NCBI RefSeq assembly: GCF_004563925.1
Contig: NZ_SPNJ01000003.1
Coordinates: forward strand, 372,001-436,000
Origin: Herbaspirillum sp. 3R11
Lineage (GTDB): Bacteria; Pseudomonadota; Gammaproteobacteria; Burkholderiales; Burkholderiaceae_D
Reading direction: 5' to 3'
Length of the DNA: 64,000 bases
Positions 1 through 64,000 of the stretch are shown piece after piece. Position 1 is the first letter of the stretch. The number at the start of each line of letters is the position of its first letter. Both the position numbers and the translations under genes were made by a program. Below the pieces are notes generated by a model. That model saw nothing but the letters and a program-made list of their open reading frames with translations. It had not been told where the DNA came from and did no database searches.

Positions 1-1
1 C

Positions 2-85
2 CTCAGCGGCGGCATCGGCCACAACCTGCCGCAGGAAGCGCCGCAGGAATTCGCCAATGCCGTGCTGGCGGTGACCAAGCTGTAA
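2..85 (+). CDS. C-terminal end of an alpha/beta hydrolase (partial)
   Basis: Only the last 27 codons and a TAA stop are inside the window. The readable tail has the pattern GIGHNLPQEAPQEFANAV, which resembles the segment around the catalytic histidine at the C-terminus of alpha/beta-hydrolase-fold enzymes: a G-H followed by a short helix and the terminal 'FANAVLAV' type sequence. The substrate cannot be named. A strong bidirectional terminator follows directly. The next gene is convergent, so this gene ends its own transcription unit. The family assignment rests on a very short stretch. Confidence 0.55.
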   Translation, partial: LSGGIGHNLPQEAPQEFANAVLAVTKL

Positions 86-100
86 ATTCCTTGAGCCGAA

Positions 101-135
101 AAAAAACGCCATCCGCGCAAACGGATGGCGTTTTT
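101..135. terminator. bidirectional rho-independent terminator
   Basis: A GC-rich stem (AACGCCATCCG pairing with CGGATGGCGTT) has a T-run on both sides: TTTTT on the plus strand and eight Ts on the minus strand. It lies between the convergent hydrolase and the MFS gene and can serve both. Confidence 0.85.
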
Positions 136-152
136 GTCATTGCGCGCCTGGC

Positions 153-1391
153 TTATTCGTTCAGGTCCGGCAGGAACACCGTCAATACGCCCGCCAGCGG
201 CAGCAGCGAACACAGCAGGTAGACGTAAGCGATGCCGTACAGGTCGGCCAGATGTCCAAGCAGCGCCGCACCGATGCCGCCGAAACCGAACATCAGTCCG
301 AAGAACACACCCGAAATCAAACCCACCTTGCCCGGCACCAGCTCCTGCGCATACACCACGATGGCCGAGAACGCCGACGCCAGGATGAAGCCGACGCACA
401 CGCACAGCACACCGGTCCAGAACAGGTTGGCGTGCGGCAGCAGCAAGGCGAACGGCGCTGCGCCGAGGATGGAAAACCAGATCACGCGCTTGCGCCCGAT
501 GCGGTCGCCGATCGGTCCGCCGAAGAAGGTGCCGGCCGCCACCGCGCCGAGGAACAGGAACAGCAGGATCTGCGAATCACCGACGGCCAGATGGAACCGG
601 TCGATCAGATAGAAGGTGAAATAGCTGGTGAAACTCGCCATGTAAAAGTATTTGGAAAACACCAGCAACGCCAGCACCAGCAAAGCCTTCTTGATGGCAG
701 CCGGCGACAGGTGATGATGCGCCGCCGCGCGCGCTTTCTTTGCACCGGTAGCCAGATGATGGCGATACCAATTGCTTACGCGCGACAGCACCACGATCGC
801 CACCACTGCGAAGATGCAGAACCACGCGATGTTGGGTTGACCGAACGGCACCACGATCGCCGCCGCCAGCAGCGGTCCGAGCGCCGAGCCGGCATTGCCG
901 CCGACCTGGAACGTCGACTGCGCAAAGCCGAAGCGACCGCCCGACGCCATGCGCGCGATACGCGAGGCTTCCGGGTGGAAGGTCGACGAGCCGACGCCGA
1001 TCATCCCCGCCGCCAGCAGGAACCAGCCGAAGCTGCCGGCCATCGACAGCAGGACGATGCCCAGCAGCGTGAACAGCGCGCCGCACGGCAGCAGCAATGG
1101 CTTGGGATGCTTGTCGGTATACATGCCGATCCACGGCTGTATCAGCGAGGCCGTGACCTGAAAGGTCAGCGTGATCAGGCCGACCTGGGTGAAAGTCAGT
1201 CCGTAGTTTTGCTTGAGCATCGGATAGATGGACGGCAACAGCGCCTGGATCAGGTCGTTGATCAGATGGGCGAAGCCGACCGCGAGCACGATGCGCAGCA
1301 CCAAGGGTGAACTGCCTTGTAGTGTGGCCGCCGGTGCGCTTGCAGCGGGCGCATCGGACAACACGGCGGGAGAGGATGTCTGGACGGTCAT
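153..1391 (-). CDS. fsr: MFS efflux transporter of the fosmidomycin-resistance (FSR) family
   Basis: An inner-membrane drug-export protein of the major facilitator superfamily. About 412 residues with some twelve hydrophobic segments match the FSR family closely. Diagnostic stretches are LINDLIQALLPSIYP near the N-terminus, GSSTFHPEASRIARMASGG after the fourth helix, KYFYMASFTSYFTFYL mid-protein and GFILASAFSAIVVYAQEL near the end. The frame opens upstream with GTG at 1451, but the ATG at 1391 is preferred because it gives the usual short cytoplasmic N-tail. A divergent AraC-family gene begins about 150 bp away and may control it. The drug spectrum is inferred from the family only. Confidence 0.85.
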   Translation of the reverse strand: MTVQTSSPAVLSDAPAASAPAATLQGSSPLVLRIVLAVGFAHLINDLIQALLPSIYPMLKQNYGLTFTQVGLITLTFQVTASLIQPWIGMYTDKHPKPLLLPCGALFTLLGIVLLSMAGSFGWFLLAAGMIGVGSSTFHPEASRIARMASGGRFGFAQSTFQVGGNAGSALGPLLAAAIVVPFGQPNIAWFCIFAVVAIVVLSRVSNWYRHHLATGAKKARAAAHHHLSPAAIKKALLVLALLVFSKYFYMASFTSYFTFYLIDRFHLAVGDSQILLFLFLGAVAAGTFFGGPIGDRIGRKRVIWFSILGAAPFALLLPHANLFWTGVLCVCVGFILASAFSAIVVYAQELVPGKVGLISGVFFGLMFGFGGIGAALLGHLADLYGIAYVYLLCSLLPLAGVLTVFLPDLNE

Positions 1392-1538
1392 GGCAATGAA
1401 AGGTGAGGTGGCAAGGAATGATGGAACGATGAGTGAATGGTATATTGACACTTAAAAACCGGAATGACATTTTCCGTCGATTAAGTGACAAAACCCTTTT
1501 TGACCTCACTCGCGCCCCTCCCCCCTCTTTTTCCTGCC

Positions 1539-2375
1539 ATGGTCCACACAGTCCACTCCAGCCCCAAGGCCGCACAGCTGCAGCACTTGCCGCATGCGGT
1601 AGTCGCCTTCAGCCGCGATTTCGATCACGACCAGTTGCTCGCCACGCACTCGCATCCGCGCGGCCAGTTGCTGTACGCAGCCGAAGGCGTCATGCAGGTG
1701 CGCACCGCGCACGGCCTTTGGGTGATCCCGCCGCAGCGCGCGCTGTGGGTGCCGTGCAGCCTGGCGCATGAAATCCGCATGCTCAGCGCGGTGCGCCTGC
1801 GCACGCTCTACATCCGTCCGCACGAATCGGAGCTGATCGGCGTCGAGTGCCGCCTGCTGGAAGTCAGCGCACTGCTGCGCGAACTGATCCTGGCGCTGCT
1901 GCAGGAAGAATCCGATTACGACACACGCGCCCGCGGCGGCCACCTGGCGCAACTGATCCTGTCGGAAATCGACGGCGCCGCCGCCATCCCGGTGGTGATT
2001 CCCTGGCCGGCCGACCGGCGCGTGGTCGCCGTGTGCGAAGCCATCCTCGCCGATCCCGGCAACGCCAACTCGCTGGAGCACTGGGCCGAATTCGCCGGCG
2101 CCAGCCCGCGCACGCTGATCCGCCTGTTCCCGAAAGAAACCGGCTTGCATTTCCGTCACTGGGTGCAGCAGGTCCACATCACCGACGCGCTGCTGCGGCT
2201 GTCGCAAGGCGAAGCAGTCGAACGCATCGCCGAGCGGCTCGGTTACAAAAGCGCCAGCGCCTTCACCAGCATGTTCCGCAGCGTGCTCGGCAAGACCCCG
2301 AGCCAGTACGGTGGGCTGGCGCGCCGGAACGTCGCCGCCGACAGCATGTTGCAACGCGCCAAAGAAACCGGATGA
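1539..2375 (+). CDS. AraC-family transcriptional regulator with N-terminal cupin
   Basis: A DNA-binding regulator of about 278 residues. The N-terminal half has cupin-type sensing features (THSHPRGQLLYAAEGVMQV, WVIPPQRALWVP). The C-terminal half carries two helix-turn-helix motifs, one near SLEHWAEFAGASPRTLIRLF and a second in ERIAERLGYKSASAFTSMFR, followed by the family signature GKTPSQYG. The frame extends to 1485, but the ATG at 1539 fits the start of the cupin better. It is divergent from the FSR pump, the usual arrangement for a local regulator, so control of that pump is a reasonable inference. Effector unknown. Confidence 0.8.
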   Translation: MVHTVHSSPKAAQLQHLPHAVVAFSRDFDHDQLLATHSHPRGQLLYAAEGVMQVRTAHGLWVIPPQRALWVPCSLAHEIRMLSAVRLRTLYIRPHESELIGVECRLLEVSALLRELILALLQEESDYDTRARGGHLAQLILSEIDGAAAIPVVIPWPADRRVVAVCEAILADPGNANSLEHWAEFAGASPRTLIRLFPKETGLHFRHWVQQVHITDALLRLSQGEAVERIAERLGYKSASAFTSMFRSVLGKTPSQYGGLARRNVAADSMLQRAKETG

Positions 2376-2757
2376 TGCCGCGCAAAACACGCTTCATCAC
2401 GATCGGTTATCACGCGATGAATTAGTTTCATTGGACAGTGCCGGGGGCCGGGCGTAGTGTCGCCTTCCAACCGGTAGCTCGTATTCAAAGAGAACCGGCA
2501 ACAGAATCAAGAACCATAAAAGCCGGCGGACGCACCCGGGGCAGCAGCTTCGGGACGTCACGCTTCAGGCGGAGACAACACAGGATTTTTCACGCGAGAA
2601 CGACTTCCACGCCGGCGACGCATTGCGTCCGTCGCGAAGGCCCTCTTGCGCCCGTAATTTCCTGTGACCGCAATTCCGAATTGAATTCGTTTTTCAGTAG
2701 TGCTTTACAAGCAACACAAGCAGTGAAACAACAATAATTCTTACTCCAGGAGATTGC
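2376..2757. other. 382-bp intergenic region, no gene seen
   Basis: No convincing ORF, RNA or repeat. The last 100 bp are AT-richer and probably hold the promoter of the binding-protein gene. A ribosome-binding site (CCAGGAGA) lies just before the ATG at 2758. I could not settle on a single -35/-10 pair. Confidence 0.5.
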
Positions 2758-3576
2758 ATGAACACCTTCAAATCCAGCATCAAATCCAACATGAAATACG
2801 CCGCCGCAGCCGTCCTCGGCCTGGTCTGCCTGGCCCAGTCGGTCAGCGCCGACACGCTCAATGACATCCGCCAGCGCAAGAAAATCGTCATCGCCATTGA
2901 TCTCGGCTCGCCGCCGTTCGGCATGACCGACGACAAGCTGCAACCTTACGGCTCCGACGTCAGCGCCGCCAAGATGCTGGCCAAGGACCTCGGCGTCGAG
3001 ATGGAAATCATCCAGGTCACCGGCCCCAACCGCGTGCCTTTCCTGCTGACCAACAAGGCCGACATCGTGATTGCGTCGTTCAGCATCACGCCGGAGCGCG
3101 CCAAGGTGATCAATTTCAGCGTGCCCTATAGCGCGTCGGAATCGGTGGTCGGCGCCGAACATTCGATGCAGATCAAGAGCCTGGCCGACCTGGTCGGCAA
3201 ACGCGTCGGTGTGGTGCGCGGCAACCTCCAAGACACGCTGCTGACGCCGCTGGTCCCCAAGGGTACGACGCTGGTGCGTTATGACGACGATTCGACCAAT
3301 GCCGCCGCGCTGCTGTCGGGCCAGGTCGACGCCATCGGCACCGCCAAGGAATTGGTGACGACAACGGCACGCAAGAATCCGGGCCGCAATATTGAAACCA
3401 AATTTGCAGTCAAGGTGGTCCCGCACGGCATCGGCGTACGCAAGGAAGACACGGCGCTGCTGGCCTGGATCAACAACTGGGTTGTCACCAATATGAAGAA
3501 CGGCAATCTGGCTAAATCCTATGAAGCCGCCGCCGGTGCACCGCTCGCCGACCTTTCGCAATACATGCCGAAATAA
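2758..3576 (+). CDS. periplasmic amino-acid-type ABC substrate-binding protein (SBP family 3)
   Basis: A secreted solute receptor of 272 residues. The signal peptide has a basic start, a hydrophobic core (AAAAVLGLVCLAQ) and a likely cut after SVSA. The mature protein has SBP_bac_3 hallmarks: an early IVIAIDLGSPPFG strand, GSDVSAAKMLAKDLGVEMEII, and the hinge-region pattern NKADIVIASFSITPERAKVINFSVPY. No permease or ATPase gene is adjacent, so it is an orphan receptor that must use a transporter encoded elsewhere or serve another role. A good Shine-Dalgarno (AGGAGA) supports the start. Ligand unknown, probably an amino acid. Confidence 0.85.
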   Translation: MNTFKSSIKSNMKYAAAAVLGLVCLAQSVSADTLNDIRQRKKIVIAIDLGSPPFGMTDDKLQPYGSDVSAAKMLAKDLGVEMEIIQVTGPNRVPFLLTNKADIVIASFSITPERAKVINFSVPYSASESVVGAEHSMQIKSLADLVGKRVGVVRGNLQDTLLTPLVPKGTTLVRYDDDSTNAAALLSGQVDAIGTAKELVTTTARKNPGRNIETKFAVKVVPHGIGVRKEDTALLAWINNWVVTNMKNGNLAKSYEAAAGAPLADLSQYMPK

Positions 3577-3597
3577 TCGAATCATAGATCGCTTCAC

Positions 3598-3630
3598 GTC
3601 GGCGCAGCCTCCGGTTGCGTCGGCTTTTTC
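3598..3630 (+). terminator. rho-independent terminator
   Basis: A hairpin GTCGGCGCA / TGCGTCGGC (with G-U pairs) is followed by TTTTT. It closes the binding-protein gene 20 bp after its stop. Confidence 0.6.
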
Positions 3631-3657
3631 CACTTTAGAGAAAGCATTTCACCAGTC

Positions 3658-4545
3658 ATGAAAAATATCGGATTCATAGGCGTCGGCATGATGGGCCAGG
3701 GCATGGCGCACAACCTCGTCGTCAAGGGTTTCAACGTCACCGTGATGGGCAACCGCAATCGCAAGCCGGTGGAAGAACTGGTCGCCGAAGGCGCACGCGA
3801 AGCCGCCAGCCTGCAAGACCTGGTGGCCAACGTCGACGCCATCATCCTGTGCGTCACCGGCTCGCCGCAGGTGGAAGACCTGATCTTCCGCGCCGGCGGC
3901 ATTCTGGAAAACTGCCGCAGCGGCCAGATCCTGATCGACTGTTCCACCAGCGAGCCGATGTCGAGCGCACGCATCGCCGAACAACTGGCGACCAAGGGCG
4001 TCAGCTTCGTTGATGCGCCGCTGGCGCGCACCCCGGTCGAAGCCATGCAGGGCCGCCTCAACACCATGGTCGGCGCCGACGACGCCACCTTCGCCAAGGT
4101 CAAGCCCATCCTCGAAGCCTTCTGCGAAAACATCTTCCATATCGGCGGCACCACCAGCGCGCAAAAGCTCAAGCTGCTCAATAACTTCATCGCCATCGGC
4201 ACTGCCACGCTGGCGACCGAAGCGCTGGCGATGTGTGACGCCGTCGGCGTCGATCAGCGCAAGTTCTTCGACGTCATCAGCAAGGGCGGCGCCAACAGCG
4301 GCATCTTCCAGATGATCGCCGGCGGCATCCTCGAAGGCCGCTCGGACGGCATGAAGTTCAGCATCGCCAACGCGGGCAAGGATCTGAGCTATTACAACAA
4401 CATGACGGCGCAGTTCACCAATCCATCCATGATCGGCCCGCATGTTGCCGCGACCTTGCAGCAGAGCGCAAAGGAAGGTTTCGGCGAGCAGATGCTGGGG
4501 GCGATGGTGCAGGCGCACAAAGAACGCCTGGCGTTGAAGAAGTAG
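3658..4545 (+). CDS. NAD(P)-dependent beta-hydroxyacid dehydrogenase (3-hydroxyisobutyrate dehydrogenase family)
   Basis: A cytoplasmic oxidoreductase of 295 residues, the usual length for the family. The N-terminal Rossmann motif is GFIGVGMMGQGMA. The substrate-binding signature is represented by DAPLARTPVEAMQG, and the catalytic lysine region by GGTTSAQKLKLLNN, followed by the helical C-terminal domain. Substrate could be tartronate semialdehyde, 3-hydroxyisobutyrate or a related acid; the sequence alone does not decide. It stands alone behind a terminator, with only a weak AG-rich ribosome-binding site. It may be functionally linked to the preceding binding protein, but nothing shows this. 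Confidence 0.8.
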   Translation: MKNIGFIGVGMMGQGMAHNLVVKGFNVTVMGNRNRKPVEELVAEGAREAASLQDLVANVDAIILCVTGSPQVEDLIFRAGGILENCRSGQILIDCSTSEPMSSARIAEQLATKGVSFVDAPLARTPVEAMQGRLNTMVGADDATFAKVKPILEAFCENIFHIGGTTSAQKLKLLNNFIAIGTATLATEALAMCDAVGVDQRKFFDVISKGGANSGIFQMIAGGILEGRSDGMKFSIANAGKDLSYYNNMTAQFTNPSMIGPHVAATLQQSAKEGFGEQMLGAMVQAHKERLALKK

Positions 4546-4852
4546 GCGGCTACGCCGCCGGTATTCGGTATCAGGTATCGATATCCGGACGCCGGCGGCG
4601 TGCCTTGTTTCGGCTTGATGCGATGCAATTGCTCCGGGGAACAGCGCAGGTAGGCCTATTTGACGGCTGCCTGTGGTTTCGGCGCATGTGCGGGGTGAAT
4701 TTGTCCGGGAAAACGACGGCCCGCCGGTTTTGTTTGCTAATATTTACACCCTGTCCGTTGGCAAGACCAAAATGGGGGTAAAACGGGCAGATCCGGGGAT
4801 GGGGCACACGACGCCCCATACAATCAAGCGACGACAAGAAAGAAAAGCTGTG
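4546..4852. other. 307-bp intergenic region with probable lipoprotein promoter
   Basis: No gene seen. A short GGCGGC-tac-GCCGCC hairpin follows the preceding stop. An AT-rich patch (TTTGCTAATATTTACACC, about 4734-4751) is the likeliest promoter for the lipoprotein gene. The reading frame stays open upstream to 4673, but that part looks non-coding. Confidence 0.4.
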
Positions 4853-5461
4853 ATGAAAATGATACGCCCGTTGCTGGCCTTATTGATGCTGGCCGCCGTG
4901 CTGGCCGGTTGCGCCTACGGTCCAAAACCTGCTGACCTGGAAGTCGCCATGCCGGCGCTCAAGCCTGGTTATGGCCGCATCTATTTCCTGCGCTCATCGG
5001 CTTTCTTCGGCTCTCCCGTTCAACCGGAAATACTGCTCAACAACCAGGTCGTCGGCAGGTCGCGGGCGCGCGGCTTCTTCTTTGTCGACCGTCCGGCCGG
5101 TCCTTACCAGGCACGGACTTCCACCTCGGTCACCAGCACGCTTACTTTTGATCTTTACCCTGGCGAAACAAAATACGTGCGTACCGAACTGGTCATCGCT
5201 TTGATGGGCATCATGCCAGGCAGCATCGCCTTCACCCTGATGGATGAATCCGTCGGCGAGCCGGAACTGCGCAAGCTGAGTTATACCGGAAGGACCGTCA
5301 AACCCGAGCCGAGGCAAGCGCCGCAGCGAGCTTCCCAACCAGCGCCGCAACAGATGCAGCAGCCTATGCAGCAACCAATGACACAACCGGTGACTCAATC
5401 AGTCTCGCAACCAGTTGTGCAACCAATGCCGACAAACTGCACCGACTCGGCTACTTGCTGA
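4853..5461 (+). CDS. putative lipoprotein, DUF2846-like, with Q/P-rich tail
   Basis: A small envelope protein of 202 residues. The ATG at 4853 gives a classic lipoprotein signal: KMIRPLLALLMLAAV, then the lipobox LAGC, so lipidation at that cysteine is expected. The middle (PGYGRIYFLR, PEILLNNQVVGRSRARGFFFVD, PGETKYVRTEL) resembles DUF2846 proteins, whose function is unknown. The C-terminal 50 residues are low-complexity repeats of Q-P-M/V-x-Q, an unusual extension that may be flexible or wall-associated. It is convergent with phoR. The longer frame from 4673 would bury the signal peptide and was rejected. Confidence 0.7.
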   Translation: MKMIRPLLALLMLAAVLAGCAYGPKPADLEVAMPALKPGYGRIYFLRSSAFFGSPVQPEILLNNQVVGRSRARGFFFVDRPAGPYQARTSTSVTSTLTFDLYPGETKYVRTELVIALMGIMPGSIAFTLMDESVGEPELRKLSYTGRTVKPEPRQAPQRASQPAPQQMQQPMQQPMTQPVTQSVSQPVVQPMPTNCTDSATC

Positions 5462-5471
5462 ATTTCTCCGG

Positions 5472-5495
5472 AGGTCGCCCTCAATCAGGCGACCT
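5472..5495. terminator. possible terminator hairpin between convergent genes
   Basis: An 8-bp perfect stem AGGTCGCC / GGCGACCT with an 8-nt loop lies between the lipoprotein gene and phoR. No real T-run follows on either strand, so termination is uncertain. Confidence 0.4.
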
Positions 5496-5560
5496 TCGAC
5501 TCTTCCTTCCGCACCATCGGTGACGGCAATTCAGCTGAACTCGGTCGAGCTCAGCTGAAC

Positions 5561-6880
5561 TCAGTTGCTCTCCACCGGCACAAACTCCTCAATCAACACG
5601 TTCGCCGGAAAACCCACCGTGAAGGTGCTGCCCTTGTCCGGCACCGACTCCACGCCGAGGGTGGCGCGATGGCGCAGCAGTACGTGGCGCACGATGGCCA
5701 GACCCAGGCCGGTGCCTTGCGTCTCGCGCGAACGGCTCTTGTCGACGCGATAGAATCGCTCGGTCAGACGCGAGATGTGTTCCTGGCTGATGCCGATGCC
5801 GTTGTCCCTGACCACGAATTGCGCACCGCCGCCCGGCTTGCGTTCCCAGTACAGCTTGATGGCGCCGTCTTTCGGCGTATAGCGTACGGCGTTGGAGACC
5901 AGGTTGCTGAAGGCGCTGCGCAGTTCGTCGACGTTGCCTTGCAGATCGGGGCCGTCGGACTCCAGCGTGATCTGATGCTTGCCGGCCGACAAGGCCTTGG
6001 CTTCTTCCAGAATGCCTTCCAGCAGTGGTCGTACCTGCACGCGCTCTGAGCGCAACGGATAGTCAACCGACTCCAGCCGCGTCAGCGTGAGCATGTCGCC
6101 GATCAGGTTCTGCATGCGCTGGCCCTGTTCGGTCATGAGTTTGAGATGCGAAGTGCGCACGTCGGTGTCGAGGTTAGGTTGCGCCAGCGCAATTTCGAGG
6201 AAACCATTGATCACCGTCAGCGGCGTGCGCAATTCATGCGAAGCATTGGCGATGAAGTCGCGCCGCATCATGTCGATGCGCTCCGATTCGGTGGCGTCGT
6301 GCGTGACCAGGATCTGGCGGCGGTTCTCGAACGGGATGATCTGCACGATCAGCTTGCGCTCCTGCACGCTCAGGATCAGCGGCTGCTCATAGCGGCCGAG
6401 GATGATGTAATCGATGAAGGCGGGGTTGCGGATCAGGTTGGTGACGCGCATGCCCTTGTCGCGCTCGAGCTGCAAACCCAGGTGCTGCTGCGCCGCCGGA
6501 TTGCACCACTCGAGGAACAGCACATCATCCATGATCACCACGCCATCCGGCAGCAGGCTCATGGCCTGGCGGAAACGCGCCAGCCATTCGGCCAGCTCGA
6601 TCTGGTTCTTTTCGTCGTCACGGCGCATGCGGTACAGGCGCGCAAAGATGTCGGTCCAGGCGCCCCATCCATCCGGCAACTTGGCATGGCTGGGATTGTC
6701 GAGCCAGCTGCCGAGGCGGAACAGATAATGCAATTGGGTGAACGCCAGCGCGCCCATGCCGGCCAGCGCGACGATCAATCCGGCGGTAGCGCCGAAGAAA
6801 AACCAGACGACGCAGACGCCAATCAGGCAGATCAGGAAGCGCAAGGCTGCCGGAACCCAGAACAGCAGTTGTGGACTCAT
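5561..6880 (-). CDS. phoR: phosphate-regulon sensor histidine kinase PhoR
   Basis: The inner-membrane kinase that phosphorylates PhoB when phosphate is scarce. 439 residues. Two hydrophobic N-terminal segments (about 8-32 and 33-50) have almost no periplasmic loop, typical of PhoR. A PAS-like domain follows (about 100-200). The HisKA box is FIANASHELRTPLTVINGF with the phosphoacceptor at about His215. The ATPase domain shows the N box NLVSNAVRYTPKDG, the G1 box DNGIGIS and the G2 box GTGLGLAIVRH. It is the last gene of the pstSCAB-phoU-phoB-phoR series, 99 bp after phoB. The assignment follows from domains plus context. Confidence 0.95.
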   Translation of the reverse strand: MSPQLLFWVPAALRFLICLIGVCVVWFFFGATAGLIVALAGMGALAFTQLHYLFRLGSWLDNPSHAKLPDGWGAWTDIFARLYRMRRDDEKNQIELAEWLARFRQAMSLLPDGVVIMDDVLFLEWCNPAAQQHLGLQLERDKGMRVTNLIRNPAFIDYIILGRYEQPLILSVQERKLIVQIIPFENRRQILVTHDATESERIDMMRRDFIANASHELRTPLTVINGFLEIALAQPNLDTDVRTSHLKLMTEQGQRMQNLIGDMLTLTRLESVDYPLRSERVQVRPLLEGILEEAKALSAGKHQITLESDGPDLQGNVDELRSAFSNLVSNAVRYTPKDGAIKLYWERKPGGGAQFVVRDNGIGISQEHISRLTERFYRVDKSRSRETQGTGLGLAIVRHVLLRHRATLGVESVPDKGSTFTVGFPANVLIEEFVPVESN

Positions 6881-6979
6881 GTGATGCTCGTTAGTTTCAG
6901 GACTGGAACAGGCGTCCAGTATAGAGGTGTTTCGGGGTTCACGGCATCTGCCGACAGCGCCCCGCTCCTGCTGTTCTTG

Positions 6980-7657
6980 TTATTTTGCCGACAGCATGTA
7001 GCCGACGCTACGCACCGTCTTGATCAGGTGCTCGGCGTCGCGCAAAGCCTTCCGCAGGCGCAGGACGTGGACGTCGACAGTGCGCTCTTCAATGACGACA
7101 TGGTCGCCCCAGACGCGGTCCAGCAACTGGCTGCGTGAAAACACGCGATCCGGATGCGCCATGAAGAATTTCAGCAGCTTGTATTCGGCGTGGCCGATGT
7201 CGATCTTGTCGCCGCCGAGCGCCACCGAGCAGCTGGCCGGATCGAGCGTCACCGGACCGACCGTCATTTCTTCCTGGGCGAACTCCGGGCTCTTGCGGCG
7301 CAGCAGCGCCTTGATGCGCGCGGTCAGTTCGCGCGGCGAAAACGGCTTGGTGATGTAGTCGTCGGCGCCATTGTCGAGGCCGGCGATCTTGTCCTCTTCC
7401 ATGCTCTTGGCGGTCAGCATGATCACCGACAGTTGCTGCAACTGGCGGTCGCCGCGGATGCGCGACAGCAAGTGCAGGCCGCTGCGGTCAGGCAGCATCC
7501 AGTCCAGCAGCACCAGTTGCGGCGCGCGGCGCTGGACGAATTCCCAGGCCGCGGCCGTATTGGACACCACGAAACTCGACCATCCCGCCTCCTTGAGCGT
7601 GAAGGCAATCAGCTCGGCAATCGAAGGCTCGTCTTCAACGATCAGGATGGTAGTCAT
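6980..7657 (-). CDS. phoB: phosphate-regulon response regulator PhoB
   Basis: A cytoplasmic OmpR-class DNA-binding regulator of 225 residues (family about 229). The receiver has the acidic pocket VEDEPS, the phosphoacceptor Asp52 in LVLLDWMLPD and the conserved lysine in ITKPFSPREL. The winged-helix domain contains SRSQLLDRVWGDHVVIEERTVDVHVLRLRKAL, the region that contacts Pho boxes. It lies between phoU and phoR, 39 bp after the phoU stop. Candidate targets in this window are the promoters at 12716-12736, 12890-12911 and possibly 23066-23083. Confidence 0.96.
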   Translation of the reverse strand: MTTILIVEDEPSIAELIAFTLKEAGWSSFVVSNTAAAWEFVQRRAPQLVLLDWMLPDRSGLHLLSRIRGDRQLQQLSVIMLTAKSMEEDKIAGLDNGADDYITKPFSPRELTARIKALLRRKSPEFAQEEMTVGPVTLDPASCSVALGGDKIDIGHAEYKLLKFFMAHPDRVFSRSQLLDRVWGDHVVIEERTVDVHVLRLRKALRDAEHLIKTVRSVGYMLSAK

Positions 7658-7696
7658 GGAGTTGCGCTATCTGAAGGGTTCAAGGAAAACGCCGGT

Positions 7697-8407
7697 TCAA
7701 TCTTCTTCGGTCACGGAAATCTGCGCCGAACCGAAATCGGTATGACGAATATCCTTGCCGCCGACAACGTAGATCACGTATTCGCCGATGTTCTTGGCGT
7801 GGTCGCCGATGCGCTCGATGGCCTTGGCCACCCACAACGTGTCGATCGAGGCCGAGATGGTGCGCGGATCTTCCATCATGAAGGTCGCCAGGCTGCGCGT
7901 GATCGAACGGAAGCCGTGGTCAATGCTGGCGTCCTGTGCGATCAGCGCAGTCGCTTGTTCGGTATCGAGACGGGCGAAGGAATCGAGTGCGCTGCGCAGC
8001 ATCTCGGAAGCTTCTTCAGCGATGACACGCACGGTCTCATAGTGATTGATCGGACCGACGCCGCGCTTGTGCAGGTGGATCGCATTGCGGGCGATCTTGG
8101 TGGCTTCGTCGCCGACGCGTTCCAGGTCGGTGATGATCTTGATGGTCGCCATCACGGTGCGCAGATCGTTGGCGGTCGGCTGGCGACGCACGATCAGGTG
8201 GCTGCAGGCATCGTCCAGTTCGACTTCCAGACGATTGACTGACTCGTCGTCCTTCATCACGCGTGCGGCCAGCTCAAGATTGCCGTTACGGAAAGCCGAA
8301 ATCGCATCCTGGAACTGACGTTCCACCATGCCGCCCATGGCCAGCACTTTGGAACGAATGGTTTCCAGATCGGCATCGTATTGCTTGGAAGAGTGATCGC
8401 CTGTCAT
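7697..8407 (-). CDS. phoU: phosphate signalling protein PhoU
   Basis: A cytoplasmic negative modulator that links the Pst transporter to PhoR. 236 residues forming two repeated three-helix PhoU domains. The metal-binding pattern E/D-x-x-x-D occurs in each half (DDESVNRLEVELDDACSHL; ERVGDEATKIARNAIHL and ERIGDHAKNIGEYVIY). It is separated from pstB by about 200 bp that hold a palindromic repeat, an unusual interruption in this normally tight operon. It may still be cotranscribed with pstSCAB. Confidence 0.95.
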   Translation of the reverse strand: MTGDHSSKQYDADLETIRSKVLAMGGMVERQFQDAISAFRNGNLELAARVMKDDESVNRLEVELDDACSHLIVRRQPTANDLRTVMATIKIITDLERVGDEATKIARNAIHLHKRGVGPINHYETVRVIAEEASEMLRSALDSFARLDTEQATALIAQDASIDHGFRSITRSLATFMMEDPRTISASIDTLWVAKAIERIGDHAKNIGEYVIYVVGGKDIRHTDFGSAQISVTEED

Positions 8408-8494
8408 GTGACGTCCTTAGAAAATGTATAAATATTTATTAACAACCAACCGGCCTCAAGAGGTGCGGCAGAAGAACCTATTCGACTAACCTTG

Positions 8495-8600
8495 GATCGT
8501 TGTATCGGCGTAGCGAGCGGCGTGAGTTTGCGTCGAGAAGCGCAGCCGTACGGAGGTACGGTGAGCATCGCAGACGCAAAATCGCGTCGCGCAGTAGCCG
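8495..8600. repeat. palindromic intergenic repeat between pstB and phoU
   Basis: Outer arms TTTGCGTC (8527-8534) and GACGCAAA (8573-8580) enclose inner arms CCGTAC (8546-8551) and GTACGG (8556-8561). Around them are GC-rich half-repeats (GCGTAGCGAGCGGCG and GCGTCGCGCAGTAG). It can fold as a two-level hairpin in the transcript. It resembles short dispersed repeats of Burkholderiales intergenic regions, but only one copy lies in this window. Confidence 0.5.
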
Positions 8601-8614
8601 AGACAATGATTCAA

Positions 8615-9409
8615 TTAGCCAAAACGGCCTGTGATGTAATCTTGGGTTTCTTTGCGTGCCGGATTCATGAAAATCTGGTCGGTCTCGCCAAATTCCATCA
8701 ACTCGCCCAGGTACATGTAGGCGGTGTAATCCGAGCAGCGCGCCGCTTGCTGCATGTTGTGCGTGACGATGGCGATGGTGTAGTCCTTCTTCAGTTCGCC
8801 GATCAGCTCTTCCACCTTGGCGGTCGAGATCGGATCCAGCGCCGAGGTCGGCTCATCCAGCAGCAGCACTTCCGGCTTGACCGCGACGCCGCGGGCGATG
8901 CACAGACGTTGTTGCTGACCGCCCGACAGGGACAGACCGCTCTTGTTCAGTTTGTCCTTGACTTCACCCCACAGCGCGGCTTTGTTGAGCGCCCATTCGA
9001 CGCGCTCGTCCATCTCGCCCTTCGGCAGGTTTTCGTACAGGCGGATACCGAAGGCGATGTTGTCGTAGACCGACATCGGGAACGGCGTCGGCTTCTGGAA
9101 CACCATGCCGACCTTGGCGCGCAGCATGTTCAGATCCTGGCCTGGTTCGAGGATATTGTTGCCGGCGTACATGATCTTTCCTTCGGCGCGTTGACCCGGG
9201 TACAGGTCATACATGCGGTTGAAGGTGCGCAGCAGGGTCGACTTGCCGCAGCCCGACGGGCCGATGAAGGCGGTGACCTTGCCTTCGAAGATGTTCAGGT
9301 TGATGTTCTTGAGGCCCTGGAAGCCGCCATAGTAGAAATTCAGCTGCGAAATTTCAATGGTCGATTTCTTGTCTGCTGTTGCGGATGTTTGCGTAGTCAT
9401 AGTATTCAC
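8615..9409 (-). CDS. pstB: phosphate ABC transporter ATP-binding protein PstB
   Basis: The ATPase of the high-affinity phosphate importer, on the cytoplasmic face of PstCA. 264 residues. Walker A is GPSGCGKST, the Q-loop region is [18 protein letters not shown], the ABC signature is LSGGQQQRL, Walker B is [13 protein letters not shown] and the switch histidine is in [20 protein letters not shown]. The PTPFPMS-Y-DN motif is specific for PstB. The start is 33 bp after the pstA stop. Confidence 0.97.
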
Positions 9410-9442
9410 TTGTCGATTCGCTTATCGGTTGTCCGGTATCAA

Positions 9443-10357
9443 TTAACCAGGGACGCGTTGGCTGAACATGGTGCGGGACAGGATATTCAGTGCGAGCACG
9501 CTGACGGTGATCAGCAAGGCGCCGCCCCATGCAAGCGCCACCCAGTTGTCGTAAGGACTCATGGCGAACTGATTGATCACCACCGGCAGGTTGGCGATCG
9601 GACTGTTCATGTTGGTGCTGAAGAACTGGTTGTTGAGCGCGGTGAACAGCAGCGGCGCCGTTTCACCCGAGATACGCGCCACCGCCAGCAGCACGCCGGT
9701 CACGACGCCGGCCTTGACGGCACGCAGGCGGATCATCATCGCCACTTTCCAGCGCGGCGCGCCGAGCGAGAAAGCTGCTTCGCGCAGGCTGCTCGGCACC
9801 AGCTTCAACATGTTGTCGGTCGTACGCACCACCACCGGGATCGCAATCAGCGAGATCGCGAAGGTGCCGGCCCAGCCGGAGAAGTGGCCGACGTTGGCGA
9901 CATAGATCGCGTAGACGAACAGACCGATGACGATCGACGGCGCCGACAGCATGATGTCGGTGACGAAGCGTGTGGTCTGGGCCAGCTTGCTCTCCTCGCC
10001 GTATTCAGCCAGGTAGATGCCGGCCAGGATGCCGATCGGCGTGCTGATCAGCGTACCGAGACCGACCATCATCAGGCTGCCGACGATAGGGTTGAGCAGA
10101 CCGCCGCCGTCGCCGCCCGGCGAAGGGGTGTTTTGCGTGAGCATGCCGATGTTGAGTGCGCCGAAGCCCTTGATCAACAGCGTCAGCAGGATCCAGGCCA
10201 GCACGATCAGGCCGGCGGCCATCGCCAGGAACGAGAACAGCATGCCGATGCGATGCTGCAGCAGACGGCGGCGATACACCGGGTTCAAGGGCGAGTTCAG
10301 TGGAATGGCAGTGTCGGCTTTGTTCGAGCCGGCTTGCGGAGTGACTTGTTGGTTCAT
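9443..10357 (-). CDS. pstA: phosphate ABC transporter permease PstA
   Basis: An inner-membrane permease subunit of 304 residues with about six membrane helices. It carries the PstA signature GGGLLNPIVGSLMMVGLGTL and the EAA-type loop LREAAFSLGAPRWKVAMMI that docks with PstB. Its start overlaps the pstC stop by one base (TAATG), implying translational coupling with pstC. The N-terminal 30 residues are hydrophilic. Confidence 0.96.
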   Translation of the reverse strand: MNQQVTPQAGSNKADTAIPLNSPLNPVYRRRLLQHRIGMLFSFLAMAAGLIVLAWILLTLLIKGFGALNIGMLTQNTPSPGGDGGGLLNPIVGSLMMVGLGTLISTPIGILAGIYLAEYGEESKLAQTTRFVTDIMLSAPSIVIGLFVYAIYVANVGHFSGWAGTFAISLIAIPVVVRTTDNMLKLVPSSLREAAFSLGAPRWKVAMMIRLRAVKAGVVTGVLLAVARISGETAPLLFTALNNQFFSTNMNSPIANLPVVINQFAMSPYDNWVALAWGGALLITVSVLALNILSRTMFSQRVPG

Positions 10358-11415
10358 TATTTTGCGCCTTCCTTGCGTGTCATACCCATCAACATGACCT
10401 TCGCCACCGCCAGCACGATGAAGGTGATCACGAACAGGATCAGACCGAGTGCGAACAGCGACGATACGTGCAACGTCGACGATGCTTCGGCGATTTCATT
10501 GGCGAGTGTGGAAGCGATGCTGTTGCCGGCGGCGAACAGCGACCACGAGAGGCGGTGCGAATTGCCGATCACGAAGGTGACCGCCATGGTTTCGCCAAGC
10601 GCCCGGCCGAGGCCCAGCATGACGCCGCCGACCACACCGGTCTTGGTGTACGGCAGCACCACCTTGCGCACCACTTCCCAACGCGTACAGCCGAGGCCGT
10701 AAGCGGATTCCTTCAGCACGGCCGGCACCACTTCAAACACGTCGCGCATCACCGAGGCGATGAACGGGATGATCATGACCGACAGGATCAGGCCGGCGGT
10801 CAAAATGCCGATACCCATGGTCGGTCCCTGGAACAAGGCGCCGATTACAGGAAGTTGGCCGAGGGTGGCTTTCAGGGCCGGCTGCACGTATTCGGCGAAC
10901 AGCGGCGCAAACACGAACAAACCCCACATGCCGTAGATGATGCTGGGCACACCGGCCAGCAGTTCGACTGCCGTGCCGAGCGGACGACGCAGGCGGCTCG
11001 GGCAGATTTCCGTGAGGAACAGGGCGATGCCGAAGCTGACCGGGAACGCGATCAGCAGCGCGATCAGCGACGTCGTCAGCGTGCCGACGATGGCGATCGC
11101 AGCGCCGTATTGGTCATTGACCGGGTCCCACTCGACGCGCGTGATGAAGCCGGGGCCGAATTCATGGAAGGCCGGCCAGGCGCCGATGAAGAGGGAAACA
11201 ATAATCCCGCCGAGCATCACCAGTACCGACAAGGCGAAGATCAGCGTGACTTTATGAAAGAGGAAATCCTGAATGCGCTGCTTGCGCATGGTCGCCAACA
11301 GCGCGGCGTGCGCGTGCTGAGCTTGTTGCATGGCGCCACTATCTGCGGGAGGCTTGCCTAAATCGGTGTTCGACATGGTCGTGGCAGAGATGTTTGAGCT
11401 CATTATTTTCACCAT
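10357..11415 (-). CDS. pstC: phosphate ABC transporter permease PstC
   Basis: An inner-membrane permease subunit of 352 residues, pairing with PstA. Six predicted helices, a long N-terminal cytoplasmic extension (about 60 residues, rich in Ala and Gln) and the EAA loop [23 protein letters not shown]. Other PstC marks are [11 protein letters not shown] (periplasmic side) and [19 protein letters not shown]. It follows pstS after 104 bp that contain a stable hairpin, which may lower its expression relative to pstS. Confidence 0.96.
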
Positions 11416-11420
11416 TTGGT

Positions 11421-11457
11421 GCGGATTGCAGCGATGGTGAACGCCGCCGCAATCCGC
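11421..11457 (-). other. hairpin in the pstS-pstC spacer
   Basis: A perfect 9-bp inverted repeat, GCGGATTGC (11421-11429) and GCAATCCGC (11449-11457), with a 19-nt loop. The position, right after the binding-protein gene and before the permease genes, fits an mRNA-stabilising or attenuating hairpin that makes PstS more abundant than PstCAB. No T-run, so complete termination is unlikely. Confidence 0.5.
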
Positions 11458-11519
11458 TATACATCATTCAATGCACTACCGAAAACAAGTTCTGACTGAC
11501 TGAATCTTTCGATCCGTGA

Positions 11520-12569
11520 TTACCAGACTGCCTTGCCGGAGCTGTCCTTGACATTGGCTTTCCAGGAATCTTCAACCAGCTTGACGACTGCGGCCGGCAG
11601 CGGCACGTAGTCCAGATCGGCTGCAGCTGTACCGCCGTTCTTGTAAGCCCAGTCGAAGAACTTCAGGACTTCCTTGCCCTTGGCGCCGTCGGCAGCTTGT
11701 GCCTTGTGCAACAGGATGAAAGTTGCGCTGCTGATAGGCCAGCTGTTCTTGCCGGCTGCATCGGTGAAGTCAACGGCGAAGCCAGGAGTCTTGGCCCAGT
11801 CGGCAGCAGCAGTCGCCGCCTTGAATGTCGCGTCGTCAGGCGACACGAAGGTGCCGTCCTTGTTCTTCAGCTGGGTGTAGTTCAGCTTGTTCTTCTTCAC
11901 GTAAGCGTATTCGACGTAGCCGATTGCGCCCTTGACCTTTTGCACGTTGGCGGCGACGCCTTCGTTACCCTTGCCGCCCACGCCGACCGGCCACTTCACT
12001 GCTGTGCCTGCGCCGATCTTCGACTTGAAGTCTGCGTTGGCCTTCGACAGGTAGCTGGTGAACACGAACGATGTACCCGAACCGTCGGAACGGTAGACCA
12101 CGGTGATGTCTTCGGCCGGCAACTTGACGCCTGCGTTCAGGGCTGCGATTTCAGGAGCATTCCACTTGGTGATCTTGCCCGAGTAGATGTCGCCCAGCAC
12201 TTGGCCGGACAGCTTGACCTGGCCTGGGGTGGTGCCGTCGAGGTTGATGACCGGGACCACGCCGCCGACGACTGCCGGGAATTGCGTCAGGCCGTCAGCG
12301 TCCAGTTCAGCTTGCGACAGCGGAGCATCGGATGCGCCGAAGTCAACAGTCTTGGCCTTGATTTGCTTGATGCCGCCGCCGGAACCGATGGATTGGTAGT
12401 TCAGGCTGTTGCCGGTAGCGGCCTTGTACGATTCCGCCCATTTGGCGTAGATCGGATACGGGAACGATGCGCCGGCGCCGGTGATTTCTGCTGCGTGCAC
12501 TGCGGCGGAAAACGCGACCGTACCGCACACTGCTACCGCAACAGATTTAAGAATGTGATTGAACCCCAT
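11520..12569 (-). CDS. pstS: periplasmic phosphate-binding protein PstS
   Basis: The high-affinity phosphate receptor of the Pst importer. 349 residues. The signal peptide is MGFNHILKSVAVAVCGTVA with cleavage probably after AVHA. The mature protein starts AEITGAGASFPYPIYAKWAE, the diagnostic PstS opening. Phosphate-contact motifs are SIGSGGGIKQI, DFGASDAPLS and VVYRSDGSGTSFVF. A strong ribosome-binding site (AAAGGAGCAAGAC) precedes the ATG. It is the first gene of the pst-pho series, with a Pho-box candidate about 150 bp upstream. Confidence 0.97.
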   Translation of the reverse strand: MGFNHILKSVAVAVCGTVAFSAAVHAAEITGAGASFPYPIYAKWAESYKAATGNSLNYQSIGSGGGIKQIKAKTVDFGASDAPLSQAELDADGLTQFPAVVGGVVPVINLDGTTPGQVKLSGQVLGDIYSGKITKWNAPEIAALNAGVKLPAEDITVVYRSDGSGTSFVFTSYLSKANADFKSKIGAGTAVKWPVGVGGKGNEGVAANVQKVKGAIGYVEYAYVKKNKLNYTQLKNKDGTFVSPDDATFKAATAAADWAKTPGFAVDFTDAAGKNSWPISSATFILLHKAQAADGAKGKEVLKFFDWAYKNGGTAAADLDYVPLPAAVVKLVEDSWKANVKDSSGKAVW

Positions 12570-12715
12570 GTCTTGCTCCTTTGTTTGACGAGATAGTTTG
12601 TCGAAGAACCCATTTAATGAATTGCCGTCTTACCTGTACTGCCTGACGACCTTCACGAAGAAACCTGCGGAACCGATGAAATGCGTTCCTGGGACGGGGT
12701 GAACTTTAACCAGCA

Positions 12716-12736
12716 AATGTGACGAGTTTATGACCC
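12716..12736 (-). promoter_or_regulatory. Pho box candidate for the pstS promoter
   Basis: Read on the minus strand: GGTCATAAACT then CGTCACATTTG, two 11-bp repeats whose GTCA cores are exactly 11 bp apart. This matches the PhoB direct-repeat design (7-bp core plus 4-bp AT-rich spacer). A -10-like TTAAAGT lies just downstream toward pstS. Confidence 0.6.
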
Positions 12737-12889
12737 GCCCCTGTCATGAAAGGAAAAGAAGGCATTGCTTGATCGACAACAAGGAAAGCACTACGCAGAC
12801 GGGGTTAGAATCAGGGGCTCAGGAGACAATTTCCAGGCGGAAACGTAGGTACACATGGGACACGGCATTTGTGACATAGCCCTCCGGGC

Positions 12890-12911
12890 TTGTCATTAAC
12901 TTGTCATACAG
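12890..12911 (+). promoter_or_regulatory. Pho box candidate upstream of ppk
   Basis: Two near-perfect direct repeats in 11-bp register: TTGTCATTAAC followed directly by TTGTCATACAG, 49 bp before the ppk ATG. The cores differ from the E. coli CTGTCAT consensus only at the first base. PhoB control of polyphosphate synthesis is the natural reading. Confidence 0.75.
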
Positions 12912-12959
12912 CCCCCCTACACTGCGAAAAATTGCTATGGAAACCAATGGGATCGGCGC

Positions 12960-15068
12960 ATGACCAGAAAAGTAAAACCGGACGATAACGCTCACACGGA
13001 GATCAATCCGACCGCCATTTACCTCAACCGCGAATTGTCCCAACTGGCATTCAATCGCCGGGTGCTGGCGCAAGCCGAGAACAAGCAGATTCCTCTGCTC
13101 GAGCGTCTGCGCTATTTGTGCATCTGCAGCAGCAACCTCGATGAATTCTTTGAGGTGCGCATCGCCAGCCTGCTGGCCAACCGCATCGAAGGCGAACATA
13201 TCGACCCGCCCGAACTGAGCGCGGCGCTCGAACGCACCAGCATCGAATGCCACCAGATCGTGGCGCGCCAGTATGAATTGCTGAACAAGGACATCCTGCC
13301 GCAGCTGGCGCACAAGGGCATCCACCTGCTGCGTCACGAAGACCGCAACGAGGCGCAGCGCGCCTGGGTCAAGCAGTACTTCGAACACAACGTGCGGCCG
13401 CTGCTGACGCCGATCGGTCTCGATCCGGCCCATCCGTTCCCGCAGGTGTTGAACAAGAGTCTGAACTTCATCATCGAACTGTCCGGCAAGGACGCCTTCG
13501 GCCGCGGCACGGCGATCGCCATCGTCAAGGCGCCGCGCGTGCTGCCGCGCGTGATCCGCCTGCCGGACGAACTGTCGGACAAGAAAGGCGTGTCGTTCTG
13601 CCTATTGTCCTCCGTCATCCATGCGCATATTGCCGAATTGTTTACCGGACGCGAAATCACCGCTTATTCGCAGTTCCGCGTCACCCGCAACAGCGACCTG
13701 TGGGTCGACGAAGAAGAAGTCAAGAACCTGCGCCAGGCCTTGCAGACCGAATTGCAGAGCCGCCAGTTCGGCGTCGGCGTGCGTCTCGAAGTCGCCAGCA
13801 ACTGCCCCGAACACCTTGCGCAATTCCTGCTCGAACAGTTCTCGATCGAACGCAACCGCCTGTACGCCGTCAAGGGTCCGGTGAACCTGGTGCGGTTGTC
13901 GGAACTGGTCGACCTGGTGTCGGAGCCGGCGCTGCGCTTCCCGCCGTTTGCGCAGACGCTGCCGCCGCATTTGCAGAATGAGAATATTTTTTCTGTGCTG
14001 AAGAAACGCGACGTGCTGCTGCATCATCCGTTCCAGTCGTTCCAGCCGGTGGTGGATTTCATCCGCACGGCGGCGCAAGACCCCAACGTGATGGCGATCA
14101 AGCAAACGATTTACCGCACCGGCATGAACTCCGACCTGATGGAGGCGCTGATCCACGCCGCTCAGCGCGGCAAGGAAGTCACCGTCATCGTGGAACTGAT
14201 GGCGCGCTTCGACGAAGAAGCCAACATCAACTGGGCGGTCAAGCTGGAACAGGCCGGCGCGCAAGTAGTCTACGGCGTGGTCGGCCTCAAGACCCATGCC
14301 AAGATTGCGCTGGTGATCCGCCGCGAAGACAACGCCCTGCACTTCTACGCCCACCTTGGCACCGGCAACTATCACCCGACTACCACCAAGTTCTATACCG
14401 ATTTCGGCCTGCTGACCTCACACCGCGAATTGACCGCCGAGGTCAACGAAGTGTTCATCCACCTGACCACGCTGACCAAGCCGCGCACCCTCAATCACTT
14501 GTGGCTGGCGCCGTTTTCGCTGCAAAAGGAAATCATCCGCGCCATCCGCAACGAAGCGCAGATCGCACGCGAAGGCCGGCCGGCGCGCATCATCGCCAAG
14601 ATGAACGCGCTGCTGGACGAGTCGGTCATCCGCGCCTTGTATGCCGCGTCGGCCGACGGCGTCAAGATCGACCTGATCGTGCGCGGCGCCTGCGCGCTGC
14701 GTCCGGGCGTCGCAGGCCTGTCGGAAAACATCCGCGTGCGTTCGGTAATCGGCCGTTATCTGGAACACTCGCGCATCTATTATTTCCGCAACGACCTGGC
14801 GCATGATGTTTATCTGTCGAGCGCCGACTGGATGAACCGCAACCTGTTCCGCCGCATCGAAGTGGCCTTCCCTATCCTGGACAAGACGCTCAAGAAACGC
14901 ATCATCACCGAAGGTCTCGATCCCTACCTGAAGGACAACACCAACGCCTGGCACCTGAATTGCGACGGTGCGTATGTGCAGAAGAAGGCGCGCACGCGCC
15001 AGGCTGCATTCAGCGCCCAGGCTTACCTGATGCACACGCTCGGCATTGCCGCGCCAGGCGAGGAATGA
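12960..15068 (+). CDS. ppk: polyphosphate kinase 1
   Basis: Reversibly transfers the ATP gamma-phosphate to long-chain polyphosphate. 702 residues, normal PPK1 length. The N-terminal domain begins YLNRELSQLAFNRRVLAQA, followed by CSSNLDEFFEVR. The catalytic phospholipase-D-like core includes IKQTIYRTG and HFYAHLGTGNYHPTTTKFYTD, in which His472 is the expected phosphorylated histidine. The terminal domain has DWMNRNLFRRIEVAFP. It is divergent from pstS, with its own Pho-box candidate, and followed by sixA after 46 bp. No ppx gene is adjacent. Confidence 0.97.
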   Translation: MTRKVKPDDNAHTEINPTAIYLNRELSQLAFNRRVLAQAENKQIPLLERLRYLCICSSNLDEFFEVRIASLLANRIEGEHIDPPELSAALERTSIECHQIVARQYELLNKDILPQLAHKGIHLLRHEDRNEAQRAWVKQYFEHNVRPLLTPIGLDPAHPFPQVLNKSLNFIIELSGKDAFGRGTAIAIVKAPRVLPRVIRLPDELSDKKGVSFCLLSSVIHAHIAELFTGREITAYSQFRVTRNSDLWVDEEEVKNLRQALQTELQSRQFGVGVRLEVASNCPEHLAQFLLEQFSIERNRLYAVKGPVNLVRLSELVDLVSEPALRFPPFAQTLPPHLQNENIFSVLKKRDVLLHHPFQSFQPVVDFIRTAAQDPNVMAIKQTIYRTGMNSDLMEALIHAAQRGKEVTVIVELMARFDEEANINWAVKLEQAGAQVVYGVVGLKTHAKIALVIRREDNALHFYAHLGTGNYHPTTTKFYTDFGLLTSHRELTAEVNEVFIHLTTLTKPRTLNHLWLAPFSLQKEIIRAIRNEAQIAREGRPARIIAKMNALLDESVIRALYAASADGVKIDLIVRGACALRPGVAGLSENIRVRSVIGRYLEHSRIYYFRNDLAHDVYLSSADWMNRNLFRRIEVAFPILDKTLKKRIITEGLDPYLKDNTNAWHLNCDGAYVQKKARTRQAAFSAQAYLMHTLGIAAPGEE

Positions 15069-15114
15069 CGCGACCAAGTTTGTTTTCCAGTCCATCACCC
15101 GGAGGCGAATCCCC

Positions 15115-15573
15115 ATGGAACTGATCTTATGGCGTCATGCCGAAGCGGAACTCGGCGAACCCGACGAGGGCCGCGCCCTCACCGGCAAGGGACACAAGCA
15201 GGCCTGGAAGGTCGCCGACTGGCTCGACCGCAACCTGCCGGAAAGCTGCCGCATCCTGGTCAGCCCGGCCACGCGCACCTTGCAGACTGCCGAAGCGCTC
15301 GGCCGCAAGTTCAAGATCCATCCCGACCTCGCGCCCGACAAGAGTCCGCAGGACCTGCTGGCCGCCGCCAACTGGCCCGACAGCCGCGAACCGGTGCTGA
15401 TCATCGGCCACCAGCCGACACTGGGCCTGGTCGCCGCGCAACTGATCAGCGGCCAGCAACAGGAATGGTCTATCCGCAAGGCCAATGTGTGGTGGATCGC
15501 GCAGCGCGAGCGCGGCGACATCACCACCAATTATTTGCGTGCGGTGATGGCGCCGGATCTGATCACCAAATAA
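15115..15573 (+). CDS. sixA: phosphohistidine phosphatase SixA family protein
   Basis: A small cytoplasmic histidine phosphatase of 152 residues. The RHG motif appears near the start as LILWRHAEAE. Other family marks are LTGKGHKQA, ILVSPATRTLQTAEAL and the second catalytic histidine in VLIIGHQPTLG. A clear ribosome-binding site (CCGGAGGCG) supports the ATG at 15115 over the longer frame from 15046. It follows ppk on the same strand and ends in a terminator, so the two are probably one unit. SixA proteins dephosphorylate phosphohistidine on phosphotransfer proteins; the target here is unknown. Confidence 0.88.
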   Translation: MELILWRHAEAELGEPDEGRALTGKGHKQAWKVADWLDRNLPESCRILVSPATRTLQTAEALGRKFKIHPDLAPDKSPQDLLAAANWPDSREPVLIIGHQPTLGLVAAQLISGQQQEWSIRKANVWWIAQRERGDITTNYLRAVMAPDLITK

Positions 15574-15574
15574 A

Positions 15575-15603
15575 AAAAGGCTGCTCGATGAGCAGCCTTT
15601 TTC
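15575..15603. terminator. bidirectional rho-independent terminator
   Basis: The stem AAAGGCTGCTC / GAGCAGCCTTT has a GAT-type loop, with T-runs on both strands. It separates sixA from the convergent chemoreceptor gene. Confidence 0.88.
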
Positions 15604-15647
15604 CATGAGCAGACCAGATCGTTCAGGTCAGAAGCGATCAGCGCCGA

Positions 15648-17393
15648 TCAAAACTCCTCCCAGCTGCCTTCGTCCTGCGGCACGGCAGGACGCTTCGGCG
15701 TCGGCGCCAGGGTGGTCTTGCGCGCTGCCGCCGGCCTGATCGCCGGAGGAGCCGCATGGGCTGCTTCAGCCGCCAATTCCAACGGCGGATTGACGGTCTT
15801 CAGCATCGATGGCGTATTCACTGCCTGAGCAGCAAAGGCGGTGTTGTCGATCTTGAATACGCCGACCGCGCGCGCCAGCAGATCAGCCTGTTCCTGCAGA
15901 CTCTCGGCCGCGGCCGCAGCCTGCTCGACCAGCGCCGCATTCTGCTGGGTGATTTCGTCGATCTGGGCGATGGCGCCATTGACTTCGGCAATGCCGGCAC
16001 TCTGCTCTTTGCTGGCGGCAGTGATCTCGCCCATGATGTCGGCCACGTGTTTGACCGAGGTCACGATCTCGCTCATGGTCACGCCGGCTTCATCAACCAG
16101 CTTGCCGCCGGCATCGACCTTGCTGACCGAGTCGCCGATCAGGGTCTTGATTTCCTTGGCGGCCGATGCGGAACGTTGCGCCAGGCTGCGAACTTCGGAA
16201 GCCACCACTGCGAAACCACGGCCTTGCTCGCCGGCGCGTGCCGCTTCAACTGCGGCATTGAGCGCGAGGATGTTGGTCTGGAAGGCGATGCCGTCGATGA
16301 CACCGATGATGTCGACGATCTTGCGCGAGCTTTCCTTGATCGAGCCCATGGTCTGCACCACGTCGCCGACCACCTTGCCGCCCTTGACCGCATAGTCGGA
16401 AGCCGACATCACCAGCTGGTTGGCCTGGTGCGCATTCTCGGCATTCTGCTTGACCGTCGAAGTCAGCTGCTCCATCGAGCTGGCGGTTTCTTCCAGGCTG
16501 GACGCTTGCGATTCTGTGCGATTCGACAGGTCGGCATTGCCGGTGGCGATCTCTTGCGAGGCCACTGCGATGATGGCCGCACTCTGCTTGATTTCATTGA
16601 CGGTCGCCGCCAACTTGGTCTGCATCGTATTGAGCGAATGCACCAGCTGGCCGGCTTCGTCGTGGCTCTTCTCTTCCACGGTCTGGGTCAGGTCGCCGCT
16701 GGCGATGGTCTCGGTGATCTTGCCGGCGCGCAGCAGCGGCGCCGTGATGGTGCGGGTAATCGACCAGGTGAAGAAGGCGCCCAGCAGCAGCGTCACCAGG
16801 CCAATCACGATCATGCCGATCTGGCCGTTGTGGTAGCTGGTCTGGAAGTCGACATACGCTGCCGACATGTCTTCCTGCTGATACGCGGCGAGTGCGGCCA
16901 CGCTGGCCATCCACTTGTCGTAGGACGGCAGGAAATCGCTCTTGAGGAGTTGGGCTGCGTCAAAATAATTGCCGCCGCCGACCATTTCACGAATCTTCTC
17001 GACGATCGGGAACAGCACCTTGCGTTCCGCGGCGGACGCCGTCAGCAGCGCCTTGCCCTTGTCGGTGGAAGTCAGTTTGGTGAGCTGGCCTTCATAGCCT
17101 GCGTAGGCTTGCAGGATCTTGGCGAGGCGCTGGTTTTCCTGTTGCCCTTCGGCGGCGTCGGTAGGCGTAACCACCTTGCGCAAGGCCAGCGCCAGGGCGC
17201 TGCCGGATTCGCGCATGCTCATCGCCGCGGTCATGCTGGCGACCTTCTGGTCGATGATGTAGGCGCTGCTGCGTTCCATCTCGGTCATGCGCCACAGGCC
17301 GTTAAGCAGGATCGCCGCTGCGCAGAGCAAGACCAGACAAAATCCCAGTGCAAGGCGTGCACCAATTTTGATATTTGAAATCATAACGCTCAA
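15648..17393 (-). CDS. methyl-accepting chemotaxis protein (4-helix-bundle sensor)
   Basis: An inner-membrane chemoreceptor of 581 residues. First membrane segment about 12-30, a periplasmic helical ligand domain to about 190, second segment about 190-213, then HAMP. The cytoplasmic hairpin contains the conserved tip [23 protein letters not shown]. The C-terminus ends in the pentapeptide-like WEEF after a Pro/Ala-rich linker, the tether for CheR/CheB. The signalling domain is almost the same as that of the next gene, though the sensor domains differ, so a duplication with sensor divergence is likely. Ligand unknown. Confidence 0.92.
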
Positions 17394-17933
17394 CTTCCCC
17401 TGATAAAAAACTGCCGTCCCTGAAGATGCAAACCGCCGGATAGTTCGATTACTTACTGTTGCCGGCAGATCGGACCGGGGTCACCGGCGTGACGGTCTGC
17501 CTTGTCTCGTCAGCAGGATTCATGCCTGCCTGAATATTTTTAAATTGTACGGCTTTCGCACTTATTTTTCTTGGTTTGCAGCAACATTATTCAATCGGGA
17601 AAACGCGGTACACCAAGGCGGGATTTCTCTGCCTCGGTCGTTCCGTTATTGCTATGAATGCCGGGAATGCCGCGTCTGCGCGCGTGTCCTGTTCCGGCGT
17701 TTCGTTGCCCTTTGATGCTTGTGGCGCATCTTAGATAAGCGCTGAAAACAAGGCTAATGCTTTGTGCGCATGTAACTATACCTTTATCGCATAGTTGTTT
17801 TAAACGCAATCCAGACGCACGAAAGCGGCGCACCCAAGGTGGAAAAATGCATGAAAAAAGCCCGCACGACGGATCGTGCGGGCTGGCGCGTATTTCCTTG
17901 AGCGGCACAACATGCTGCGCTTGCAATCGCGTT
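17394..17933. other. 540-bp intergenic region between two chemoreceptor genes
   Basis: It contains the upstream region of the 15648-17393 receptor gene and, at its far end, the terminator of the other receptor gene (17855-17884). AT-rich tracts lie near 17530-17590. No ORF looks coding. A clear sigma-28 promoter (TAAA, 15 bp, GCCGATAA) was not found. Confidence 0.5.
17855..17884 (-). terminator. rho-independent terminator of the 17934-20051 receptor gene
   Basis: The stem AGCCCGCACGA / TCGTGCGGGCT with a 4-nt loop is followed on the minus strand by TTTTTT, about 50 bp after the receptor stop. Confidence 0.85.
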
Positions 17934-20051
17934 TTAAAACTCTTCCCACTCGTTGGCGCCGCCGGCTTCGACCGGTTTGGAAATCGTCTTCGGCGCAGGC
18001 TTGCCGGTCGCTTTCAGCGCCGATGTTTTTGCCGGCGCAGGCAACTTCGCCGGCGCAACAGCCGGAGGAGTACGCGACAGTGCAGCCAGCGAAATCGCCG
18101 GCTTGTGCTGCGCCTCCGCCGGCGTGATCCGGAACACGCTGACCGCCTTGGCCAGCACGTAGGCCTGCTCCTGCAGACTCTCGGCGGCAGCGGCCGCCTG
18201 CTCCACCAGCGCGGCATTCTGCTGCGTGATTTCATCCATCTGCGTGATGGCGCGATTGACTTCTTCGATGCCGCTGCTCTGCTCCTGGCTGGCGGCGGTT
18301 ATCTCGCCCATGATGTCGGCGACGTGCCTGACCGAAGTCACGATCTCGGTCATCGTCGCCCCCGCTTCATCGACCAGCTTGCCGCCGGCGTCGACCTTGC
18401 CGACCGAATCGCTGATCAACTGCTTGATCTCTTTCGCCGCCGATGCCGACCGCTGTGCGAGGCTACGCACTTCCGATGCGACCACGGCGAATCCACGGCC
18501 CTGCTCGCCGGCGCGCGCGGCTTCGACTGCGGCGTTCAAGGCAAGGATATTGGTCTGGAAGGCGATGCCGTCGATCACGCTGATGATGTCGACGATCTTG
18601 CCCGAGCTCTCCTTGATCGAACCCATGGTCTGCACAACGTCGCCGACCACCTTGCCACCTTTGACCGCCAGTTCGGAAGCCGAGGTCACCAGCGAATTGG
18701 CCTGGCGCGCGTTGTCGGCATTCTGGCGCACGGTGGAGGTGAGTTCTTCCATCGAGCTGGCGGTTTCTTCCAGACTGGACGCCTGCGATTCGGTGCGGCT
18801 GGACAGATCGGCATTGCCCATCGCGATCTCTTTCGACGCCACATGAATCACGTCGATGCTGGTGCGCACATCGCTGACGATATGCACCAGGCTGCCGGTC
18901 ATGTCATTGAGCGCATGCAGCAACTGCGCCGACTCATCGCTGCCCGTCACCACCGCACGCGAAGTCAGGTCGCAGGAAGCCACACGCTGCGCCATCGCCA
19001 CCGACTCCGACATTGGCACCGTGATTGAACGCGACAGCATGTAGCCGACCCAGGCTGCAAATAACGCTAGCGCGCCGATGCCCCCGAGCAGCCAGATTTC
19101 CATGCGGCGCAATTCTGCGGTCTGCTGGCCCAGCGTGTTTTCGAGACTGCCGATGACAGCGTCGACGACCTTGAACTGGGCGTCAATGGCTTCGGTGAAT
19201 TTGCCGAAATATTCCTGCGGTGGAAATTCCAGAGTCTCGGCTTTAAGGACCTTTTCATCGGCCAGCGCAATCACGGCGGCGGCTTGCTTCCTGGCGTCTT
19301 CCACCGTCGCGCCGAGCACGTCCTTGAGCGAAGCGTTGATAAGGAAAGCCTGCTGGAACAACTGATCGGCTTGTCTCAGGCGCTCGACGGCGCCTTGGCG
19401 AGGACTGATGATTGCCAATTTGTCGTCGGGCGTGGCAACCTTCTTGCCGAGCATGGCCGAACCGCGTGCGCGCATCTTGCCGAGCTCTTCGGTCAGCAAC
19501 GGGAACGCCACAAAGCCGCCGGTGATCAGCTTCGAACTATCGAGGTCGGGATCCAGGCTGAGCCTGAAGTCGTCGAGGATGAGGTCGTTGATCTCGAACA
19601 GCTTGGCGATACCCTCGCTGTGTCCGCTGAAACTCTGCGGCCCGGTCACCTGTCCTGCGGCGACTCCATCACGTAAGGCGTTCCACGCCGTCATCACCGC
19701 GGCGAGATTCTGTCCGATGGCAGGATTGCGCGCACCGGCTTTCTGCAACTGCGCCTGCAGGTTTTGTAACGCCTGGTCGACTTCCTGCGCCTTGGCTTGC
19801 CGTTGCGCTGCGATCGTGGCGTTGCCGCCCAGCAGGACCGCCGACATGCCGCGATGCTGCTGCATCAGCTGCATGGAACGCAGCAAGGCGCGCGCCGGCA
19901 CCACGCCTTTCATTTCCAGGGTCTTGTGAGAGATCACGCCTTCTGCGCTGATGATGTACAACGTGGTCGGCACGCCGAACAAGGCGAGACCGATAATTCC
20001 AAGCAGAGCGAATTTCTTCCACAACTGCAATCTGGCAAACAGATTTTTCAT
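17934..20051 (-). CDS. methyl-accepting chemotaxis protein with NIT-like periplasmic domain
   Basis: A chemoreceptor of 705 residues. The ATG at 20051 has a strong GGGGGAG ribosome-binding site; the longer frame from 20108 lacks one. Membrane segment about 14-32. A long periplasmic helical domain starts with [18 protein letters not shown], the H-R-G pattern of nitrate/nitrite-sensing (NIT) type bundles. Second membrane segment about 345-365, then HAMP and the hairpin tip [23 protein letters not shown]. It ends NEWEEF, a CheR/CheB docking tail. Signalling part nearly identical to the neighbouring receptor. Ligand not predictable. Confidence 0.92.
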
Positions 20052-20364
20052 GACTCCCCCCAAGGATGTTTCCGTAAAGCATCGCCGGCAAATGACCACA
20101 TCGGACAACAGGACAATGAAGCGGACTTCATCTTGCGCACTTTATTTGTTTTATATGGAAACGGCCGTATTGCAAGCGACTTGACCTGCCAGCCGGCACG
20201 CAAAAAACATACCGGACCGCGCCGGTGCGGGCTGCAGAGGAGCATGGAGAAAAGAGATGATGAAAAGCCCGCTTGTTCGGGCGTATCGAAACAGCAACGC
20301 CAGTCCCAGGGCGGGATGGCGTTATCGAGGATCAGCGCATGCCGAAGGGAAATCCGGAGCGGAC
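20052..20364. other. 313-bp intergenic region, no gene seen
   Basis: It holds the chemoreceptor upstream region and the 3' flank of the lipid-remodelling operon. No clear terminator or repeat was recognised. Confidence 0.4.
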
Positions 20365-21411
20365 TTATCGGGAGTCATGCAGGACGGCGTCGCCCAACTC
20401 CACCGGGGTCGCGCTGCGGGCATAGTGGAGATGCTGCAGAAATTGCTGGGTGGCGGCATCCCACGAATACGTCATTGCATGCGCACGCACGTCGTCGCGC
20501 GACAGCTGCAGGGCATCCATGCAGGCGACGTCGAGTTCTTCGTTCAAAGCGCCGGAGAATCCGTTGGCCACGACGTCGATCGGTCCTTCAACCGGATAGG
20601 CCGCAACCGGTACGCCGCAAGCCATGGCTTCGGCCAGCACCAGTCCGAAGGTGTCGGTGCGACTGGGGAAAACAAATACGTCGGCGCAGTTGTAATACGC
20701 CGGCAATTCGTCATGTCCCTTGGCGCCGAGAAAACGCACCTGCGGATAACGCTGCTCAAGCTCCTCGCGCTGCGGGCCGTCGCCGATCACCCATTTGGAA
20801 CCGGGCAGGTCGAGCTTGAGGAAGGCTTCGATATTCTTTTCGACGGCGACGCGGCCGACGTACAGGAATAGCGGCCGCGCGATGCAGGCATGGTCTTCCG
20901 CCGCCGGCCGGAAATGTTCGGTGTCGACGCCGCGGCCCCACAGGGCGACGTTGCGGAAGCCGTTCTTTTCCAGCGACTCCTTCATCTTCGGCGTCGGCAC
21001 CATGACGGCTTTGGACGGACCATGGAACCAGCGCATCAACCGATAGGTCAGCGCCTTCGGCAACAGCTTGCGTGCGCTCAGGTATTCCGGGAAACGCGTG
21101 TGATACGCGGTGGTGAAATCGAGCTTGTTCCTGAGGCAATAACGGCGTGCCGCCAGACCCATGGGGCCTTCGGTGGAGATGTGGATGCAGTCGGGCTTGA
21201 AGGCGTCCAGTGCGGCGGCGATCTTGGCATACGGCTTGTAGGCCAGCCGTATTTCAGGGTACGTCGGGCAGGCGAACGTGCGGAAATCGCGCGGCGCCAG
21301 CATCAGGACTTCGTGGCCTTTGTTGCGCAGGCATTGTTGCGTTGCCCGCAGGGTGTTGACTACGCCATTGACTTGCGGTTCGCCCGCGTCGCTTACGATG
21401 GCAATGCGCAT
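20365..21411 (-). CDS. agt: GT4-type glycosyltransferase, probable Agt (diacylglycerol glycosyltransferase)
   Basis: A cytoplasmic or membrane-associated glycosyltransferase of 348 residues. The N-terminal domain starts IAIVSDAGEPQVNGVVNTL, the acceptor-side motif of GT4 enzymes. The C-terminal domain has LYVGRVAVEKNIEAFL and the nucleotide-sugar site RTDTFGLVLAEAMACGVPV. It overlaps the plcP stop by 19 bp and is the last gene of the set. In alphaproteobacteria, phosphate starvation pairs PlcP with the glycosyltransferase Agt, which puts glucose or glucuronate on the diacylglycerol released from phospholipids. By that context this is the likely role. A mannosyltransferase of the same family is the alternative. 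Confidence 0.7.
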   Translation of the reverse strand: MRIAIVSDAGEPQVNGVVNTLRATQQCLRNKGHEVLMLAPRDFRTFACPTYPEIRLAYKPYAKIAAALDAFKPDCIHISTEGPMGLAARRYCLRNKLDFTTAYHTRFPEYLSARKLLPKALTYRLMRWFHGPSKAVMVPTPKMKESLEKNGFRNVALWGRGVDTEHFRPAAEDHACIARPLFLYVGRVAVEKNIEAFLKLDLPGSKWVIGDGPQREELEQRYPQVRFLGAKGHDELPAYYNCADVFVFPSRTDTFGLVLAEAMACGVPVAAYPVEGPIDVVANGFSGALNEELDVACMDALQLSRDDVRAHAMTYSWDAATQQFLQHLHYARSATPVELGDAVLHDSR

Positions 21412-22253
21412 AAATCTTCTACTCCGGCCAATTTGGAACTCTTCTTCAGTTGCATGATTTCGCCCCAGGTCACCAGGCGCAATTCGCCGGTTTCATCTTC
21501 CACCAGAGCCGACAGGCTTTCCACCCAATCGCCGTCGTTGCAATAGGTGATGCCGTTGATGTCGCGGATTTCCGGCTTGTGGATATGTCCGCAGATGACG
21601 CCGTCGAGGCCTTTCTTGGCGGCTTCGGCAGCCAGCGCATCTTCGAACGAGGTGATGTAGTTGACCGCGTTCTTGACCTTGCCCTTGAGGTATTGCGACA
21701 GCGACCAGTACGGCAATCCGGCACGTGCGCGCCAGCTGTTGAACCACTGGTTGAACTTGAGGATCATGGTGTACAGGTTGTCGCCGACGTACGCCAGCCA
21801 CTTGGCGCAGGCAATGACGCCGTCGAAGCGGTCGCCGTGGATCACCAGCATGCGCTTGCCGTTGGCAGTGGTGTGCACCAGTTCGTCGCGGATCTTGATG
21901 CCGCCGAAATCGAGGTCGATGAATTGACGGATGACTTCGTCGTGGTTGCCCGGCACAAAAATGACATTGGTGCCCTTCTTGGCTTTCTTGAGCACTGTCT
22001 GCACCACGTTGTTGTGGCTTTGTTCCCAGTACCAGCGACGCTTGAGCTGCCAGCCGTCGATGATGTCGCCGACCAGGTAGAGCGTCTCGGACTCGGTGGC
22101 GCGCAGGAATTCCAGCAACCGTTGCGCCTGGCATCCCGGCGTGCCGAGATGCACGTCCGAGATCCAGATGGTGCGGAAATGGAGAGGATCGCGTTTCTTT
22201 CCCAGAGCGGCGTCTATACCGTTGGCATCCAGAAATTGATCGCGTGATTTCAT
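21393..22253 (-). CDS. plcP: metallophosphoesterase, probable PlcP-type phospholipase C (LpxH-like)
   Basis: A dinuclear-metal phosphoesterase of 286 residues. Metal-ligand motifs in order: SDVHLG (Asp33, His35), LVGDIIDGW, PGNHDE, VIHGDRFDG and GHIHKPE. Automated naming would be UDP-2,3-diacylglucosamine diphosphatase, but the expanded WQLKRRWYWEQSHNNVVQ segment and the position between olsB and a GT4 enzyme fit PlcP, which releases diacylglycerol from phospholipids during phosphate starvation. Its start overlaps the olsB stop by four bases (ATGA). No signal peptide. LpxH activity in lipid A synthesis cannot be excluded from sequence alone. Confidence 0.75.
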   Translation of the reverse strand: MKSRDQFLDANGIDAALGKKRDPLHFRTIWISDVHLGTPGCQAQRLLEFLRATESETLYLVGDIIDGWQLKRRWYWEQSHNNVVQTVLKKAKKGTNVIFVPGNHDEVIRQFIDLDFGGIKIRDELVHTTANGKRMLVIHGDRFDGVIACAKWLAYVGDNLYTMILKFNQWFNSWRARAGLPYWSLSQYLKGKVKNAVNYITSFEDALAAEAAKKGLDGVICGHIHKPEIRDINGITYCNDGDWVESLSALVEDETGELRLVTWGEIMQLKKSSKLAGVEDLCALPS

Positions 22254-23017
22254 GCGGCTCTCGATTCTTTCAGGTAGTGGCGAGCGTAGCGGCCATCCAG
22301 CTTGGCCAACGGCAGCAGCAGGAAGAAATCGGCGGAATGGAAATCAGGATCCCAGGCCGGTTCGCCGCAAACCCATGCGCCGCTGCGCAGGTAGCCGCGC
22401 AACAGCGGCGGCACTTGCGGCTGGTGGCCGGCTTCGCGCTCTTCGATCGGGAATGCGGTGTGCGGCGTGACGCTGTACTCTTGCGGCGCCATGTTGTTTT
22501 CGCGGAAGGCGTGATACAGCGCCGCCGCATTGTGGCCGCCGTCGGCCAGGCTGACGCTGGCGCAACCCATCAGGTAGTCGCAGCGCTCTTTACGCATGAA
22601 GTCGGCAATGCCGGCCCACAGCAACATGATGACGGCGCCGCTGCGGTAATCCGGATGGATGCAGGCACGGCCGGCTTCGCAGATGACGTTGCGGATGTTA
22701 TTGAGGCGGCTCAGGTCGAATTCCTGTTCCGAGTAGAACTTGCCCATGCGGCGTGCGGCGTGCGGGCTCATCACGCGGTAGGTGCCGACCACGCTCAGGG
22801 TCTTGTTGTCGCGTACGATCAGGTGGTCGCAGTAGTCGTCGAATTCGTCCTTGTCGAGACCTTCTGCATTGGCCAGCGCCGACAGGTTCATCGTTTCGAT
22901 GAAGACCTTGTAGCGCAGACGCTGTACTTCACGAACTTCTTCCGGCGTGGTGGCCAGACTCAGGGACAGTTTGGAAGAACTGGGGTTAGCATCTGCCGGG
23001 GTGGAAAGCAGTCTCAT
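22250..23017 (-). CDS. olsB: OlsB-type ornithine-acyl-ACP N-acyltransferase (GNAT family)
   Basis: Probably makes lyso-ornithine lipid by transferring a 3-hydroxyacyl group from ACP to ornithine. 255 residues. OlsB-family (Acetyltransf_5) marks: VQRLRYKVFIETM, DEFDDYCDHLIVRD, VVGTYRVM, EAGRACIHPDYRSG and DYLMGCASVSL. The ATG at 23017 is preceded by AAAGGACGATGC; the frame extends only to a TTG at 23041. It is the first gene of the overlapping trio with plcP and the glycosyltransferase. OlsA, needed for the second acylation, is not in this window. Confidence 0.8.
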   Translation of the reverse strand: MRLLSTPADANPSSSKLSLSLATTPEEVREVQRLRYKVFIETMNLSALANAEGLDKDEFDDYCDHLIVRDNKTLSVVGTYRVMSPHAARRMGKFYSEQEFDLSRLNNIRNVICEAGRACIHPDYRSGAVIMLLWAGIADFMRKERCDYLMGCASVSLADGGHNAAALYHAFRENNMAPQEYSVTPHTAFPIEEREAGHQPQVPPLLRGYLRSGAWVCGEPAWDPDFHSADFFLLLPLAKLDGRYARHYLKESRAA

Positions 23018-23065
23018 GCATCGTCCTTTTTCAGTTGACAACGATGCAGAGCGTAACTGTCGATT

Positions 23066-23083
23066 ATTTCAGGCCAATGACAC
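23066..23083 (-). promoter_or_regulatory. possible Pho box upstream of olsB
   Basis: Read on the minus strand: GTGTCATTGGC followed in 11-bp register by CTGAAAT. The first core matches the Pho box well, the second at five of seven positions. It lies about 50 bp before the olsB ATG. Weaker than the pstS and ppk sites and supported mainly by context. Confidence 0.4.
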
Positions 23084-23254
23084 CTGAACACAGCATGGCG
23101 CGATAGCAACACCAGTGCGGCTGTCAGCCTCCAGCAAGCTTTACAGGGCGACAACAGGCGGTAAAGAGGTGAACTTTATGCAATCGTTTCCCTCGAACAG
23201 GCAAGAGCGAATTACCGCCTCGCTTCACTCCCATTCCCCGCAGAGAAAGACGCC

Positions 23255-23995
23255 ATGACTGAAGACGAAATCCGTCGCAATGCTTTCGCCATGCCCATCC
23301 ACAACCCGGCGTTCCCGCCCGGCCCCTATCGCTTCGTCGATCGCGAATTCCTGATCATCACCTACCGCACCGATCCGGACGCGCTCAGGAAGATCATCCC
23401 GGCGCCGCTGCAGTTCGTCGAACCGATCGTCAAGTTCGAATTCATCAACATGCCGGACTCCACCGGCTTCGGCCACTATTGCGAGTCTGGACAGGTGATT
23501 CCGGTTACGCTCAACGGCGTCGCCGGCGGCTACGTGCACAGCATGTACCTCAACGACCATCCGCCGATTGCGGGCGGACGCGAGCTGTGGGGCTTCCCGA
23601 AAAAGCTCGGCACGCCGGAACTGCGCGTGCACACCGACACGCTGGTCGGCACGCTCGACTACAGCGACTTCCGCATCGCCACCGGCACCATGGGATTCAA
23701 GCATCGCGCGCTTGATCACGAGGCGGTGGCGAAGACGCTGGCGTCGCCGAGTTTCCTGCTGAAGATCATTCCTCACGTCGACGGCACACCGCGCATCTGC
23801 GAACTGGTACAGTACAGTCTGTCCGACATCACCATCAAGGGCGCCTGGACCGGTCCCGGTGCGCTGGACCTGCATTCGCATGCACTGGCGCCGATTGCCG
23901 ACCTGCCGGTGCTGGAAGTCATCTCCGCGGTGCACATCTTGTCTGACCTGACTTTGCCGCTGGGCACGGTCGCTTACGATTATCTTGCTAAATAG
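23255..23995 (+). CDS. adc: acetoacetate decarboxylase
   Basis: A cytoplasmic enzyme converting acetoacetate to acetone and CO2. 246 residues, normal length. The active-site segment [13 protein letters not shown] contains the tandem lysines 116-117, matching the Schiff-base lysine and its neighbour in clostridial Adc. Other family pieces are [34 protein letters not shown] and [16 protein letters not shown]. It is followed by 3-hydroxybutyrate dehydrogenase after 47 bp on the same strand; the two share acetoacetate and probably form an operon for ketone-body or PHB-derived carbon. Confidence 0.93.
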
Positions 23996-24042
23996 TTTTT
24001 TAGTATGTTGTTCAATATTCTTGCTTAACAAAAAGGAACGTC

Positions 24043-24825
24043 ATGGTACTCAAAGATAAAGTCGCTCTGATCACAGGCGCAGCCAGCGGTATCGGCAAAG
24101 AAATCGCCATCGAATACGCCAAAGCCGGCGCCAAGGTCGTCATCGCCGATCTGGCGCTCGACGCCGCCAAGGCCGCCGCCGAAGAAATCAACAAGAGCGG
24201 CGGCACCGCCATGGCCGTCGCCATGAACGTGGTGGACGAAGCGCAGGTCGACAAGGGCATCGCCGACGCGGTGGCCGCCTACGGCACGCTCGACATCCTG
24301 ATCAGCAACGCCGGCATCCAGATCATCGCTCCGATCGTCGACAGCACGCTGGAAAACTGGCGCAAGATGCTGGCGATCCACCTCGACGGCGCCTACCTGA
24401 CCACGCGCGCCGCAATGCGCGCGATGATCAAGGCCGGCAACGGCGGCTCGATCATCTACATGGGTTCGGTGCACTCGCACGAAGCGTCGCCGCTGAAGGC
24501 GCCGTACGTCACCGCCAAGCACGGCCTGATCGGCCTGGCCAAGGTAGTCGCCAAGGAAGGCGCGAAGGACAAGATCCGCTCGAACGTGATCTGTCCGGGC
24601 TTCGTCCGTACGCCGCTGGTGGAAAAGCAGATTCCCGAGCAGGCCAAGGAACTGAATATCAGCGAAGAAGACGTGATCAAGAAGGTGATGTTGAAAGACA
24701 CTGTGGACGGTGAATTCACGACGACTGCGGATGTGGCGCAGACGGCGGTGTTTCTCGCGGCGTTTCCTACCAATGCGCTTACCGGGCAGTCGGTGGTGGT
24801 TAGCCATGGTTGGTTTATGCAGTAA
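24043..24825 (+). CDS. hbdH: 3-hydroxybutyrate dehydrogenase (SDR family)
   Basis: Interconverts (R)-3-hydroxybutyrate and acetoacetate with NAD. 260 residues. Classical short-chain dehydrogenase: TGAASGIG cofactor loop, NAG motif in LISNAGIQ, catalytic Ser142, Tyr155 and Lys159 (YVTAK). The substrate-specific stretches [15 protein letters not shown] and [14 protein letters not shown], and the C-terminal [11 protein letters not shown], are typical of the PHB-cycle enzyme. An AAAGGAACGTC ribosome-binding site precedes the ATG. A terminator follows 30 bp after the stop. Confidence 0.93.
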
Positions 24826-24853
24826 GCGGTTGGCGCTTACGTTGGATGAAGAG

Positions 24854-24879
24854 GCCGCCTTTGTTGGCGGCTTTTTTTG
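24854..24879 (+). terminator. rho-independent terminator after hbdH
   Basis: The stem GCCGCC / GGCGGC with a TTTGTT loop is followed by seven Ts. Repeat copy A begins a few bases further on. Confidence 0.85.
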
Positions 24880-24884
24880 TTCTG

Positions 24885-25548
24885 TTGTTCCGACTTCGTG
24901 TGTGTTGTTGCTGAGGCTGTTCTTTCTTCGATCAACCCTTCGCCGGGGGTAGCCCGGCAGCTACTCACTTTCTTTGTCTCGCCAAAGAAAGTAAGCAAAG
25001 AAACGCGACCGCGGGATCCAGGTCCTTCGGACTTCCCGGTGCTGCGAAGCAAAAAATGGGAGGAGAAACAAACTCGCTGCGCTCAAACAAGTTTCCCCTC
25101 TTTTTCCATTTTTCGCATCGCATCACCGGCTGGCTCCAAGCGGAACGGCCAAACTGGCTCGCTGCGCATCGCCAGGGTACTGAGATGGAACGACGGTCGC
25201 AGTTCTCCACTACCAATAAAACCAAGGATGAGAATCACGATGCCGCAGGCGAGCCACCCAAGGCAATGCGAAGCGAGCCGAGGAAGAATTCCGCTTATGA
25301 GTCGCCGTTGGTGACGTGCTCAAATCGGATAAAGAAGGGAAACTTGTTTGAGCGCAGCGAGTTTGTTTCCCTTCCCGATTTGAGTGCGGCGCCAACGGGA
25401 ACCCCGAAGGGGCGGCGAATCGCGGTCGCCTTTCTTTGCTTACTTTCTTTGGCGAAGCAAAGAAAGTAAGCGGCTGCCGGGCCGCCCCCGGCAAAGGTCG
25501 ATCGAAGAGAGAACAGCCTCAGCAACAACACACACGAAGTCGGAACAA
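24885..25548. repeat. nested inverted-repeat element, copy A (about 662 bp)
   Basis: Non-coding element between convergent genes. The outer inverted repeat is about 125 bp per arm (24885-25010 and 25424-25548), starting TGTTCCGACT and ending AGTCGGAACA. Within it, 69-bp arms (24942-25010, 25424-25492) match at about 61 positions. A perfect 33-bp inner pair lies at 25065-25097 and 25337-25369, and a third pair at 25156-25173 and 25262-25279. A small hairpin is at 25402-25412. Only the central 70-80 bp are unpaired and differ from copy B. No transposase. Open frames across it are shadows. Confidence 0.9.
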
Positions 25549-25565
25549 AACACGGAGAGAAAAAC

Positions 25566-26897
25566 CTATCCCTCCATCTCCCCCACCCACTCCCCATCCT
25601 GCATCTTCGGATAAACCTTAACCAACAAAATCTTCGGCCCCTTCATCTTCTTGACCACAATGTCAAAAGCATGAAACTCGACCTTCTGCCCTTCCTTCGG
25701 CACCTCGCCCAACTTCTCCATGACCAGCCCGCCGACCGAATCGACCGTCTCGTCATATTCGAGGTCAATGCCCAGCATGTGCTCCAGCGTCACGATAGGC
25801 AGACTGCCCTTGCCCAGCAAGGTGCCGTCATCCTGCCGCGTCCACTCATTGGAAGTATGGCGGAACTCATCGCGAATCTCGCCCACCAGCACGCTCAGCA
25901 GATTGTCCAGCGTGACGAAGCCCAGCGGCGTCTGCCCCTTGCGGCCGATGATCGCGAAGTGCGGCGAACCGGTGCGGAAACGGCGCAGCAGCTCTTGCGC
26001 CGACAGGCTTGGTGAAATGTATTGCACCGGACGCAGGTACTGGCGCAAGTCGACGATGGCCTTGCCGTCCTGCTGCGCAATGAAGACGTCCTTCAGATGC
26101 AGCAGGCCCAAGACTTCCTGCTGCTCGGCGTCGAAAAACGGATAGCGGCTGAACCGGTTGCGGTAAATGATCTGCATGTTTTCTTCATGCGTATTGGCCG
26201 CGCTCAGGGCGACAATCTCGTTGGCCGGGCGCATCAGGTCCATCACCTTGAGGTCGCCGAAATCGAGCGACTGCGCCAGCACATTCCATTCCTGCGGCGT
26301 GAACTTGCCGGTCTTGCCGCCGGAACGCAGGATCAGCTTGAGTTCGTCCGAGGAATAGTGCGAATCATGCCCATGCACGCCGCCCAGGCCGGTAATGCGC
26401 AGCACCCAGTTGGCGCTCAGGTTCAGCAGCCAGATAGCCGGATACATGGTCCAGTAAAAACCGTACAGCGGCATCGCGCACCACAGGCCGATGCGCTCCG
26501 GGTTACGGATCGCCATCGACTTCGGCGCCAGCTCGCCGACCACGATGTGCAGGAAGGAAATGATCACGAAGGCGAACACGAAGGACACGCCATGGATCAG
26601 CTCGGGCGAACTCACGCCGAGCAAGGCGAACAAGGGTTCGAGCAGGCTGGCAAACGCGGGTTCGCCGATCCAGCCCAAACCCAGCGACGCCAGCGTGATG
26701 CCGAGCTGGCAGGCCGACAGGTAGGCGTCGAGTTGAGTATGGACAGTCGCCAGTATGCGTCCGCGCAAACCTTGCGTCTTGACGATGGCTCTGATGCGGG
26801 TCTGGCGCAGTTTGACCAGACCGAATTCTGCTGCGACGAAAAAACCGTTCAGCGCGACCAGAAAGAGGGCCGCGACGATCAGTAATATGTTTTCCAA
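25566..26897 (-). CDS. CNNM/CorC-type membrane protein (DUF21, two CBS domains, CorC_HlyC domain)
   Basis: An inner-membrane protein of 443 residues, often labelled hemolysin-like or TlyC family, related to CNNM Mg transporters. An N-terminal DUF21 domain with about four membrane segments (to about 190) contains VAAEFGLVKLRQTRI and ACQLGITLASLGLGWIGEPAF. Two CBS domains follow (about 210-335: VMDLMRPANEIVAL, LGLLHLKDVF, PLGFVTLDNLLSVLVGEI). The C-terminal CorC_HlyC domain contains DETVDSVGGLVMEKLGEVP. The only available start is a TTG at 26897; no early Met exists. Probable role is divalent-cation homeostasis. Confidence 0.85.
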   Translation of the reverse strand: MENILLIVAALFLVALNGFFVAAEFGLVKLRQTRIRAIVKTQGLRGRILATVHTQLDAYLSACQLGITLASLGLGWIGEPAFASLLEPLFALLGVSSPELIHGVSFVFAFVIISFLHIVVGELAPKSMAIRNPERIGLWCAMPLYGFYWTMYPAIWLLNLSANWVLRITGLGGVHGHDSHYSSDELKLILRSGGKTGKFTPQEWNVLAQSLDFGDLKVMDLMRPANEIVALSAANTHEENMQIIYRNRFSRYPFFDAEQQEVLGLLHLKDVFIAQQDGKAIVDLRQYLRPVQYISPSLSAQELLRRFRTGSPHFAIIGRKGQTPLGFVTLDNLLSVLVGEIRDEFRHTSNEWTRQDDGTLLGKGSLPIVTLEHMLGIDLEYDETVDSVGGLVMEKLGEVPKEGQKVEFHAFDIVVKKMKGPKILLVKVYPKMQDGEWVGEMEG

Positions 26898-26937
26898 CGA
26901 GGGTACCTATTGAGTAGTAAAGAAAGTGCACCTGCCG

Positions 26938-27042
26938 AAGAGCAGCTAACAAAACAGCGCGAAGTCCGACGGGCCGGGCCGCGGATGCGCAATGAAGAAA
27001 TCGCGAGCGGGAAAAACTGCGAAGGTTTTGTTAGCTGCTCTT
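26938..27042. repeat. palindromic repeat element (105 bp)
   Basis: A perfect 18-bp inverted repeat: AAGAGCAGCTAACAAAAC (26938-26955) and its complement at 27025-27042, enclosing 69 bp of GC-rich sequence. It is shaped like a MITE or large hairpin, just upstream of the CNNM gene start. Single copy in this window. Confidence 0.7.
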
Positions 27043-27139
27043 GCATGTTGCTGCAAGCACAAGACGTAATTTACCACGAGACGGCGTACGACCAGGCGTC
27101 TTCTCCGGAATCGATGTCATTCCGGCAAGAAAAGCCGTC

Positions 27140-27853
27140 TCAGCGTTTCAGCTCGGGAGTGATGAAACGCAGTCCCAGCACGACATAGCCGCCGCGCGTA
27201 TCGGCTCCGAAGGTATTGCCGTAAGTGAGGTCGAGTTCGACATGCTCCGGCACCAGGGTCGCACGCACACCGGCCTGGTAGGACGGCTTGCCCTTGTTCT
27301 CGCCGAACACTTCACCGATGAACGAGAGCCGGTCGATCAGCTTCGTCTCATTGCCGAGACCCCAGGTCAGGCGCGTGGTCTGCTCCTTGCCTTTGCGAAT
27401 CGCGCCCAGGTTGGTGTGCAGCAGGAACGCATCGTCCTTGAACGAGAACGAAGTCAACAGCTTGGAATAGACATTCCAGGAACGCTTGCGGCCATCGTCG
27501 CCACTATCGGTCTGGCGCACCACGCCGGCCAGCATGCCGACGCCGTAGCTGTCGGGCGACATTTCACGGAACACGGTCTTGCCCTGCAACTGGCTGTTGG
27601 CCAGGTACATGCCGGTACCGTCGCGCTGCCAGGAATTACCCCACGAGACTTCCAGGTTGCCGGTCAGGTTGCACGACGGATTGAGCCAGCGCTCGGTGCC
27701 GTCGCGATTGAATTTGCCCCAGGCTTCCAGCTGGCATTTGTTGGCGCCGAGGACTTGTGCGTCGTCGACATTCATTGCGCCGGCGGCGAACGCCGACTGC
27801 ATCCCCAGCAATCCGTGGACGGCCACGGTTGCGATCACGATTTGTTTTTTCAT
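27140..27853 (-). CDS. exported protein of unknown function, possible outer-membrane beta-barrel
   Basis: 237 residues with a clear signal peptide: MKKQIVIATVAVHGLLGMQ with cleavage after SAFA. The mature part is rich in alternating hydrophobic and aromatic strands (LEVSWGNSWQRDG, RKRSWNVYSKLLTSFSF, HVELDLTYGNTFG, GGYVVLGLRFITP), suggesting a small beta-barrel. It does not end in the usual terminal Phe. Two cysteines (NKCQLEAW, NPSCNLTG) could form a disulfide. No family recognised. It stands alone; the neighbours give no clue to function. Confidence 0.65.
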   Translation of the reverse strand: MKKQIVIATVAVHGLLGMQSAFAAGAMNVDDAQVLGANKCQLEAWGKFNRDGTERWLNPSCNLTGNLEVSWGNSWQRDGTGMYLANSQLQGKTVFREMSPDSYGVGMLAGVVRQTDSGDDGRKRSWNVYSKLLTSFSFKDDAFLLHTNLGAIRKGKEQTTRLTWGLGNETKLIDRLSFIGEVFGENKGKPSYQAGVRATLVPEHVELDLTYGNTFGADTRGGYVVLGLRFITPELKR

Positions 27854-28107
27854 GGATTACCCCGTCTTCAGAAATCTGACGCAACCAGAAAGACGTTGCG
27901 TCCGGCGTGATGCTAGCACCATGCTTCCGGCGCGAGCAATCGGAAATCGAATGCGAGCCGGAGATTTCGAAATACCTGAGCAGAATAACCACAATGACAT
28001 GCGCCAGTCACACTACACATACACAGAAGTGCGACCAACACGTCAAAAAAATACTGAATTGAGAGTGCTTATCGTTTACGAGCAGCGCTTGCCTCGCAGC
28101 GCCCCGC

Positions 28108-29526
28108 TCAGCGTTTTCGCGGACGCGCCGGATCCGGCAAGCCGCACTTGAGGAACTCGCCGCGACCAATTGCTCCCTGCGGATCCTTGCCGTCATACAC
28201 CACCTCGCCGCGCGACAGCGTGGTCACCGGCCAGCCGGTCACGGCCACGCCTTCATACGGCGTGTAGTCGACGTTGTGATGCAGCTTGTCGTTGGCGATC
28301 ACGACTTCCTTGTGCGGATCCCAGATCGCGATGTCGGCGTCGCCACCGATGGCAATGGTGCCCTTCTGCGGATACAGGCCGTACATCTTGGCCGGATCGG
28401 TTGCCGTCAGTGCGACGAAGCGGTTGAGGTCGATGCGGCCCTTGCCGACACCCTCCGAGAACAGCAGCGGCAAACGTGTTTCCAATCCTGGCGTGCCGTT
28501 GGGGATGTAGCGGAACGGCACTTCCTTCCCGCCCGGCATCTTGCCCTTGGGATCGGCGTAGCGGAACGGCGCATGGTCCGACGAGAACACCGTGAACAAG
28601 CCATTGGCCAGGCCGTCCCAGATGTGTTGCTGGTTTTCCTTGTCGCGCGGCGGCGGGCTGCAGATGCACTTGGCGCCGTGGTAGCCCTCCTGATCGAGAT
28701 CGTCGGCAGTCAGCATGAAATACTGCGGGCACGTCTCGGCATAGATGCGCAGGCCATGACCATGCGCCCAACGGATCTGCTCGATGGCTTCCTTGCCCGA
28801 GACATGCACGATCAGGATCGGCACGTCGACCAGCTCGGACAGCGCGATCGCACGATGCGTCGCTTCACGTTCGACCAGCATCGGCCGCGAGGTCGCGTGG
28901 TACTTCGGCGCGGTCAGGCCGGCGTCTTCCAATTGCTCGGTGAGCCACGCGATGCAGTCGGCGTTCTCGGCATGGATCATCACCATCGCGCCTTCGCGCC
29001 GAGCGATGGCCAGCACGTCGATGATCTGGCGATCATTCAACTTGAGATCGTCGTAGGTCATGTAGATCTTGAACGAGGTATAGCCTTCGCTGATAAGTTG
29101 AGGCAGTTCTTCCTTCAAGACCTTCTCGGTCGGATCACTGACGATCATGTGGAAAGCGTAGTCGATCACCGCCTTGCCTTCGGCGCGGCGATGATAGTCC
29201 TCCACCGCGGCGCGCAGCGACTGGCCCTTGGCTTGCGCGGCAAAAGGAATCACGGTCGTGGTGCCGCCGCATGCCGCCGAGATCGTACCGCTGCGAAAAT
29301 CGTCGGCCATCTCCAGCCCCTCTTCCATCGGCTGGTCGAGATGGCAGTGGCTGTCGACGCCGCCCGGCAATACCAGCTTGCCGGCGGCATCGATTTCTTT
29401 CTTACCGGGCGCGAGATTGCGCCCCAGTGCCACGACCTTGCCGCCGACGATGCCGACATCGCATTGCATGATGTCGGACGCGGTGGCGACGGTGCCGTTG
29501 CGGATTACCAGATCAAAGTCTTCCAT
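28108..29526 (-). CDS. hydA: dihydropyrimidinase / D-hydantoinase
   Basis: A cyclic-ureide amidohydrolase that opens dihydropyrimidine or hydantoin rings. 472 residues, normal length. Metal ligands of the fold are visible: VDSHCHLDQP, the carboxylated lysine in GYTSFKIYMTYDD, MIHAENADC, ILIVHVSGKEAI and FSSDHAPFRYAD. It is the last gene of the minus-strand set running from the binding protein at 33018. No N-carbamoyl-amino-acid amidohydrolase is beside it, so the next step of a classical pyrimidine path is missing here. The true substrate could be another cyclic ureide. Confidence 0.9.
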   Translation of the reverse strand: MEDFDLVIRNGTVATASDIMQCDVGIVGGKVVALGRNLAPGKKEIDAAGKLVLPGGVDSHCHLDQPMEEGLEMADDFRSGTISAACGGTTTVIPFAAQAKGQSLRAAVEDYHRRAEGKAVIDYAFHMIVSDPTEKVLKEELPQLISEGYTSFKIYMTYDDLKLNDRQIIDVLAIARREGAMVMIHAENADCIAWLTEQLEDAGLTAPKYHATSRPMLVEREATHRAIALSELVDVPILIVHVSGKEAIEQIRWAHGHGLRIYAETCPQYFMLTADDLDQEGYHGAKCICSPPPRDKENQQHIWDGLANGLFTVFSSDHAPFRYADPKGKMPGGKEVPFRYIPNGTPGLETRLPLLFSEGVGKGRIDLNRFVALTATDPAKMYGLYPQKGTIAIGGDADIAIWDPHKEVVIANDKLHHNVDYTPYEGVAVTGWPVTTLSRGEVVYDGKDPQGAIGRGEFLKCGLPDPARPRKR

Positions 29527-29538
29527 GTGCGCTCCGCT

Positions 29539-30267
29539 TTACACTACATCACGGAACAGGCTGCCCCAATTACGGATGCGCGACGGATCCGATCCCGCCT
29601 GCCTGAGCGACTTCCACACCACGGTGGAAATGGTGTCGTAGATCGGGATGCCGACTTCGCGCTCCAGCTCTTCCACCAGCGGTGCGCCGCGCAGGTTGGT
29701 GCAGAAGATGGTGATGGCTTGCGGCTTCTCTTTGGCGACTTCGCGCACCATGGCGCGCAACTCGTCGGCGCCGACTTCGGAGAAGGAGAAATTATCCTGC
29801 TTGCGCAGATGGCGTTCGGCGATGCATTCCATGCCCGATGCCGCGTAGTTCTTGATGATCGCCGCCTGCACGTCGTCCAGGTAAGGCGTCACCAGGCCGA
29901 AGCGCTTGACGCCGGTGATGTCGAAAATCTCATTCAATGCCAGCACCGAGGTGCAGGCCGGAATGCCGGTCGCTTCGGTGATGCGCTTGCACAGGCGTTC
30001 GTCGGCGTCGAAACCGAGCCAGCCCGACGAGGTGCCGTTCCAGCCTATGCTTTGCACCTTGGCGTGCGACAGCAGCTCGGCCGCGCGCAGGATTTCGCTG
30101 TCGTCGAATTGCGCCAGCGCCTGATTCGACAAGGCGATCTCGGTCACGCGGAAGCGGCCGAAGTGGGCGCTGGCTTCCGGGATGTCGGCGATCATTGCGG
30201 TCGTGACCGGCTCCAGCGTGGTGTTGGAGGACGGCGTCAGCATGCCGAGCAGAGTACGTTGAGTCAT
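29539..30267 (-). CDS. Asp/Glu racemase superfamily enzyme, arylmalonate-decarboxylase-like
   Basis: A cytoplasmic enzyme of 242 residues. It aligns by eye with arylmalonate decarboxylase (AMDase): SIGWNGTSSGWLG occupies the dioxyanion-hole loop, where racemases and maleate isomerases have their first catalytic Cys. ATGIPACTSVLALNEI and GLVTPYLDDVQ follow, and the single expected catalytic Cys189 sits in AITIFCTNLRG. Having only the second Cys is the decarboxylase pattern rather than the two-Cys racemase/isomerase pattern. It lies between the importer ATPase and dihydropyrimidinase. The substrate is unknown; decarboxylation of a malonate-type product is an inference. Confidence 0.72.
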   Translation of the reverse strand: MTQRTLLGMLTPSSNTTLEPVTTAMIADIPEASAHFGRFRVTEIALSNQALAQFDDSEILRAAELLSHAKVQSIGWNGTSSGWLGFDADERLCKRITEATGIPACTSVLALNEIFDITGVKRFGLVTPYLDDVQAAIIKNYAASGMECIAERHLRKQDNFSFSEVGADELRAMVREVAKEKPQAITIFCTNLRGAPLVEELEREVGIPIYDTISTVVWKSLRQAGSDPSRIRNWGSLFRDVV

Positions 30268-30285
30268 GATGATTTCCTTGAGATT

Positions 30286-31077
30286 CTATGCGGCGATTTT
30301 GACTGCGTCGGCATGGGCGAGCGCGGATTCTTCGCGAATCAGGCTCAGCACATGGCGCTTGTATTGGTTGAATTCGGCGCTCGTGGTGTCGCGCGGCCGC
30401 GCCAGGTCGATGTCGATCAGGTCGCGGATGCGGCCCGGTCTATGCGTCATGACGGCCACCTTGGTGGCCAGCACCAGCGCTTCATCGACGCTGTGCGTGA
30501 CGAACACGATCGTACCCTCATAACGCTGCCACAGCGTGACCAGCTCTTCCTGCATTTCCATCTTGGTCTGTGCGTCGAGTGCAGCGAAGGGCTCGTCCAT
30601 CAGGATCACCGATGGATTCTGCAGCAAGGCGCGGGCGATGCCGACGCGTTGCGCCATGCCGCCTGAGAGTTCCGCCGGAAAGTGGTTTTCAAAACCCTTG
30701 AGCTTGACCGTTTCGATGAAGGGTTGGGCGGCGGCGCGGCGTTCGGCGGCGCTCTTGCCTTGCAGCTTGAGTGAGAACGCAATGTTGTCCCACACCGGCA
30801 GCCACGGCATCAGGTTGGCCTGCTGGAACACCATGCCGCGATCGGCGCCGGGAGCGCTGATCGGCTTGCCGTCCACGATCACGCTGCCGGAAGTCGGATG
30901 CTCGAAGCCGGCGATCATGTTCAGCAGCGTCGACTTGCCGCAACCGGACGGACCGAGCAGGCAGAGGAATTCCTTCTTCTCCAGGCTCAGCGTGACGTTG
31001 TCGATGGCGAGCATGTCGGTGCCACGCTTCTTGTCCTTGAAGACTTTGACGATATTGTTCAGTTCAATAAATGCCAT
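30286..31077 (-). CDS. NitT/TauT-family ABC transporter ATP-binding protein
   Basis: ATPase of a nitrate/sulfonate/taurine-type importer. 263 residues. Walker [10 protein letters not shown], signature LSGGMAQRVGIARALL, Walker B VILMDEPFAALD and switch histidine IVFVTHSVDEAL. The GMVFQQANLMPWLPVWDN stretch is typical of SsuB/TauB-type ATPases. The frame continues far upstream, but the ATG at 31077 with GAGGAA 10 bp before it starts the domain correctly. It forms a transporter with the permease and binding-protein genes just upstream. The cargo is probably the ureide handled by the two following enzymes. Confidence 0.9.
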   Translation of the reverse strand: MAFIELNNIVKVFKDKKRGTDMLAIDNVTLSLEKKEFLCLLGPSGCGKSTLLNMIAGFEHPTSGSVIVDGKPISAPGADRGMVFQQANLMPWLPVWDNIAFSLKLQGKSAAERRAAAQPFIETVKLKGFENHFPAELSGGMAQRVGIARALLQNPSVILMDEPFAALDAQTKMEMQEELVTLWQRYEGTIVFVTHSVDEALVLATKVAVMTHRPGRIRDLIDIDLARPRDTTSAEFNQYKRHVLSLIREESALAHADAVKIAA

Positions 31078-31091
31078 GATGGTTCTTCCTC

Positions 31092-31916
31092 TTAAGCCTT
31101 GCCCTGCACCGTCGCCACATGCTGCCAGCGCAGTACCGAATTCATGATCAGTTTCAGGATCAGGTCGGCCAGATAGCCGAGCAAGCCGATGCTGATCATG
31201 GCCGCAATCACCAGGTCGTAGCGCAGGAAGTAATACGAATCCCACAGCGCGTAACCGAGACCGCTCTTGACCGCCACCATTTCCGCCGTAACGGTCAGCA
31301 TCCAGGCGCTGCCGATGCCGATGCGCAGACCCGCAAAGATGCTCGGCATGGCCGCCGGCAGAATCACGAAGCGCAACAGCTGGCTCTGGTTGGCGCCGGC
31401 CATCGCCGCCGCGCGCAACAGGTTGCGGTCGGAGGTTTTGACGCCGTGCACGGTGTTCATCAGGATGGGAAAGAACGCGCCGAGGAACACCAGGAAAATC
31501 GCCGGCTTGTTGGCGATGCCGAACCAGATGATCGCCAGCGGAATCCACGATACCGGCGGAATCGGCCGCAGCATCTGTATGGTCGGCTCGATGGCCTTCT
31601 CCACCCAGCGCCACCAGCCGATCGCCACGCCCAGCGCAATGCCGGAAATCGCCGCGATCAGGTAACCGGCCGTGACCCGCATGCAGCTGGCCATGGCGTC
31701 GAAGATCCAGCGGCCGCTGCTGTCCTGCGCCGCTTCGCTATAGCCGAAGATCCAGTCCATCCAGGTCGCAAACACGCGCGACGGCGCCGGCAGCAAGGAA
31801 GCAGGGATCGCCCCCGAACGGGAAAACGCTTCCCAGAACAGCACCAGAAAAATCGGTACGGCGAACCGCCACTTCGCCTCCGACAAGGAGCGCATCAAAC
31901 CATTCATTGTGATCAC
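31092..31916 (-). CDS. NitT/TauT-family ABC transporter permease
   Basis: An inner-membrane permease of 274 residues with about six membrane helices. The EAA loop is LLRAAAMAGANQSQLLRFVILPAAMPSIFAGLRIG. Family features SsuC/TauC-like: PIPPVSWIPLAIIWFGI and SAWMLTVTAEMVAVKSGLGY. It sits 15 bp before the ATPase gene and 37 bp after the binding-protein gene, so the three are one operon. Confidence 0.92.
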   Translation of the reverse strand: MITMNGLMRSLSEAKWRFAVPIFLVLFWEAFSRSGAIPASLLPAPSRVFATWMDWIFGYSEAAQDSSGRWIFDAMASCMRVTAGYLIAAISGIALGVAIGWWRWVEKAIEPTIQMLRPIPPVSWIPLAIIWFGIANKPAIFLVFLGAFFPILMNTVHGVKTSDRNLLRAAAMAGANQSQLLRFVILPAAMPSIFAGLRIGIGSAWMLTVTAEMVAVKSGLGYALWDSYYFLRYDLVIAAMISIGLLGYLADLILKLIMNSVLRWQHVATVQGKA

Positions 31917-31953
31917 CTGCTTTCTATCCAGTTAAACCAGCCCTGCGCCTGAA

Positions 31954-33018
31954 TCAATAGCCCAGTTCGGACTTCGGCTTCTTGGTCACTTCCATCAGGA
32001 AGCTGTAGTCCATGTTCTTGTCGATCTGCGCCGAGACGTCGGTAGAGATGTACTTCAGATCCTTCATCATCGCGCCGATGGCTTGCGTCTGCGCGCGGTA
32101 CATCTTGAAGTCGGGATAGGAATTCTTCAGCGCTTCGGTGGCGACGGTCTTGTCCAGGCCGGTGCCCTTGACGATGCTGGCAACCCAGGCGCCCTTGTCC
32201 TTTTGCAGGTTGTCAACCAGACGCACCACGGCGGCGACGGTTTCCTTCACTTCCGCCGGATGTTCCTTGATTACGTCCGAGCGCGTCACGATCAGATTGG
32301 TCAGGCGGCCGGCCGCTTGCTTGTAGGGGAATGCAAAATGCTTGCCGACACCGGTCATGCGGATTTGCGAGGCGAACGGTTCGACCGAGCAGATCAGCTC
32401 GACTTCACCGCGCTGCAGGGCCGCGGCATGGTCGGACGGATTCGGGATATTGACGAACTGCACGTCCTTGCTCGGATTGATGCCGTTCAGGGCCAGCTCG
32501 CCGCGCATGTGCAAGTCTTGTGCGTTACCGCGCGAGGCCGCAATGCGGAATGGCTTGCCCTGCGCCTTGTATTCAGCGATCAATTTCTTCAGGCCGGCCC
32601 AGTCGTCGGACGCCAGCGCCATGTCCTTGCCGACCAGCATTTCGGAGCCGCCATTAACTTGGCCCGACACCGCCACCAGGTCGAAGCCCTTGTCGAGGCC
32701 GCTGACGAAGGACAGGTAAGTCACCTGCGCGATGTCCACGCTCTTGGACACCAGCGCGGTCAGCGCATCGCTGCCGGCGGTGAAGTTGATGCCTTCGATG
32801 TCGACATTTTTTGCCAACTCAGGCACCAGCGCCATCGACATACAGTGCGCGCACTTGGCATAGGCCAGCTTGAATTTTGGTTTCGCCTGGGCTTGATTTT
32901 GAGCTTGTACTACGCCGGCAAAAGCCAGGCTGAAGGCCAGTCCGGCCGCCACGACGACAGTGCGCATGACGGACGAACGCGGCAGTTTTTCTTGTGCGCC
33001 GGATACTTGATAGTGCAT
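31954..33018 (-). CDS. NitT/TauT-family periplasmic binding protein with CxxC motif
   Basis: A periplasmic receptor of 354 residues (NMT1/SsuA-like). Signal peptide about 18-38 (MRTVVVAAGLAFSLAFAG, cut after VVQA). A GGGAGAG ribosome-binding site supports the ATG at 33018. The first strand carries LAYAKCAHCMSMALVPE, with Cys56-x-x-Cys59 where most relatives have no cysteines, so the pocket might bind a metal or form a disulfide. Further family marks are INFTAGSDALTALVSKSVDIAQV, IAASRGNAQDLHMRGEL and QRGEVELICSVEP. First gene of the ureide operon and divergent from the GntR regulator. Ligand unknown. Confidence 0.85.
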   Translation of the reverse strand: MHYQVSGAQEKLPRSSVMRTVVVAAGLAFSLAFAGVVQAQNQAQAKPKFKLAYAKCAHCMSMALVPELAKNVDIEGINFTAGSDALTALVSKSVDIAQVTYLSFVSGLDKGFDLVAVSGQVNGGSEMLVGKDMALASDDWAGLKKLIAEYKAQGKPFRIAASRGNAQDLHMRGELALNGINPSKDVQFVNIPNPSDHAAALQRGEVELICSVEPFASQIRMTGVGKHFAFPYKQAAGRLTNLIVTRSDVIKEHPAEVKETVAAVVRLVDNLQKDKGAWVASIVKGTGLDKTVATEALKNSYPDFKMYRAQTQAIGAMMKDLKYISTDVSAQIDKNMDYSFLMEVTKKPKSELGY

Positions 33019-33084
33019 GGTGACTCTCCCGTAAGTAACTCAAAGATGGAACTCATCAAAACAATGAGCATGGACCGAAATATG

Positions 33085-33097
33085 AATTGTGACAATT
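33085..33097. promoter_or_regulatory. perfect palindromic operator candidate, site 1
   Basis: AATTGTGACAATT is a perfect 6+1+6 dyad, 67 bp before the binding-protein ATG. The same 11-bp core ATTGTGACAAT recurs beside the divergent GntR gene. A degenerate third copy, ATTGCGACAAA, is at 33108-33118. Likely binding site of the adjacent FCD regulator. Confidence 0.65.
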
Positions 33098-33295
33098 TAA
33101 AATACTGATTGCGACAAACAATGCAATACCTGTGCCAGGACAGTTTCAATCGGTTTTAACGGGGAAGAGCAGATGAAATGGCGTGTATTCACTGCGGCGA
33201 GGCGGCGGCAGACATCCATGCTGGTGCAAAACCAGAGAAATCGAACCAAACCGGTGCGACAAAATAATTTATAAATGTAGGGAAAGTTTTTAATA

Positions 33296-33306
33296 ATTGT
33301 GACAAT
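33296..33306. promoter_or_regulatory. perfect palindromic operator candidate, site 2
   Basis: ATTGTGACAAT, identical to the core of site 1 and 36 bp before the GntR start codon, so autoregulation is plausible. It is 210 bp (about 20 helical turns) from site 1. The 324-bp region between the divergent genes holds nothing else recognised. Confidence 0.65.
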
Positions 33307-33342
33307 ATATCCCCACAAAATAGATCGCCTCAGGACAATGCA

Positions 33343-34125
33343 ATGACCAGCGCCACCAACATCACCCCCATCAAACCCGGCCGCAAGAAGACCACCAGCA
33401 AAGTGAACAAGAGCGCGGACAACAGCCCCCTGCCCGCCCAGGCCGTGAGCGCGCGGCCGATGGCCGGCGACGTCATCTATGAACGCATCCTCACCTCGAT
33501 CATGGAACATCGCCTCACGCCCGGCACCAAACTGGTGGAAGAAAAACTGGCCGGCATCTTCAACGTCAACCGTACGCGCGTGCGCGAAGTGCTGGCGCGG
33601 CTGAGCCACGAAGGCCTGATCACCACGATCCCGAATCGCGGCGCCTTCATCGCCAGCCCGACGCCGAGCGAAGCGCGCGCGATCTTTTCGGCGCGCCGCC
33701 TGATCGAGCCGGCGCTGCTGCGCCATCTGTGCGAACACACCCGGCCCGAACACATTGCCCAGTTGCGCGCGCATGTCGCGCTGGAGGCGCAGGCGCGCGA
33801 AGCCAACGACCGCCGCGCAATCATCCGGCTGTCGGGCGAGTTCCACATCCGCATCGCCGACATGGTCGAAAACCCGGTCATGAGCAAGATGATGCGCGAG
33901 CTGGCGTCGCTGACCTGCCTGATCATCGTGCTGTACGACTCCCCCACCGTGCCGGCCTGCACCCACGACGAACACGGCGACATCATCGACGCCATCGCCG
34001 CCGGCAAGGTCGAGAAGGCGGTCGCATCAATGATCGAACACCTGAACCACATCGAGGCGGTGCTCGACATGTCGGCTCCGCCGGCCGAAGACGACGACCT
34101 GGAAGCCGTGCTGAGTGCGATGTAA
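33343..34125 (+). CDS. GntR-family transcriptional regulator (FCD subfamily)
   Basis: A cytoplasmic repressor or activator of 260 residues. N-terminal winged helix about 45-110: VIYERILTSIMEHRLTPGTKLVEEKLAGIFNVNRTRVREVLARL. The C-terminal FCD domain shows the metal/effector pattern: EFHIRIADMVENPVMSKMM and later HDEHGDIIDAIAAGKVEKAVASMIEHL. Divergent from the importer/dihydropyrimidinase operon and flanked by palindromic sites, so it is the probable regulator of that operon, with an organic-acid or ureide effector. Confidence 0.9.
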   Translation: MTSATNITPIKPGRKKTTSKVNKSADNSPLPAQAVSARPMAGDVIYERILTSIMEHRLTPGTKLVEEKLAGIFNVNRTRVREVLARLSHEGLITTIPNRGAFIASPTPSEARAIFSARRLIEPALLRHLCEHTRPEHIAQLRAHVALEAQAREANDRRAIIRLSGEFHIRIADMVENPVMSKMMRELASLTCLIIVLYDSPTVPACTHDEHGDIIDAIAAGKVEKAVASMIEHLNHIEAVLDMSAPPAEDDDLEAVLSAM

Positions 34126-34239
34126 TTCCGGCGGTTTTTTATGGTGCGTTTATCCGCGCAGCACAAAGTTTTATAAGAATTAGACGCCGCATTTCTTATC
34201 TTGTAGTCCACATCAACCTGACCTGTGGAGTACAAGAAA

Positions 34240-35040
34240 ATGACATCCCGATTTGCGCCTTTCCGTTTCGTGTCCATCGCTTTGGCGGCAACCGCACTGC
34301 TGCACGTGCTGCCCGCCGCTGCGGCGGAGAGCGGCGAGGTGCCTGCTGCTGCTGCTGCCGCTGCGCCGGCGCCTGCTTTCACCACCACCGCCAACATCGG
34401 CCTCTACAGCCAGTACGTTTTCCGCGGCCTGACCCAGACCAATGAAAAACCGGCCATACAAGGCGGCTTCGATCTCTCGCACGAGAGCGGTCTCTACGCC
34501 GGCATCTGGGCGTCCAACATCAGCTGGATCAGCGACGCCACGCCAGGCGCATCAGCCAGTCTGGAAGCCGATATCTACGGCGGCTTCAAGTACAACTTCA
34601 ACGATGCCCTGACCGGCGACGTCGGCTTCCTGCACTACGCCTATCCCGGCAGCTTCCCCAACGGCTTCACCAAGGCCGACACCAATGAGCTGTATCTCGG
34701 CCTCGACGCCAAGTGGATCACGCTGCGCTATTCCTATGCCGTCGGCAACACCTTCGGCAGCGCCGACACGCGCGGCTCCAGCTACGTCGACCTGGCGCTG
34801 ACGCATGAGCTGGTCGCCGGCATCAACGGCGTCGCCCACGTCGGCCATCAGCGCTATACCGGCCCCAACTCCTCCAACCTGTCGTACACCGACTGGAAGC
34901 TGGGCCTGAACCGCGACTTCTCCGGCTACGTGCTGGCGGCCTACTACACCGGCACCAACGCCAAGGACGCCGGCTACACGGTCAAGGGCAAGAACCTCGG
35001 CCGCGACCAGCTGGTGTTGTCGGTGTCGCGCACCTTCTGA
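34240..35040 (+). CDS. TorF-family putative porin
   Basis: An outer-membrane beta-barrel protein of 266 residues. Signal peptide MTSRFAPFRFVSIALAATAL with cleavage after AAA near residue 29, then an Ala-rich linker. The barrel starts with the family signature TTTANIGLYSQYVFRGLTQT and continues in amphipathic strands; it ends in the outer-membrane sorting pattern VLSVSRTF with terminal Phe. The ATG at 34240 has GGAG upstream; the GTG at 34225 is less likely. Proteins of this family are inferred porins; the solute is unknown. A small exported-protein gene starts 7 bp after the stop. Confidence 0.85.
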   Translation: MTSRFAPFRFVSIALAATALLHVLPAAAAESGEVPAAAAAAAPAPAFTTTANIGLYSQYVFRGLTQTNEKPAIQGGFDLSHESGLYAGIWASNISWISDATPGASASLEADIYGGFKYNFNDALTGDVGFLHYAYPGSFPNGFTKADTNELYLGLDAKWITLRYSYAVGNTFGSADTRGSSYVDLALTHELVAGINGVAHVGHQRYTGPNSSNLSYTDWKLGLNRDFSGYVLAAYYTGTNAKDAGYTVKGKNLGRDQLVLSVSRTF

Positions 35041-35047
35041 GGCTGAC

Positions 35048-35371
35048 ATGGACGGGAGAATTTCAGCGGCGTTGAGTGCGCTGCTCATGTGCTTCACGTT
35101 GCTGCCCGATGCGCACGCGGTGGTGCCCTACCGTTCGCCGGAAGACTACGGCCCGTCCATCGAAGCAAGGAAGCAATTGCCGGCATGCCGGCGCGCCGCC
35201 ATGGAAATCATGGCCGGCGCCGGCAAGATTGAAAGCGAGAGTTTCGTGCAGCGCAACGAGGCGGAGTATTTCCGCTTCGTGATGCGCAGCGGCAGCAAGG
35301 AAGTGCTGATCATCTGCGACGGCCACGCCGGCACGATCCGCCGCCAGATTGATATCTGGGGGGATCTTTAG
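35048..35371 (+). CDS. small exported protein of unknown function
   Basis: 107 residues. Signal peptide MDGRISAALSALLMCFTLLP with cleavage after AHA. The mature part (about 83 residues) has two cysteines (LPACRRAAM, IICDGHAG) that could pair in the periplasm, and a mixed alpha/beta pattern. It starts 7 bp after the TorF stop, so it is probably cotranscribed. No family recognised. Codon use matches the neighbours. Confidence 0.6.
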   Translation: MDGRISAALSALLMCFTLLPDAHAVVPYRSPEDYGPSIEARKQLPACRRAAMEIMAGAGKIESESFVQRNEAEYFRFVMRSGSKEVLIICDGHAGTIRRQIDIWGDL

Positions 35372-35386
35372 GTTTAGCAGCCGACC

Positions 35387-37285
35387 TTAGGACTCCAGTT
35401 CGGCCAGCTTGAAGAAGGCAATCGACTTGCTTAGCTTCTCGGCCTGTGCGCTCATTTCTTCGGCAGTCGCCGCCAGCTGTTCCGAGCCGGCGGCGTTCTG
35501 CTGCACCGTCATGCTCAGTTGCACCACGGCGGAATTGATCTGGCTGACGCCGGCCGACTGCTCGGTGCAGGAATGGGAAATCTCCTGCACCAGCTCGGAG
35601 GCGCGGCGGATTTCCGGCACCAGGCTTTCCAGCAGGCGGCTGGATTGTTCAGCCAACGCCACGCTGTTGCCGGCGACGTCGCCGATTTCCTGCGCCGCAT
35701 CCTGGCTGCGTTCGGCCAGCTTGCGGATCTCCGCCGACACCACCGCAAAGCCGCGGCTCTGCCCGCCGCTACTGGCCGCTTCGATCGCTGCGTTAAGCGA
35801 CAACAGATTGGTCTGATAAGCAATGTCGTCGATCACTTCCACCATCTTTGCAATGCGCTTCATGGCGACCACGGTCGACAACACCGCATTGCCGCCATCG
35901 CCGGCGCCGTCGGCGGTTTTGCCCGCGAGCGCATCGGTGACGCGTGCATTGGCGGCATTGCGCGAAATCGAGGTCGACATTTCTTCCAGCGAGGCGCTGG
36001 TCATCTCAATGCCGGCGGCCTGCTCACTGGCGCCCTGCGACAACGCCTGCGCGGTGCTGCTGATCTCGCGCGAAGCATCGGCCAGCACGCCGGCGCCTTC
36101 CGACACATCGGCCACCACCGCCGACAAGGTGTCGACCATATCCTTCATGTGAAACACCAGGCTGAAATCGTCATTGCGCGCGACTTCGATGCATTGCGTG
36201 AAATCACCCTGCGCCACCTTGCTCAGCACCTCGATCACGTCGGCCGGCTCGCCGCCCAGTTGTCGCACCAGGCTGCGGCAGATCAGCCAGCCCGACAACG
36301 CCGCCAGCAAGGCGATCAGCAGCACGCCGCCAGTCAACTGGTTGCGCTGCAGCTCCTGCACGGCAATACGGTCGGCGATCATTTTCTGCAGGCGATCGGA
36401 TGCGAGGAAAGCGGTGCGGTATTGCTGGTCGACCGCGACGCTCATCGCATCGTAGTAGGCCGCCGGCGTCATGGTCAGCGTGTCGGCGGCGGCGATCTCA
36501 TCGCGCGACAGGTTCAGCGAGCTGCGGCTGGCGATGGTTGACGCCTCCGAGCTGGCGCCGAGTTCCGCCTTGAGCGACGGCACTGCATCGTAGACTTTTT
36601 CGAAATAGCGCAGCGAGGTGCGGCCGTGCTGGCGCGTGCCGGCAATGAGGCTGTGCAGGTTGACGCGCGCATCGTCGTCAATCTGGCCGGCGATCAGGTA
36701 GCGCACACCGGCGCCGCGCACCTGGCCCAGATATTCGGCCAGTTGCGGCAGGTCGAAATACACGGCATGCACGAGGTAGTACACGCCCGGATCGGCATCC
36801 AGACTGAGGTGATAGCGGTCGGCGATTTTTTCGCTGAGCAGCAGCAGGTTCAGGCATAGCTGGCTGTGACGCTGAAAACTGTCGGACAGGGTCACGCCGC
36901 GCTGGCTTACGGCTTTGGAGAGGTCGTCCCATTCGGTGCGGATCTTCTGCACCAGCGCCGCTTCAGCAGGATGACCTCCTTGCATGGACTGCGCCAGCGC
37001 GTCCATGGCGAGCGTGCCGAGCCGCGTGGTTTCGGAGAGCTGGTCGACCATCTGGCCCGACGTCAGGAAGGCCGTCGACACGCCCCGATGGCTTTGCACC
37101 AGCTGCAGCGCCTTGAGCGTCTTGACGCCGGGCTCAAGGCCTTTCTGTTCGAGGCGCGACACGGCAATGCTCTTGTCGGCGCCATCCACATACAGGTACA
37201 ACGGCGGCCCCACCAGCAACACACCCAGTACGCCCAACAACCCCATGCGTTGCCACAGCTTGAAACGCTGCAAGAACCGCGTCAT
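35387..37285 (-). CDS. methyl-accepting chemotaxis protein (Tsr-type hairpin)
   Basis: A chemoreceptor of 632 residues. First membrane segment about 13-31; a periplasmic helical domain with [15 protein letters not shown] (NIT-like H-R-G pattern) to about 320; second segment about 323-341; then HAMP. The tip reads [32 protein letters not shown]: the family's usual ARAG is ASSG here, a modest deviation. It ends KLAELES with no WxxF tail, unlike the two receptors at 15.6-20 kb, so it probably depends on other receptors for CheR/CheB recruitment. Confidence 0.9.
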
Positions 37286-37401
37286 GAAACCCTCCCGTTT
37301 TTTTATTAGCGGGACAGTCTATCAAATCGGCGGGAATCGGGAGCGCGCGTGCCGAATCAGCGTGAATAAGTGTAATTTTCGCGTAACTGCAGACAGCTGT
37401 A

Positions 37402-38103
<702 letters not shown>

Positions 38104-38107
38104 ATCG

Positions 38108-40813
38108 TTATTCCTCTTCCGGCAGGGCCGGCGGTTTATCCAGGGGCAGGGTAAAACAGACGCGCGCGCCTCGGCCGGCGTCGCCGGGAAGCGCGCGTAT
38201 CGCGCCACCATGTGCATCAATAATCGCGCGGCAAATCGCCAGCCCGAGTCCGACGCCGGGTGTGCTTGATTCCGTATCGCCACGGGTGAATTTTTCAAAC
38301 GCGCGTTCTTCCATGCCTGCCGGGAAACCCGGGCCGCGGTCGATCACGCTGATTTCCATCATGCCGGCATTGGCCCTGGCGTCGACCACGATGATCTCGC
38401 CGGCCGGCGCGTACTTGACGGCGTTCTCGATCAGATTGGCGAAGACGCGCTCGATCAGCACGGCGTCGAAACGCACCAGCGGCAAGTCGGCCGGCAGATG
38501 CGTCTCCACGCGGCGTTCGCCGAGCGTCTTGTTCAGCAGCCGCAACGCGGTGCCGACCACTTCTTCGATCGAATTCCATTGGCGGTTGAGCGTGATGCCG
38601 CCGGATTGCAGGCGCGCCATGTCGAGCAGGTTTTCCACCAATCCCGACATACGCTGCGACTGCTCGCTGATGGTGACCGCCATCTCGCGCTCGTCGGCGC
38701 CCAGCGACGGTTGTCGCGCCAGCGCTTCGGCGCTGCCTACCAGCGAGGTCAGCGGGGTGCGCAGATCGTGCGAGATTGCCGACAGCAGCGAATTGCGCAG
38801 GCGCTCCGACTCCATCGTCACCAGCGCATCCTGGGCCACCTCGGCGTAGTGCAGGCGCTCGATTGCCATGGCGATCTGCGAGCAAAATATTTCCAGCATC
38901 TGGCGGTTCTCTGGCAAGGCCAGCTGCAAAGGGTCTTCGGCCACAAAGGCCAGCACGCCGCGCGTGCGCATGGTCGCGTTCAGCGGCAGGTACAGCGCCT
39001 GCGCCGCCGGCAAGGTCGCCGTGCCGCGTCCCGCCGCCTGGTCGTTGTCGTAGACCCATTGCGCCACGCCCAGATCGACATCTTGCAGGGCATGTGCGTC
39101 GTGTTCTTCGGGTGCGGCCACGCGCACGTTCTCGCCGCTGTCGGGCAGGCAGAACGCCGTCTTGGCGCCGAACACCGCACCGAGATGGCGACGGCCGATT
39201 TCCAGGATCTGTTCCAGGGTCAGCACCGCCGCCAGCTCCTTGCCGAGCATGTACAGATTGCCCGCGCGCGCTTCGCGCAACATGGCGACGTTGGCCTGGT
39301 GCCGCATGCGCGAGGCCAGTGAACTGATGAACAGCGACACCGCCAGCATCACCAGCAGGGTAATCAGATATTGCGCGTCCGAGACGCTGATGGAAAAACG
39401 CGGCGCCACGAAAAAGAAATCGAAGGCCAGCACGCTCATGATCGACGCCAGCGCCGACGCCGAGCGCCCGTAGCGCACCGCGACAATCATCACTCCGACC
39501 AGGTACAGCATGATGACGTTGGCGGGATGCAGATAGGCGATCAGCCATGACGCCAGCGCCGTAGTCACGGCGCAACTGACCGTCGCCCACAGATAGCCGC
39601 GGCGGCGGCGCAGGCGGCCACTGTCGTCGCGTGTTTCTTCGACCGGAGTCCTGACGCTGTCGTCGCGTACCGACTCCTCTGGTCGCGCTACGGTATAGAC
39701 GTCGATATCCTGCCCGTTTGCGGCGATGCGTTCAGCCAGATTCTTGCGCCACCAGCGTTTCCATCCACCACCGTGCGACTGACCGATCACCAGTTTGCCG
39801 GCGTTGCGGCTGCGCGCGAACTGCACCAGCGCCTGCGCCACATCTTCGCCGGTGATGCTGGCGGTTTCCGCGCCCAGCGATTGCGCCAGCTTGAGGTTCT
39901 TGAGGATGCGCTCACGCCCGGCCAGCGTCACACGCGGCCAGCTCGGCGCATCCACATGCACCGCCAGCCAGTCGGCCTGCAGCTTGGCCGCCAGACGCGC
40001 GGCGGCGCGCACCAGCTTGTCTTCGTCGGCGCGTGCGCCGATGGCCACCACGATGCGCTCCTTGGTCTGCCACAGCTGGACGATGGAACGATCGGCGCGG
40101 TACTCGCGCATGTCGGCGTCCACACGATCGGCGGTGCGGCGCAAGGCGATTTCGCGTAGCGCCAGCAGATTGCCCTTGCGGAAGAAATTGCGCCCGGCTT
40201 TCTCGGCCTGTTGCGGCAGGTAGACCTTGCCTTCCTTGAGACGCTGCAGCAGTTCATCGGGCGGCAGATCGACCAGCGTGACGTCGTCGGCCTCATCGAA
40301 GACATGATCGGGAATCGTCTCGTGCACGCGGATGCCGGTGATCTGGCCGACCACGTCGTTGAGGCTTTCGATGTGCTGAACGTTGACGGTGGTGTAGACG
40401 TGGATGCCGGCGTGCAGCAATTCTTCGATGTCTTGCCAGCGTTTGGCGTGGCGCGAGCCGGGTACATTGGAGTGTGCCAGTTCGTCGACCAGGATGAAGG
40501 TCGGTTTGCGTTCGAGCGCGGCGTCGAGGTCGAATTCGTGCAGCGTGCGGTCGCGGTATTGCGTGCTGCGCAGGGGCAGGCGCTCGATACCGTCGAGCAT
40601 GGCTTCGGTGTCGGCGCGGCCGTGGGTTTCGACGATGCCGGCGAGGACTTGTTCGCCTTGTTCTTGCAAGCTTCTGGCGGCGGCCAGCATGGCGTAGGTT
40701 TTGCCTACGCCGGCGGAGGAGCCGAAGAAGATCTTGAGCCGACCGCGCGCCTGACGGTCTTCGTCGCGCATGACGCGGTCGAGTAGGTCGTCGGGGTTGG
40801 GGCGGGTGGGCAT
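38108..40813 (-). CDS. kdpD: osmosensitive K+ sensor histidine kinase KdpD
   Basis: A membrane sensor kinase of 901 residues, full length for the family. The N-terminal KdpD domain has Walker A GSSAGVGKT and Walker B-like FILVDELAHSNVPGSRH, then a Usp-like domain (about 250-370: VVAIGARADEDKLVRAAARLA, LVIGQSHGG). Four membrane helices follow (about 400-500), a GAF-type region, the H-box LLSAISHDLRTPLTSLVGSAEAL and the ATPase boxes NLIENAVKYAP, DRGPGFP and GVGLGLAICRAI. It is separated from kdpC by repeat copy B. No good ribosome-binding site is visible before the ATG. Confidence 0.95.
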   Translation of the reverse strand: MPTRPNPDDLLDRVMRDEDRQARGRLKIFFGSSAGVGKTYAMLAAARSLQEQGEQVLAGIVETHGRADTEAMLDGIERLPLRSTQYRDRTLHEFDLDAALERKPTFILVDELAHSNVPGSRHAKRWQDIEELLHAGIHVYTTVNVQHIESLNDVVGQITGIRVHETIPDHVFDEADDVTLVDLPPDELLQRLKEGKVYLPQQAEKAGRNFFRKGNLLALREIALRRTADRVDADMREYRADRSIVQLWQTKERIVVAIGARADEDKLVRAAARLAAKLQADWLAVHVDAPSWPRVTLAGRERILKNLKLAQSLGAETASITGEDVAQALVQFARSRNAGKLVIGQSHGGGWKRWWRKNLAERIAANGQDIDVYTVARPEESVRDDSVRTPVEETRDDSGRLRRRRGYLWATVSCAVTTALASWLIAYLHPANVIMLYLVGVMIVAVRYGRSASALASIMSVLAFDFFFVAPRFSISVSDAQYLITLLVMLAVSLFISSLASRMRHQANVAMLREARAGNLYMLGKELAAVLTLEQILEIGRRHLGAVFGAKTAFCLPDSGENVRVAAPEEHDAHALQDVDLGVAQWVYDNDQAAGRGTATLPAAQALYLPLNATMRTRGVLAFVAEDPLQLALPENRQMLEIFCSQIAMAIERLHYAEVAQDALVTMESERLRNSLLSAISHDLRTPLTSLVGSAEALARQPSLGADEREMAVTISEQSQRMSGLVENLLDMARLQSGGITLNRQWNSIEEVVGTALRLLNKTLGERRVETHLPADLPLVRFDAVLIERVFANLIENAVKYAPAGEIIVVDARANAGMMEISVIDRGPGFPAGMEERAFEKFTRGDTESSTPGVGLGLAICRAIIDAHGGAIRALPGDAGRGARVCFTLPLDKPPALPEEE

Positions 40814-40883
40814 GGTGGGGGTATTGTAGTTTGAAATGGGCTTTTTTAGCGGCGTTGGGTTGAGCTGGATGCTTGCTGTATTC

Positions 40884-41546
40884 TGTTCCGACTAAGGTTA
40901 GTGGTGATGGACTATTTTCTTTCTTCGATCAACCCTTCGCCGGGGGTAGCCCGGCAGCTACTCACTTTCTTTGTCTCGCCAAAGAAAGTAAGCAAAGAAA
41001 CGCGACCGCGGGATCCAGGTCCTTCGGACTTCCCGGTGCTGCGAAGCAAAAAATGGGAGGGGAAACAAACTCGCTGCGCTCAGACAAGTTTCCCCTCTTT
41101 TTCCATTTTTCGCATCGCATCACCGGCTGGCTCCAAGCGGAACGGCCAAACTGGCTCGCTTCGCATCGCCAGGGGACGGAGGTGAAATGACGGTCACCCT
41201 TCTTCGCGAACTCCACTGCCGCGACAATCACGATGCCGAAGGCGAGCCAACCAAGGCAATGCGAAGCGAGCCGAAGAAGAATTCCGCTTATGAGTCGCCG
41301 TTGGTGACGTGCTCAAATCGGATAAAGAAGGGAAACTTGTCTGAGCGCAGCGAGTTTGTTTCCCTTCCCGATTTGAGTACGGCACCAACGGGTACCTCGC
41401 GCAGCGAGGCGGCGAATCGCGGTCGCCTTTCTTTGCTTACTTTCTTTGGCGAAGCAAAGAAAGTGAGCGGCTGCCGGGCCGCCCCCGGCAACCACGGTCG
41501 TCCGAAGAAAAACACCAATCAACAAACGACCAACCCCGTCGAAACA
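40884..41546. repeat. nested inverted-repeat element, copy B (about 663 bp)
   Basis: Same orientation and length as copy A, lying between kdpC and kdpD. The left end keeps TGTTCCGACT (40884-40893) and the right end has CGTCGAAACA (41537-41546). The 69-bp arms are 40939-41007 and 41421-41489; the 33-bp perfect inner arms are 41062-41094 and 41330-41362; the third pair is 41153-41170 and 41255-41272. The hairpin at 41395-41409 (CCTCGC-GCA-GCGAGG) replaces the different hairpin of copy A. The outer 35-bp zones have diverged and no longer pair well. No transposase. Confidence 0.9.
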
Positions 41547-41557
41547 ACCGGCAAGAT

Positions 41558-42136
41558 TCAAACGCCAGCCGCCGCATCCAACGCAAGATTCAACTTCAAC
41601 ACATTCACCCGCGGCTCGCCAAACAACCCCCACTGCGGCGCCTCAGTCTGCACCTTGACCAGCGCACGAATCTGCTCGACAGACACCCCCCTCACCTTAG
41701 CCACCCGCGCCACCTGATAGGCAGCAGCAGCCGGACTGATATGCGGATCCAGCCCGCTGCCGGACGACGTCAGCAAGTCCAGAGGAATCTCCCGGCCTGC
41801 GCCAGGATCAGCCGCACGCAACGCCTCCTCACGCGCCTTGGCAGCATCGACCAACCCAGGATTCAAAGGGCCGAAGTTGCTGCCGCCCGAAGCGCCGCCG
41901 TTGTACGGGAAAGTGCCCGAGTTGGACAGACGGCCCCAGAAGTATTTCGGCTCGGTGAAGTTCTGGCCGATCAGCTCGGAACCGACCGGCACGCCGTCGC
42001 GCACGATGACGCTGCCATTGGCCTGGGCCGGGAAGAAGGCCTGGCCGACCAGCGTGATGACTGCCGGGTACAAGCCACCCAGAATGATCGACATCAGGAT
42101 GAACAGCGAGACCGCAGGACGCAGATAAGTTTTCAT
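41558..42136 (-). CDS. kdpC: potassium-transporting ATPase subunit KdpC
   Basis: A single-span subunit of the KdpFABC pump. 192 residues. One membrane helix near the N-terminus (AVSLFILMSIILGGLYPAVITLV). The periplasmic part has QANGSVIVRDGVPVGSELIGQNF, PKYFWGRLS and the conserved GSGLDPHISPAAAAYQ and VNVLKLNLAL segments. The ATG at 42136 is preceded by AAGGAATTGTC, just after the kdpB stop (19 bp). The last normal gene before repeat copy B. Confidence 0.95.
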   Translation of the reverse strand: MKTYLRPAVSLFILMSIILGGLYPAVITLVGQAFFPAQANGSVIVRDGVPVGSELIGQNFTEPKYFWGRLSNSGTFPYNGGASGGSNFGPLNPGLVDAAKAREEALRAADPGAGREIPLDLLTSSGSGLDPHISPAAAAYQVARVAKVRGVSVEQIRALVKVQTEAPQWGLFGEPRVNVLKLNLALDAAAGV

Positions 42137-42155
42137 GACAATTCCTTCAACAAAA

Positions 42156-44318
42156 TTAAGCCAGGCCAAACACGCCGAGCAACACGTCAATCAGCTTGAT
42201 GCCGACGAACGGTACGATCAACCCGCCCAGACCATAGATCAGCAGATTGCGACGCAACAGCACCGCCGCGCCCAGCGCCCGATAACGCACACCGCGCAAG
42301 GCCAGCGGGATCAGCACGATGATCACCAAGGCATTGAAAATCACCGCCGACAGAATCGCCGACGACGGATTGTTCAGATGCATCACGTCCAGTGCCGCCA
42401 GCTGCGGATACGTGGTCGCAAACATCGCCGGAATAATCGCGAAATACTTGGCGACGTCATTGGCGATACTGAACGTCGTGAGGCTGCCGCGCGTCATCAG
42501 CATCTGCTTGCCGATCTCGACGATCTCGATCAGCTTGGTCGGATTGGAATCCAGGTCGACCATGTTGCCGGCCTCTTTCGCCGCTTGCGTGCCGGTGTTC
42601 ATGGCAACCGCGACGTCGGCCTGCGCCAGTGCCGGCGCATCGTTGGTGCCGTCGCCGGTCATCGCCACCAGCTTGCCTTCGGCCTGGTGCTGGCGAATCA
42701 GCGAGAGCTTGTTCTCCGGCGTGGCTTCGGCGAGGAAGTCGTCGACGCCCGCTTCGGCCGCAATCGCCGCCGCCGTCAGTCGGTTGTCGCCGGTGATCAT
42801 GATGGTCTTGATGCCCATGCGGCGCAGCTCGGAGAAACGCTCCTTGATGCCGCCCTTGACGATGTCTTTCAACTCGATCACGCCAAGTACACGGATGCTG
42901 CCGTTGGTGCCGTCGATTTCGGCGACCACCAGCGGCGTGCTGCCGCGACGGGCAACGATGTCGACGGCGGCGGCGACTTCACCCGGCACCTGCTGGCCGG
43001 CTTGCTCAGCCAGCTTGCGGATGGCGTCGGCGGCGCCTTTGCGGATCTGGCGATGGCCGATGTCGACGCCGGACAGACGTGTCTGCGCAGTGAACGGGAT
43101 GAAGACCGCGCCCAGGCTGGCCATCTCGCGTTCGCGCAGATTGAAGCGCTTCTTGGCCAGTACGACGATGCTGCGGCCTTCGGGCGTTTCATCGGCGAGC
43201 GAGGCGAGTTGGGCGATATCGGCCAGCTCCTGTTCGCTCACGCCGTTGGCGGGAAGGAACGCCGACGCCTGGCGATTGCCGAGCGTGATGGTGCCGGTCT
43301 TGTCCAGCAGCAGCACGTCGACGTCGCCGGCGGCTTCCACCGCACGACCCGACGTCGCGATCACGTTGGCCTGCATCATGCGGCTCATGCCGGCCACGCC
43401 GATGGCCGACAACAGGCCGCCGATGGTGGTCGGGATCAGGCACACCAGCAAGGCGATCAGCGCGGTCACGGTGACCGGCGCGCCGCTCTGGGCGACGTTG
43501 ACGCTGAACACCGAGAACGGCAGCAGAGTTACGGTCACCAGCAGGAACACGATGGTCAGCGCCACCAGCAGCAGGGTCAGCGCGATTTCATTGGGCGTCT
43601 TCTGGCGCTTGGCGCTTTCCACCATGGCGATCATGCGGTCGAGGAAGGCTTCGCCGGGATTCACCGTGACGCGCACGATGATCCAGTCCGACAGCACGCG
43701 GGTGCCGCCGGTGACGGCGGTGAAGTCGCCGCCCGACTCGCGGATCACCGGCGCAGATTCACCGGTGATGGCGCTCTCGTCGACGGTGGCGACGCCTTCG
43801 ACCACTTCGCCGTCGGCCGGGACGTAGTCGCCGGCTTCGATCAGCACAAAGTCGCCCTTGCGCAGGCTTGCACCTTCCACCAGCTCAACGCGGTCATTGC
43901 GGTTTGCCCGCTGCAGCTTCTTGGCCACCACGCTCTTCTTGGCGCTGCGCAGCGATGCCGCCTGCGCCTTGCTGCGGCCTTCCGCCAATGCTTCGGCGAA
44001 GTTGGCGAACAGCACCGTGAACCACAGCCACACCGTCACGGCAAGAATGAAACCGGACGGCGCCTCGCCTTTGCCGTTGAGCGCCTGCAGGTACAGCAGC
44101 GTGGTCAGGATGCTGCCCAGGTACACCACGAACATCACCGGATTGCGCCACTGGGCGCGCGGCGACAGCTTGCGGAACGAGTCGATCACGGCTGGTTTGA
44201 CGATGGCCGGATCGAACATCCATTTGGTTGCGGATTGCGCGCCCGATGCGGCAGGCGTTGCGGTAGCAGATGCACTACCAGCAGGGGTAACAACTTTTTT
44301 GGCAGGATTATTTGCCAT
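42156..44318 (-). CDS. kdpB: potassium-transporting ATPase ATP-binding subunit KdpB
   Basis: The P-type ATPase catalytic subunit of 720 residues. Phosphorylation motif [17 protein letters not shown], dephosphorylation motif [14 protein letters not shown], nucleotide-domain [18 protein letters not shown] with hinge MTGDG, and about seven membrane helices. The ATG at 44318 has a GGAG site 7 bp upstream; the ATG at 44339 has none and borders the repeat element. The normally tight kdpA-kdpB junction is opened by a 178-bp palindromic element, but the frame and motifs are intact. Confidence 0.96.
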
Positions 44319-44340
44319 GTTTTTCTCCAATTCAGACATG

Positions 44341-44518
44341 AGGGCCTGTTAACAATCAATTTGCGAGATGCGTTCCTGCCAGAAAGCGTGCTGGCAAGGC
44401 GCGTGGCGTAGCAGGTGGTGGGCCCACCTGCAAGCCATGCAACGCTGCCAGCACGCTTTCTGGCGGGAACCCTTCGGGAACTAGTTCGCACTCGCAGATT
44501 GGTTGGTAACAGGGCCTA
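44341..44518. repeat. palindromic element between kdpA and kdpB (178 bp)
   Basis: Terminal inverted repeats begin AGGGCCTGTTAAC on the left and AGGCCCTGTTACC on the right (reverse complement), each followed by a TGCGAG block. A perfect inner pair GCCAGAAAGCGTGCTGGCA (44378-44396) and its complement (44446-44464) follow, and a central GTGGGCCCAC palindrome. Its right edge supplies the TAG stop of kdpA. MITE-like, no coding capacity. Confidence 0.75.
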
Positions 44519-46300
44519 TTTAATCGCCATCATTTGCAGATGCTCGATCACCGGACCCAGCGCCAGCGCCGGGACATACGTCAGTGCGCCGACCAGGATC
44601 ACCGCGCCGATCAGCAGCGCGACGAAGAGCGGACCATGCGTGGGCAAGGTGCCGGAAGTTGCCGCCAGGCGCTTCTTGCCGGCCAGTGAGCCAGCCATGG
44701 CGAGCACCGGCACGATGATGCCGAAGCGACCCAGCCACATGGCGATGCCGGTCATGACGTTGTAGTAAGGCGTGTTGGCCGACAAGCCGGCAAAGGCGCT
44801 GCCGTTGTTGTTGGCGGCCGAGCTGAAGGCGTAGAGGATTTCCGAGAAGCCGTGCGCGCCGGGGTTGGCGATGCCGGCCAGGCCGCTTTCGACCATCACC
44901 GAAATCGCCGTCAGCACCAGCACCAATGCGGGCGTCATCAGGATGGCGATGGACATCATCTTCATGTCGAACACGCCGATCTTCTTGCCCAGGTATTCCG
45001 GCGTGCGACCGATCATCAGGCCGGCGATGAACACCGCCAGCACCGCGAAGATCAGCATGCCGTACAGACCTGCGCCGACACCGCCGTAGACCACTTCACC
45101 CAGCTGCATCTGCAGCATCGGCACCAGTCCGCCCAACGGCGACAGCGAGTCATGCATGGCGTTGACGGCGCCGCAGGATGCCGCGGTGGTGATCGCCGCA
45201 AACAGGCTCGAAGCGATGACGCCGAAACGGGTTTCCTTGCCTTCCATCATGCCGCTGCCCTGCGTCGCATGGGCGACCGCCAGTGCGGGATTGGGCTGCT
45301 GCTCGAAGTACATCACCGTCAGCGTCATGACAATGAACAGCAAGGTCATCGCAGCCAGGATCGCCCAGCCCTGGCGACGATCACCGACCAGCATGCCGAA
45401 GCTGGTGCACAGCGCGGCGGGGATGATCAGGATCGCCAGCATCTGCACGAAGTTCGACAACGGCGTCGGATTCTCGTACGGGTGCGCCGAGTTGGCGTTG
45501 AAGAAACCGCCGCCGTTGGTGCCGACCATCTTGATCGCTTCCTGCGAGGCGACCGGGCCCATCGGCAAGGTTTGCTTGCTGGTCTTCATGTCGTCGACCA
45601 GCGGTGCACCCTTCTCGTCCTTGAGCGGCTGGCCTTGCGCATCCAGACGCGGCACGGTGTAGGCAGTGGTTTCCAGCGTCGATACTTCGACATAGGACTT
45701 GAAGTTCTGGATCACGCCCTGGCTCATCAGCACCACGGCGATCAGCACCGACAGCGGCAGCAGAACGTACAGGCTGGAGCGCGTCATGTCGACCCAGAAG
45801 TTGCCGATGCTCTTGCTGCTGTGGCGTGCGAAGCCACGAATCAGCGCGAACGCAACGGCAATGCCGGTGGCGGCAGAGACGAAGTTCTGCACCGACAATG
45901 CCAGCATCTGAGTCAGGTAGCTCATCGTGCTTTCGCCGACGTAACCCTGCCAGTTGGTGTTGGTGACGAAGCTGACCGCCGTGTTGAACGATGAGTCGGC
46001 GCTGACGTTGACCATGCCGGCCGGGTTCAGCGGCAACCAGAATTGCAGGCGTTGCAGGGCGTAGACGACGAACAGGCCGACGATATTGAACAGCAGCAGC
46101 GCCAGCGCGTATTGCTTCCAGCCCATGTCGGCGTCGGCGCGTATGCCGCACAGACGATAGAGGAAATGCTCAATGCCGCCGAAGATGCGATTGACGGCGG
46201 ACTTGCCTTCCATCACGCGGGCAATGTACCAGCCCACCGGGACAGACAGTACGAGCAGGACGACCAGGTAGATCGCCAGTTGGGTTATCGAGGCAGTCAT
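44516..46300 (-). CDS. kdpA: potassium-transporting ATPase K+-binding subunit KdpA
   Basis: The K+-selective channel-like subunit of 594 residues with about ten membrane helices. Selectivity-filter type segments include [51 protein letters not shown] and [14 protein letters not shown]. It overlaps nothing upstream but starts 1 bp before the kdpF stop. The stop codon TAG lies within the terminal repeat of the element at 44341-44518, so the native 3' end may have been altered by insertion; the last residues read HLQMMAIK. Confidence 0.96.
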
Positions 46301-46301
46301 G

Positions 46302-46391
46302 TCAGAAAGCCTCCGGCTTGATCAGGGCGTAGATCAGATACGCCAACAGGCCGACCGATACGGCCAGCCCCAGTATTTGCATGACGCTCAT
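46302..46391 (-). CDS. kdpF: potassium-transporting ATPase small subunit KdpF
   Basis: 29 residues, the same length as E. coli KdpF, forming one hydrophobic helix ([20 protein letters not shown]) and ending KPEAF. It stabilises the KdpABC complex in the membrane. The strong GGAGG ribosome-binding site lies inside the preceding small ORF, with which it shares an ATGA overlap. It ends directly before kdpA. Confidence 0.9.
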
Positions 46392-46480
46392 TGCATGTCC
46401 TCCAGCTTTTTGCAGGCGACGACAAACGCCCACATCGCGACGCTGCATGCCAGCAAGCCGCCGATATATAGAAAATCCAT
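46388..46480 (-). CDS. 30-residue membrane peptide upstream of kdpF
   Basis: A short ORF starting MDFLYIGGLLACSVAMWAF and ending KKLEDMQ. One predicted membrane helix is followed by a charged tail. It has its own ribosome-binding site (AAGGGAGCAAGAC) and overlaps the kdpF start by four bases (ATGA), so the two are likely translated together. Similar small membrane ORFs occur at this position in other kdp operons as far as I recall, without an assigned function. It could be an accessory Kdp subunit or a coupling leader peptide. Confidence 0.65.
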   Translation of the reverse strand: MDFLYIGGLLACSVAMWAFVVACKKLEDMQ

Positions 46481-46516
46481 GTCTTGCTCCCTTGGTGAAT
46501 ACTTACGGAGCAAACA

Positions 46517-46550
46517 ATATTCTCGGGGGCGTTAAATCCGGATAAAACTA
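46517..46550 (-). promoter_or_regulatory. kdp promoter region with KdpE-site-like sequence
   Basis: On the minus strand, TTTATCCGGATTTAACGCC (about 46529-46547) resembles the E. coli KdpE site, which has spaced TTTA elements followed by a C-rich run. A -10-like AATATT follows at about 46517-46522. It lies about 40-70 bp before the first small ORF of the operon. Assigned from position and similarity. Confidence 0.45.
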
Positions 46551-46583
46551 TCGGAGGACGGTATAAATTTTGTGTAAACAAGA

Positions 46584-46606
46584 ACGCGCCGCTCGGGGCG
46601 GCGCGT
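46584..46606 (-). terminator. terminator-like hairpin after the diguanylate cyclase gene
   Basis: The stem ACGCGCCGC / GCGGCGCGT with a 5-nt loop, followed on the minus strand by TTCTTGTTT, about 70 bp after the stop at 46675. Confidence 0.6.
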
Positions 46607-46674
46607 GGTGATGGGGACAGTGAGTACGTGAATGGTGATGCAGGAAGATATTGCTGCAGGGAACAAGGCTCAGA

Positions 46675-48822
46675 TCAGACCGGGCTTTCCTCGGTATTCC
46701 ATTCCACCCGGTTCTTGCCGGCGCGCTTGGCGGTGTACATGGCCTTGTCGGCCTGCGCCACCAGCGCGTCCTGGTCAATGTGCTGGCCTGGCTCATAGAT
46801 CGCCACGCCGATGCTGGTGGAGACGTTGACGGTCGCTGCCGTGAGGATGAACGGCCGGCGCATCGACACCAGGATTTTTTCCGCCACGCCCATGGCATCT
46901 GCCGGGCCGTGCAGGCGCTCGAGGATGACAGTGAATTCGTCGCCGGCCAGGCGCGCCACGGTGTCGACGTCACGCACCGCATCGATCAGGCGTTCGGCAA
47001 ACTTGACCAGCAGCTCGTCGCCGGCTTCGTGGCCGTATTTGTCGTTGATGCTCTTGAAACCGTCGACATCCATGAACAGCAGGCCCATCTGCTGCGGTTC
47101 GCGGATGGCGCGCGCCATCGCCTCGGGCAGCTTCTCGGTAAACGCGCGGCGGTTGGGCAGGCCGGTCAGGATGTCTGTCAGCGCCATTTCCTGCAACGAG
47201 TTGCGGAAGGCCTGGCGCTCGGTGATGTCGTGCAGGAAGGCGATGAACAGGTGGCCGGCGCGGCGGCGCACGTAACCGACCGTCATCTCGACCGGCAGTT
47301 CGTTGCCGTCGCGGCGCAGCGCGTTGATTTCGATGCGGTTGTTGATCACCACGCCTTCGCCGGTGTTGAGGAAATGCGTCATGCCGCGCCGGTGCAACTC
47401 GCGCTGTTCGAACGGAATGATCAGCTCGGCCAATTCCTTGCCGACGGCTTCCTTGTGGGCCCAGCCCAGCAGTTGCTCGGCCTGGCGATTCCATTCCAGC
47501 ACCATACCGTCTTCGTCGATGGCGATGAAGGCGTCGTGGGCGTTTTGCAGGATCGCGCGCAGCTCGGTTTCGCTTTCTTCGAGGCGGATCTGGTTTTCGC
47601 GCTGGTTGTCGAGCGACTGCTGCAGGGCGATGGCGGTTTCGTGCAGGCGCCGGGTGCGGTCTTCGACGCGCTGCTCCAGGCCCTCATTGAGCGAGCGTAC
47701 TTCGCGCAGGTAATTTTCTTCGCGCAGGACCATGGTGGACAGCGTGGTCGACAGCAACTGGATTTCGTAATAGGTGCCGACGATGGGAATCTCGGCGCTA
47801 TGGTCGCCGGTGGCGCGGCGTTCCAACGCAGCGCTCAGTGCATTCATCGGCGCCACCAGCCGGCGCGTCATGAAGAACGCCAGCGTCATCAGCAACAAGC
47901 CGACGATGCAACCGACGAACAGCACCTGGCGTTCCAGGTCCTTGAAGCCGGACATGGCGACCTGCTCAGGCTGGCGCACCAGCACGCTCCACTTCATTTC
48001 GGTGTATTCGCTGTTGAGGCCGGTGCGCGCAAAACCGGTCAGGTAATGCTGGCCGTCTTCGCCGAGTTCGCGCATCGAACCTGACGGCAGGCGCAGCGAC
48101 GCTTTGAAGCTGTCGGAGGCGATTTTCTTTTCTTCGAGTTCGCGCGGACCGAGCAGCACGGTGCCGTCTTCGCGCACGATCATGATCTCGACGTCGTAGC
48201 GGTCATTGGCCGGATTGAGCAGTTTCTTGGCGAGGTCGCGCGCCCAGGTCCAGCTCAGGTGCACGCCGAGCACGCCCTGGAACTGGCCATCCGGTCCCAT
48301 GATCGGCGTGGCGATGTCGACGAAGCGCCATGGATCGCTCATGACCGGCAGCTTCTTTTCCAGCAGCACGGCGGGATGATAGTCGCCGACGAAGAAATCC
48401 TTCTGCGCCTTCTGGTACCACGGCCGCTGCTCGACGCTCTGGCCTTCCAGCAAACCGTTGGCGGCGGCCAGCACGTTGCCGTCTGGCGTGGCGAAGCCGA
48501 TCCAGGCGTAGTTGGGAACGTTTCTTTGCAATTCGTTGAAGACCGCACGCATGCGCGCCGGATCCTTGGCCTCGCGGATCGACGGACGTTGCGACAGCAG
48601 CTTCACGTCGATGTAGCGCTCCGCCATGCTGCGGTCGAGCGCGTCCTGCATTTGCCAGGCCAGTTGATTGAGCCGCGCCTCGGCTTCGTGACGCGCATAA
48701 CTGCGCGTGAACTGATCCACCAGCGCCAGAACCGACGCCGTCGTGATCAGCACCGACAGCACAACTCCTATCGTGACCCATGAGGACAGACTCAATGTCG
48801 ATGAGAGTTTTTTGATGCTCAA
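46675..48822 (-). CDS. membrane diguanylate cyclase (Cache-HAMP-PAS-GGDEF)
   Basis: Makes cyclic-di-GMP in response to an outside signal. About 715 residues. First membrane helix near the N-terminus (VTIGVVLSVLITTASVLAL), a Cache sensor domain (YAWIGFATPDGNVLAAANG, QRPWYQKA), second helix (VLFVGCIVGLLLMTLAFFM), HAMP, coiled coil, PAS (AILQNAHDAFIAIDEDGMVLEWN) and GGDEF. The active-site motif reads AGDEF, a variant usually still active. The start is taken as the TTG at 48822 because CCGGAG lies 5 bp upstream; the frame also extends to a GTG at 48861 without a ribosome-binding site. No EAL domain. Confidence 0.88.
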   Translation of the reverse strand: MSIKKLSSTLSLSSWVTIGVVLSVLITTASVLALVDQFTRSYARHEAEARLNQLAWQMQDALDRSMAERYIDVKLLSQRPSIREAKDPARMRAVFNELQRNVPNYAWIGFATPDGNVLAAANGLLEGQSVEQRPWYQKAQKDFFVGDYHPAVLLEKKLPVMSDPWRFVDIATPIMGPDGQFQGVLGVHLSWTWARDLAKKLLNPANDRYDVEIMIVREDGTVLLGPRELEEKKIASDSFKASLRLPSGSMRELGEDGQHYLTGFARTGLNSEYTEMKWSVLVRQPEQVAMSGFKDLERQVLFVGCIVGLLLMTLAFFMTRRLVAPMNALSAALERRATGDHSAEIPIVGTYYEIQLLSTTLSTMVLREENYLREVRSLNEGLEQRVEDRTRRLHETAIALQQSLDNQRENQIRLEESETELRAILQNAHDAFIAIDEDGMVLEWNRQAEQLLGWAHKEAVGKELAELIIPFEQRELHRRGMTHFLNTGEGVVINNRIEINALRRDGNELPVEMTVGYVRRRAGHLFIAFLHDITERQAFRNSLQEMALTDILTGLPNRRAFTEKLPEAMARAIREPQQMGLLFMDVDGFKSINDKYGHEAGDELLVKFAERLIDAVRDVDTVARLAGDEFTVILERLHGPADAMGVAEKILVSMRRPFILTAATVNVSTSIGVAIYEPGQHIDQDALVAQADKAMYTAKRAGKNRVEWNTEESPV

Positions 48823-48986
48823 GATGGCTCCGGCTACGATTCCTACTGTTCGACGTGACACCGAAAGAACGGAAATGGCATCGTTTGCCTTCCTCCCGGG
48901 CGTTCCCTTTGATTCTTTTATTAGGAATACCGAAATATTAGCTGGTCAATTGCATCCGGAGCAATACTTGACGCGGGAATAAGATC

Positions 48987-49013
48987 GAAAGCTTGTCTGT
49001 CAGACAAGCTTTC
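48987..49013. promoter_or_regulatory. 27-bp perfect palindrome upstream of the diguanylate cyclase gene
   Basis: A 13-bp arm, GAAAGCTTGTCTG, its exact complement, and one central base. It lies about 165 bp before the cyclase start and about 25 bp beyond the terminator of the hpxW operon, with no T-run on either side. More like an operator than a terminator; the protein that would bind it is unknown. Confidence 0.45.
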
Positions 49014-49039
49014 GTCCATATAAGCAGGCAATCTGTTGC

Positions 49040-49062
49040 AAAAACTACCGGGGACGTCCCGG
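49040..49062 (-). terminator. terminator of the hpxW operon
   Basis: The minus strand reads CCGGGACGTCCCCGG (self-complementary stem), then TAGTTTTTG, 40 bp after the hpxW stop. Confidence 0.65.
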
Positions 49063-49101
49063 CAGTCTTCCGGAACACCTCAAAAGAGAATCAAAAGGAA
49101 A

Positions 49102-50691
49102 TCAGACGCCGGCGCAAATACCGTCCGCGCGCGGATCGGTGGCGCCTTCGATGAGGCCGTTCGGATGCACGCAAACGGCGCCCGCATGACCCATCATGTC
49201 GGTGTAGTCGGCCGTCACTTCGACGTCGTGGCCGGCGCGCCGAAGCGACTCGACCACGTCGGCCGGGATGCGTCCCTCAAGCTTGAGGTTGGTCGACACC
49301 GTACCCCAGGTCCGGCCCAGCAACCAGCGCGGCGCGCTGACGGCGGCCTGCATGTTCTGGCCGAACAGGATGTGGCGGCTGAACACCGCCGCCTGCGTCT
49401 GCGGCTGGCCTTCGCCGCCCATGGTGCCGTAGGCCAGCGTGCGGCCGTCGTTGAGACGCGCCAGCGAAGGATTGAGCGTATGGAACGGCAGCTTGCCCGG
49501 CTGCAACTGATTGGCGCCGTCGTCGAGCGTGAAGCTGGCGCCGCGGTTCTGCCACACCACGCCGGTGTCGCCGGCGATCACGCCGCTGCCGAACTCCCAG
49601 AAAATGCTCTGGATATAACTGACCACGCGTCCCTGGGCATCGGCTGCGCCCATCCAGATGGTGTCGCCCGGTTTCGGCACATGCGGCCACGGCGCCGCAC
49701 GTTGCATGTCGATCTGCGCGGCCTCGCGGTCGAGCGCCTCGGGCGACAGCCAGTCGGCGGCATCAACCGACATGTGGGCGCGATCGGTGACGTGCTTGTT
49801 GCGCAGGATGAAGGCGCGCTTGGTGGCTTCCACCAGGCCGTGGATATGTTCGAAGCCATCCGCCTCTTTGACGCCCAGACGATCGAACAGGCCCAGGATC
49901 ATCAGCGCCGACACGCCCTGCGTCGGCGGCGGCAGATTGTAGATGCGGCCGGATTGCATCTGCACCATCAGCGGCTTGACGACCTGCGCGCGATAGGCGG
50001 CGAGGTCGGCGGCGCGCAACGGGCTGCCGGCCTGTTCGAGACCGGCCGCGAATTGCTGCGCCAGTTCACCGCGATAGAAATCGTCGAGGCCGGCTTCGGC
50101 CAGGCGCGACAGGGTCGCCGCCAGCGCCGGTTGTTTCAGGATGTCGCCCAGCGACGGTGCGCCCTGCGCGGCATAGGTGCTTGCGAAACCGGGCTGGTCC
50201 TTCAGCTCTTCCCATTTGTCCTGCGTAAGCTCAACCTGCGAGCGCGTGACCGGCACGCCGGCCTTGGCGTGATGAATCGCATCGGCCAGCAGGCGCGACA
50301 ATGGCAGGCGCTTGCCGCCGTCCCAATCCTTGACCGCTTCCAGCGCTGCCGCCCAGCCGCCGACAGCGCCGGCCACCGTCAACGCCGCACGCGGACCGCG
50401 CGTCGGAATCGCCGCGTCGCCATGCTGCGCATAAAAGTCCTTGGTCGCCAGCGCGGCCGACTGGCCGCAGGCCTGGATCGCCACCGGCTCGCGGCCCGGT
50501 TCGCTGATCACCCAAAAGCCGTCACCGCCGATGCCGTTCATGTGCGGATACACCACGGCGATGGCGGCTGCGGCGGCGACCATCGCCTCCACCGCGTTGC
50601 CGCCTTCGCGCAGTACAGCGGCGCCGGCTTGCGCCGCGAGGTGATGCGGTGCGGTCACCATGCCGCCGATACAGGTCTTGCTGTACAACAT
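49102..50691 (-). CDS. hpxW: gamma-glutamyltransferase-family amidohydrolase, HpxW-like (oxamate amidohydrolase)
   Basis: An autoprocessed Ntn-hydrolase of 529 residues. The new N-terminus after self-cleavage should be Thr344 in PGDTIWMGAADAQG, aligned with the catalytic Thr of gamma-glutamyltransferases; supporting motifs are YPHMNGIGGDGFW, NLPPPTQGVSALMILGL and YGTMGGEGQPQTQ. No signal peptide, unlike periplasmic Ggt. The ATG at 50691 has AGGAG upstream. The HpxZ-like gene is directly upstream, as in the Klebsiella hpxWXYZ operon where HpxW hydrolyses oxamate, so that activity is favoured; a gamma-glutamyl substrate remains possible. Confidence 0.75.
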   Translation of the reverse strand: MLYSKTCIGGMVTAPHHLAAQAGAAVLREGGNAVEAMVAAAAAIAVVYPHMNGIGGDGFWVISEPGREPVAIQACGQSAALATKDFYAQHGDAAIPTRGPRAALTVAGAVGGWAAALEAVKDWDGGKRLPLSRLLADAIHHAKAGVPVTRSQVELTQDKWEELKDQPGFASTYAAQGAPSLGDILKQPALAATLSRLAEAGLDDFYRGELAQQFAAGLEQAGSPLRAADLAAYRAQVVKPLMVQMQSGRIYNLPPPTQGVSALMILGLFDRLGVKEADGFEHIHGLVEATKRAFILRNKHVTDRAHMSVDAADWLSPEALDREAAQIDMQRAAPWPHVPKPGDTIWMGAADAQGRVVSYIQSIFWEFGSGVIAGDTGVVWQNRGASFTLDDGANQLQPGKLPFHTLNPSLARLNDGRTLAYGTMGGEGQPQTQAAVFSRHILFGQNMQAAVSAPRWLLGRTWGTVSTNLKLEGRIPADVVESLRRAGHDVEVTADYTDMMGHAGAVCVHPNGLIEGATDPRADGICAGV

Positions 50692-50717
50692 AGATGTGCT
50701 CCTGAAACTGTCTTCGA

Positions 50718-51107
50718 TTAATTGTCCATCCACGACACGTGCGCCGCCACGATGCGCCATCCTTCTCCTTCTGGCAGGCGCAGCCAGGTGTGGCTCTGGC
50801 GTCCGGTGCGCGCTTCACCGTTCTTGCTGAACTCGGTGTTGGCGGTGGCGTAGTCGCGGCCGTACGTCGTGATCACGGTTGCATGCAATTCGCGCGCCAG
50901 GTTCTTGGGCGAGCGGCCGTTGCGGAACGCCTGGATGGTATCGTAACCGATCAGGTTTTCGGTCGCACCGTAGCGCAAGGTGTGCGGACTGTTCCAGAAC
51001 AGTTCGTCGAGGACAGCGACGTCGTTGTTGACCAGCGCGGCCTCGTAGCGTTCAAAGGCGGCGGTCACTTCGGCGACGACGTCGGGCAGGTTGATGTCAT
51101 ATTCCAT
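50718..51107 (-). CDS. hpxZ: HpxZ/AtzH-like protein (DUF3225, NTF2 fold)
   Basis: 129 residues. An NTF2-like fold with DUF3225 features: [47 protein letters not shown] and [22 protein letters not shown]. Homologues AtzH and HpxZ accompany amidases of purine, ureide and triazine breakdown; their precise role is unsettled. The ATG at 51107 is 10 bp after the fused transporter stop and the gene ends 26 bp before hpxW, so all are one operon. No AtzG/HpxX-type small partner was found in the window. Confidence 0.8.
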
Positions 51108-51117
51108 GGATACTTTC

Positions 51118-53702
<2,585 letters not shown>

Positions 53703-53706
<4 letters not shown>

Positions 53707-54581
53707 ACTTTTTTCACCTGCGCGCGGCCGAACAGGCCGTTGGGACGAATTGCCAGCACCACGATCACCAGCGCGAACGTGATGATCTGCGTGTAGCCGG
53801 AACCGAGTGTGGAGGTGATCATCGCTTCCGCGATGCCGAACAGCAGGCCGGCGATCATCACGCCCCAGGCGCTGGTGATGCCGCCGAGGATGGCGACGGC
53901 GAAGGCCTTGAGGCCGAACAGCGTGCCCATGTCGGCGTTGACGTTGAACAGCGGCGCAATCAACACGCCGGCGATGCCGGCCAGCAGCGTCGACAAGGCG
54001 AAGGCAACCGCGATGGCGCGCACGATGGGAATGCCCATCAGCCGCGCCGCATCGCGGTTCTGCACCACCGCCAGCATGGCGATGCCCCAGCGCGTGCGGC
54101 GAGAGATGCGATGCAGCACCGCCGCCAGCACCAGACCGACCACCGGGATCAGGAGCTGCAGCGGATACACGCCGAGGCCGACGCCGCCGACTTCAATCGA
54201 TGACAGGGCCAGCGGCGACGGCAGGCTGCGCGGCTCCTTGCCGAAGGTGTGCATGACGACGTTGTCGAGCACGATGCCCAGCGCCACGGTCGACATCAGC
54301 CAGGCATTGGAGCCGCGATTGGCGAACGGCCGCACCGCCAGCACTTCCACCACCAGGCCGTACAGCGCGCATAAGGCCAGCGCCAGCACCACGGCCGACC
54401 ACATCGGCCAGCCCAGCGTCTGCGAAAACGTGAAACACAGGACCGCGCCCAGCATCATGGAACTGCCCTGCGCAAAATTGACCGTCCCCGATACCGCATA
54501 GGTGATGTAAAAACCCAGCGCCATCAGGCCATACATGCTTCCCAGTCCCAACCCGCTGATCAGCGCCGACAACAGCAACAT
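53703..54581 (-). CDS. livH: branched-chain-type ABC transporter permease LivH
   Basis: An inner-membrane permease of 292 residues with about eight helices. LivH marks are MYGLMALGFYITYAVSGTVNFAQGSSMMLGA near the start and GLKAFAVAILGGITSAWGVMIAGLLFGIAEA near the end; RTRWGIAMLAVVQNRDAARLMGI is the ATPase-coupling loop. The ATG at 54581 has GGGAGAACAAG upstream; the frame reaches 54632 but lacks a better start. It lies after the binding-protein gene and a strong hairpin. Confidence 0.92.
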
Positions 54582-54607
54582 CTTGTTCTCCCTGATTGAA
54601 TCTTGTC

Positions 54608-54638
54608 GCCCGGGCGATGCAGATTGCGTCACCCGGGC
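54608..54638 (-). other. hairpin between the binding-protein gene and livH
   Basis: A 14-bp stem with two G-U pairs (GCCCGGGTGACGCA / TGCATCGCCCGGGC on the minus strand) and a 3-nt loop. Position and lack of a T-run fit a differential-expression hairpin, as in the pstS-pstC spacer. Confidence 0.55.
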
Positions 54639-54668
54639 ATGTTCGTCATCCCCGAAACCGACGACGGC

Positions 54669-55856
54669 TTACTGAGTTAAACCCACCGGCAGGATGCGGT
54701 TGTCGATGAACTGCGCCCACACGTAATCGTCGGATTGCAGCGCGTCGTGCACAGTCGGCGAAAACGGTTTGACATAGGTCTTGATCAGGCCTTCATAGCG
54801 ATCGATCTTGTAGAAGCCTTCGCGGATCGCGTCGCCGTTGGTGGAGCCGGCCTTGGCGATCGCCAGCGCGGCCAGCTGCATGCCGTCATAGGCATTGGCG
54901 ACGCCGACTGCCGGAGTGATGTCGTCCGGTCCCTTGATGTTCGGATACTTGGCCTTGAGATCCTTGACCACCTTGTCGCCGACCGGTGTCAGCTTGCCGA
55001 AGAAGCTGAAGGTCTGGACGAAATGGACGTTCCTGGCATTCGGTCCGGCCAGTTCAGTGAAGCGTCCGCCGGCCGGGCCCCAGTGCGACACCACCGGCAC
55101 CTTCCAGCCCATGCGATCAAGCGACTTCACCACCTGCGCCGACGGGCCGACATTGCCGACCAAAAACAGGGTATCCGCGCCTGCTGCCTTCAGACGCGTC
55201 AGCTGCGGCACGATGTCGACGTCGCTGGCCTCGAACTTCTCGATGCCGGCCGGCTTCATGGATTTCTCCGCCAGTGCGGCGACGATACCCTTCTCGTTCG
55301 ATTCGCCCCAAGGATTGTTGACCAGGATCAGGCCGGCCTTGCTGGTCTTGAAAGTCTTTTGCGCGTAGCTCAGCATGGCCTTGTCAACCTGCTCATCCAC
55401 TGCCGAGACGCGGAAGGCGTAATTGGGATTGGCGCCGTTCTTGGTAACGCCGGTACCGGCCGCCCACGGACCCATGAACGGCACCTTCTCCGCATTGACG
55501 ATAGGCACGATGGCCATCGACACCGGCGTGTCGAGGCCGCCGAAGATCACCGCCACTTTTTCCTTGAAGATCAGTTCGCGCGCTGCGACCACGCCCTTGG
55601 CCGGATTTCCTTCGTCGTCGCGGCGCACCAGTTCCAGCTTGCGGCCGCCGAGCAGGCCGCCCTTGGCATTGATCTCGTCGATGGCGACCGTCAGGCCGCG
55701 CGTGATGGCTTCGCCGGATTGTGCGGACTGCCCGGACAGGGCCGTGACCAGGCCGATCTTGATGGGGTCGGCGGCCAGCGCCAGCGGCGACAGGCTGGCT
55801 GCGGCCAAGGCAGCCAAGGCAGTGGCGATTGCGGTGCGACGAGTGAAGTGGATCAT
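54669..55856 (-). CDS. branched-chain-type (amide/ureide) ABC periplasmic binding protein
   Basis: A periplasmic receptor of 395 residues (Peripla_BP_6). Signal peptide HFTRRTAIATALAALAAASL, cut after ALAA. The mature protein starts DPIKIGLVTALSGQSAQSGEA, with EINAKGGLLGGRKLELVRRDDEGNPAKGVVAARELI following. The ATG at 55856 has GGGAGAG upstream, preferred over the longer frame to 55922. First gene of the minus-strand operon (receptor, livH, livMGF fusion, hpxZ, hpxW). Ligand unknown; context points to a small amide or cyclic ureide. Confidence 0.9.
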   Translation of the reverse strand: MIHFTRRTAIATALAALAAASLSPLALAADPIKIGLVTALSGQSAQSGEAITRGLTVAIDEINAKGGLLGGRKLELVRRDDEGNPAKGVVAARELIFKEKVAVIFGGLDTPVSMAIVPIVNAEKVPFMGPWAAGTGVTKNGANPNYAFRVSAVDEQVDKAMLSYAQKTFKTSKAGLILVNNPWGESNEKGIVAALAEKSMKPAGIEKFEASDVDIVPQLTRLKAAGADTLFLVGNVGPSAQVVKSLDRMGWKVPVVSHWGPAGGRFTELAGPNARNVHFVQTFSFFGKLTPVGDKVVKDLKAKYPNIKGPDDITPAVGVANAYDGMQLAALAIAKAGSTNGDAIREGFYKIDRYEGLIKTYVKPFSPTVHDALQSDDYVWAQFIDNRILPVGLTQ

Positions 55857-55986
55857 GTGGCTCTCCCGGATCTGAATTGATGAGTGGTTGGTTTTGCTTT
55901 GTTCCCGGCATGACTTATGCAAGGGCTATGCCAACTGCCACAATAAAAAATAGTTTTTGCCGACAATATGTATCTAGTATTAGAAG

Positions 55987-56005
55987 CAATAAATCACTTT
56001 TATTG
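55987..56005. promoter_or_regulatory. inverted repeat in the divergent promoter region
   Basis: CAATAAA and TTTATTG with a 5-bp gap, in an AT-rich 213-bp region between two divergent operons. A second dyad, CAATATTG, is near 56023. Candidate operator for the GntR regulator at 58302-59138. Confidence 0.4.
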
Positions 56006-56069
56006 GCGCAAATATAAATTCAATATTGCAATCAATAATGCACGGACAAAGTGCAGAAAGTGGGAAGAG

Positions 56070-57059
56070 ATGAATAAAATGATGCACGCCGCACCATCAT
56101 CGATCAGCGCCATGCAGCCGGATCAACCTGACCGCCTCGGCGCCTTGCCGGTACACGGCCGTTTCGGCTACTCGGCCATCACGCAACGCCCGCATTACCG
56201 CTGGCCCAACGGCGCCGGCCTGGCGGTCTACCTCGGCTTCAACATCGAGCACTTCGCCTTCGGCGAAGGCCTGGGCGCGCGGCTGGGACCGGCCGCCGCC
56301 GAACCCGACGTGCTCAATTACGCCTGGCGCGAATACGGCAACCGCGTCGGCGCCTGGCGCTGCCTGGAACTGTTCGACAGCCTCGGCCTGCCGGCCGGCG
56401 TGCTGGCCAACACGGCGCTCTACGACCATTGCCCGGAGCTGATCGCCGCCTTCGTCGCGCGCGGCGACGAGCTGATCGGCCACGGCCACACCAACGCCCA
56501 TCAGCAAGGCACGCTCGACGAAGCCGCCGAACTGGCGCTGCTGCAATTCTGCCGCGAGCGCATGCAGCAGCATAGCGGCCAGACGCCGACCGGCTGGTTG
56601 TCGCCCTGGATTTCGGAAAGCCAGGCTACGCCCGACCTGCTGCTGGAAAGCGGCTACCGCTACAACCTCAACTGGTGCCACGACGACCAGCCCACGCACA
56701 TGCAGACGCGCAGCGGCAAGACGCTGTGGTCGATTCCCTATCCGCAGGAGGTCAACGACATTCCGATGATCGTCGCCCGCCAGATGGACGGCAAGGACTT
56801 CGCCCAGCTCATCGTCGACAACTTCGACGAGATGCTTGATCAGTCGCGCCGCCAACCGCTGGTCATGGGCATCGCGCTGCATCCCTATCTGGTCGGCCAA
56901 CCCTACCGCCTGCGCCACCTGCGCCGCGCGCTGGAACACATCGCCGCCGCGCGCGACCGCGGCGAGGTCTGGTTCACCACGCCGGGCGCGATCTGCGAAC
57001 ACGTCGACGGACTCGAGGTCCTGAAATCGCAACCGGCGGTTGCACTGGCGCAGGGGTAA
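56070..57059 (+). CDS. polysaccharide-deacetylase-fold protein, allantoinase/imidase-like
   Basis: About 329 residues of the NodB/PuuE-like barrel family. Motifs: AVYLGFNIEHFAFGEG (where classical deacetylases have a metal-binding Asp), GVLANTALYDHCPELI, LIGHGHTNAHQQGTLDE, GWLSPWISESQATPDLL and MGIALHPYLVGQPYRLRHLRRAL. Absence of the standard Asp plus neighbours that hydrolyse amides point to a PuuE allantoinase or cyclic-imidase type role, not cell-wall sugars. Start uncertain: ATG at 56070 or 56079. The amidase gene follows after 4 bp. Confidence 0.75.
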   Translation: MNKMMHAAPSSISAMQPDQPDRLGALPVHGRFGYSAITQRPHYRWPNGAGLAVYLGFNIEHFAFGEGLGARLGPAAAEPDVLNYAWREYGNRVGAWRCLELFDSLGLPAGVLANTALYDHCPELIAAFVARGDELIGHGHTNAHQQGTLDEAAELALLQFCRERMQQHSGQTPTGWLSPWISESQATPDLLLESGYRYNLNWCHDDQPTHMQTRSGKTLWSIPYPQEVNDIPMIVARQMDGKDFAQLIVDNFDEMLDQSRRQPLVMGIALHPYLVGQPYRLRHLRRALEHIAAARDRGEVWFTTPGAICEHVDGLEVLKSQPAVALAQG

Positions 57060-57063
57060 TCGC

Positions 57064-58305
57064 ATGAACGCTCAGATCAAGACCGATAAGACCGACCAGA
57101 CCAACACCTCGCACGACAACTATGCGCGCGCCTGGGTGCCGCACGGCCGCTTTGTCGTTGCCGGCGCGCCTCAGGGTGAACTGCATGGCCTGCGCTTCGC
57201 CGCCAAGGACGTGTTCAACGTCGCCGGCCACCCCACCGGCGCGGGCAATCCAGCCTGGCTGGCCACGCATGCGCCGGCGCAGAAAACCAATCCGCTCATC
57301 ACGACGCTGCTGGCAGCCGGCGCCACGCTGGTCGGCAAGACCGTCACCGACGAACTGGCCTACAGCATCCACGGCGACAACATCCATTACGGCACGCCGC
57401 TCAATACGCGCGCGCCGGACCGTGTCCCGGGCGGCTCCTCCAGCGGCTCGGTCGCTGCGGTCGCAGCCGGCCTGTGCGACTTCGCGCTGGGCACCGACAC
57501 CGGCGGCTCGACCCGCGTGCCGGCCAGCTATTGCGGCGTGTGGGGCTTGCGCACCACGCACGGCCTGCTGTCGCGCGAGGCAATGGTGCCGTTGCAGCCG
57601 GCGTTCGATACCGCGACCTGGTTCGCCCAGGATGCGGCAGTGTTCGAGCGCGTGGGACGCGTGTTGCTGCCGTCGCGGCAGCAACCGGTGCACGGTTTCA
57701 GGCGCGCGCTGCTGCTGACCGACGTGCTGGCGCAGGCCGATGCCGTGTTCCATGAGCGGGTAGAACAAGTATTCACGGCCTTCGACGGTGCACGCACGCG
57801 CCATGCGCTGGCCGCGCCCGGCATGCTGGAAGAATGGCGGCGCACTTATGTCACCGCCTCCGCCTACGACGGCTGGCAAGTCCATGGCGCGTGGATCGCG
57901 GCGAACCGCCCGGACTTCAGTCCCGCCGTCGCGGCACGCTGGCAGTTTGCCGCCGGCGTCGATGCGTCCGATGCCGCGCTGGCGGTGCATCGCCAGGACG
58001 CCATCCGAAAACAGGTAAGCGACTTGCTGGGTGAAGACGGCGTGGCGATCATCCCGTCGGCGGCGAGCGTGGCGCCGCTGCTCAGCGCCGGCGGCGCCGA
58101 AGTCGACGAGGTGCGCACGCGCAGCTTCCGCATCACATGCATCGCCGGACTGGCCGGTTTGCCGCAGGTCAGCCTGCCGTTTTCTACAGACGCGGGCCTG
58201 CCGATCGGCGTATCATTGCTGGGCCCGGCCGGCAGCGACCTGGCGCTGATACGGCTGGCGACGGCCTTGTGGAATCAATTGCAGGAAATTCGCAGAACAC
58301 GATGA
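57064..58305 (+). CDS. amidase (amidase-signature family)
   Basis: A cytoplasmic amide hydrolase of 413 residues. The Ser-cisSer-Lys triad is visible: Lys48 in RFAAKDVFNVAG, the GGSSSGS motif at 123-129 and nucleophile Ser149 in ALGTDTGGSTRVPAS. AGGGG lies 8 bp before the ATG. It sits between the imidase-like gene and the GntR gene, with an ATGA overlap at its end. In the hpx and atz systems an amidase of this class works with HpxZ/AtzH-type partners; a half-amide from the previous enzyme is a plausible substrate. Confidence 0.87.
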   Translation: MNAQIKTDKTDQTNTSHDNYARAWVPHGRFVVAGAPQGELHGLRFAAKDVFNVAGHPTGAGNPAWLATHAPAQKTNPLITTLLAAGATLVGKTVTDELAYSIHGDNIHYGTPLNTRAPDRVPGGSSSGSVAAVAAGLCDFALGTDTGGSTRVPASYCGVWGLRTTHGLLSREAMVPLQPAFDTATWFAQDAAVFERVGRVLLPSRQQPVHGFRRALLLTDVLAQADAVFHERVEQVFTAFDGARTRHALAAPGMLEEWRRTYVTASAYDGWQVHGAWIAANRPDFSPAVAARWQFAAGVDASDAALAVHRQDAIRKQVSDLLGEDGVAIIPSAASVAPLLSAGGAEVDEVRTRSFRITCIAGLAGLPQVSLPFSTDAGLPIGVSLLGPAGSDLALIRLATALWNQLQEIRRTR

Positions 58306-59138
58306 ACGATATGCCTCTCCGCAGCACCGCAAAGAAAGCCGGCAAGCCGGCGCTCAAGTCCCTTAAGGCCGCACCAGCCGCGCCGACCGCAGCAGCACGC
58401 ACCGGCCGTCCAAAGGTCCGTCACGACGCGTTGGCCAACGCCTCCGTCGATGCCGCACATGCGGACGATGGCGACGACATCATCCAGCGCATTTACCAAA
58501 GCGTGTTCACCAGTGTCATGAGCCAGCGCCTGACGCCGGGCACCAAGCTGCCCGAAGCTGCCTTGTGCGAACTGTTCGGTGTCGGCCGCACGGTGGTGCA
58601 GAAGGCGCTGCAAAAGCTGGCGCACGAACACATCGTCGAACTGCGCCCGAACCGCGGCGCCATCGTCGCCATGCCGACGCCGGAAGAAACCCGCGAGATT
58701 TTCGAAGCGCGCCGTTCACTGGAATCGGCCGTGCTGGCGCTGGCCGTGAAGAACGCCACCAAGGCCGACCTCGCCAAACTGCGCCGCCAGCTCAAGGAAG
58801 AACATGTGGCCATGCACAACTACGCCCAGACCGACTGGGCGCGGCTGGCCTCGGCCTTCCACCTGCGCGTGGCGGAGCTGTGCCGCAATCCCATCCTGCA
58901 GCGCTACCTGAGCGAACTGGTGTCGCGTTGCTCGTTGATCGTGGCCTTGCATGAACCGTCGGGCTACGCCGCCTGTGAGCACGACGAGCACACCAGCATC
59001 GTCGACTTCATCGAAAAAGGCGACGCCGCCGGCGCCATCGCAGCCATGGAAGAACACTTGCTGGTGCTGGAGCAACGCATTCATCTGGTCAGCGAAAAAT
59101 CGGCCAACAGTTTGGCGCGCATGCTGGGGATGGAATGA
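58302..59138 (+). CDS. GntR-family transcriptional regulator (FCD subfamily)
   Basis: 278 residues with an unusually long Ala/Lys-rich N-terminal tail of about 60 residues before the winged helix (QRIYQSVFTSVMSQRLTPGTKLPEAALCELFGVGRTVVQKALQKL). FCD domain: FHLRVAELCRNPILQRYLSEL and HDEHTSIVDFIEKGDAAGAIAAMEEHL. The start overlaps the amidase stop (ATGA), so it is cotranscribed with it and probably controls both divergent operons of this cluster. Confidence 0.9.
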   Translation: MNDMPLRSTAKKAGKPALKSLKAAPAAPTAAARTGRPKVRHDALANASVDAAHADDGDDIIQRIYQSVFTSVMSQRLTPGTKLPEAALCELFGVGRTVVQKALQKLAHEHIVELRPNRGAIVAMPTPEETREIFEARRSLESAVLALAVKNATKADLAKLRRQLKEEHVAMHNYAQTDWARLASAFHLRVAELCRNPILQRYLSELVSRCSLIVALHEPSGYAACEHDEHTSIVDFIEKGDAAGAIAAMEEHLLVLEQRIHLVSEKSANSLARMLGME

Positions 59139-59153
59139 ACATCCGTCACTGAA

Positions 59154-59191
59154 TAAAAAAAGGCCGGGCCATTTTCATGGTCCCGGCCTTC
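59154..59191. terminator. terminator shared by convergent units
   Basis: The stem AAGGCCGGG / CCCGGCCTT with a CATTTTCATG-type top. The minus strand continues with seven Ts, ending the LLM/curA/nemR series. The plus side lacks a good T-run. Confidence 0.8.
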
Positions 59192-59221
59192 GTGTCTCCT
59201 GCCTTCAACTTCCCTGCTACC

Positions 59222-60238
59222 TCAAAACTCCAGCGTCGGCACCTTCGGCGTCAAGGCCTCGCGCGCTTCCGCCACAATCTCGAACGAACGCAGACGCGCC
59301 GCATGGTCGTGGATCTGCGCGGTGATCATCAACTCGTCGGCGCCGGTGTCATCGATGAAATTCTGCAAGCCGGTACGCACGGTCTCGGGCGAACCGACGA
59401 TGGCGCAGGACAGCGAACGCTCGACGTGGGACTTCTCTTCCGGACGCCAGTAGTCTTCCATGCTCTCGCGCGGAGGATTCAACTGGCCCGGCACGCCGCG
59501 CACCAGGTTGACGAACTGCTGCTGCAAGGATGTGAACAGGCGCTCGCCTTCGCGGTCGGTCTCGGCGGCGAACACGTTCAGGCCGAGCATCACGTGCGGA
59601 CGCTTCAAAGCATCCGAGGGCTTGAAGCGGGAACGATAAATTTCTACGGCCGACTTCATGAAGCCCGGTGCAAAGTGTGAGGCGAAGGCGAACGGCAAGC
59701 CCATTTCCGCCGCCAGCTGGGCGCTGAACATGCTGGAGCCGAGCAGCCACAACGGCACGTTCAGGCCGTAACCGGGCACTGCACGCACGGACTGATACGG
59801 CGAGGCTTCCTTGAAATATTCCTGCAGCTCGACCACATCCTGCGGGAAGGTGTCGGCGCTGTCGCCGAGGTGGCGACGCAGGGCGCGCGCGGTGCGCTGG
59901 TCGGAGCCGGGCGCGCGGCCGAGGCCGAGATCGATGCGGCCCGGGTAGAGCGACTCCAGCGTGCCGAACTGCTCGGCGATCACCAGCGGCGAATGGTTCG
60001 GCAGCATGATGCCGCCGGCGCCAACGCGGATGGTCTTGGTGTTGGCGGCGATATGCGAAATCACCACGGAAGTCGCGGCGCTGGCGATCCCGGTCATGTT
60101 GTGATGTTCGGCCAGCCAGTAGCGGTTATAGCCGAGCGCTTCAGCCTTCTGCGCCAGCTCCTTGCTGTTGTTGAAGGCTTGTGCGGCGGTGCTGCCCTGG
60201 TTGATCGGCGACAGGTCGAGTACGGAAAACGGAATCAT
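59222..60238 (-). CDS. LLM-class flavin-dependent oxidoreductase (YhbW-like)
   Basis: A luciferase-like monooxygenase-fold protein of 338 residues, cytoplasmic, FMN-dependent by family. Marks: [20 protein letters not shown] at the N-terminus, [31 protein letters not shown] and [15 protein letters not shown], typical of the E. coli YhbW group. It follows curA by 56 bp on the same strand and ends at a terminator, making it the last gene of a probable nemR-curA-LLM unit. Substrate unknown, perhaps a reactive carbonyl or quinone. Confidence 0.87.
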
Positions 60239-60294
60239 GGTGGGTCCTTGCTGACTCCCGTAATGGGCGTCTGAAAATAGTTACGCGATTTGCA

Positions 60295-61323
60295 TTAGGC
60301 GATCTGAACAACCAGCTTGCCGAAGTTCTTGCCTTCGAGCAGGCCCATGAACGCTTGTGGTGCGTTCTCCAGACCTTGCACCACATCTTCGCGGTACTTG
60401 ATCTTGCCGGCGGCGACCCAGGCGCTCATGTCCTTGAAGAACTCGGCGAAATAGCCGGCGCGCTGGTAGTAATCGAAAATGATGAAGCCCTGCATGCGGA
60501 TGCGCTTGGTCAGCAGGTTGCGCGGCAACGTGCCCAGCAGGGCCGCGTTCGGCGCGACGCCGCTGTACTGCGCAATCAGGCCGCACAGCGGCACGCGCGC
60601 ATGCACGTTGAGCAGCGGCAGCACGGCTTCGAAGACCTTGCCGCCGACGTTTTCAAAATACACGTCGATGCCCTTGGGACAGGCTTCCTTCAGCAGTTGC
60701 GGCAAGTCGTCGCCGCGATGGTCGATGCAGGCGTCGAAGCCGAGTTCTTCCACGGCGTAGCGGCACTTCTCGGCGCCGCCGGCGATGCCGACCACGCGAC
60801 AACCTTTCAGCTTGGCGATCTGCCCGACCACCGAACCGACCGCGCCGGTGGCGGCGGCGACCACCACGGTCTCGCCCTCCTTCGGCTGGCCGATGTCGAG
60901 CAGGCCGGCATAGGCGGTGAAGCCCGGCATGCCGAACAGGCCAAGCGCATACGACGGACGCGGCATGTTCTTGTCCAGTTTGGTAGCCCCGGTACCGTCC
61001 GACAGAGCGTAATCCTGCCAACCGGTGTAGGCCATGACCAGATCGCCCTCCTGGTAATCAGGATGCTGCGACGCCACCACGCGCGACACGGTGCCGCCGG
61101 TCATGACGGCGTCGATTTCCACGTGGGCGGCATAGGAAGGCGCATCACTCATGCGGCCGCGCATGTACGGATCCAGCGAAAGATAATCGGCGCGCAGCAG
61201 GAACTGGCCCGGGCCCGGCGTCGGCACGGCGGTTTCTTCCAGGCGGAAATGTTCAGGTGCAGGCGCGGCGGTCGGGCGCGACGCCAGCACGATGCGGCGA
61301 TTGACGGTAGCGGATTGGGACAT
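60295..61323 (-). CDS. curA: NADPH-dependent enone reductase CurA-like (zinc-free MDR)
   Basis: 342 residues, very similar in pattern to E. coli CurA (curcumin reductase, 345 residues): YLSLDPYMRGRMSD, GGTVSRVV, LGMPGFTAYAGLLDIGQPKEGETVVVAAATG, KGIDVYFENVGGKV and GLENAPQAFMGLLEGKNFGKLVVQ. It reduces alpha,beta-unsaturated carbonyls with NADPH; the zinc ligands of classical alcohol dehydrogenases are absent. AAAGGAATGCC precedes the ATG. It lies 104 bp after nemR on the same strand, fitting a role in electrophile detoxification. Confidence 0.88.
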   Translation of the reverse strand: MSQSATVNRRIVLASRPTAAPAPEHFRLEETAVPTPGPGQFLLRADYLSLDPYMRGRMSDAPSYAAHVEIDAVMTGGTVSRVVASQHPDYQEGDLVMAYTGWQDYALSDGTGATKLDKNMPRPSYALGLFGMPGFTAYAGLLDIGQPKEGETVVVAAATGAVGSVVGQIAKLKGCRVVGIAGGAEKCRYAVEELGFDACIDHRGDDLPQLLKEACPKGIDVYFENVGGKVFEAVLPLLNVHARVPLCGLIAQYSGVAPNAALLGTLPRNLLTKRIRMQGFIIFDYYQRAGYFAEFFKDMSAWVAAGKIKYREDVVQGLENAPQAFMGLLEGKNFGKLVVQIA

Positions 61324-61427
61324 GGCATTCCTTTAAAGGAGGCGTCGCCTGCCGGATGGCGGGCGGCGAGAGATAGATTTTCGGAGCAGTGACGTCAGGG
61401 CGTGATCATGGCGCAATCAAGGCGAAA

Positions 61428-62027
61428 TCAAGGAGCAACCAGCACGCGCCGGGTGACGTCCATGGCGCTTTCCAGCGCCTCGCGGTCGCGGCTGAGTTTG
61501 CTGAGCAGGCTGGCGCCGAGCCACATCTGATACAGCATCTGCGCGGTACGGTAAGGCTCCAGTACGGTATGCAGCGAACCTTCGGCCACGCCCGTGCGGA
61601 TGGCGTCGGCAATGCGCGCGATGAAGGCTTCGGTGCCGCTGTGCAGGGCCACGCGCATGTCATCGGACAGGTCGGCCACTTCGGCGCTAAGCTTGACCAC
61701 CAGGCATTTGTGCTCGGCGATTTCGCAGCATTGCGTCTCCAGCCAGTAGCCCCAGTAGGTCAGCAAGCGCTCGCGTGCGGTCGTGTTCGCGTTGCCGGCC
61801 GCGTCGAATGTCTTGTCCAGCGTCAGCAGGTACTCATCGACGTATTGCTCAATCAGCTCGCGGCCGTAACGCTCCTTCGAACCGAAGTAGTGATAGAACG
61901 AGCCCTTGGGAATGTCGGCGGCGCTCAGCAACTCGTTGAGGCCCACGCCGGTGAAGCCCTTCTGGGCGATCAGACGGCGGCCTGCCTGCAGGATGCTGAG
62001 TTTGGTTTCGGCGTAGGTATCTCTCAT
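61428..62027 (-). CDS. nemR: NemR-type TetR repressor, electrophile/redox sensor
   Basis: 199 residues, exactly the length of E. coli NemR. Helix-turn-helix: GVGLNELLSAADIPKGSFYHYF. The sensor region KCLVVKLSAEVADLSDDM aligns with E. coli GCLTVKLSAEVCDLSEDM, so Cys108 corresponds to the redox-active Cys106; Cys100 and Cys101 are also present. The lysine that pairs with it in NemR is kept in WLGASLLSKLSR. A palindrome resembling the NemR box lies 22 bp upstream, and a nemA-like gene is divergent. Probably represses both sides and is released by quinones, aldehydes or hypochlorite. Confidence 0.87.
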   Translation of the reverse strand: MRDTYAETKLSILQAGRRLIAQKGFTGVGLNELLSAADIPKGSFYHYFGSKERYGRELIEQYVDEYLLTLDKTFDAAGNANTTARERLLTYWGYWLETQCCEIAEHKCLVVKLSAEVADLSDDMRVALHSGTEAFIARIADAIRTGVAEGSLHTVLEPYRTAQMLYQMWLGASLLSKLSRDREALESAMDVTRRVLVAP

Positions 62028-62048
62028 GCGGACTATTTTACCGAAAAA

Positions 62049-62065
62049 TTAGACCAGTCGTCTAA
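62049..62065. promoter_or_regulatory. NemR-box-like operator
   Basis: TTAGACCAGTCGTCTAA is a 6+5+6 perfect inverted repeat, 22 bp upstream of nemR and 130 bp before the divergent SDR gene. It matches the TAGAC...GTCTA design of NemR sites. Confidence 0.7.
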
Positions 62066-62194
62066 AGCCCTCCAAAACCATGGTTTCGGCCCATCTTCAA
62101 AAATATCAAGAAGATGATTCAAGCGCCGGACACATTCTCGAAAACGTGCCCGAGGCAGACAATGCATTGTCTTCACTCACACAGGAAAACCATC

Positions 62195-62908
62195 ATGTCT
62201 GACACCACACTGCAACAACAGCAAGTCGTCGTCATCGGCGGCACCTCCGGCATCGGCCGCGCCGTCGCGCAAGAAGCGGCAGCGCGCGGCGCTATCGTTA
62301 CCGTCATCGGCCGTTCGGCCAAGGCCAACGGAAATGCAGGCAACATCCGCGCTGCCGTGGCCGACGTCACCGATAGCACTGCACTCACGCAAGCATTCGC
62401 CGCCATCGGCAAGATCGACCATCTGGTCCTGACCGCCGGTGCGCGCGTCGGCTCACCCAAGTTGACCGAACTCACCCGCGAGGAGCTGGAACTGGCCTTC
62501 AACGTCAAGCTGTTCGGCTCGCTGTTCGCGATCCAGGCGGCGCTGCCGTATCTGTCGCCGAACGCCTCCATCACGCTGACCTCGGGCCTGCTGTCGCGCA
62601 AGTTCGGTCCCGGCAGCCTGCTCAAGAGCGGCCTCAATGCGGCCGTCGATGCAACTGCAAAAAGTCTCGCCAGGGAACTCGCGCCGCGCCGCGTCAACGT
62701 GGTCAGTCCGGGCGTGGTCGATACGGAATTGTGGGGCGAAGCCGGTGCAGAATCGCGCGTGGCCGCCATGGCGCGTATCGGCAAGGGCTTGCCGGTCGGC
62801 CGCGTGGGGACACCGCAGGATATGGCGCAGGCTTATCTGTTTGCAATGGAAAACGGCTTCGTCAGCGGCGCCGTGATTGATGTCGAAGGTGGAGGACTGC
62901 TGTCATGA
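62195..62908 (+). CDS. SDR-family oxidoreductase
   Basis: 237 residues. Short-chain dehydrogenase: cofactor motif VIGGTSGIGRAVA and NADP-type GRSAKAN, with LTAGARV in place of the usual NNAG. The catalytic region ITLTSGLLSRKFGPGSLLKSGLNAAV has Ser and Lys, but the usual catalytic Tyr of YxxxK is not in its expected place (GSLLK), so activity may be altered. AGGAAAA precedes the ATG. It overlaps the nemA-like start by four bases and is transcribed with it away from nemR. Confidence 0.82.
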   Translation: MSDTTLQQQQVVVIGGTSGIGRAVAQEAAARGAIVTVIGRSAKANGNAGNIRAAVADVTDSTALTQAFAAIGKIDHLVLTAGARVGSPKLTELTREELELAFNVKLFGSLFAIQAALPYLSPNASITLTSGLLSRKFGPGSLLKSGLNAAVDATAKSLARELAPRRVNVVSPGVVDTELWGEAGAESRVAAMARIGKGLPVGRVGTPQDMAQAYLFAMENGFVSGAVIDVEGGGLLS

Positions 62909-64000
62909 GCAACACCGCACCCCTGAAAGACTCGACCCTGTTCACGCCCCTGCAGCTGGGACCGGTCGCTTTGTCGAACCGCATCGTGATGGCGCCGATG
63001 ACGCGCGCCCGCTCCTCGCAGCCGGGTAATATTCCAAACCAGATGATGGCCGACTATTATGCGCAGCGCGCCGCAGCGGGCCTGATCGTGACCGAGGCGA
63101 CACAGATATCGAAACAGAGCCAGGGCTATTCCTTCACACCCGGCATCCATACACAGGAACAGATCGACGGCTGGAAGCTGGTCACCAATGCCGTGCACAA
63201 AGCCGGCGGACGCATCTTCGTGCAGCTGTGGCATGTCGGCCGGGTATCGCATCCGGTGTTCCATGACGGCGCTGCGCCGGTGGCGCCATCGGCAATCCAG
63301 CCGCGCGGCACGCAAGTATGGATCGTGGGTGACGATGGCGTCGGCCGCATGGTCGACACGCCGATGCCGCGCGCACTGACGGTGGAAGAAATCGGCGTCA
63401 TCGTCGGCGACTTCCGCCAGGCTGCAGCCAATGCGATGGCGGCCGGTTTTGACGGCATCGAACTGCATGGCGGCAACGGCTACCTGATCGATCAGTTCCT
63501 GCGCACCGTGTCCAATCATCGCACTGATCAGTACGGCGGCAGCGTCGACAACCGCGTGCGCTTCCTGCGCGAAGTCGTCGCGGCGGTATCGGAAGAAATC
63601 GGCGCGCATCGCGTCGGCGTACGTCTCGCCCCGTACATCACGTTCAAGGACATGGCCGATCCGGCAATCGTCGATACGATTTTGCATGCGGCCGCCGAAC
63701 TGGAAAAGCAGAACGTCGCCTACATCCACTTGTCGGAAGCCGACTGGGACGATGCGCCGACGATACCGGAAGATTTCCGCCATCAGCTGCGCGCCGCGTA
63801 CTCGGGCCGCATCATCGTGGCCGGACGCTACGACAAGGATCGCGCCGGGAAAATTTTGAGCGATGGACTGGCCGACCTGGTGGCCTTCGGCCGTCCGTTT
63901 GTCGCCAATCCGGATTTGCCGAAGCGCTTGCAAGAGAATCTGGCGCTGGCCGATCTCGACGGCGCCAGCCTGTTCGGCGGTGATCGACGCGGCTATACGG
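62905..64000 (+). CDS. nemA: NemA-like flavin oxidoreductase (Old Yellow Enzyme), 3' end cut by window
   Basis: FMN-dependent ene-reductase. 365 codons are visible with no stop, so only about five residues are missing compared with E. coli NemA (365). OYE marks: FTPLQLGPVALSNRIVMAPMTR, FVQLWHVGRVSHP, FDGIELHGGNGYLIDQFL (HxxN substrate motif) and SNHRTDQYGGSVDNRVRF. The final readable residues GGDRRGYT match the usual C-terminus. The ATGA overlap with the SDR gene implies coupling. Acts on electrophilic alkenes such as N-ethylmaleimide; controlled by the adjacent NemR by analogy. Confidence 0.92.
   Translation, partial: MSNTAPLKDSTLFTPLQLGPVALSNRIVMAPMTRARSSQPGNIPNQMMADYYAQRAAAGLIVTEATQISKQSQGYSFTPGIHTQEQIDGWKLVTNAVHKAGGRIFVQLWHVGRVSHPVFHDGAAPVAPSAIQPRGTQVWIVGDDGVGRMVDTPMPRALTVEEIGVIVGDFRQAAANAMAAGFDGIELHGGNGYLIDQFLRTVSNHRTDQYGGSVDNRVRFLREVVAAVSEEIGAHRVGVRLAPYITFKDMADPAIVDTILHAAAELEKQNVAYIHLSEADWDDAPTIPEDFRHQLRAAYSGRIIVAGRYDKDRAGKILSDGLADLVAFGRPFVANPDLPKRLQENLALADLDGASLFGGDRRGYT

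Follow-up and report, generated by a model that had tools for sequence, protein, structure and literature searches.

Elements A and B, two palindromic stretches in the DNA analyzed here (the window, 64,000 nt of Herbaspirillum sp. 3R11), are back-to-back pairs of one dispersed unit of ~230-300 nt. Comparison of related sequences makes it almost certain that the outward strand of this unit has been selected to fold, in 5' to 3' order, into a long hairpin (H1), a small hairpin (H3), an H-type pseudoknot (PK1) with a third strand, a hairpin (H4), a second H-type pseudoknot (PK2), and an A-rich tail. The best explanation of the whole, held at a probability of roughly 0.48, is that a structured RNA (possibly single-stranded DNA, ssDNA) forms the ends of a non-autonomous, cassette-like mobile element; a cis-acting role at mRNA 3' ends and a role as ssDNA substrate are serious rivals. 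The unit is apparently undescribed, as no description was found in the literature searched (an unnamed earlier listing in supplementary motif lists is possible). No Rfam 15 family reached its gathering score in the 64-kb window; for element A, a search at E ≤10 returned only 13 miRNA-type matches and one M23 match, all far below gathering scores.

Elements A and B and their constituent unit

Element A is situated between a 3-hydroxybutyrate dehydrogenase (bdhA-like) gene and a CNNM/PaeA-like gene, which converge on it, and element B between kdpC and a kdpD-like gene. The bdhA-like gene has a strong intrinsic terminator at 24848-24877, which ends no more than 10 bases from element A; terminator-like T-runs also precede several other copies (by sight). 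A protein-coding element was considered and rejected, as eight open reading frames (ORFs) in and around A and B are without a Pfam match (one chance match, E 0.31). This ORF check is consistent with an earlier note on this DNA, which had reported the absence of a transposase and had located both copies correctly. The same note had described a two-copy element. The genome (5.22 Mb) contains instead 15 element sites, 11 with two arms and four with a single arm, for 26 arms in all, and a core pattern, ACTTTCTTTG-N6-CAAAGAAAGT, occurs at 19 places, on both strands at each, vs. 0 for the backward control.

Two-arm copies consist of two cores of ~230 nt that read outward from the center, and single-arm copies of one core with a 5' extension and an A-rich tail (44% A, 12% T). 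A one-arm HMM finds every two-arm copy, both in the window's own genome (G000) and in the closest relative compared (G006), as a (-) match followed by a (+) match, which identifies the nested inverted repeats as two inverted copies of the unit. Thus, the nested arms reported earlier are paired unit copies rather than a selected fold. In an inverted-repeat search the arms of A extend over 194 nt (78% complementary) and 64 nt (91%), and those of B over 96 nt (77%) and 72 nt (90%). The levels are not alike in the two elements, since the outermost sequence of B is not an inverted repeat as it is in A, although the arms of B do include 40939-41010/41418-41489. The features of the two elements are as follows, with the outer limits of the units approximate.

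24885..25548, no strand assigned: element A, an outward-facing unit pair (left -, right +) with a short spacer between the 5' ends
24885..25140, strand -: left unit of A (nhmmer match and motif match), its 5' end on the 25140 side and its outward reading leftward
24942..24963, strand -: PK2 of the left unit of A (motif match), with stem 1 here UAG/CUA
24964..24995, strand -: H4 hairpin of the left unit of A (motif match)
24997..25003, strand -: third strand of the left unit of A (motif match), with the PK1 5' segment at 25005-25008
25233..25548, strand +: right unit of A, including the 5' extension and A-rich tail, a stretch also found as single-arm copies
25305..25328, strand +: 5' strand of H1, right unit of A (covariation)
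25375..25398, strand +: 3' strand of H1, right unit of A (covariation)
25402..25412, strand +: small hairpin H3, CCCCGAAGGGG, right unit of A
25426..25429, strand +: PK1 5' segment UCGC, right unit of A, whose partner is the loop GCGA of H4
25431..25437, strand +: third strand UUUCUUU, right unit of A, parallel to the purine strand of H4
25439..25470, strand +: H4 hairpin, right unit of A (5' strand 25439-25451, loop 25452-25457, purine 3' strand 25458-25470)
25471..25492, strand +: PK2, right unit of A (stem 1, 25471-25473/25482-25484; stem 2, 25476-25481/25487-25492)
40884..41546, no strand assigned: element B, an outward-facing unit pair between kdpC and kdpD
40939..40960, strand -: PK2, left unit of B (motif match)
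40961..40992, strand -: H4 hairpin, left unit of B (motif match)
40994..41005, strand -: PK1 5' segment and third strand, left unit of B (motif match)
41423..41434, strand +: PK1 5' segment and third strand, right unit of B (motif match)
41436..41467, strand +: H4 hairpin, right unit of B (motif match)
41468..41489, strand +: PK2, right unit of B (motif match)

The PK1 segment, third strand, H4, and PK2 are kept in all four units of the window, and the left units have a G in place of a C next to the PK1 segment.

The earlier note had proposed that selection acts on a long hairpin or cruciform formed between the two arms, or that gene conversion occurs between the arms of one element. Its starting point was a double change between A and B in the 33-nt arms, which are perfectly complementary within A (by sight). 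The bases are as it gave them (25086 A, 25348 T, 41083 G, and 41341 C), and the A-T to G-C change is real as far as the letters go; however, the pair falls in the loop region inside H1, outside the counted helices of the unit. Among the 19 two-arm copies of this genome and the closest relative compared, this pair is GC in 16, AT in A, a broken AC in one, and GT in one. A long inter-arm fold of one strand, if kept, would produce many G-U cells and few A-C cells. At 201 positions examined in each of 18 other copies, the inter-arm cells comprise 2971 Watson-Crick, 157 G-U, 187 A-C, and 280 other combinations (87% paired, 13% unpaired), and 126 of the 3,595 cells are double changes, some of them perhaps conversions. 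In contrast, the local helices, counted for this comparison in the right arm only (51 pairs), comprise 844 Watson-Crick, 57 G-U, 1 A-C, and 16 other (98% paired, 1.9% unpaired). The near equality of G-U and A-C between the arms, against 57:1 locally, places selection inside each unit, on the outward strand. The outcome that the earlier note took as contrary to its idea, arm differences disrupting pairing no less often than they preserve it, concerns the inter-arm pairs and not the local ones. The long inter-arm pairs behave as two diverging homologous copies. In a tree of 90 units, whose deepest split is weakly supported and whose bootstrap is not settled, the two arms fall in separate clades in 19 of 19 two-arm copies of G000 and G006, so homogenization within elements is not the main process there; the arms are nearer each other in another genome (G021) and in several copies of a further one (G017). 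Inter-arm selection or conversion is thus largely refuted, and highly improbable, as an account of these elements. The broader proposal of selection for a folded strand is strongly supported, by a route other than the inter-arm pairing.

Fold of the outward strand

The local helices were counted in 169 distinct units, taken from 191 near-full matches among 342 matches in total; the cells come from related sequences and are not independent events. H1 (24 bp) contains 3448 Watson-Crick, 286 G-U, 11 A-C, and 178 other cells, and 20 of its 24 pairs are represented by at least two Watson-Crick types. H4 contains 2127 Watson-Crick, 221 G-U (most of them from two columns), 6 A-C, and 10 other cells. 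For PK2, the counts are 642, 6, 0, and 25 in stem 1 and 980, 2, 1, and 30 in stem 2, in the same order, stem 2 being nearly invariant in this set. H2 (858, 31, 26, and 92) and H3 (639, 4, 6, and 26) are also paired, without an excess of G-U over A-C. Loop letters are conserved within the fold. In every one of the 169 units the fold of the outward strand is more stable than that of the complement, by a mean of 13 kcal/mol.

With both pseudoknots included in the structure, 40 diverse sequences were compared with shuffled controls; these are 40 of 49 representatives, the long or very diverged L053, L173:2832, L200, L047, L052, L069, L089, L092, and L112 having been omitted. The set is 90.8% paired (84.7% shuffled), with 17 doubly changed pairs (8.8 shuffled) and a covariation score of 0.226 (0.115 shuffled; 0.05-0.08 in slid controls), and for each of these three measures 0 of 500 shuffles reached the observed value. 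Further pair types number 32, vs. 27.1 when shuffled (15 of 500 reach this). PK2 stem 2 is only 74.6% paired in these 40 sequences, partly through misalignment.

A pyrimidine tract located 5' of H4 tracks the changes of the H4 purine strand in parallel, that is, as a mirror image of the H4 5' strand. Purine and third-strand variants include AAAGAAA/UUUCUUU, AAGAAAA/UUCUUUU, AAAAAAA/UUUUUUU, AAGAAAAA/UUCUUUUU, AAGAAAGA/UUCUUUCU, and AAGAGAAA/UUCUCUUU. The test used 127 distinct matches of 148, the rest being duplicates, or lacking the hairpin or a purine run of 6. Symmetry makes 77 of them blind to direction (74 exact), which leaves 50 informative; 39 of these are exact in parallel and 3 as a direct copy, and the parallel match is better in 38, tied in 12, and worse in 0. 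When the tracts were re-dealt, a mean of 16.5 and a maximum of 26 (in 1000) were exact in parallel, vs. the 39 observed. The opposite order would be expected of a direct duplication or of a second Watson-Crick partner.

The segment immediately 5' of the pyrimidine tract and the loop of H4 constitute the PK1 stem, for which a helix of at least 4 pairs (G-U allowed) can be formed in 54 of 61 distinct combinations, vs. a mean of 27.6 and a maximum of 39 in shuffled ones. From this covariation, rather than from a solved structure, the loop of PK1 is predicted to lie as a third strand on H4, with 7-8 triples. The layout would be that of a triple-helix H-type pseudoknot, in which loop 1 runs parallel to the purine strand of stem 2 and stem 1 is drawn from the hairpin loop. 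H-DNA alone was considered as a substitute. It is allowed by the mirror repeat, but would explain neither the presence of the purine strand in a hairpin of the same strand nor the pairing of the loop.

The folded strand is probably RNA. This is favored because ~7% of the H1 cells (286/3,923) are G-U, and because the one-base linker over the deep groove suits the geometry of an A-form stem. The alternative is that the outward strand folds as ssDNA and serves as the substrate of an HUH or tyrosine enzyme, like attC or the IS200/REP hairpins, with no RNA function. One DNA strand would be expected to give the same excess of G-T over A-C and the same strand-specific folding, such systems typically have paired inverted ends and spread in many copies, and the genome does contain one Y1_Tnp gene. 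On the other hand, the many G-U/G-T cells tolerated in H1 and the linker geometry fit ssDNA less well, and the Y1_Tnp locus is without a unit. An ssDNA site lacking any RNA function is accordingly judged unlikely, even as one of the two serious rivals.

Distribution, orientation, and neighborhood of the unit

An exact core 33-mer occurs in 75 stretches of named genomes, whose carriers include Undibacterium, Noviherbaspirillum, Herbaspirillum, Collimonas, Neisseria, Deefgea, Silvimonas, Variovorax, Polaromonas, and Actinobacillus. At the DNA level, with only some of the first-pass candidates scored per genome, matches were obtained in 30 of 34 genomes of the genus and in 87 of 195 genomes (27 of 44 genera) of the family. 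With the RNA model at E ≤1e-4, 81 of 369 genomes and 66 of 272 sampled genera of the class have a match, as do 60 of 398 genomes and 40 of 213 genera of the phylum, where the CM E-values are rough and weak matches in another class may be due to chance. One comparison used 96 sources (the window and 95 of 287 loci); this set omitted the named-genome loci L038-L112, since retrieval by a single exact core precludes variation there, as well as many overlapping or same-genome loci. Spread by plasmids was rejected, as a 316-nt query matched just three plasmid records in short pieces, and so was spread by phages or through E. coli, since the 83-nt core at E 1e-3 has no match in E. coli genomes or phages.

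A trans-acting small RNA or ribonucleoprotein scaffold, present in many copies, would account for the complexity and conservation of the fold and for the conserved loop letters. However, copy number and sites vary, 4 of the 34 genomes of the genus have no match, and a pattern scan detected no sigma-70-like promoter in or around A, all of which make such an RNA quite improbable.

Orientation is strongly biased. Among 45 pairs of neighboring units ≤3 kb apart, 39 face outward, six are in tandem, and none faces inward; two inward pairs occur in one further genome (G922). The named-genome loci are outside this census, and L268, L270, L273, and L277 were omitted from it as repeats of other loci, which for L268 drops one outward pair of 1.8 kb. 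In one genome (G884 C8:268935-270066), four units are arranged (-)(-)(+)(+), a doubled outward pair. The model matches are 326-563 nt apart in 31 of the 39 outward pairs, which leaves no space for a gene beside the unit ends; seven pairs have 858-1261 nt between matches, and that of L268 has 1.8 kb. Of 11 pairs from other genera with 0.7-1.8 kb between the units, a small and non-random sample, eight enclose a convincing gene and three (L272, L331, and L332) do not. The enclosed genes, named by sight where no family match is given, are the following.

L268: methyltransferase (defense library: methyltransferase region of mad2, 51.5 bits)
L269: small membrane-like protein
L270: lipoprotein-like pieces
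L271, 1653-2351: HEPN_AbiU2 (104.2 bits), alone between outward units
L173, 1796-2530: bSEFIR (255.6 bits), alone between outward units
L243: ion-channel domain
L247: unknown
L330: lipoprotein-like gene

The bSEFIR and HEPN_AbiU2 cargos are anti-phage types. A defense library searched with the eight single-gene cargos matched only L173 (bSEFIR) and L268, and L271 had no match there. The GC content of the space is below that of the flanks in 9 of the 10 pairs measured (L272 was not included, and for L330-L332 the unit ends were left in the measured stretch), including all eight with a gene, in which the drop is 0.05 to 0.19; the exception is L332. Two other spaces, L081 and L218, contain divergent gene pairs (NMO and TetR; SDR and a 298-aa ORF) with a GC content near that of the flanks, and each gene reads out into a unit in the sense direction.

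The sites themselves are extragenic in all 27 cases from two species (crude gene caller), with one apparent overlap of 38 nt. At L212, L214, L215, L222, and L226, in other species of the genus, the unit is immediately preceded on its 5' side by another hairpin repeat (variants of CACTGGGTCCCAGCGTTCGCTGGGACGACGG). For 17 single units, stretches of ≤8 kb on the 5' side contain a partner in three and none in 14, four of the stretches ending at contig ends. All eight single units of two species (four per species, with largely shared flanks and a crude gene caller) sit 75-111 nt past the stop codon of a same-sense gene. These single units fit a cis-acting RNA element at the 3' end, similar to REP/BIME, at least as well as mobile ends. 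Such an element would be transcribed at the end of an mRNA, where its triplex and pseudoknots would block exonucleases or aid termination, and its spread, like the rearrangements, would be a side effect of homology. Agreeing with this role, the 11 two-arm copies of this genome are mostly at gene 3' ends (five convergent, four co-directional, one divergent, and one unclear), the genes enclosed in L081 and L218 read into units in sense, and a single-unit site has similar flanks in at least three species (by sight). However, an ordinary terminator comes before element A (24848-24877), and the near arm of a two-arm copy is antisense to the gene that reads into it. A 3'-end role also leaves the outward bias (39:0) without a reason and does not predict cargo of deviating GC content. 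On balance it is an unlikely, if serious, rival.

Comparison with G006 (12 sites) indicates that the DNA around the elements has been rearranged. Nine of the 15 sites have both flanks beside an element of G006, with the same flanks joined at three and divided between different elements at six; of the remaining sites, two have one flank there and four have none. The matched 2-kb flanks are unbroken in 18 of 20 cases. Site A of G006, flanked by bdhA and the CNNM gene, holds a 5.3-kb segment that in the window's own genome lies between two elements on contig 1. Much of this rearrangement would follow from homologous recombination between copies. At element B, kdpC of G006 (near 1176590-1178180) also adjoins an element, and only a 31-nt piece of the kdpD part has a match in that genome. 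G006 additionally contains two near-identical duplications, L228/L229 and L230/L231 (2.9 kb at 99.4% and 3.4 kb at 99.7%), both of which begin at an element (one within ~40 bp of the element's edge, the other inside a two-arm copy); neither ends at one.

The sites compared yielded no clean empty site, target duplication, or excision product. Three candidates for a clean insertion were rejected: at L117 the sequences flanking a 13-kb stretch (12.6 kb and the element itself) are joined in the relative, separated by ~155 bp, and at L123 and L120 the match stops within ~60 bp and ~2 kb from the element, respectively. A MITE would have terminal inverted repeats and a target-site duplication and be tied to an autonomous transposon; short shared ends, TTGTTCCGACTT / AAGTCGGAACAA, were recognized by sight at many Herbaspirillum copies, with no empty site found. 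No recombinase or transposase accompanies the units in searches for the Y1_Tnp and RVT_1 families. A RAYT link was rejected, because no unit matches at E ≤1 in the 3.3-kb locus of the genome's single Y1_Tnp (PF01797) gene. Spread by reverse transcriptase, or kinship with retrons and other RT-linked ncRNAs, was rejected as well, RVT_1 having no match in this genome or in the other unit carriers G006, G009, G014, and G017; 13 of 34 genomes of the genus have one.

A mobile-end role was chosen because a pure 3'-end role offers no reason for the outward orientation, the cargo, or the shared ends. Taken by itself, the proposal that an outward pair constitutes the two ends of a mobile element falls somewhat short of even odds. 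In this proposal, the pair would serve as the two ends of a non-autonomous, cassette-like element, each end's fold being recognized by a machine acting in trans. Most pairs, A and B among them, leave too little room between the ends for a gene, but others could hold a cargo gene, anti-phage types included. Homologous recombination among copies would relocate, duplicate, and split neighboring segments. The strongest evidence against mobile ends is that 8 of 8 single units examined in two species follow a same-sense gene, that most sites of one of these species also hold an element in the other, and that no enzyme or clean excision was found. More tentatively still, these elements may represent a new class of mobile gene cassette in Beta- and Gammaproteobacteria, in which single genes, anti-phage ones included, are framed by outward copies of an RNA with a covarying triplex pseudoknot and a second pseudoknot, and are moved or exchanged by a trans-acting machine that recognizes this fold, with A and B as cargo-free members.

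Comparison with known systems

Integron attC sites are structured and strand-specific and lie beside single genes that are often AT-rich or defense-related; their core boxes are RYYYAAC/GTTRRRY. The units described here are likewise structured, strand-specific sites next to single genes. They differ from attC in facing outward on both sides of the gene, and in their ends, GTCGGAAC (by sight), which do not fit RYYYAAC/GTTRRRY. If it is true that the fold marks the ends of a cargo element, this would be a new route for the spread of genes, defense genes included.

Telomerase RNA and SAM-II contain H-type pseudoknots with a loop-1 triple helix, and the triple-helix pseudoknots known so far that are mentioned here belong to ligand-binding or template RNAs, not to dispersed repeats. 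The guanidine-III riboswitch is also described as a pseudoknot with a triple helix, in which a loop lies along a stem (PMC5696562). By covariation, the unit shares this loop-1 triplex layout; in contrast, it is multi-copy, has a predicted 7-8 triples, and carries a second pseudoknot next to the first. It is unusual for a triple helix of 7-8 layers to be read solely from parallel covariation, and this one would be joined with two pseudoknots in a repeat of dozens of genera that has no Rfam match. If the unit protects 3' ends, it would be a bacterial counterpart of the triple helices that confer stability.

REPs, REPINs, and BIMEs are dispersed extragenic repeats, often arranged as inverted doublets, whose palindrome is kept despite sequence variation (PMC2817692; PMC3116915). 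REPs are short hairpins, most of those listed starting with GTAG, and the RAYT gene is flanked by two of them (PMC2817692; PMC3116915). The unit resembles them in being extragenic and in forming inverted doublets (39 of 45 neighboring pairs outward). It differs in its length of ~230-300 nt with two pseudoknots and a triplex, and in the only Y1_Tnp gene being without flanking units. A conserved GTAG-type foot is also absent, as the corresponding letters of the unit covary with their partners and are unconserved: among 169 units, columns 182/195 are CG in 83 and TA in 81, and columns 183/194 are GC in 110, AT in 48, and CG in 6.

The MRSC-65-2 motif, a very abundant structured repeat that is thought to be selfish, is a single long stem with UYCCGG repeats, and 250 mobile or repeat candidates are counted in the same work (PMC11109978). 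Both MRSC-65-2 and the unit are repeated structured sequences, and the text describing MRSC-65-2 mentions neither a pseudoknot nor a triplex. Whether the unit marks mobile ends or protects 3' ends, these genomes now offer one class of intergenic palindromes that can be tested as an RNA. The organization of the unit resembles that of REPINs and BIMEs and of the mobile or repeat candidates (PMC11109978), and its fold does not match the one described for MRSC-65-2.
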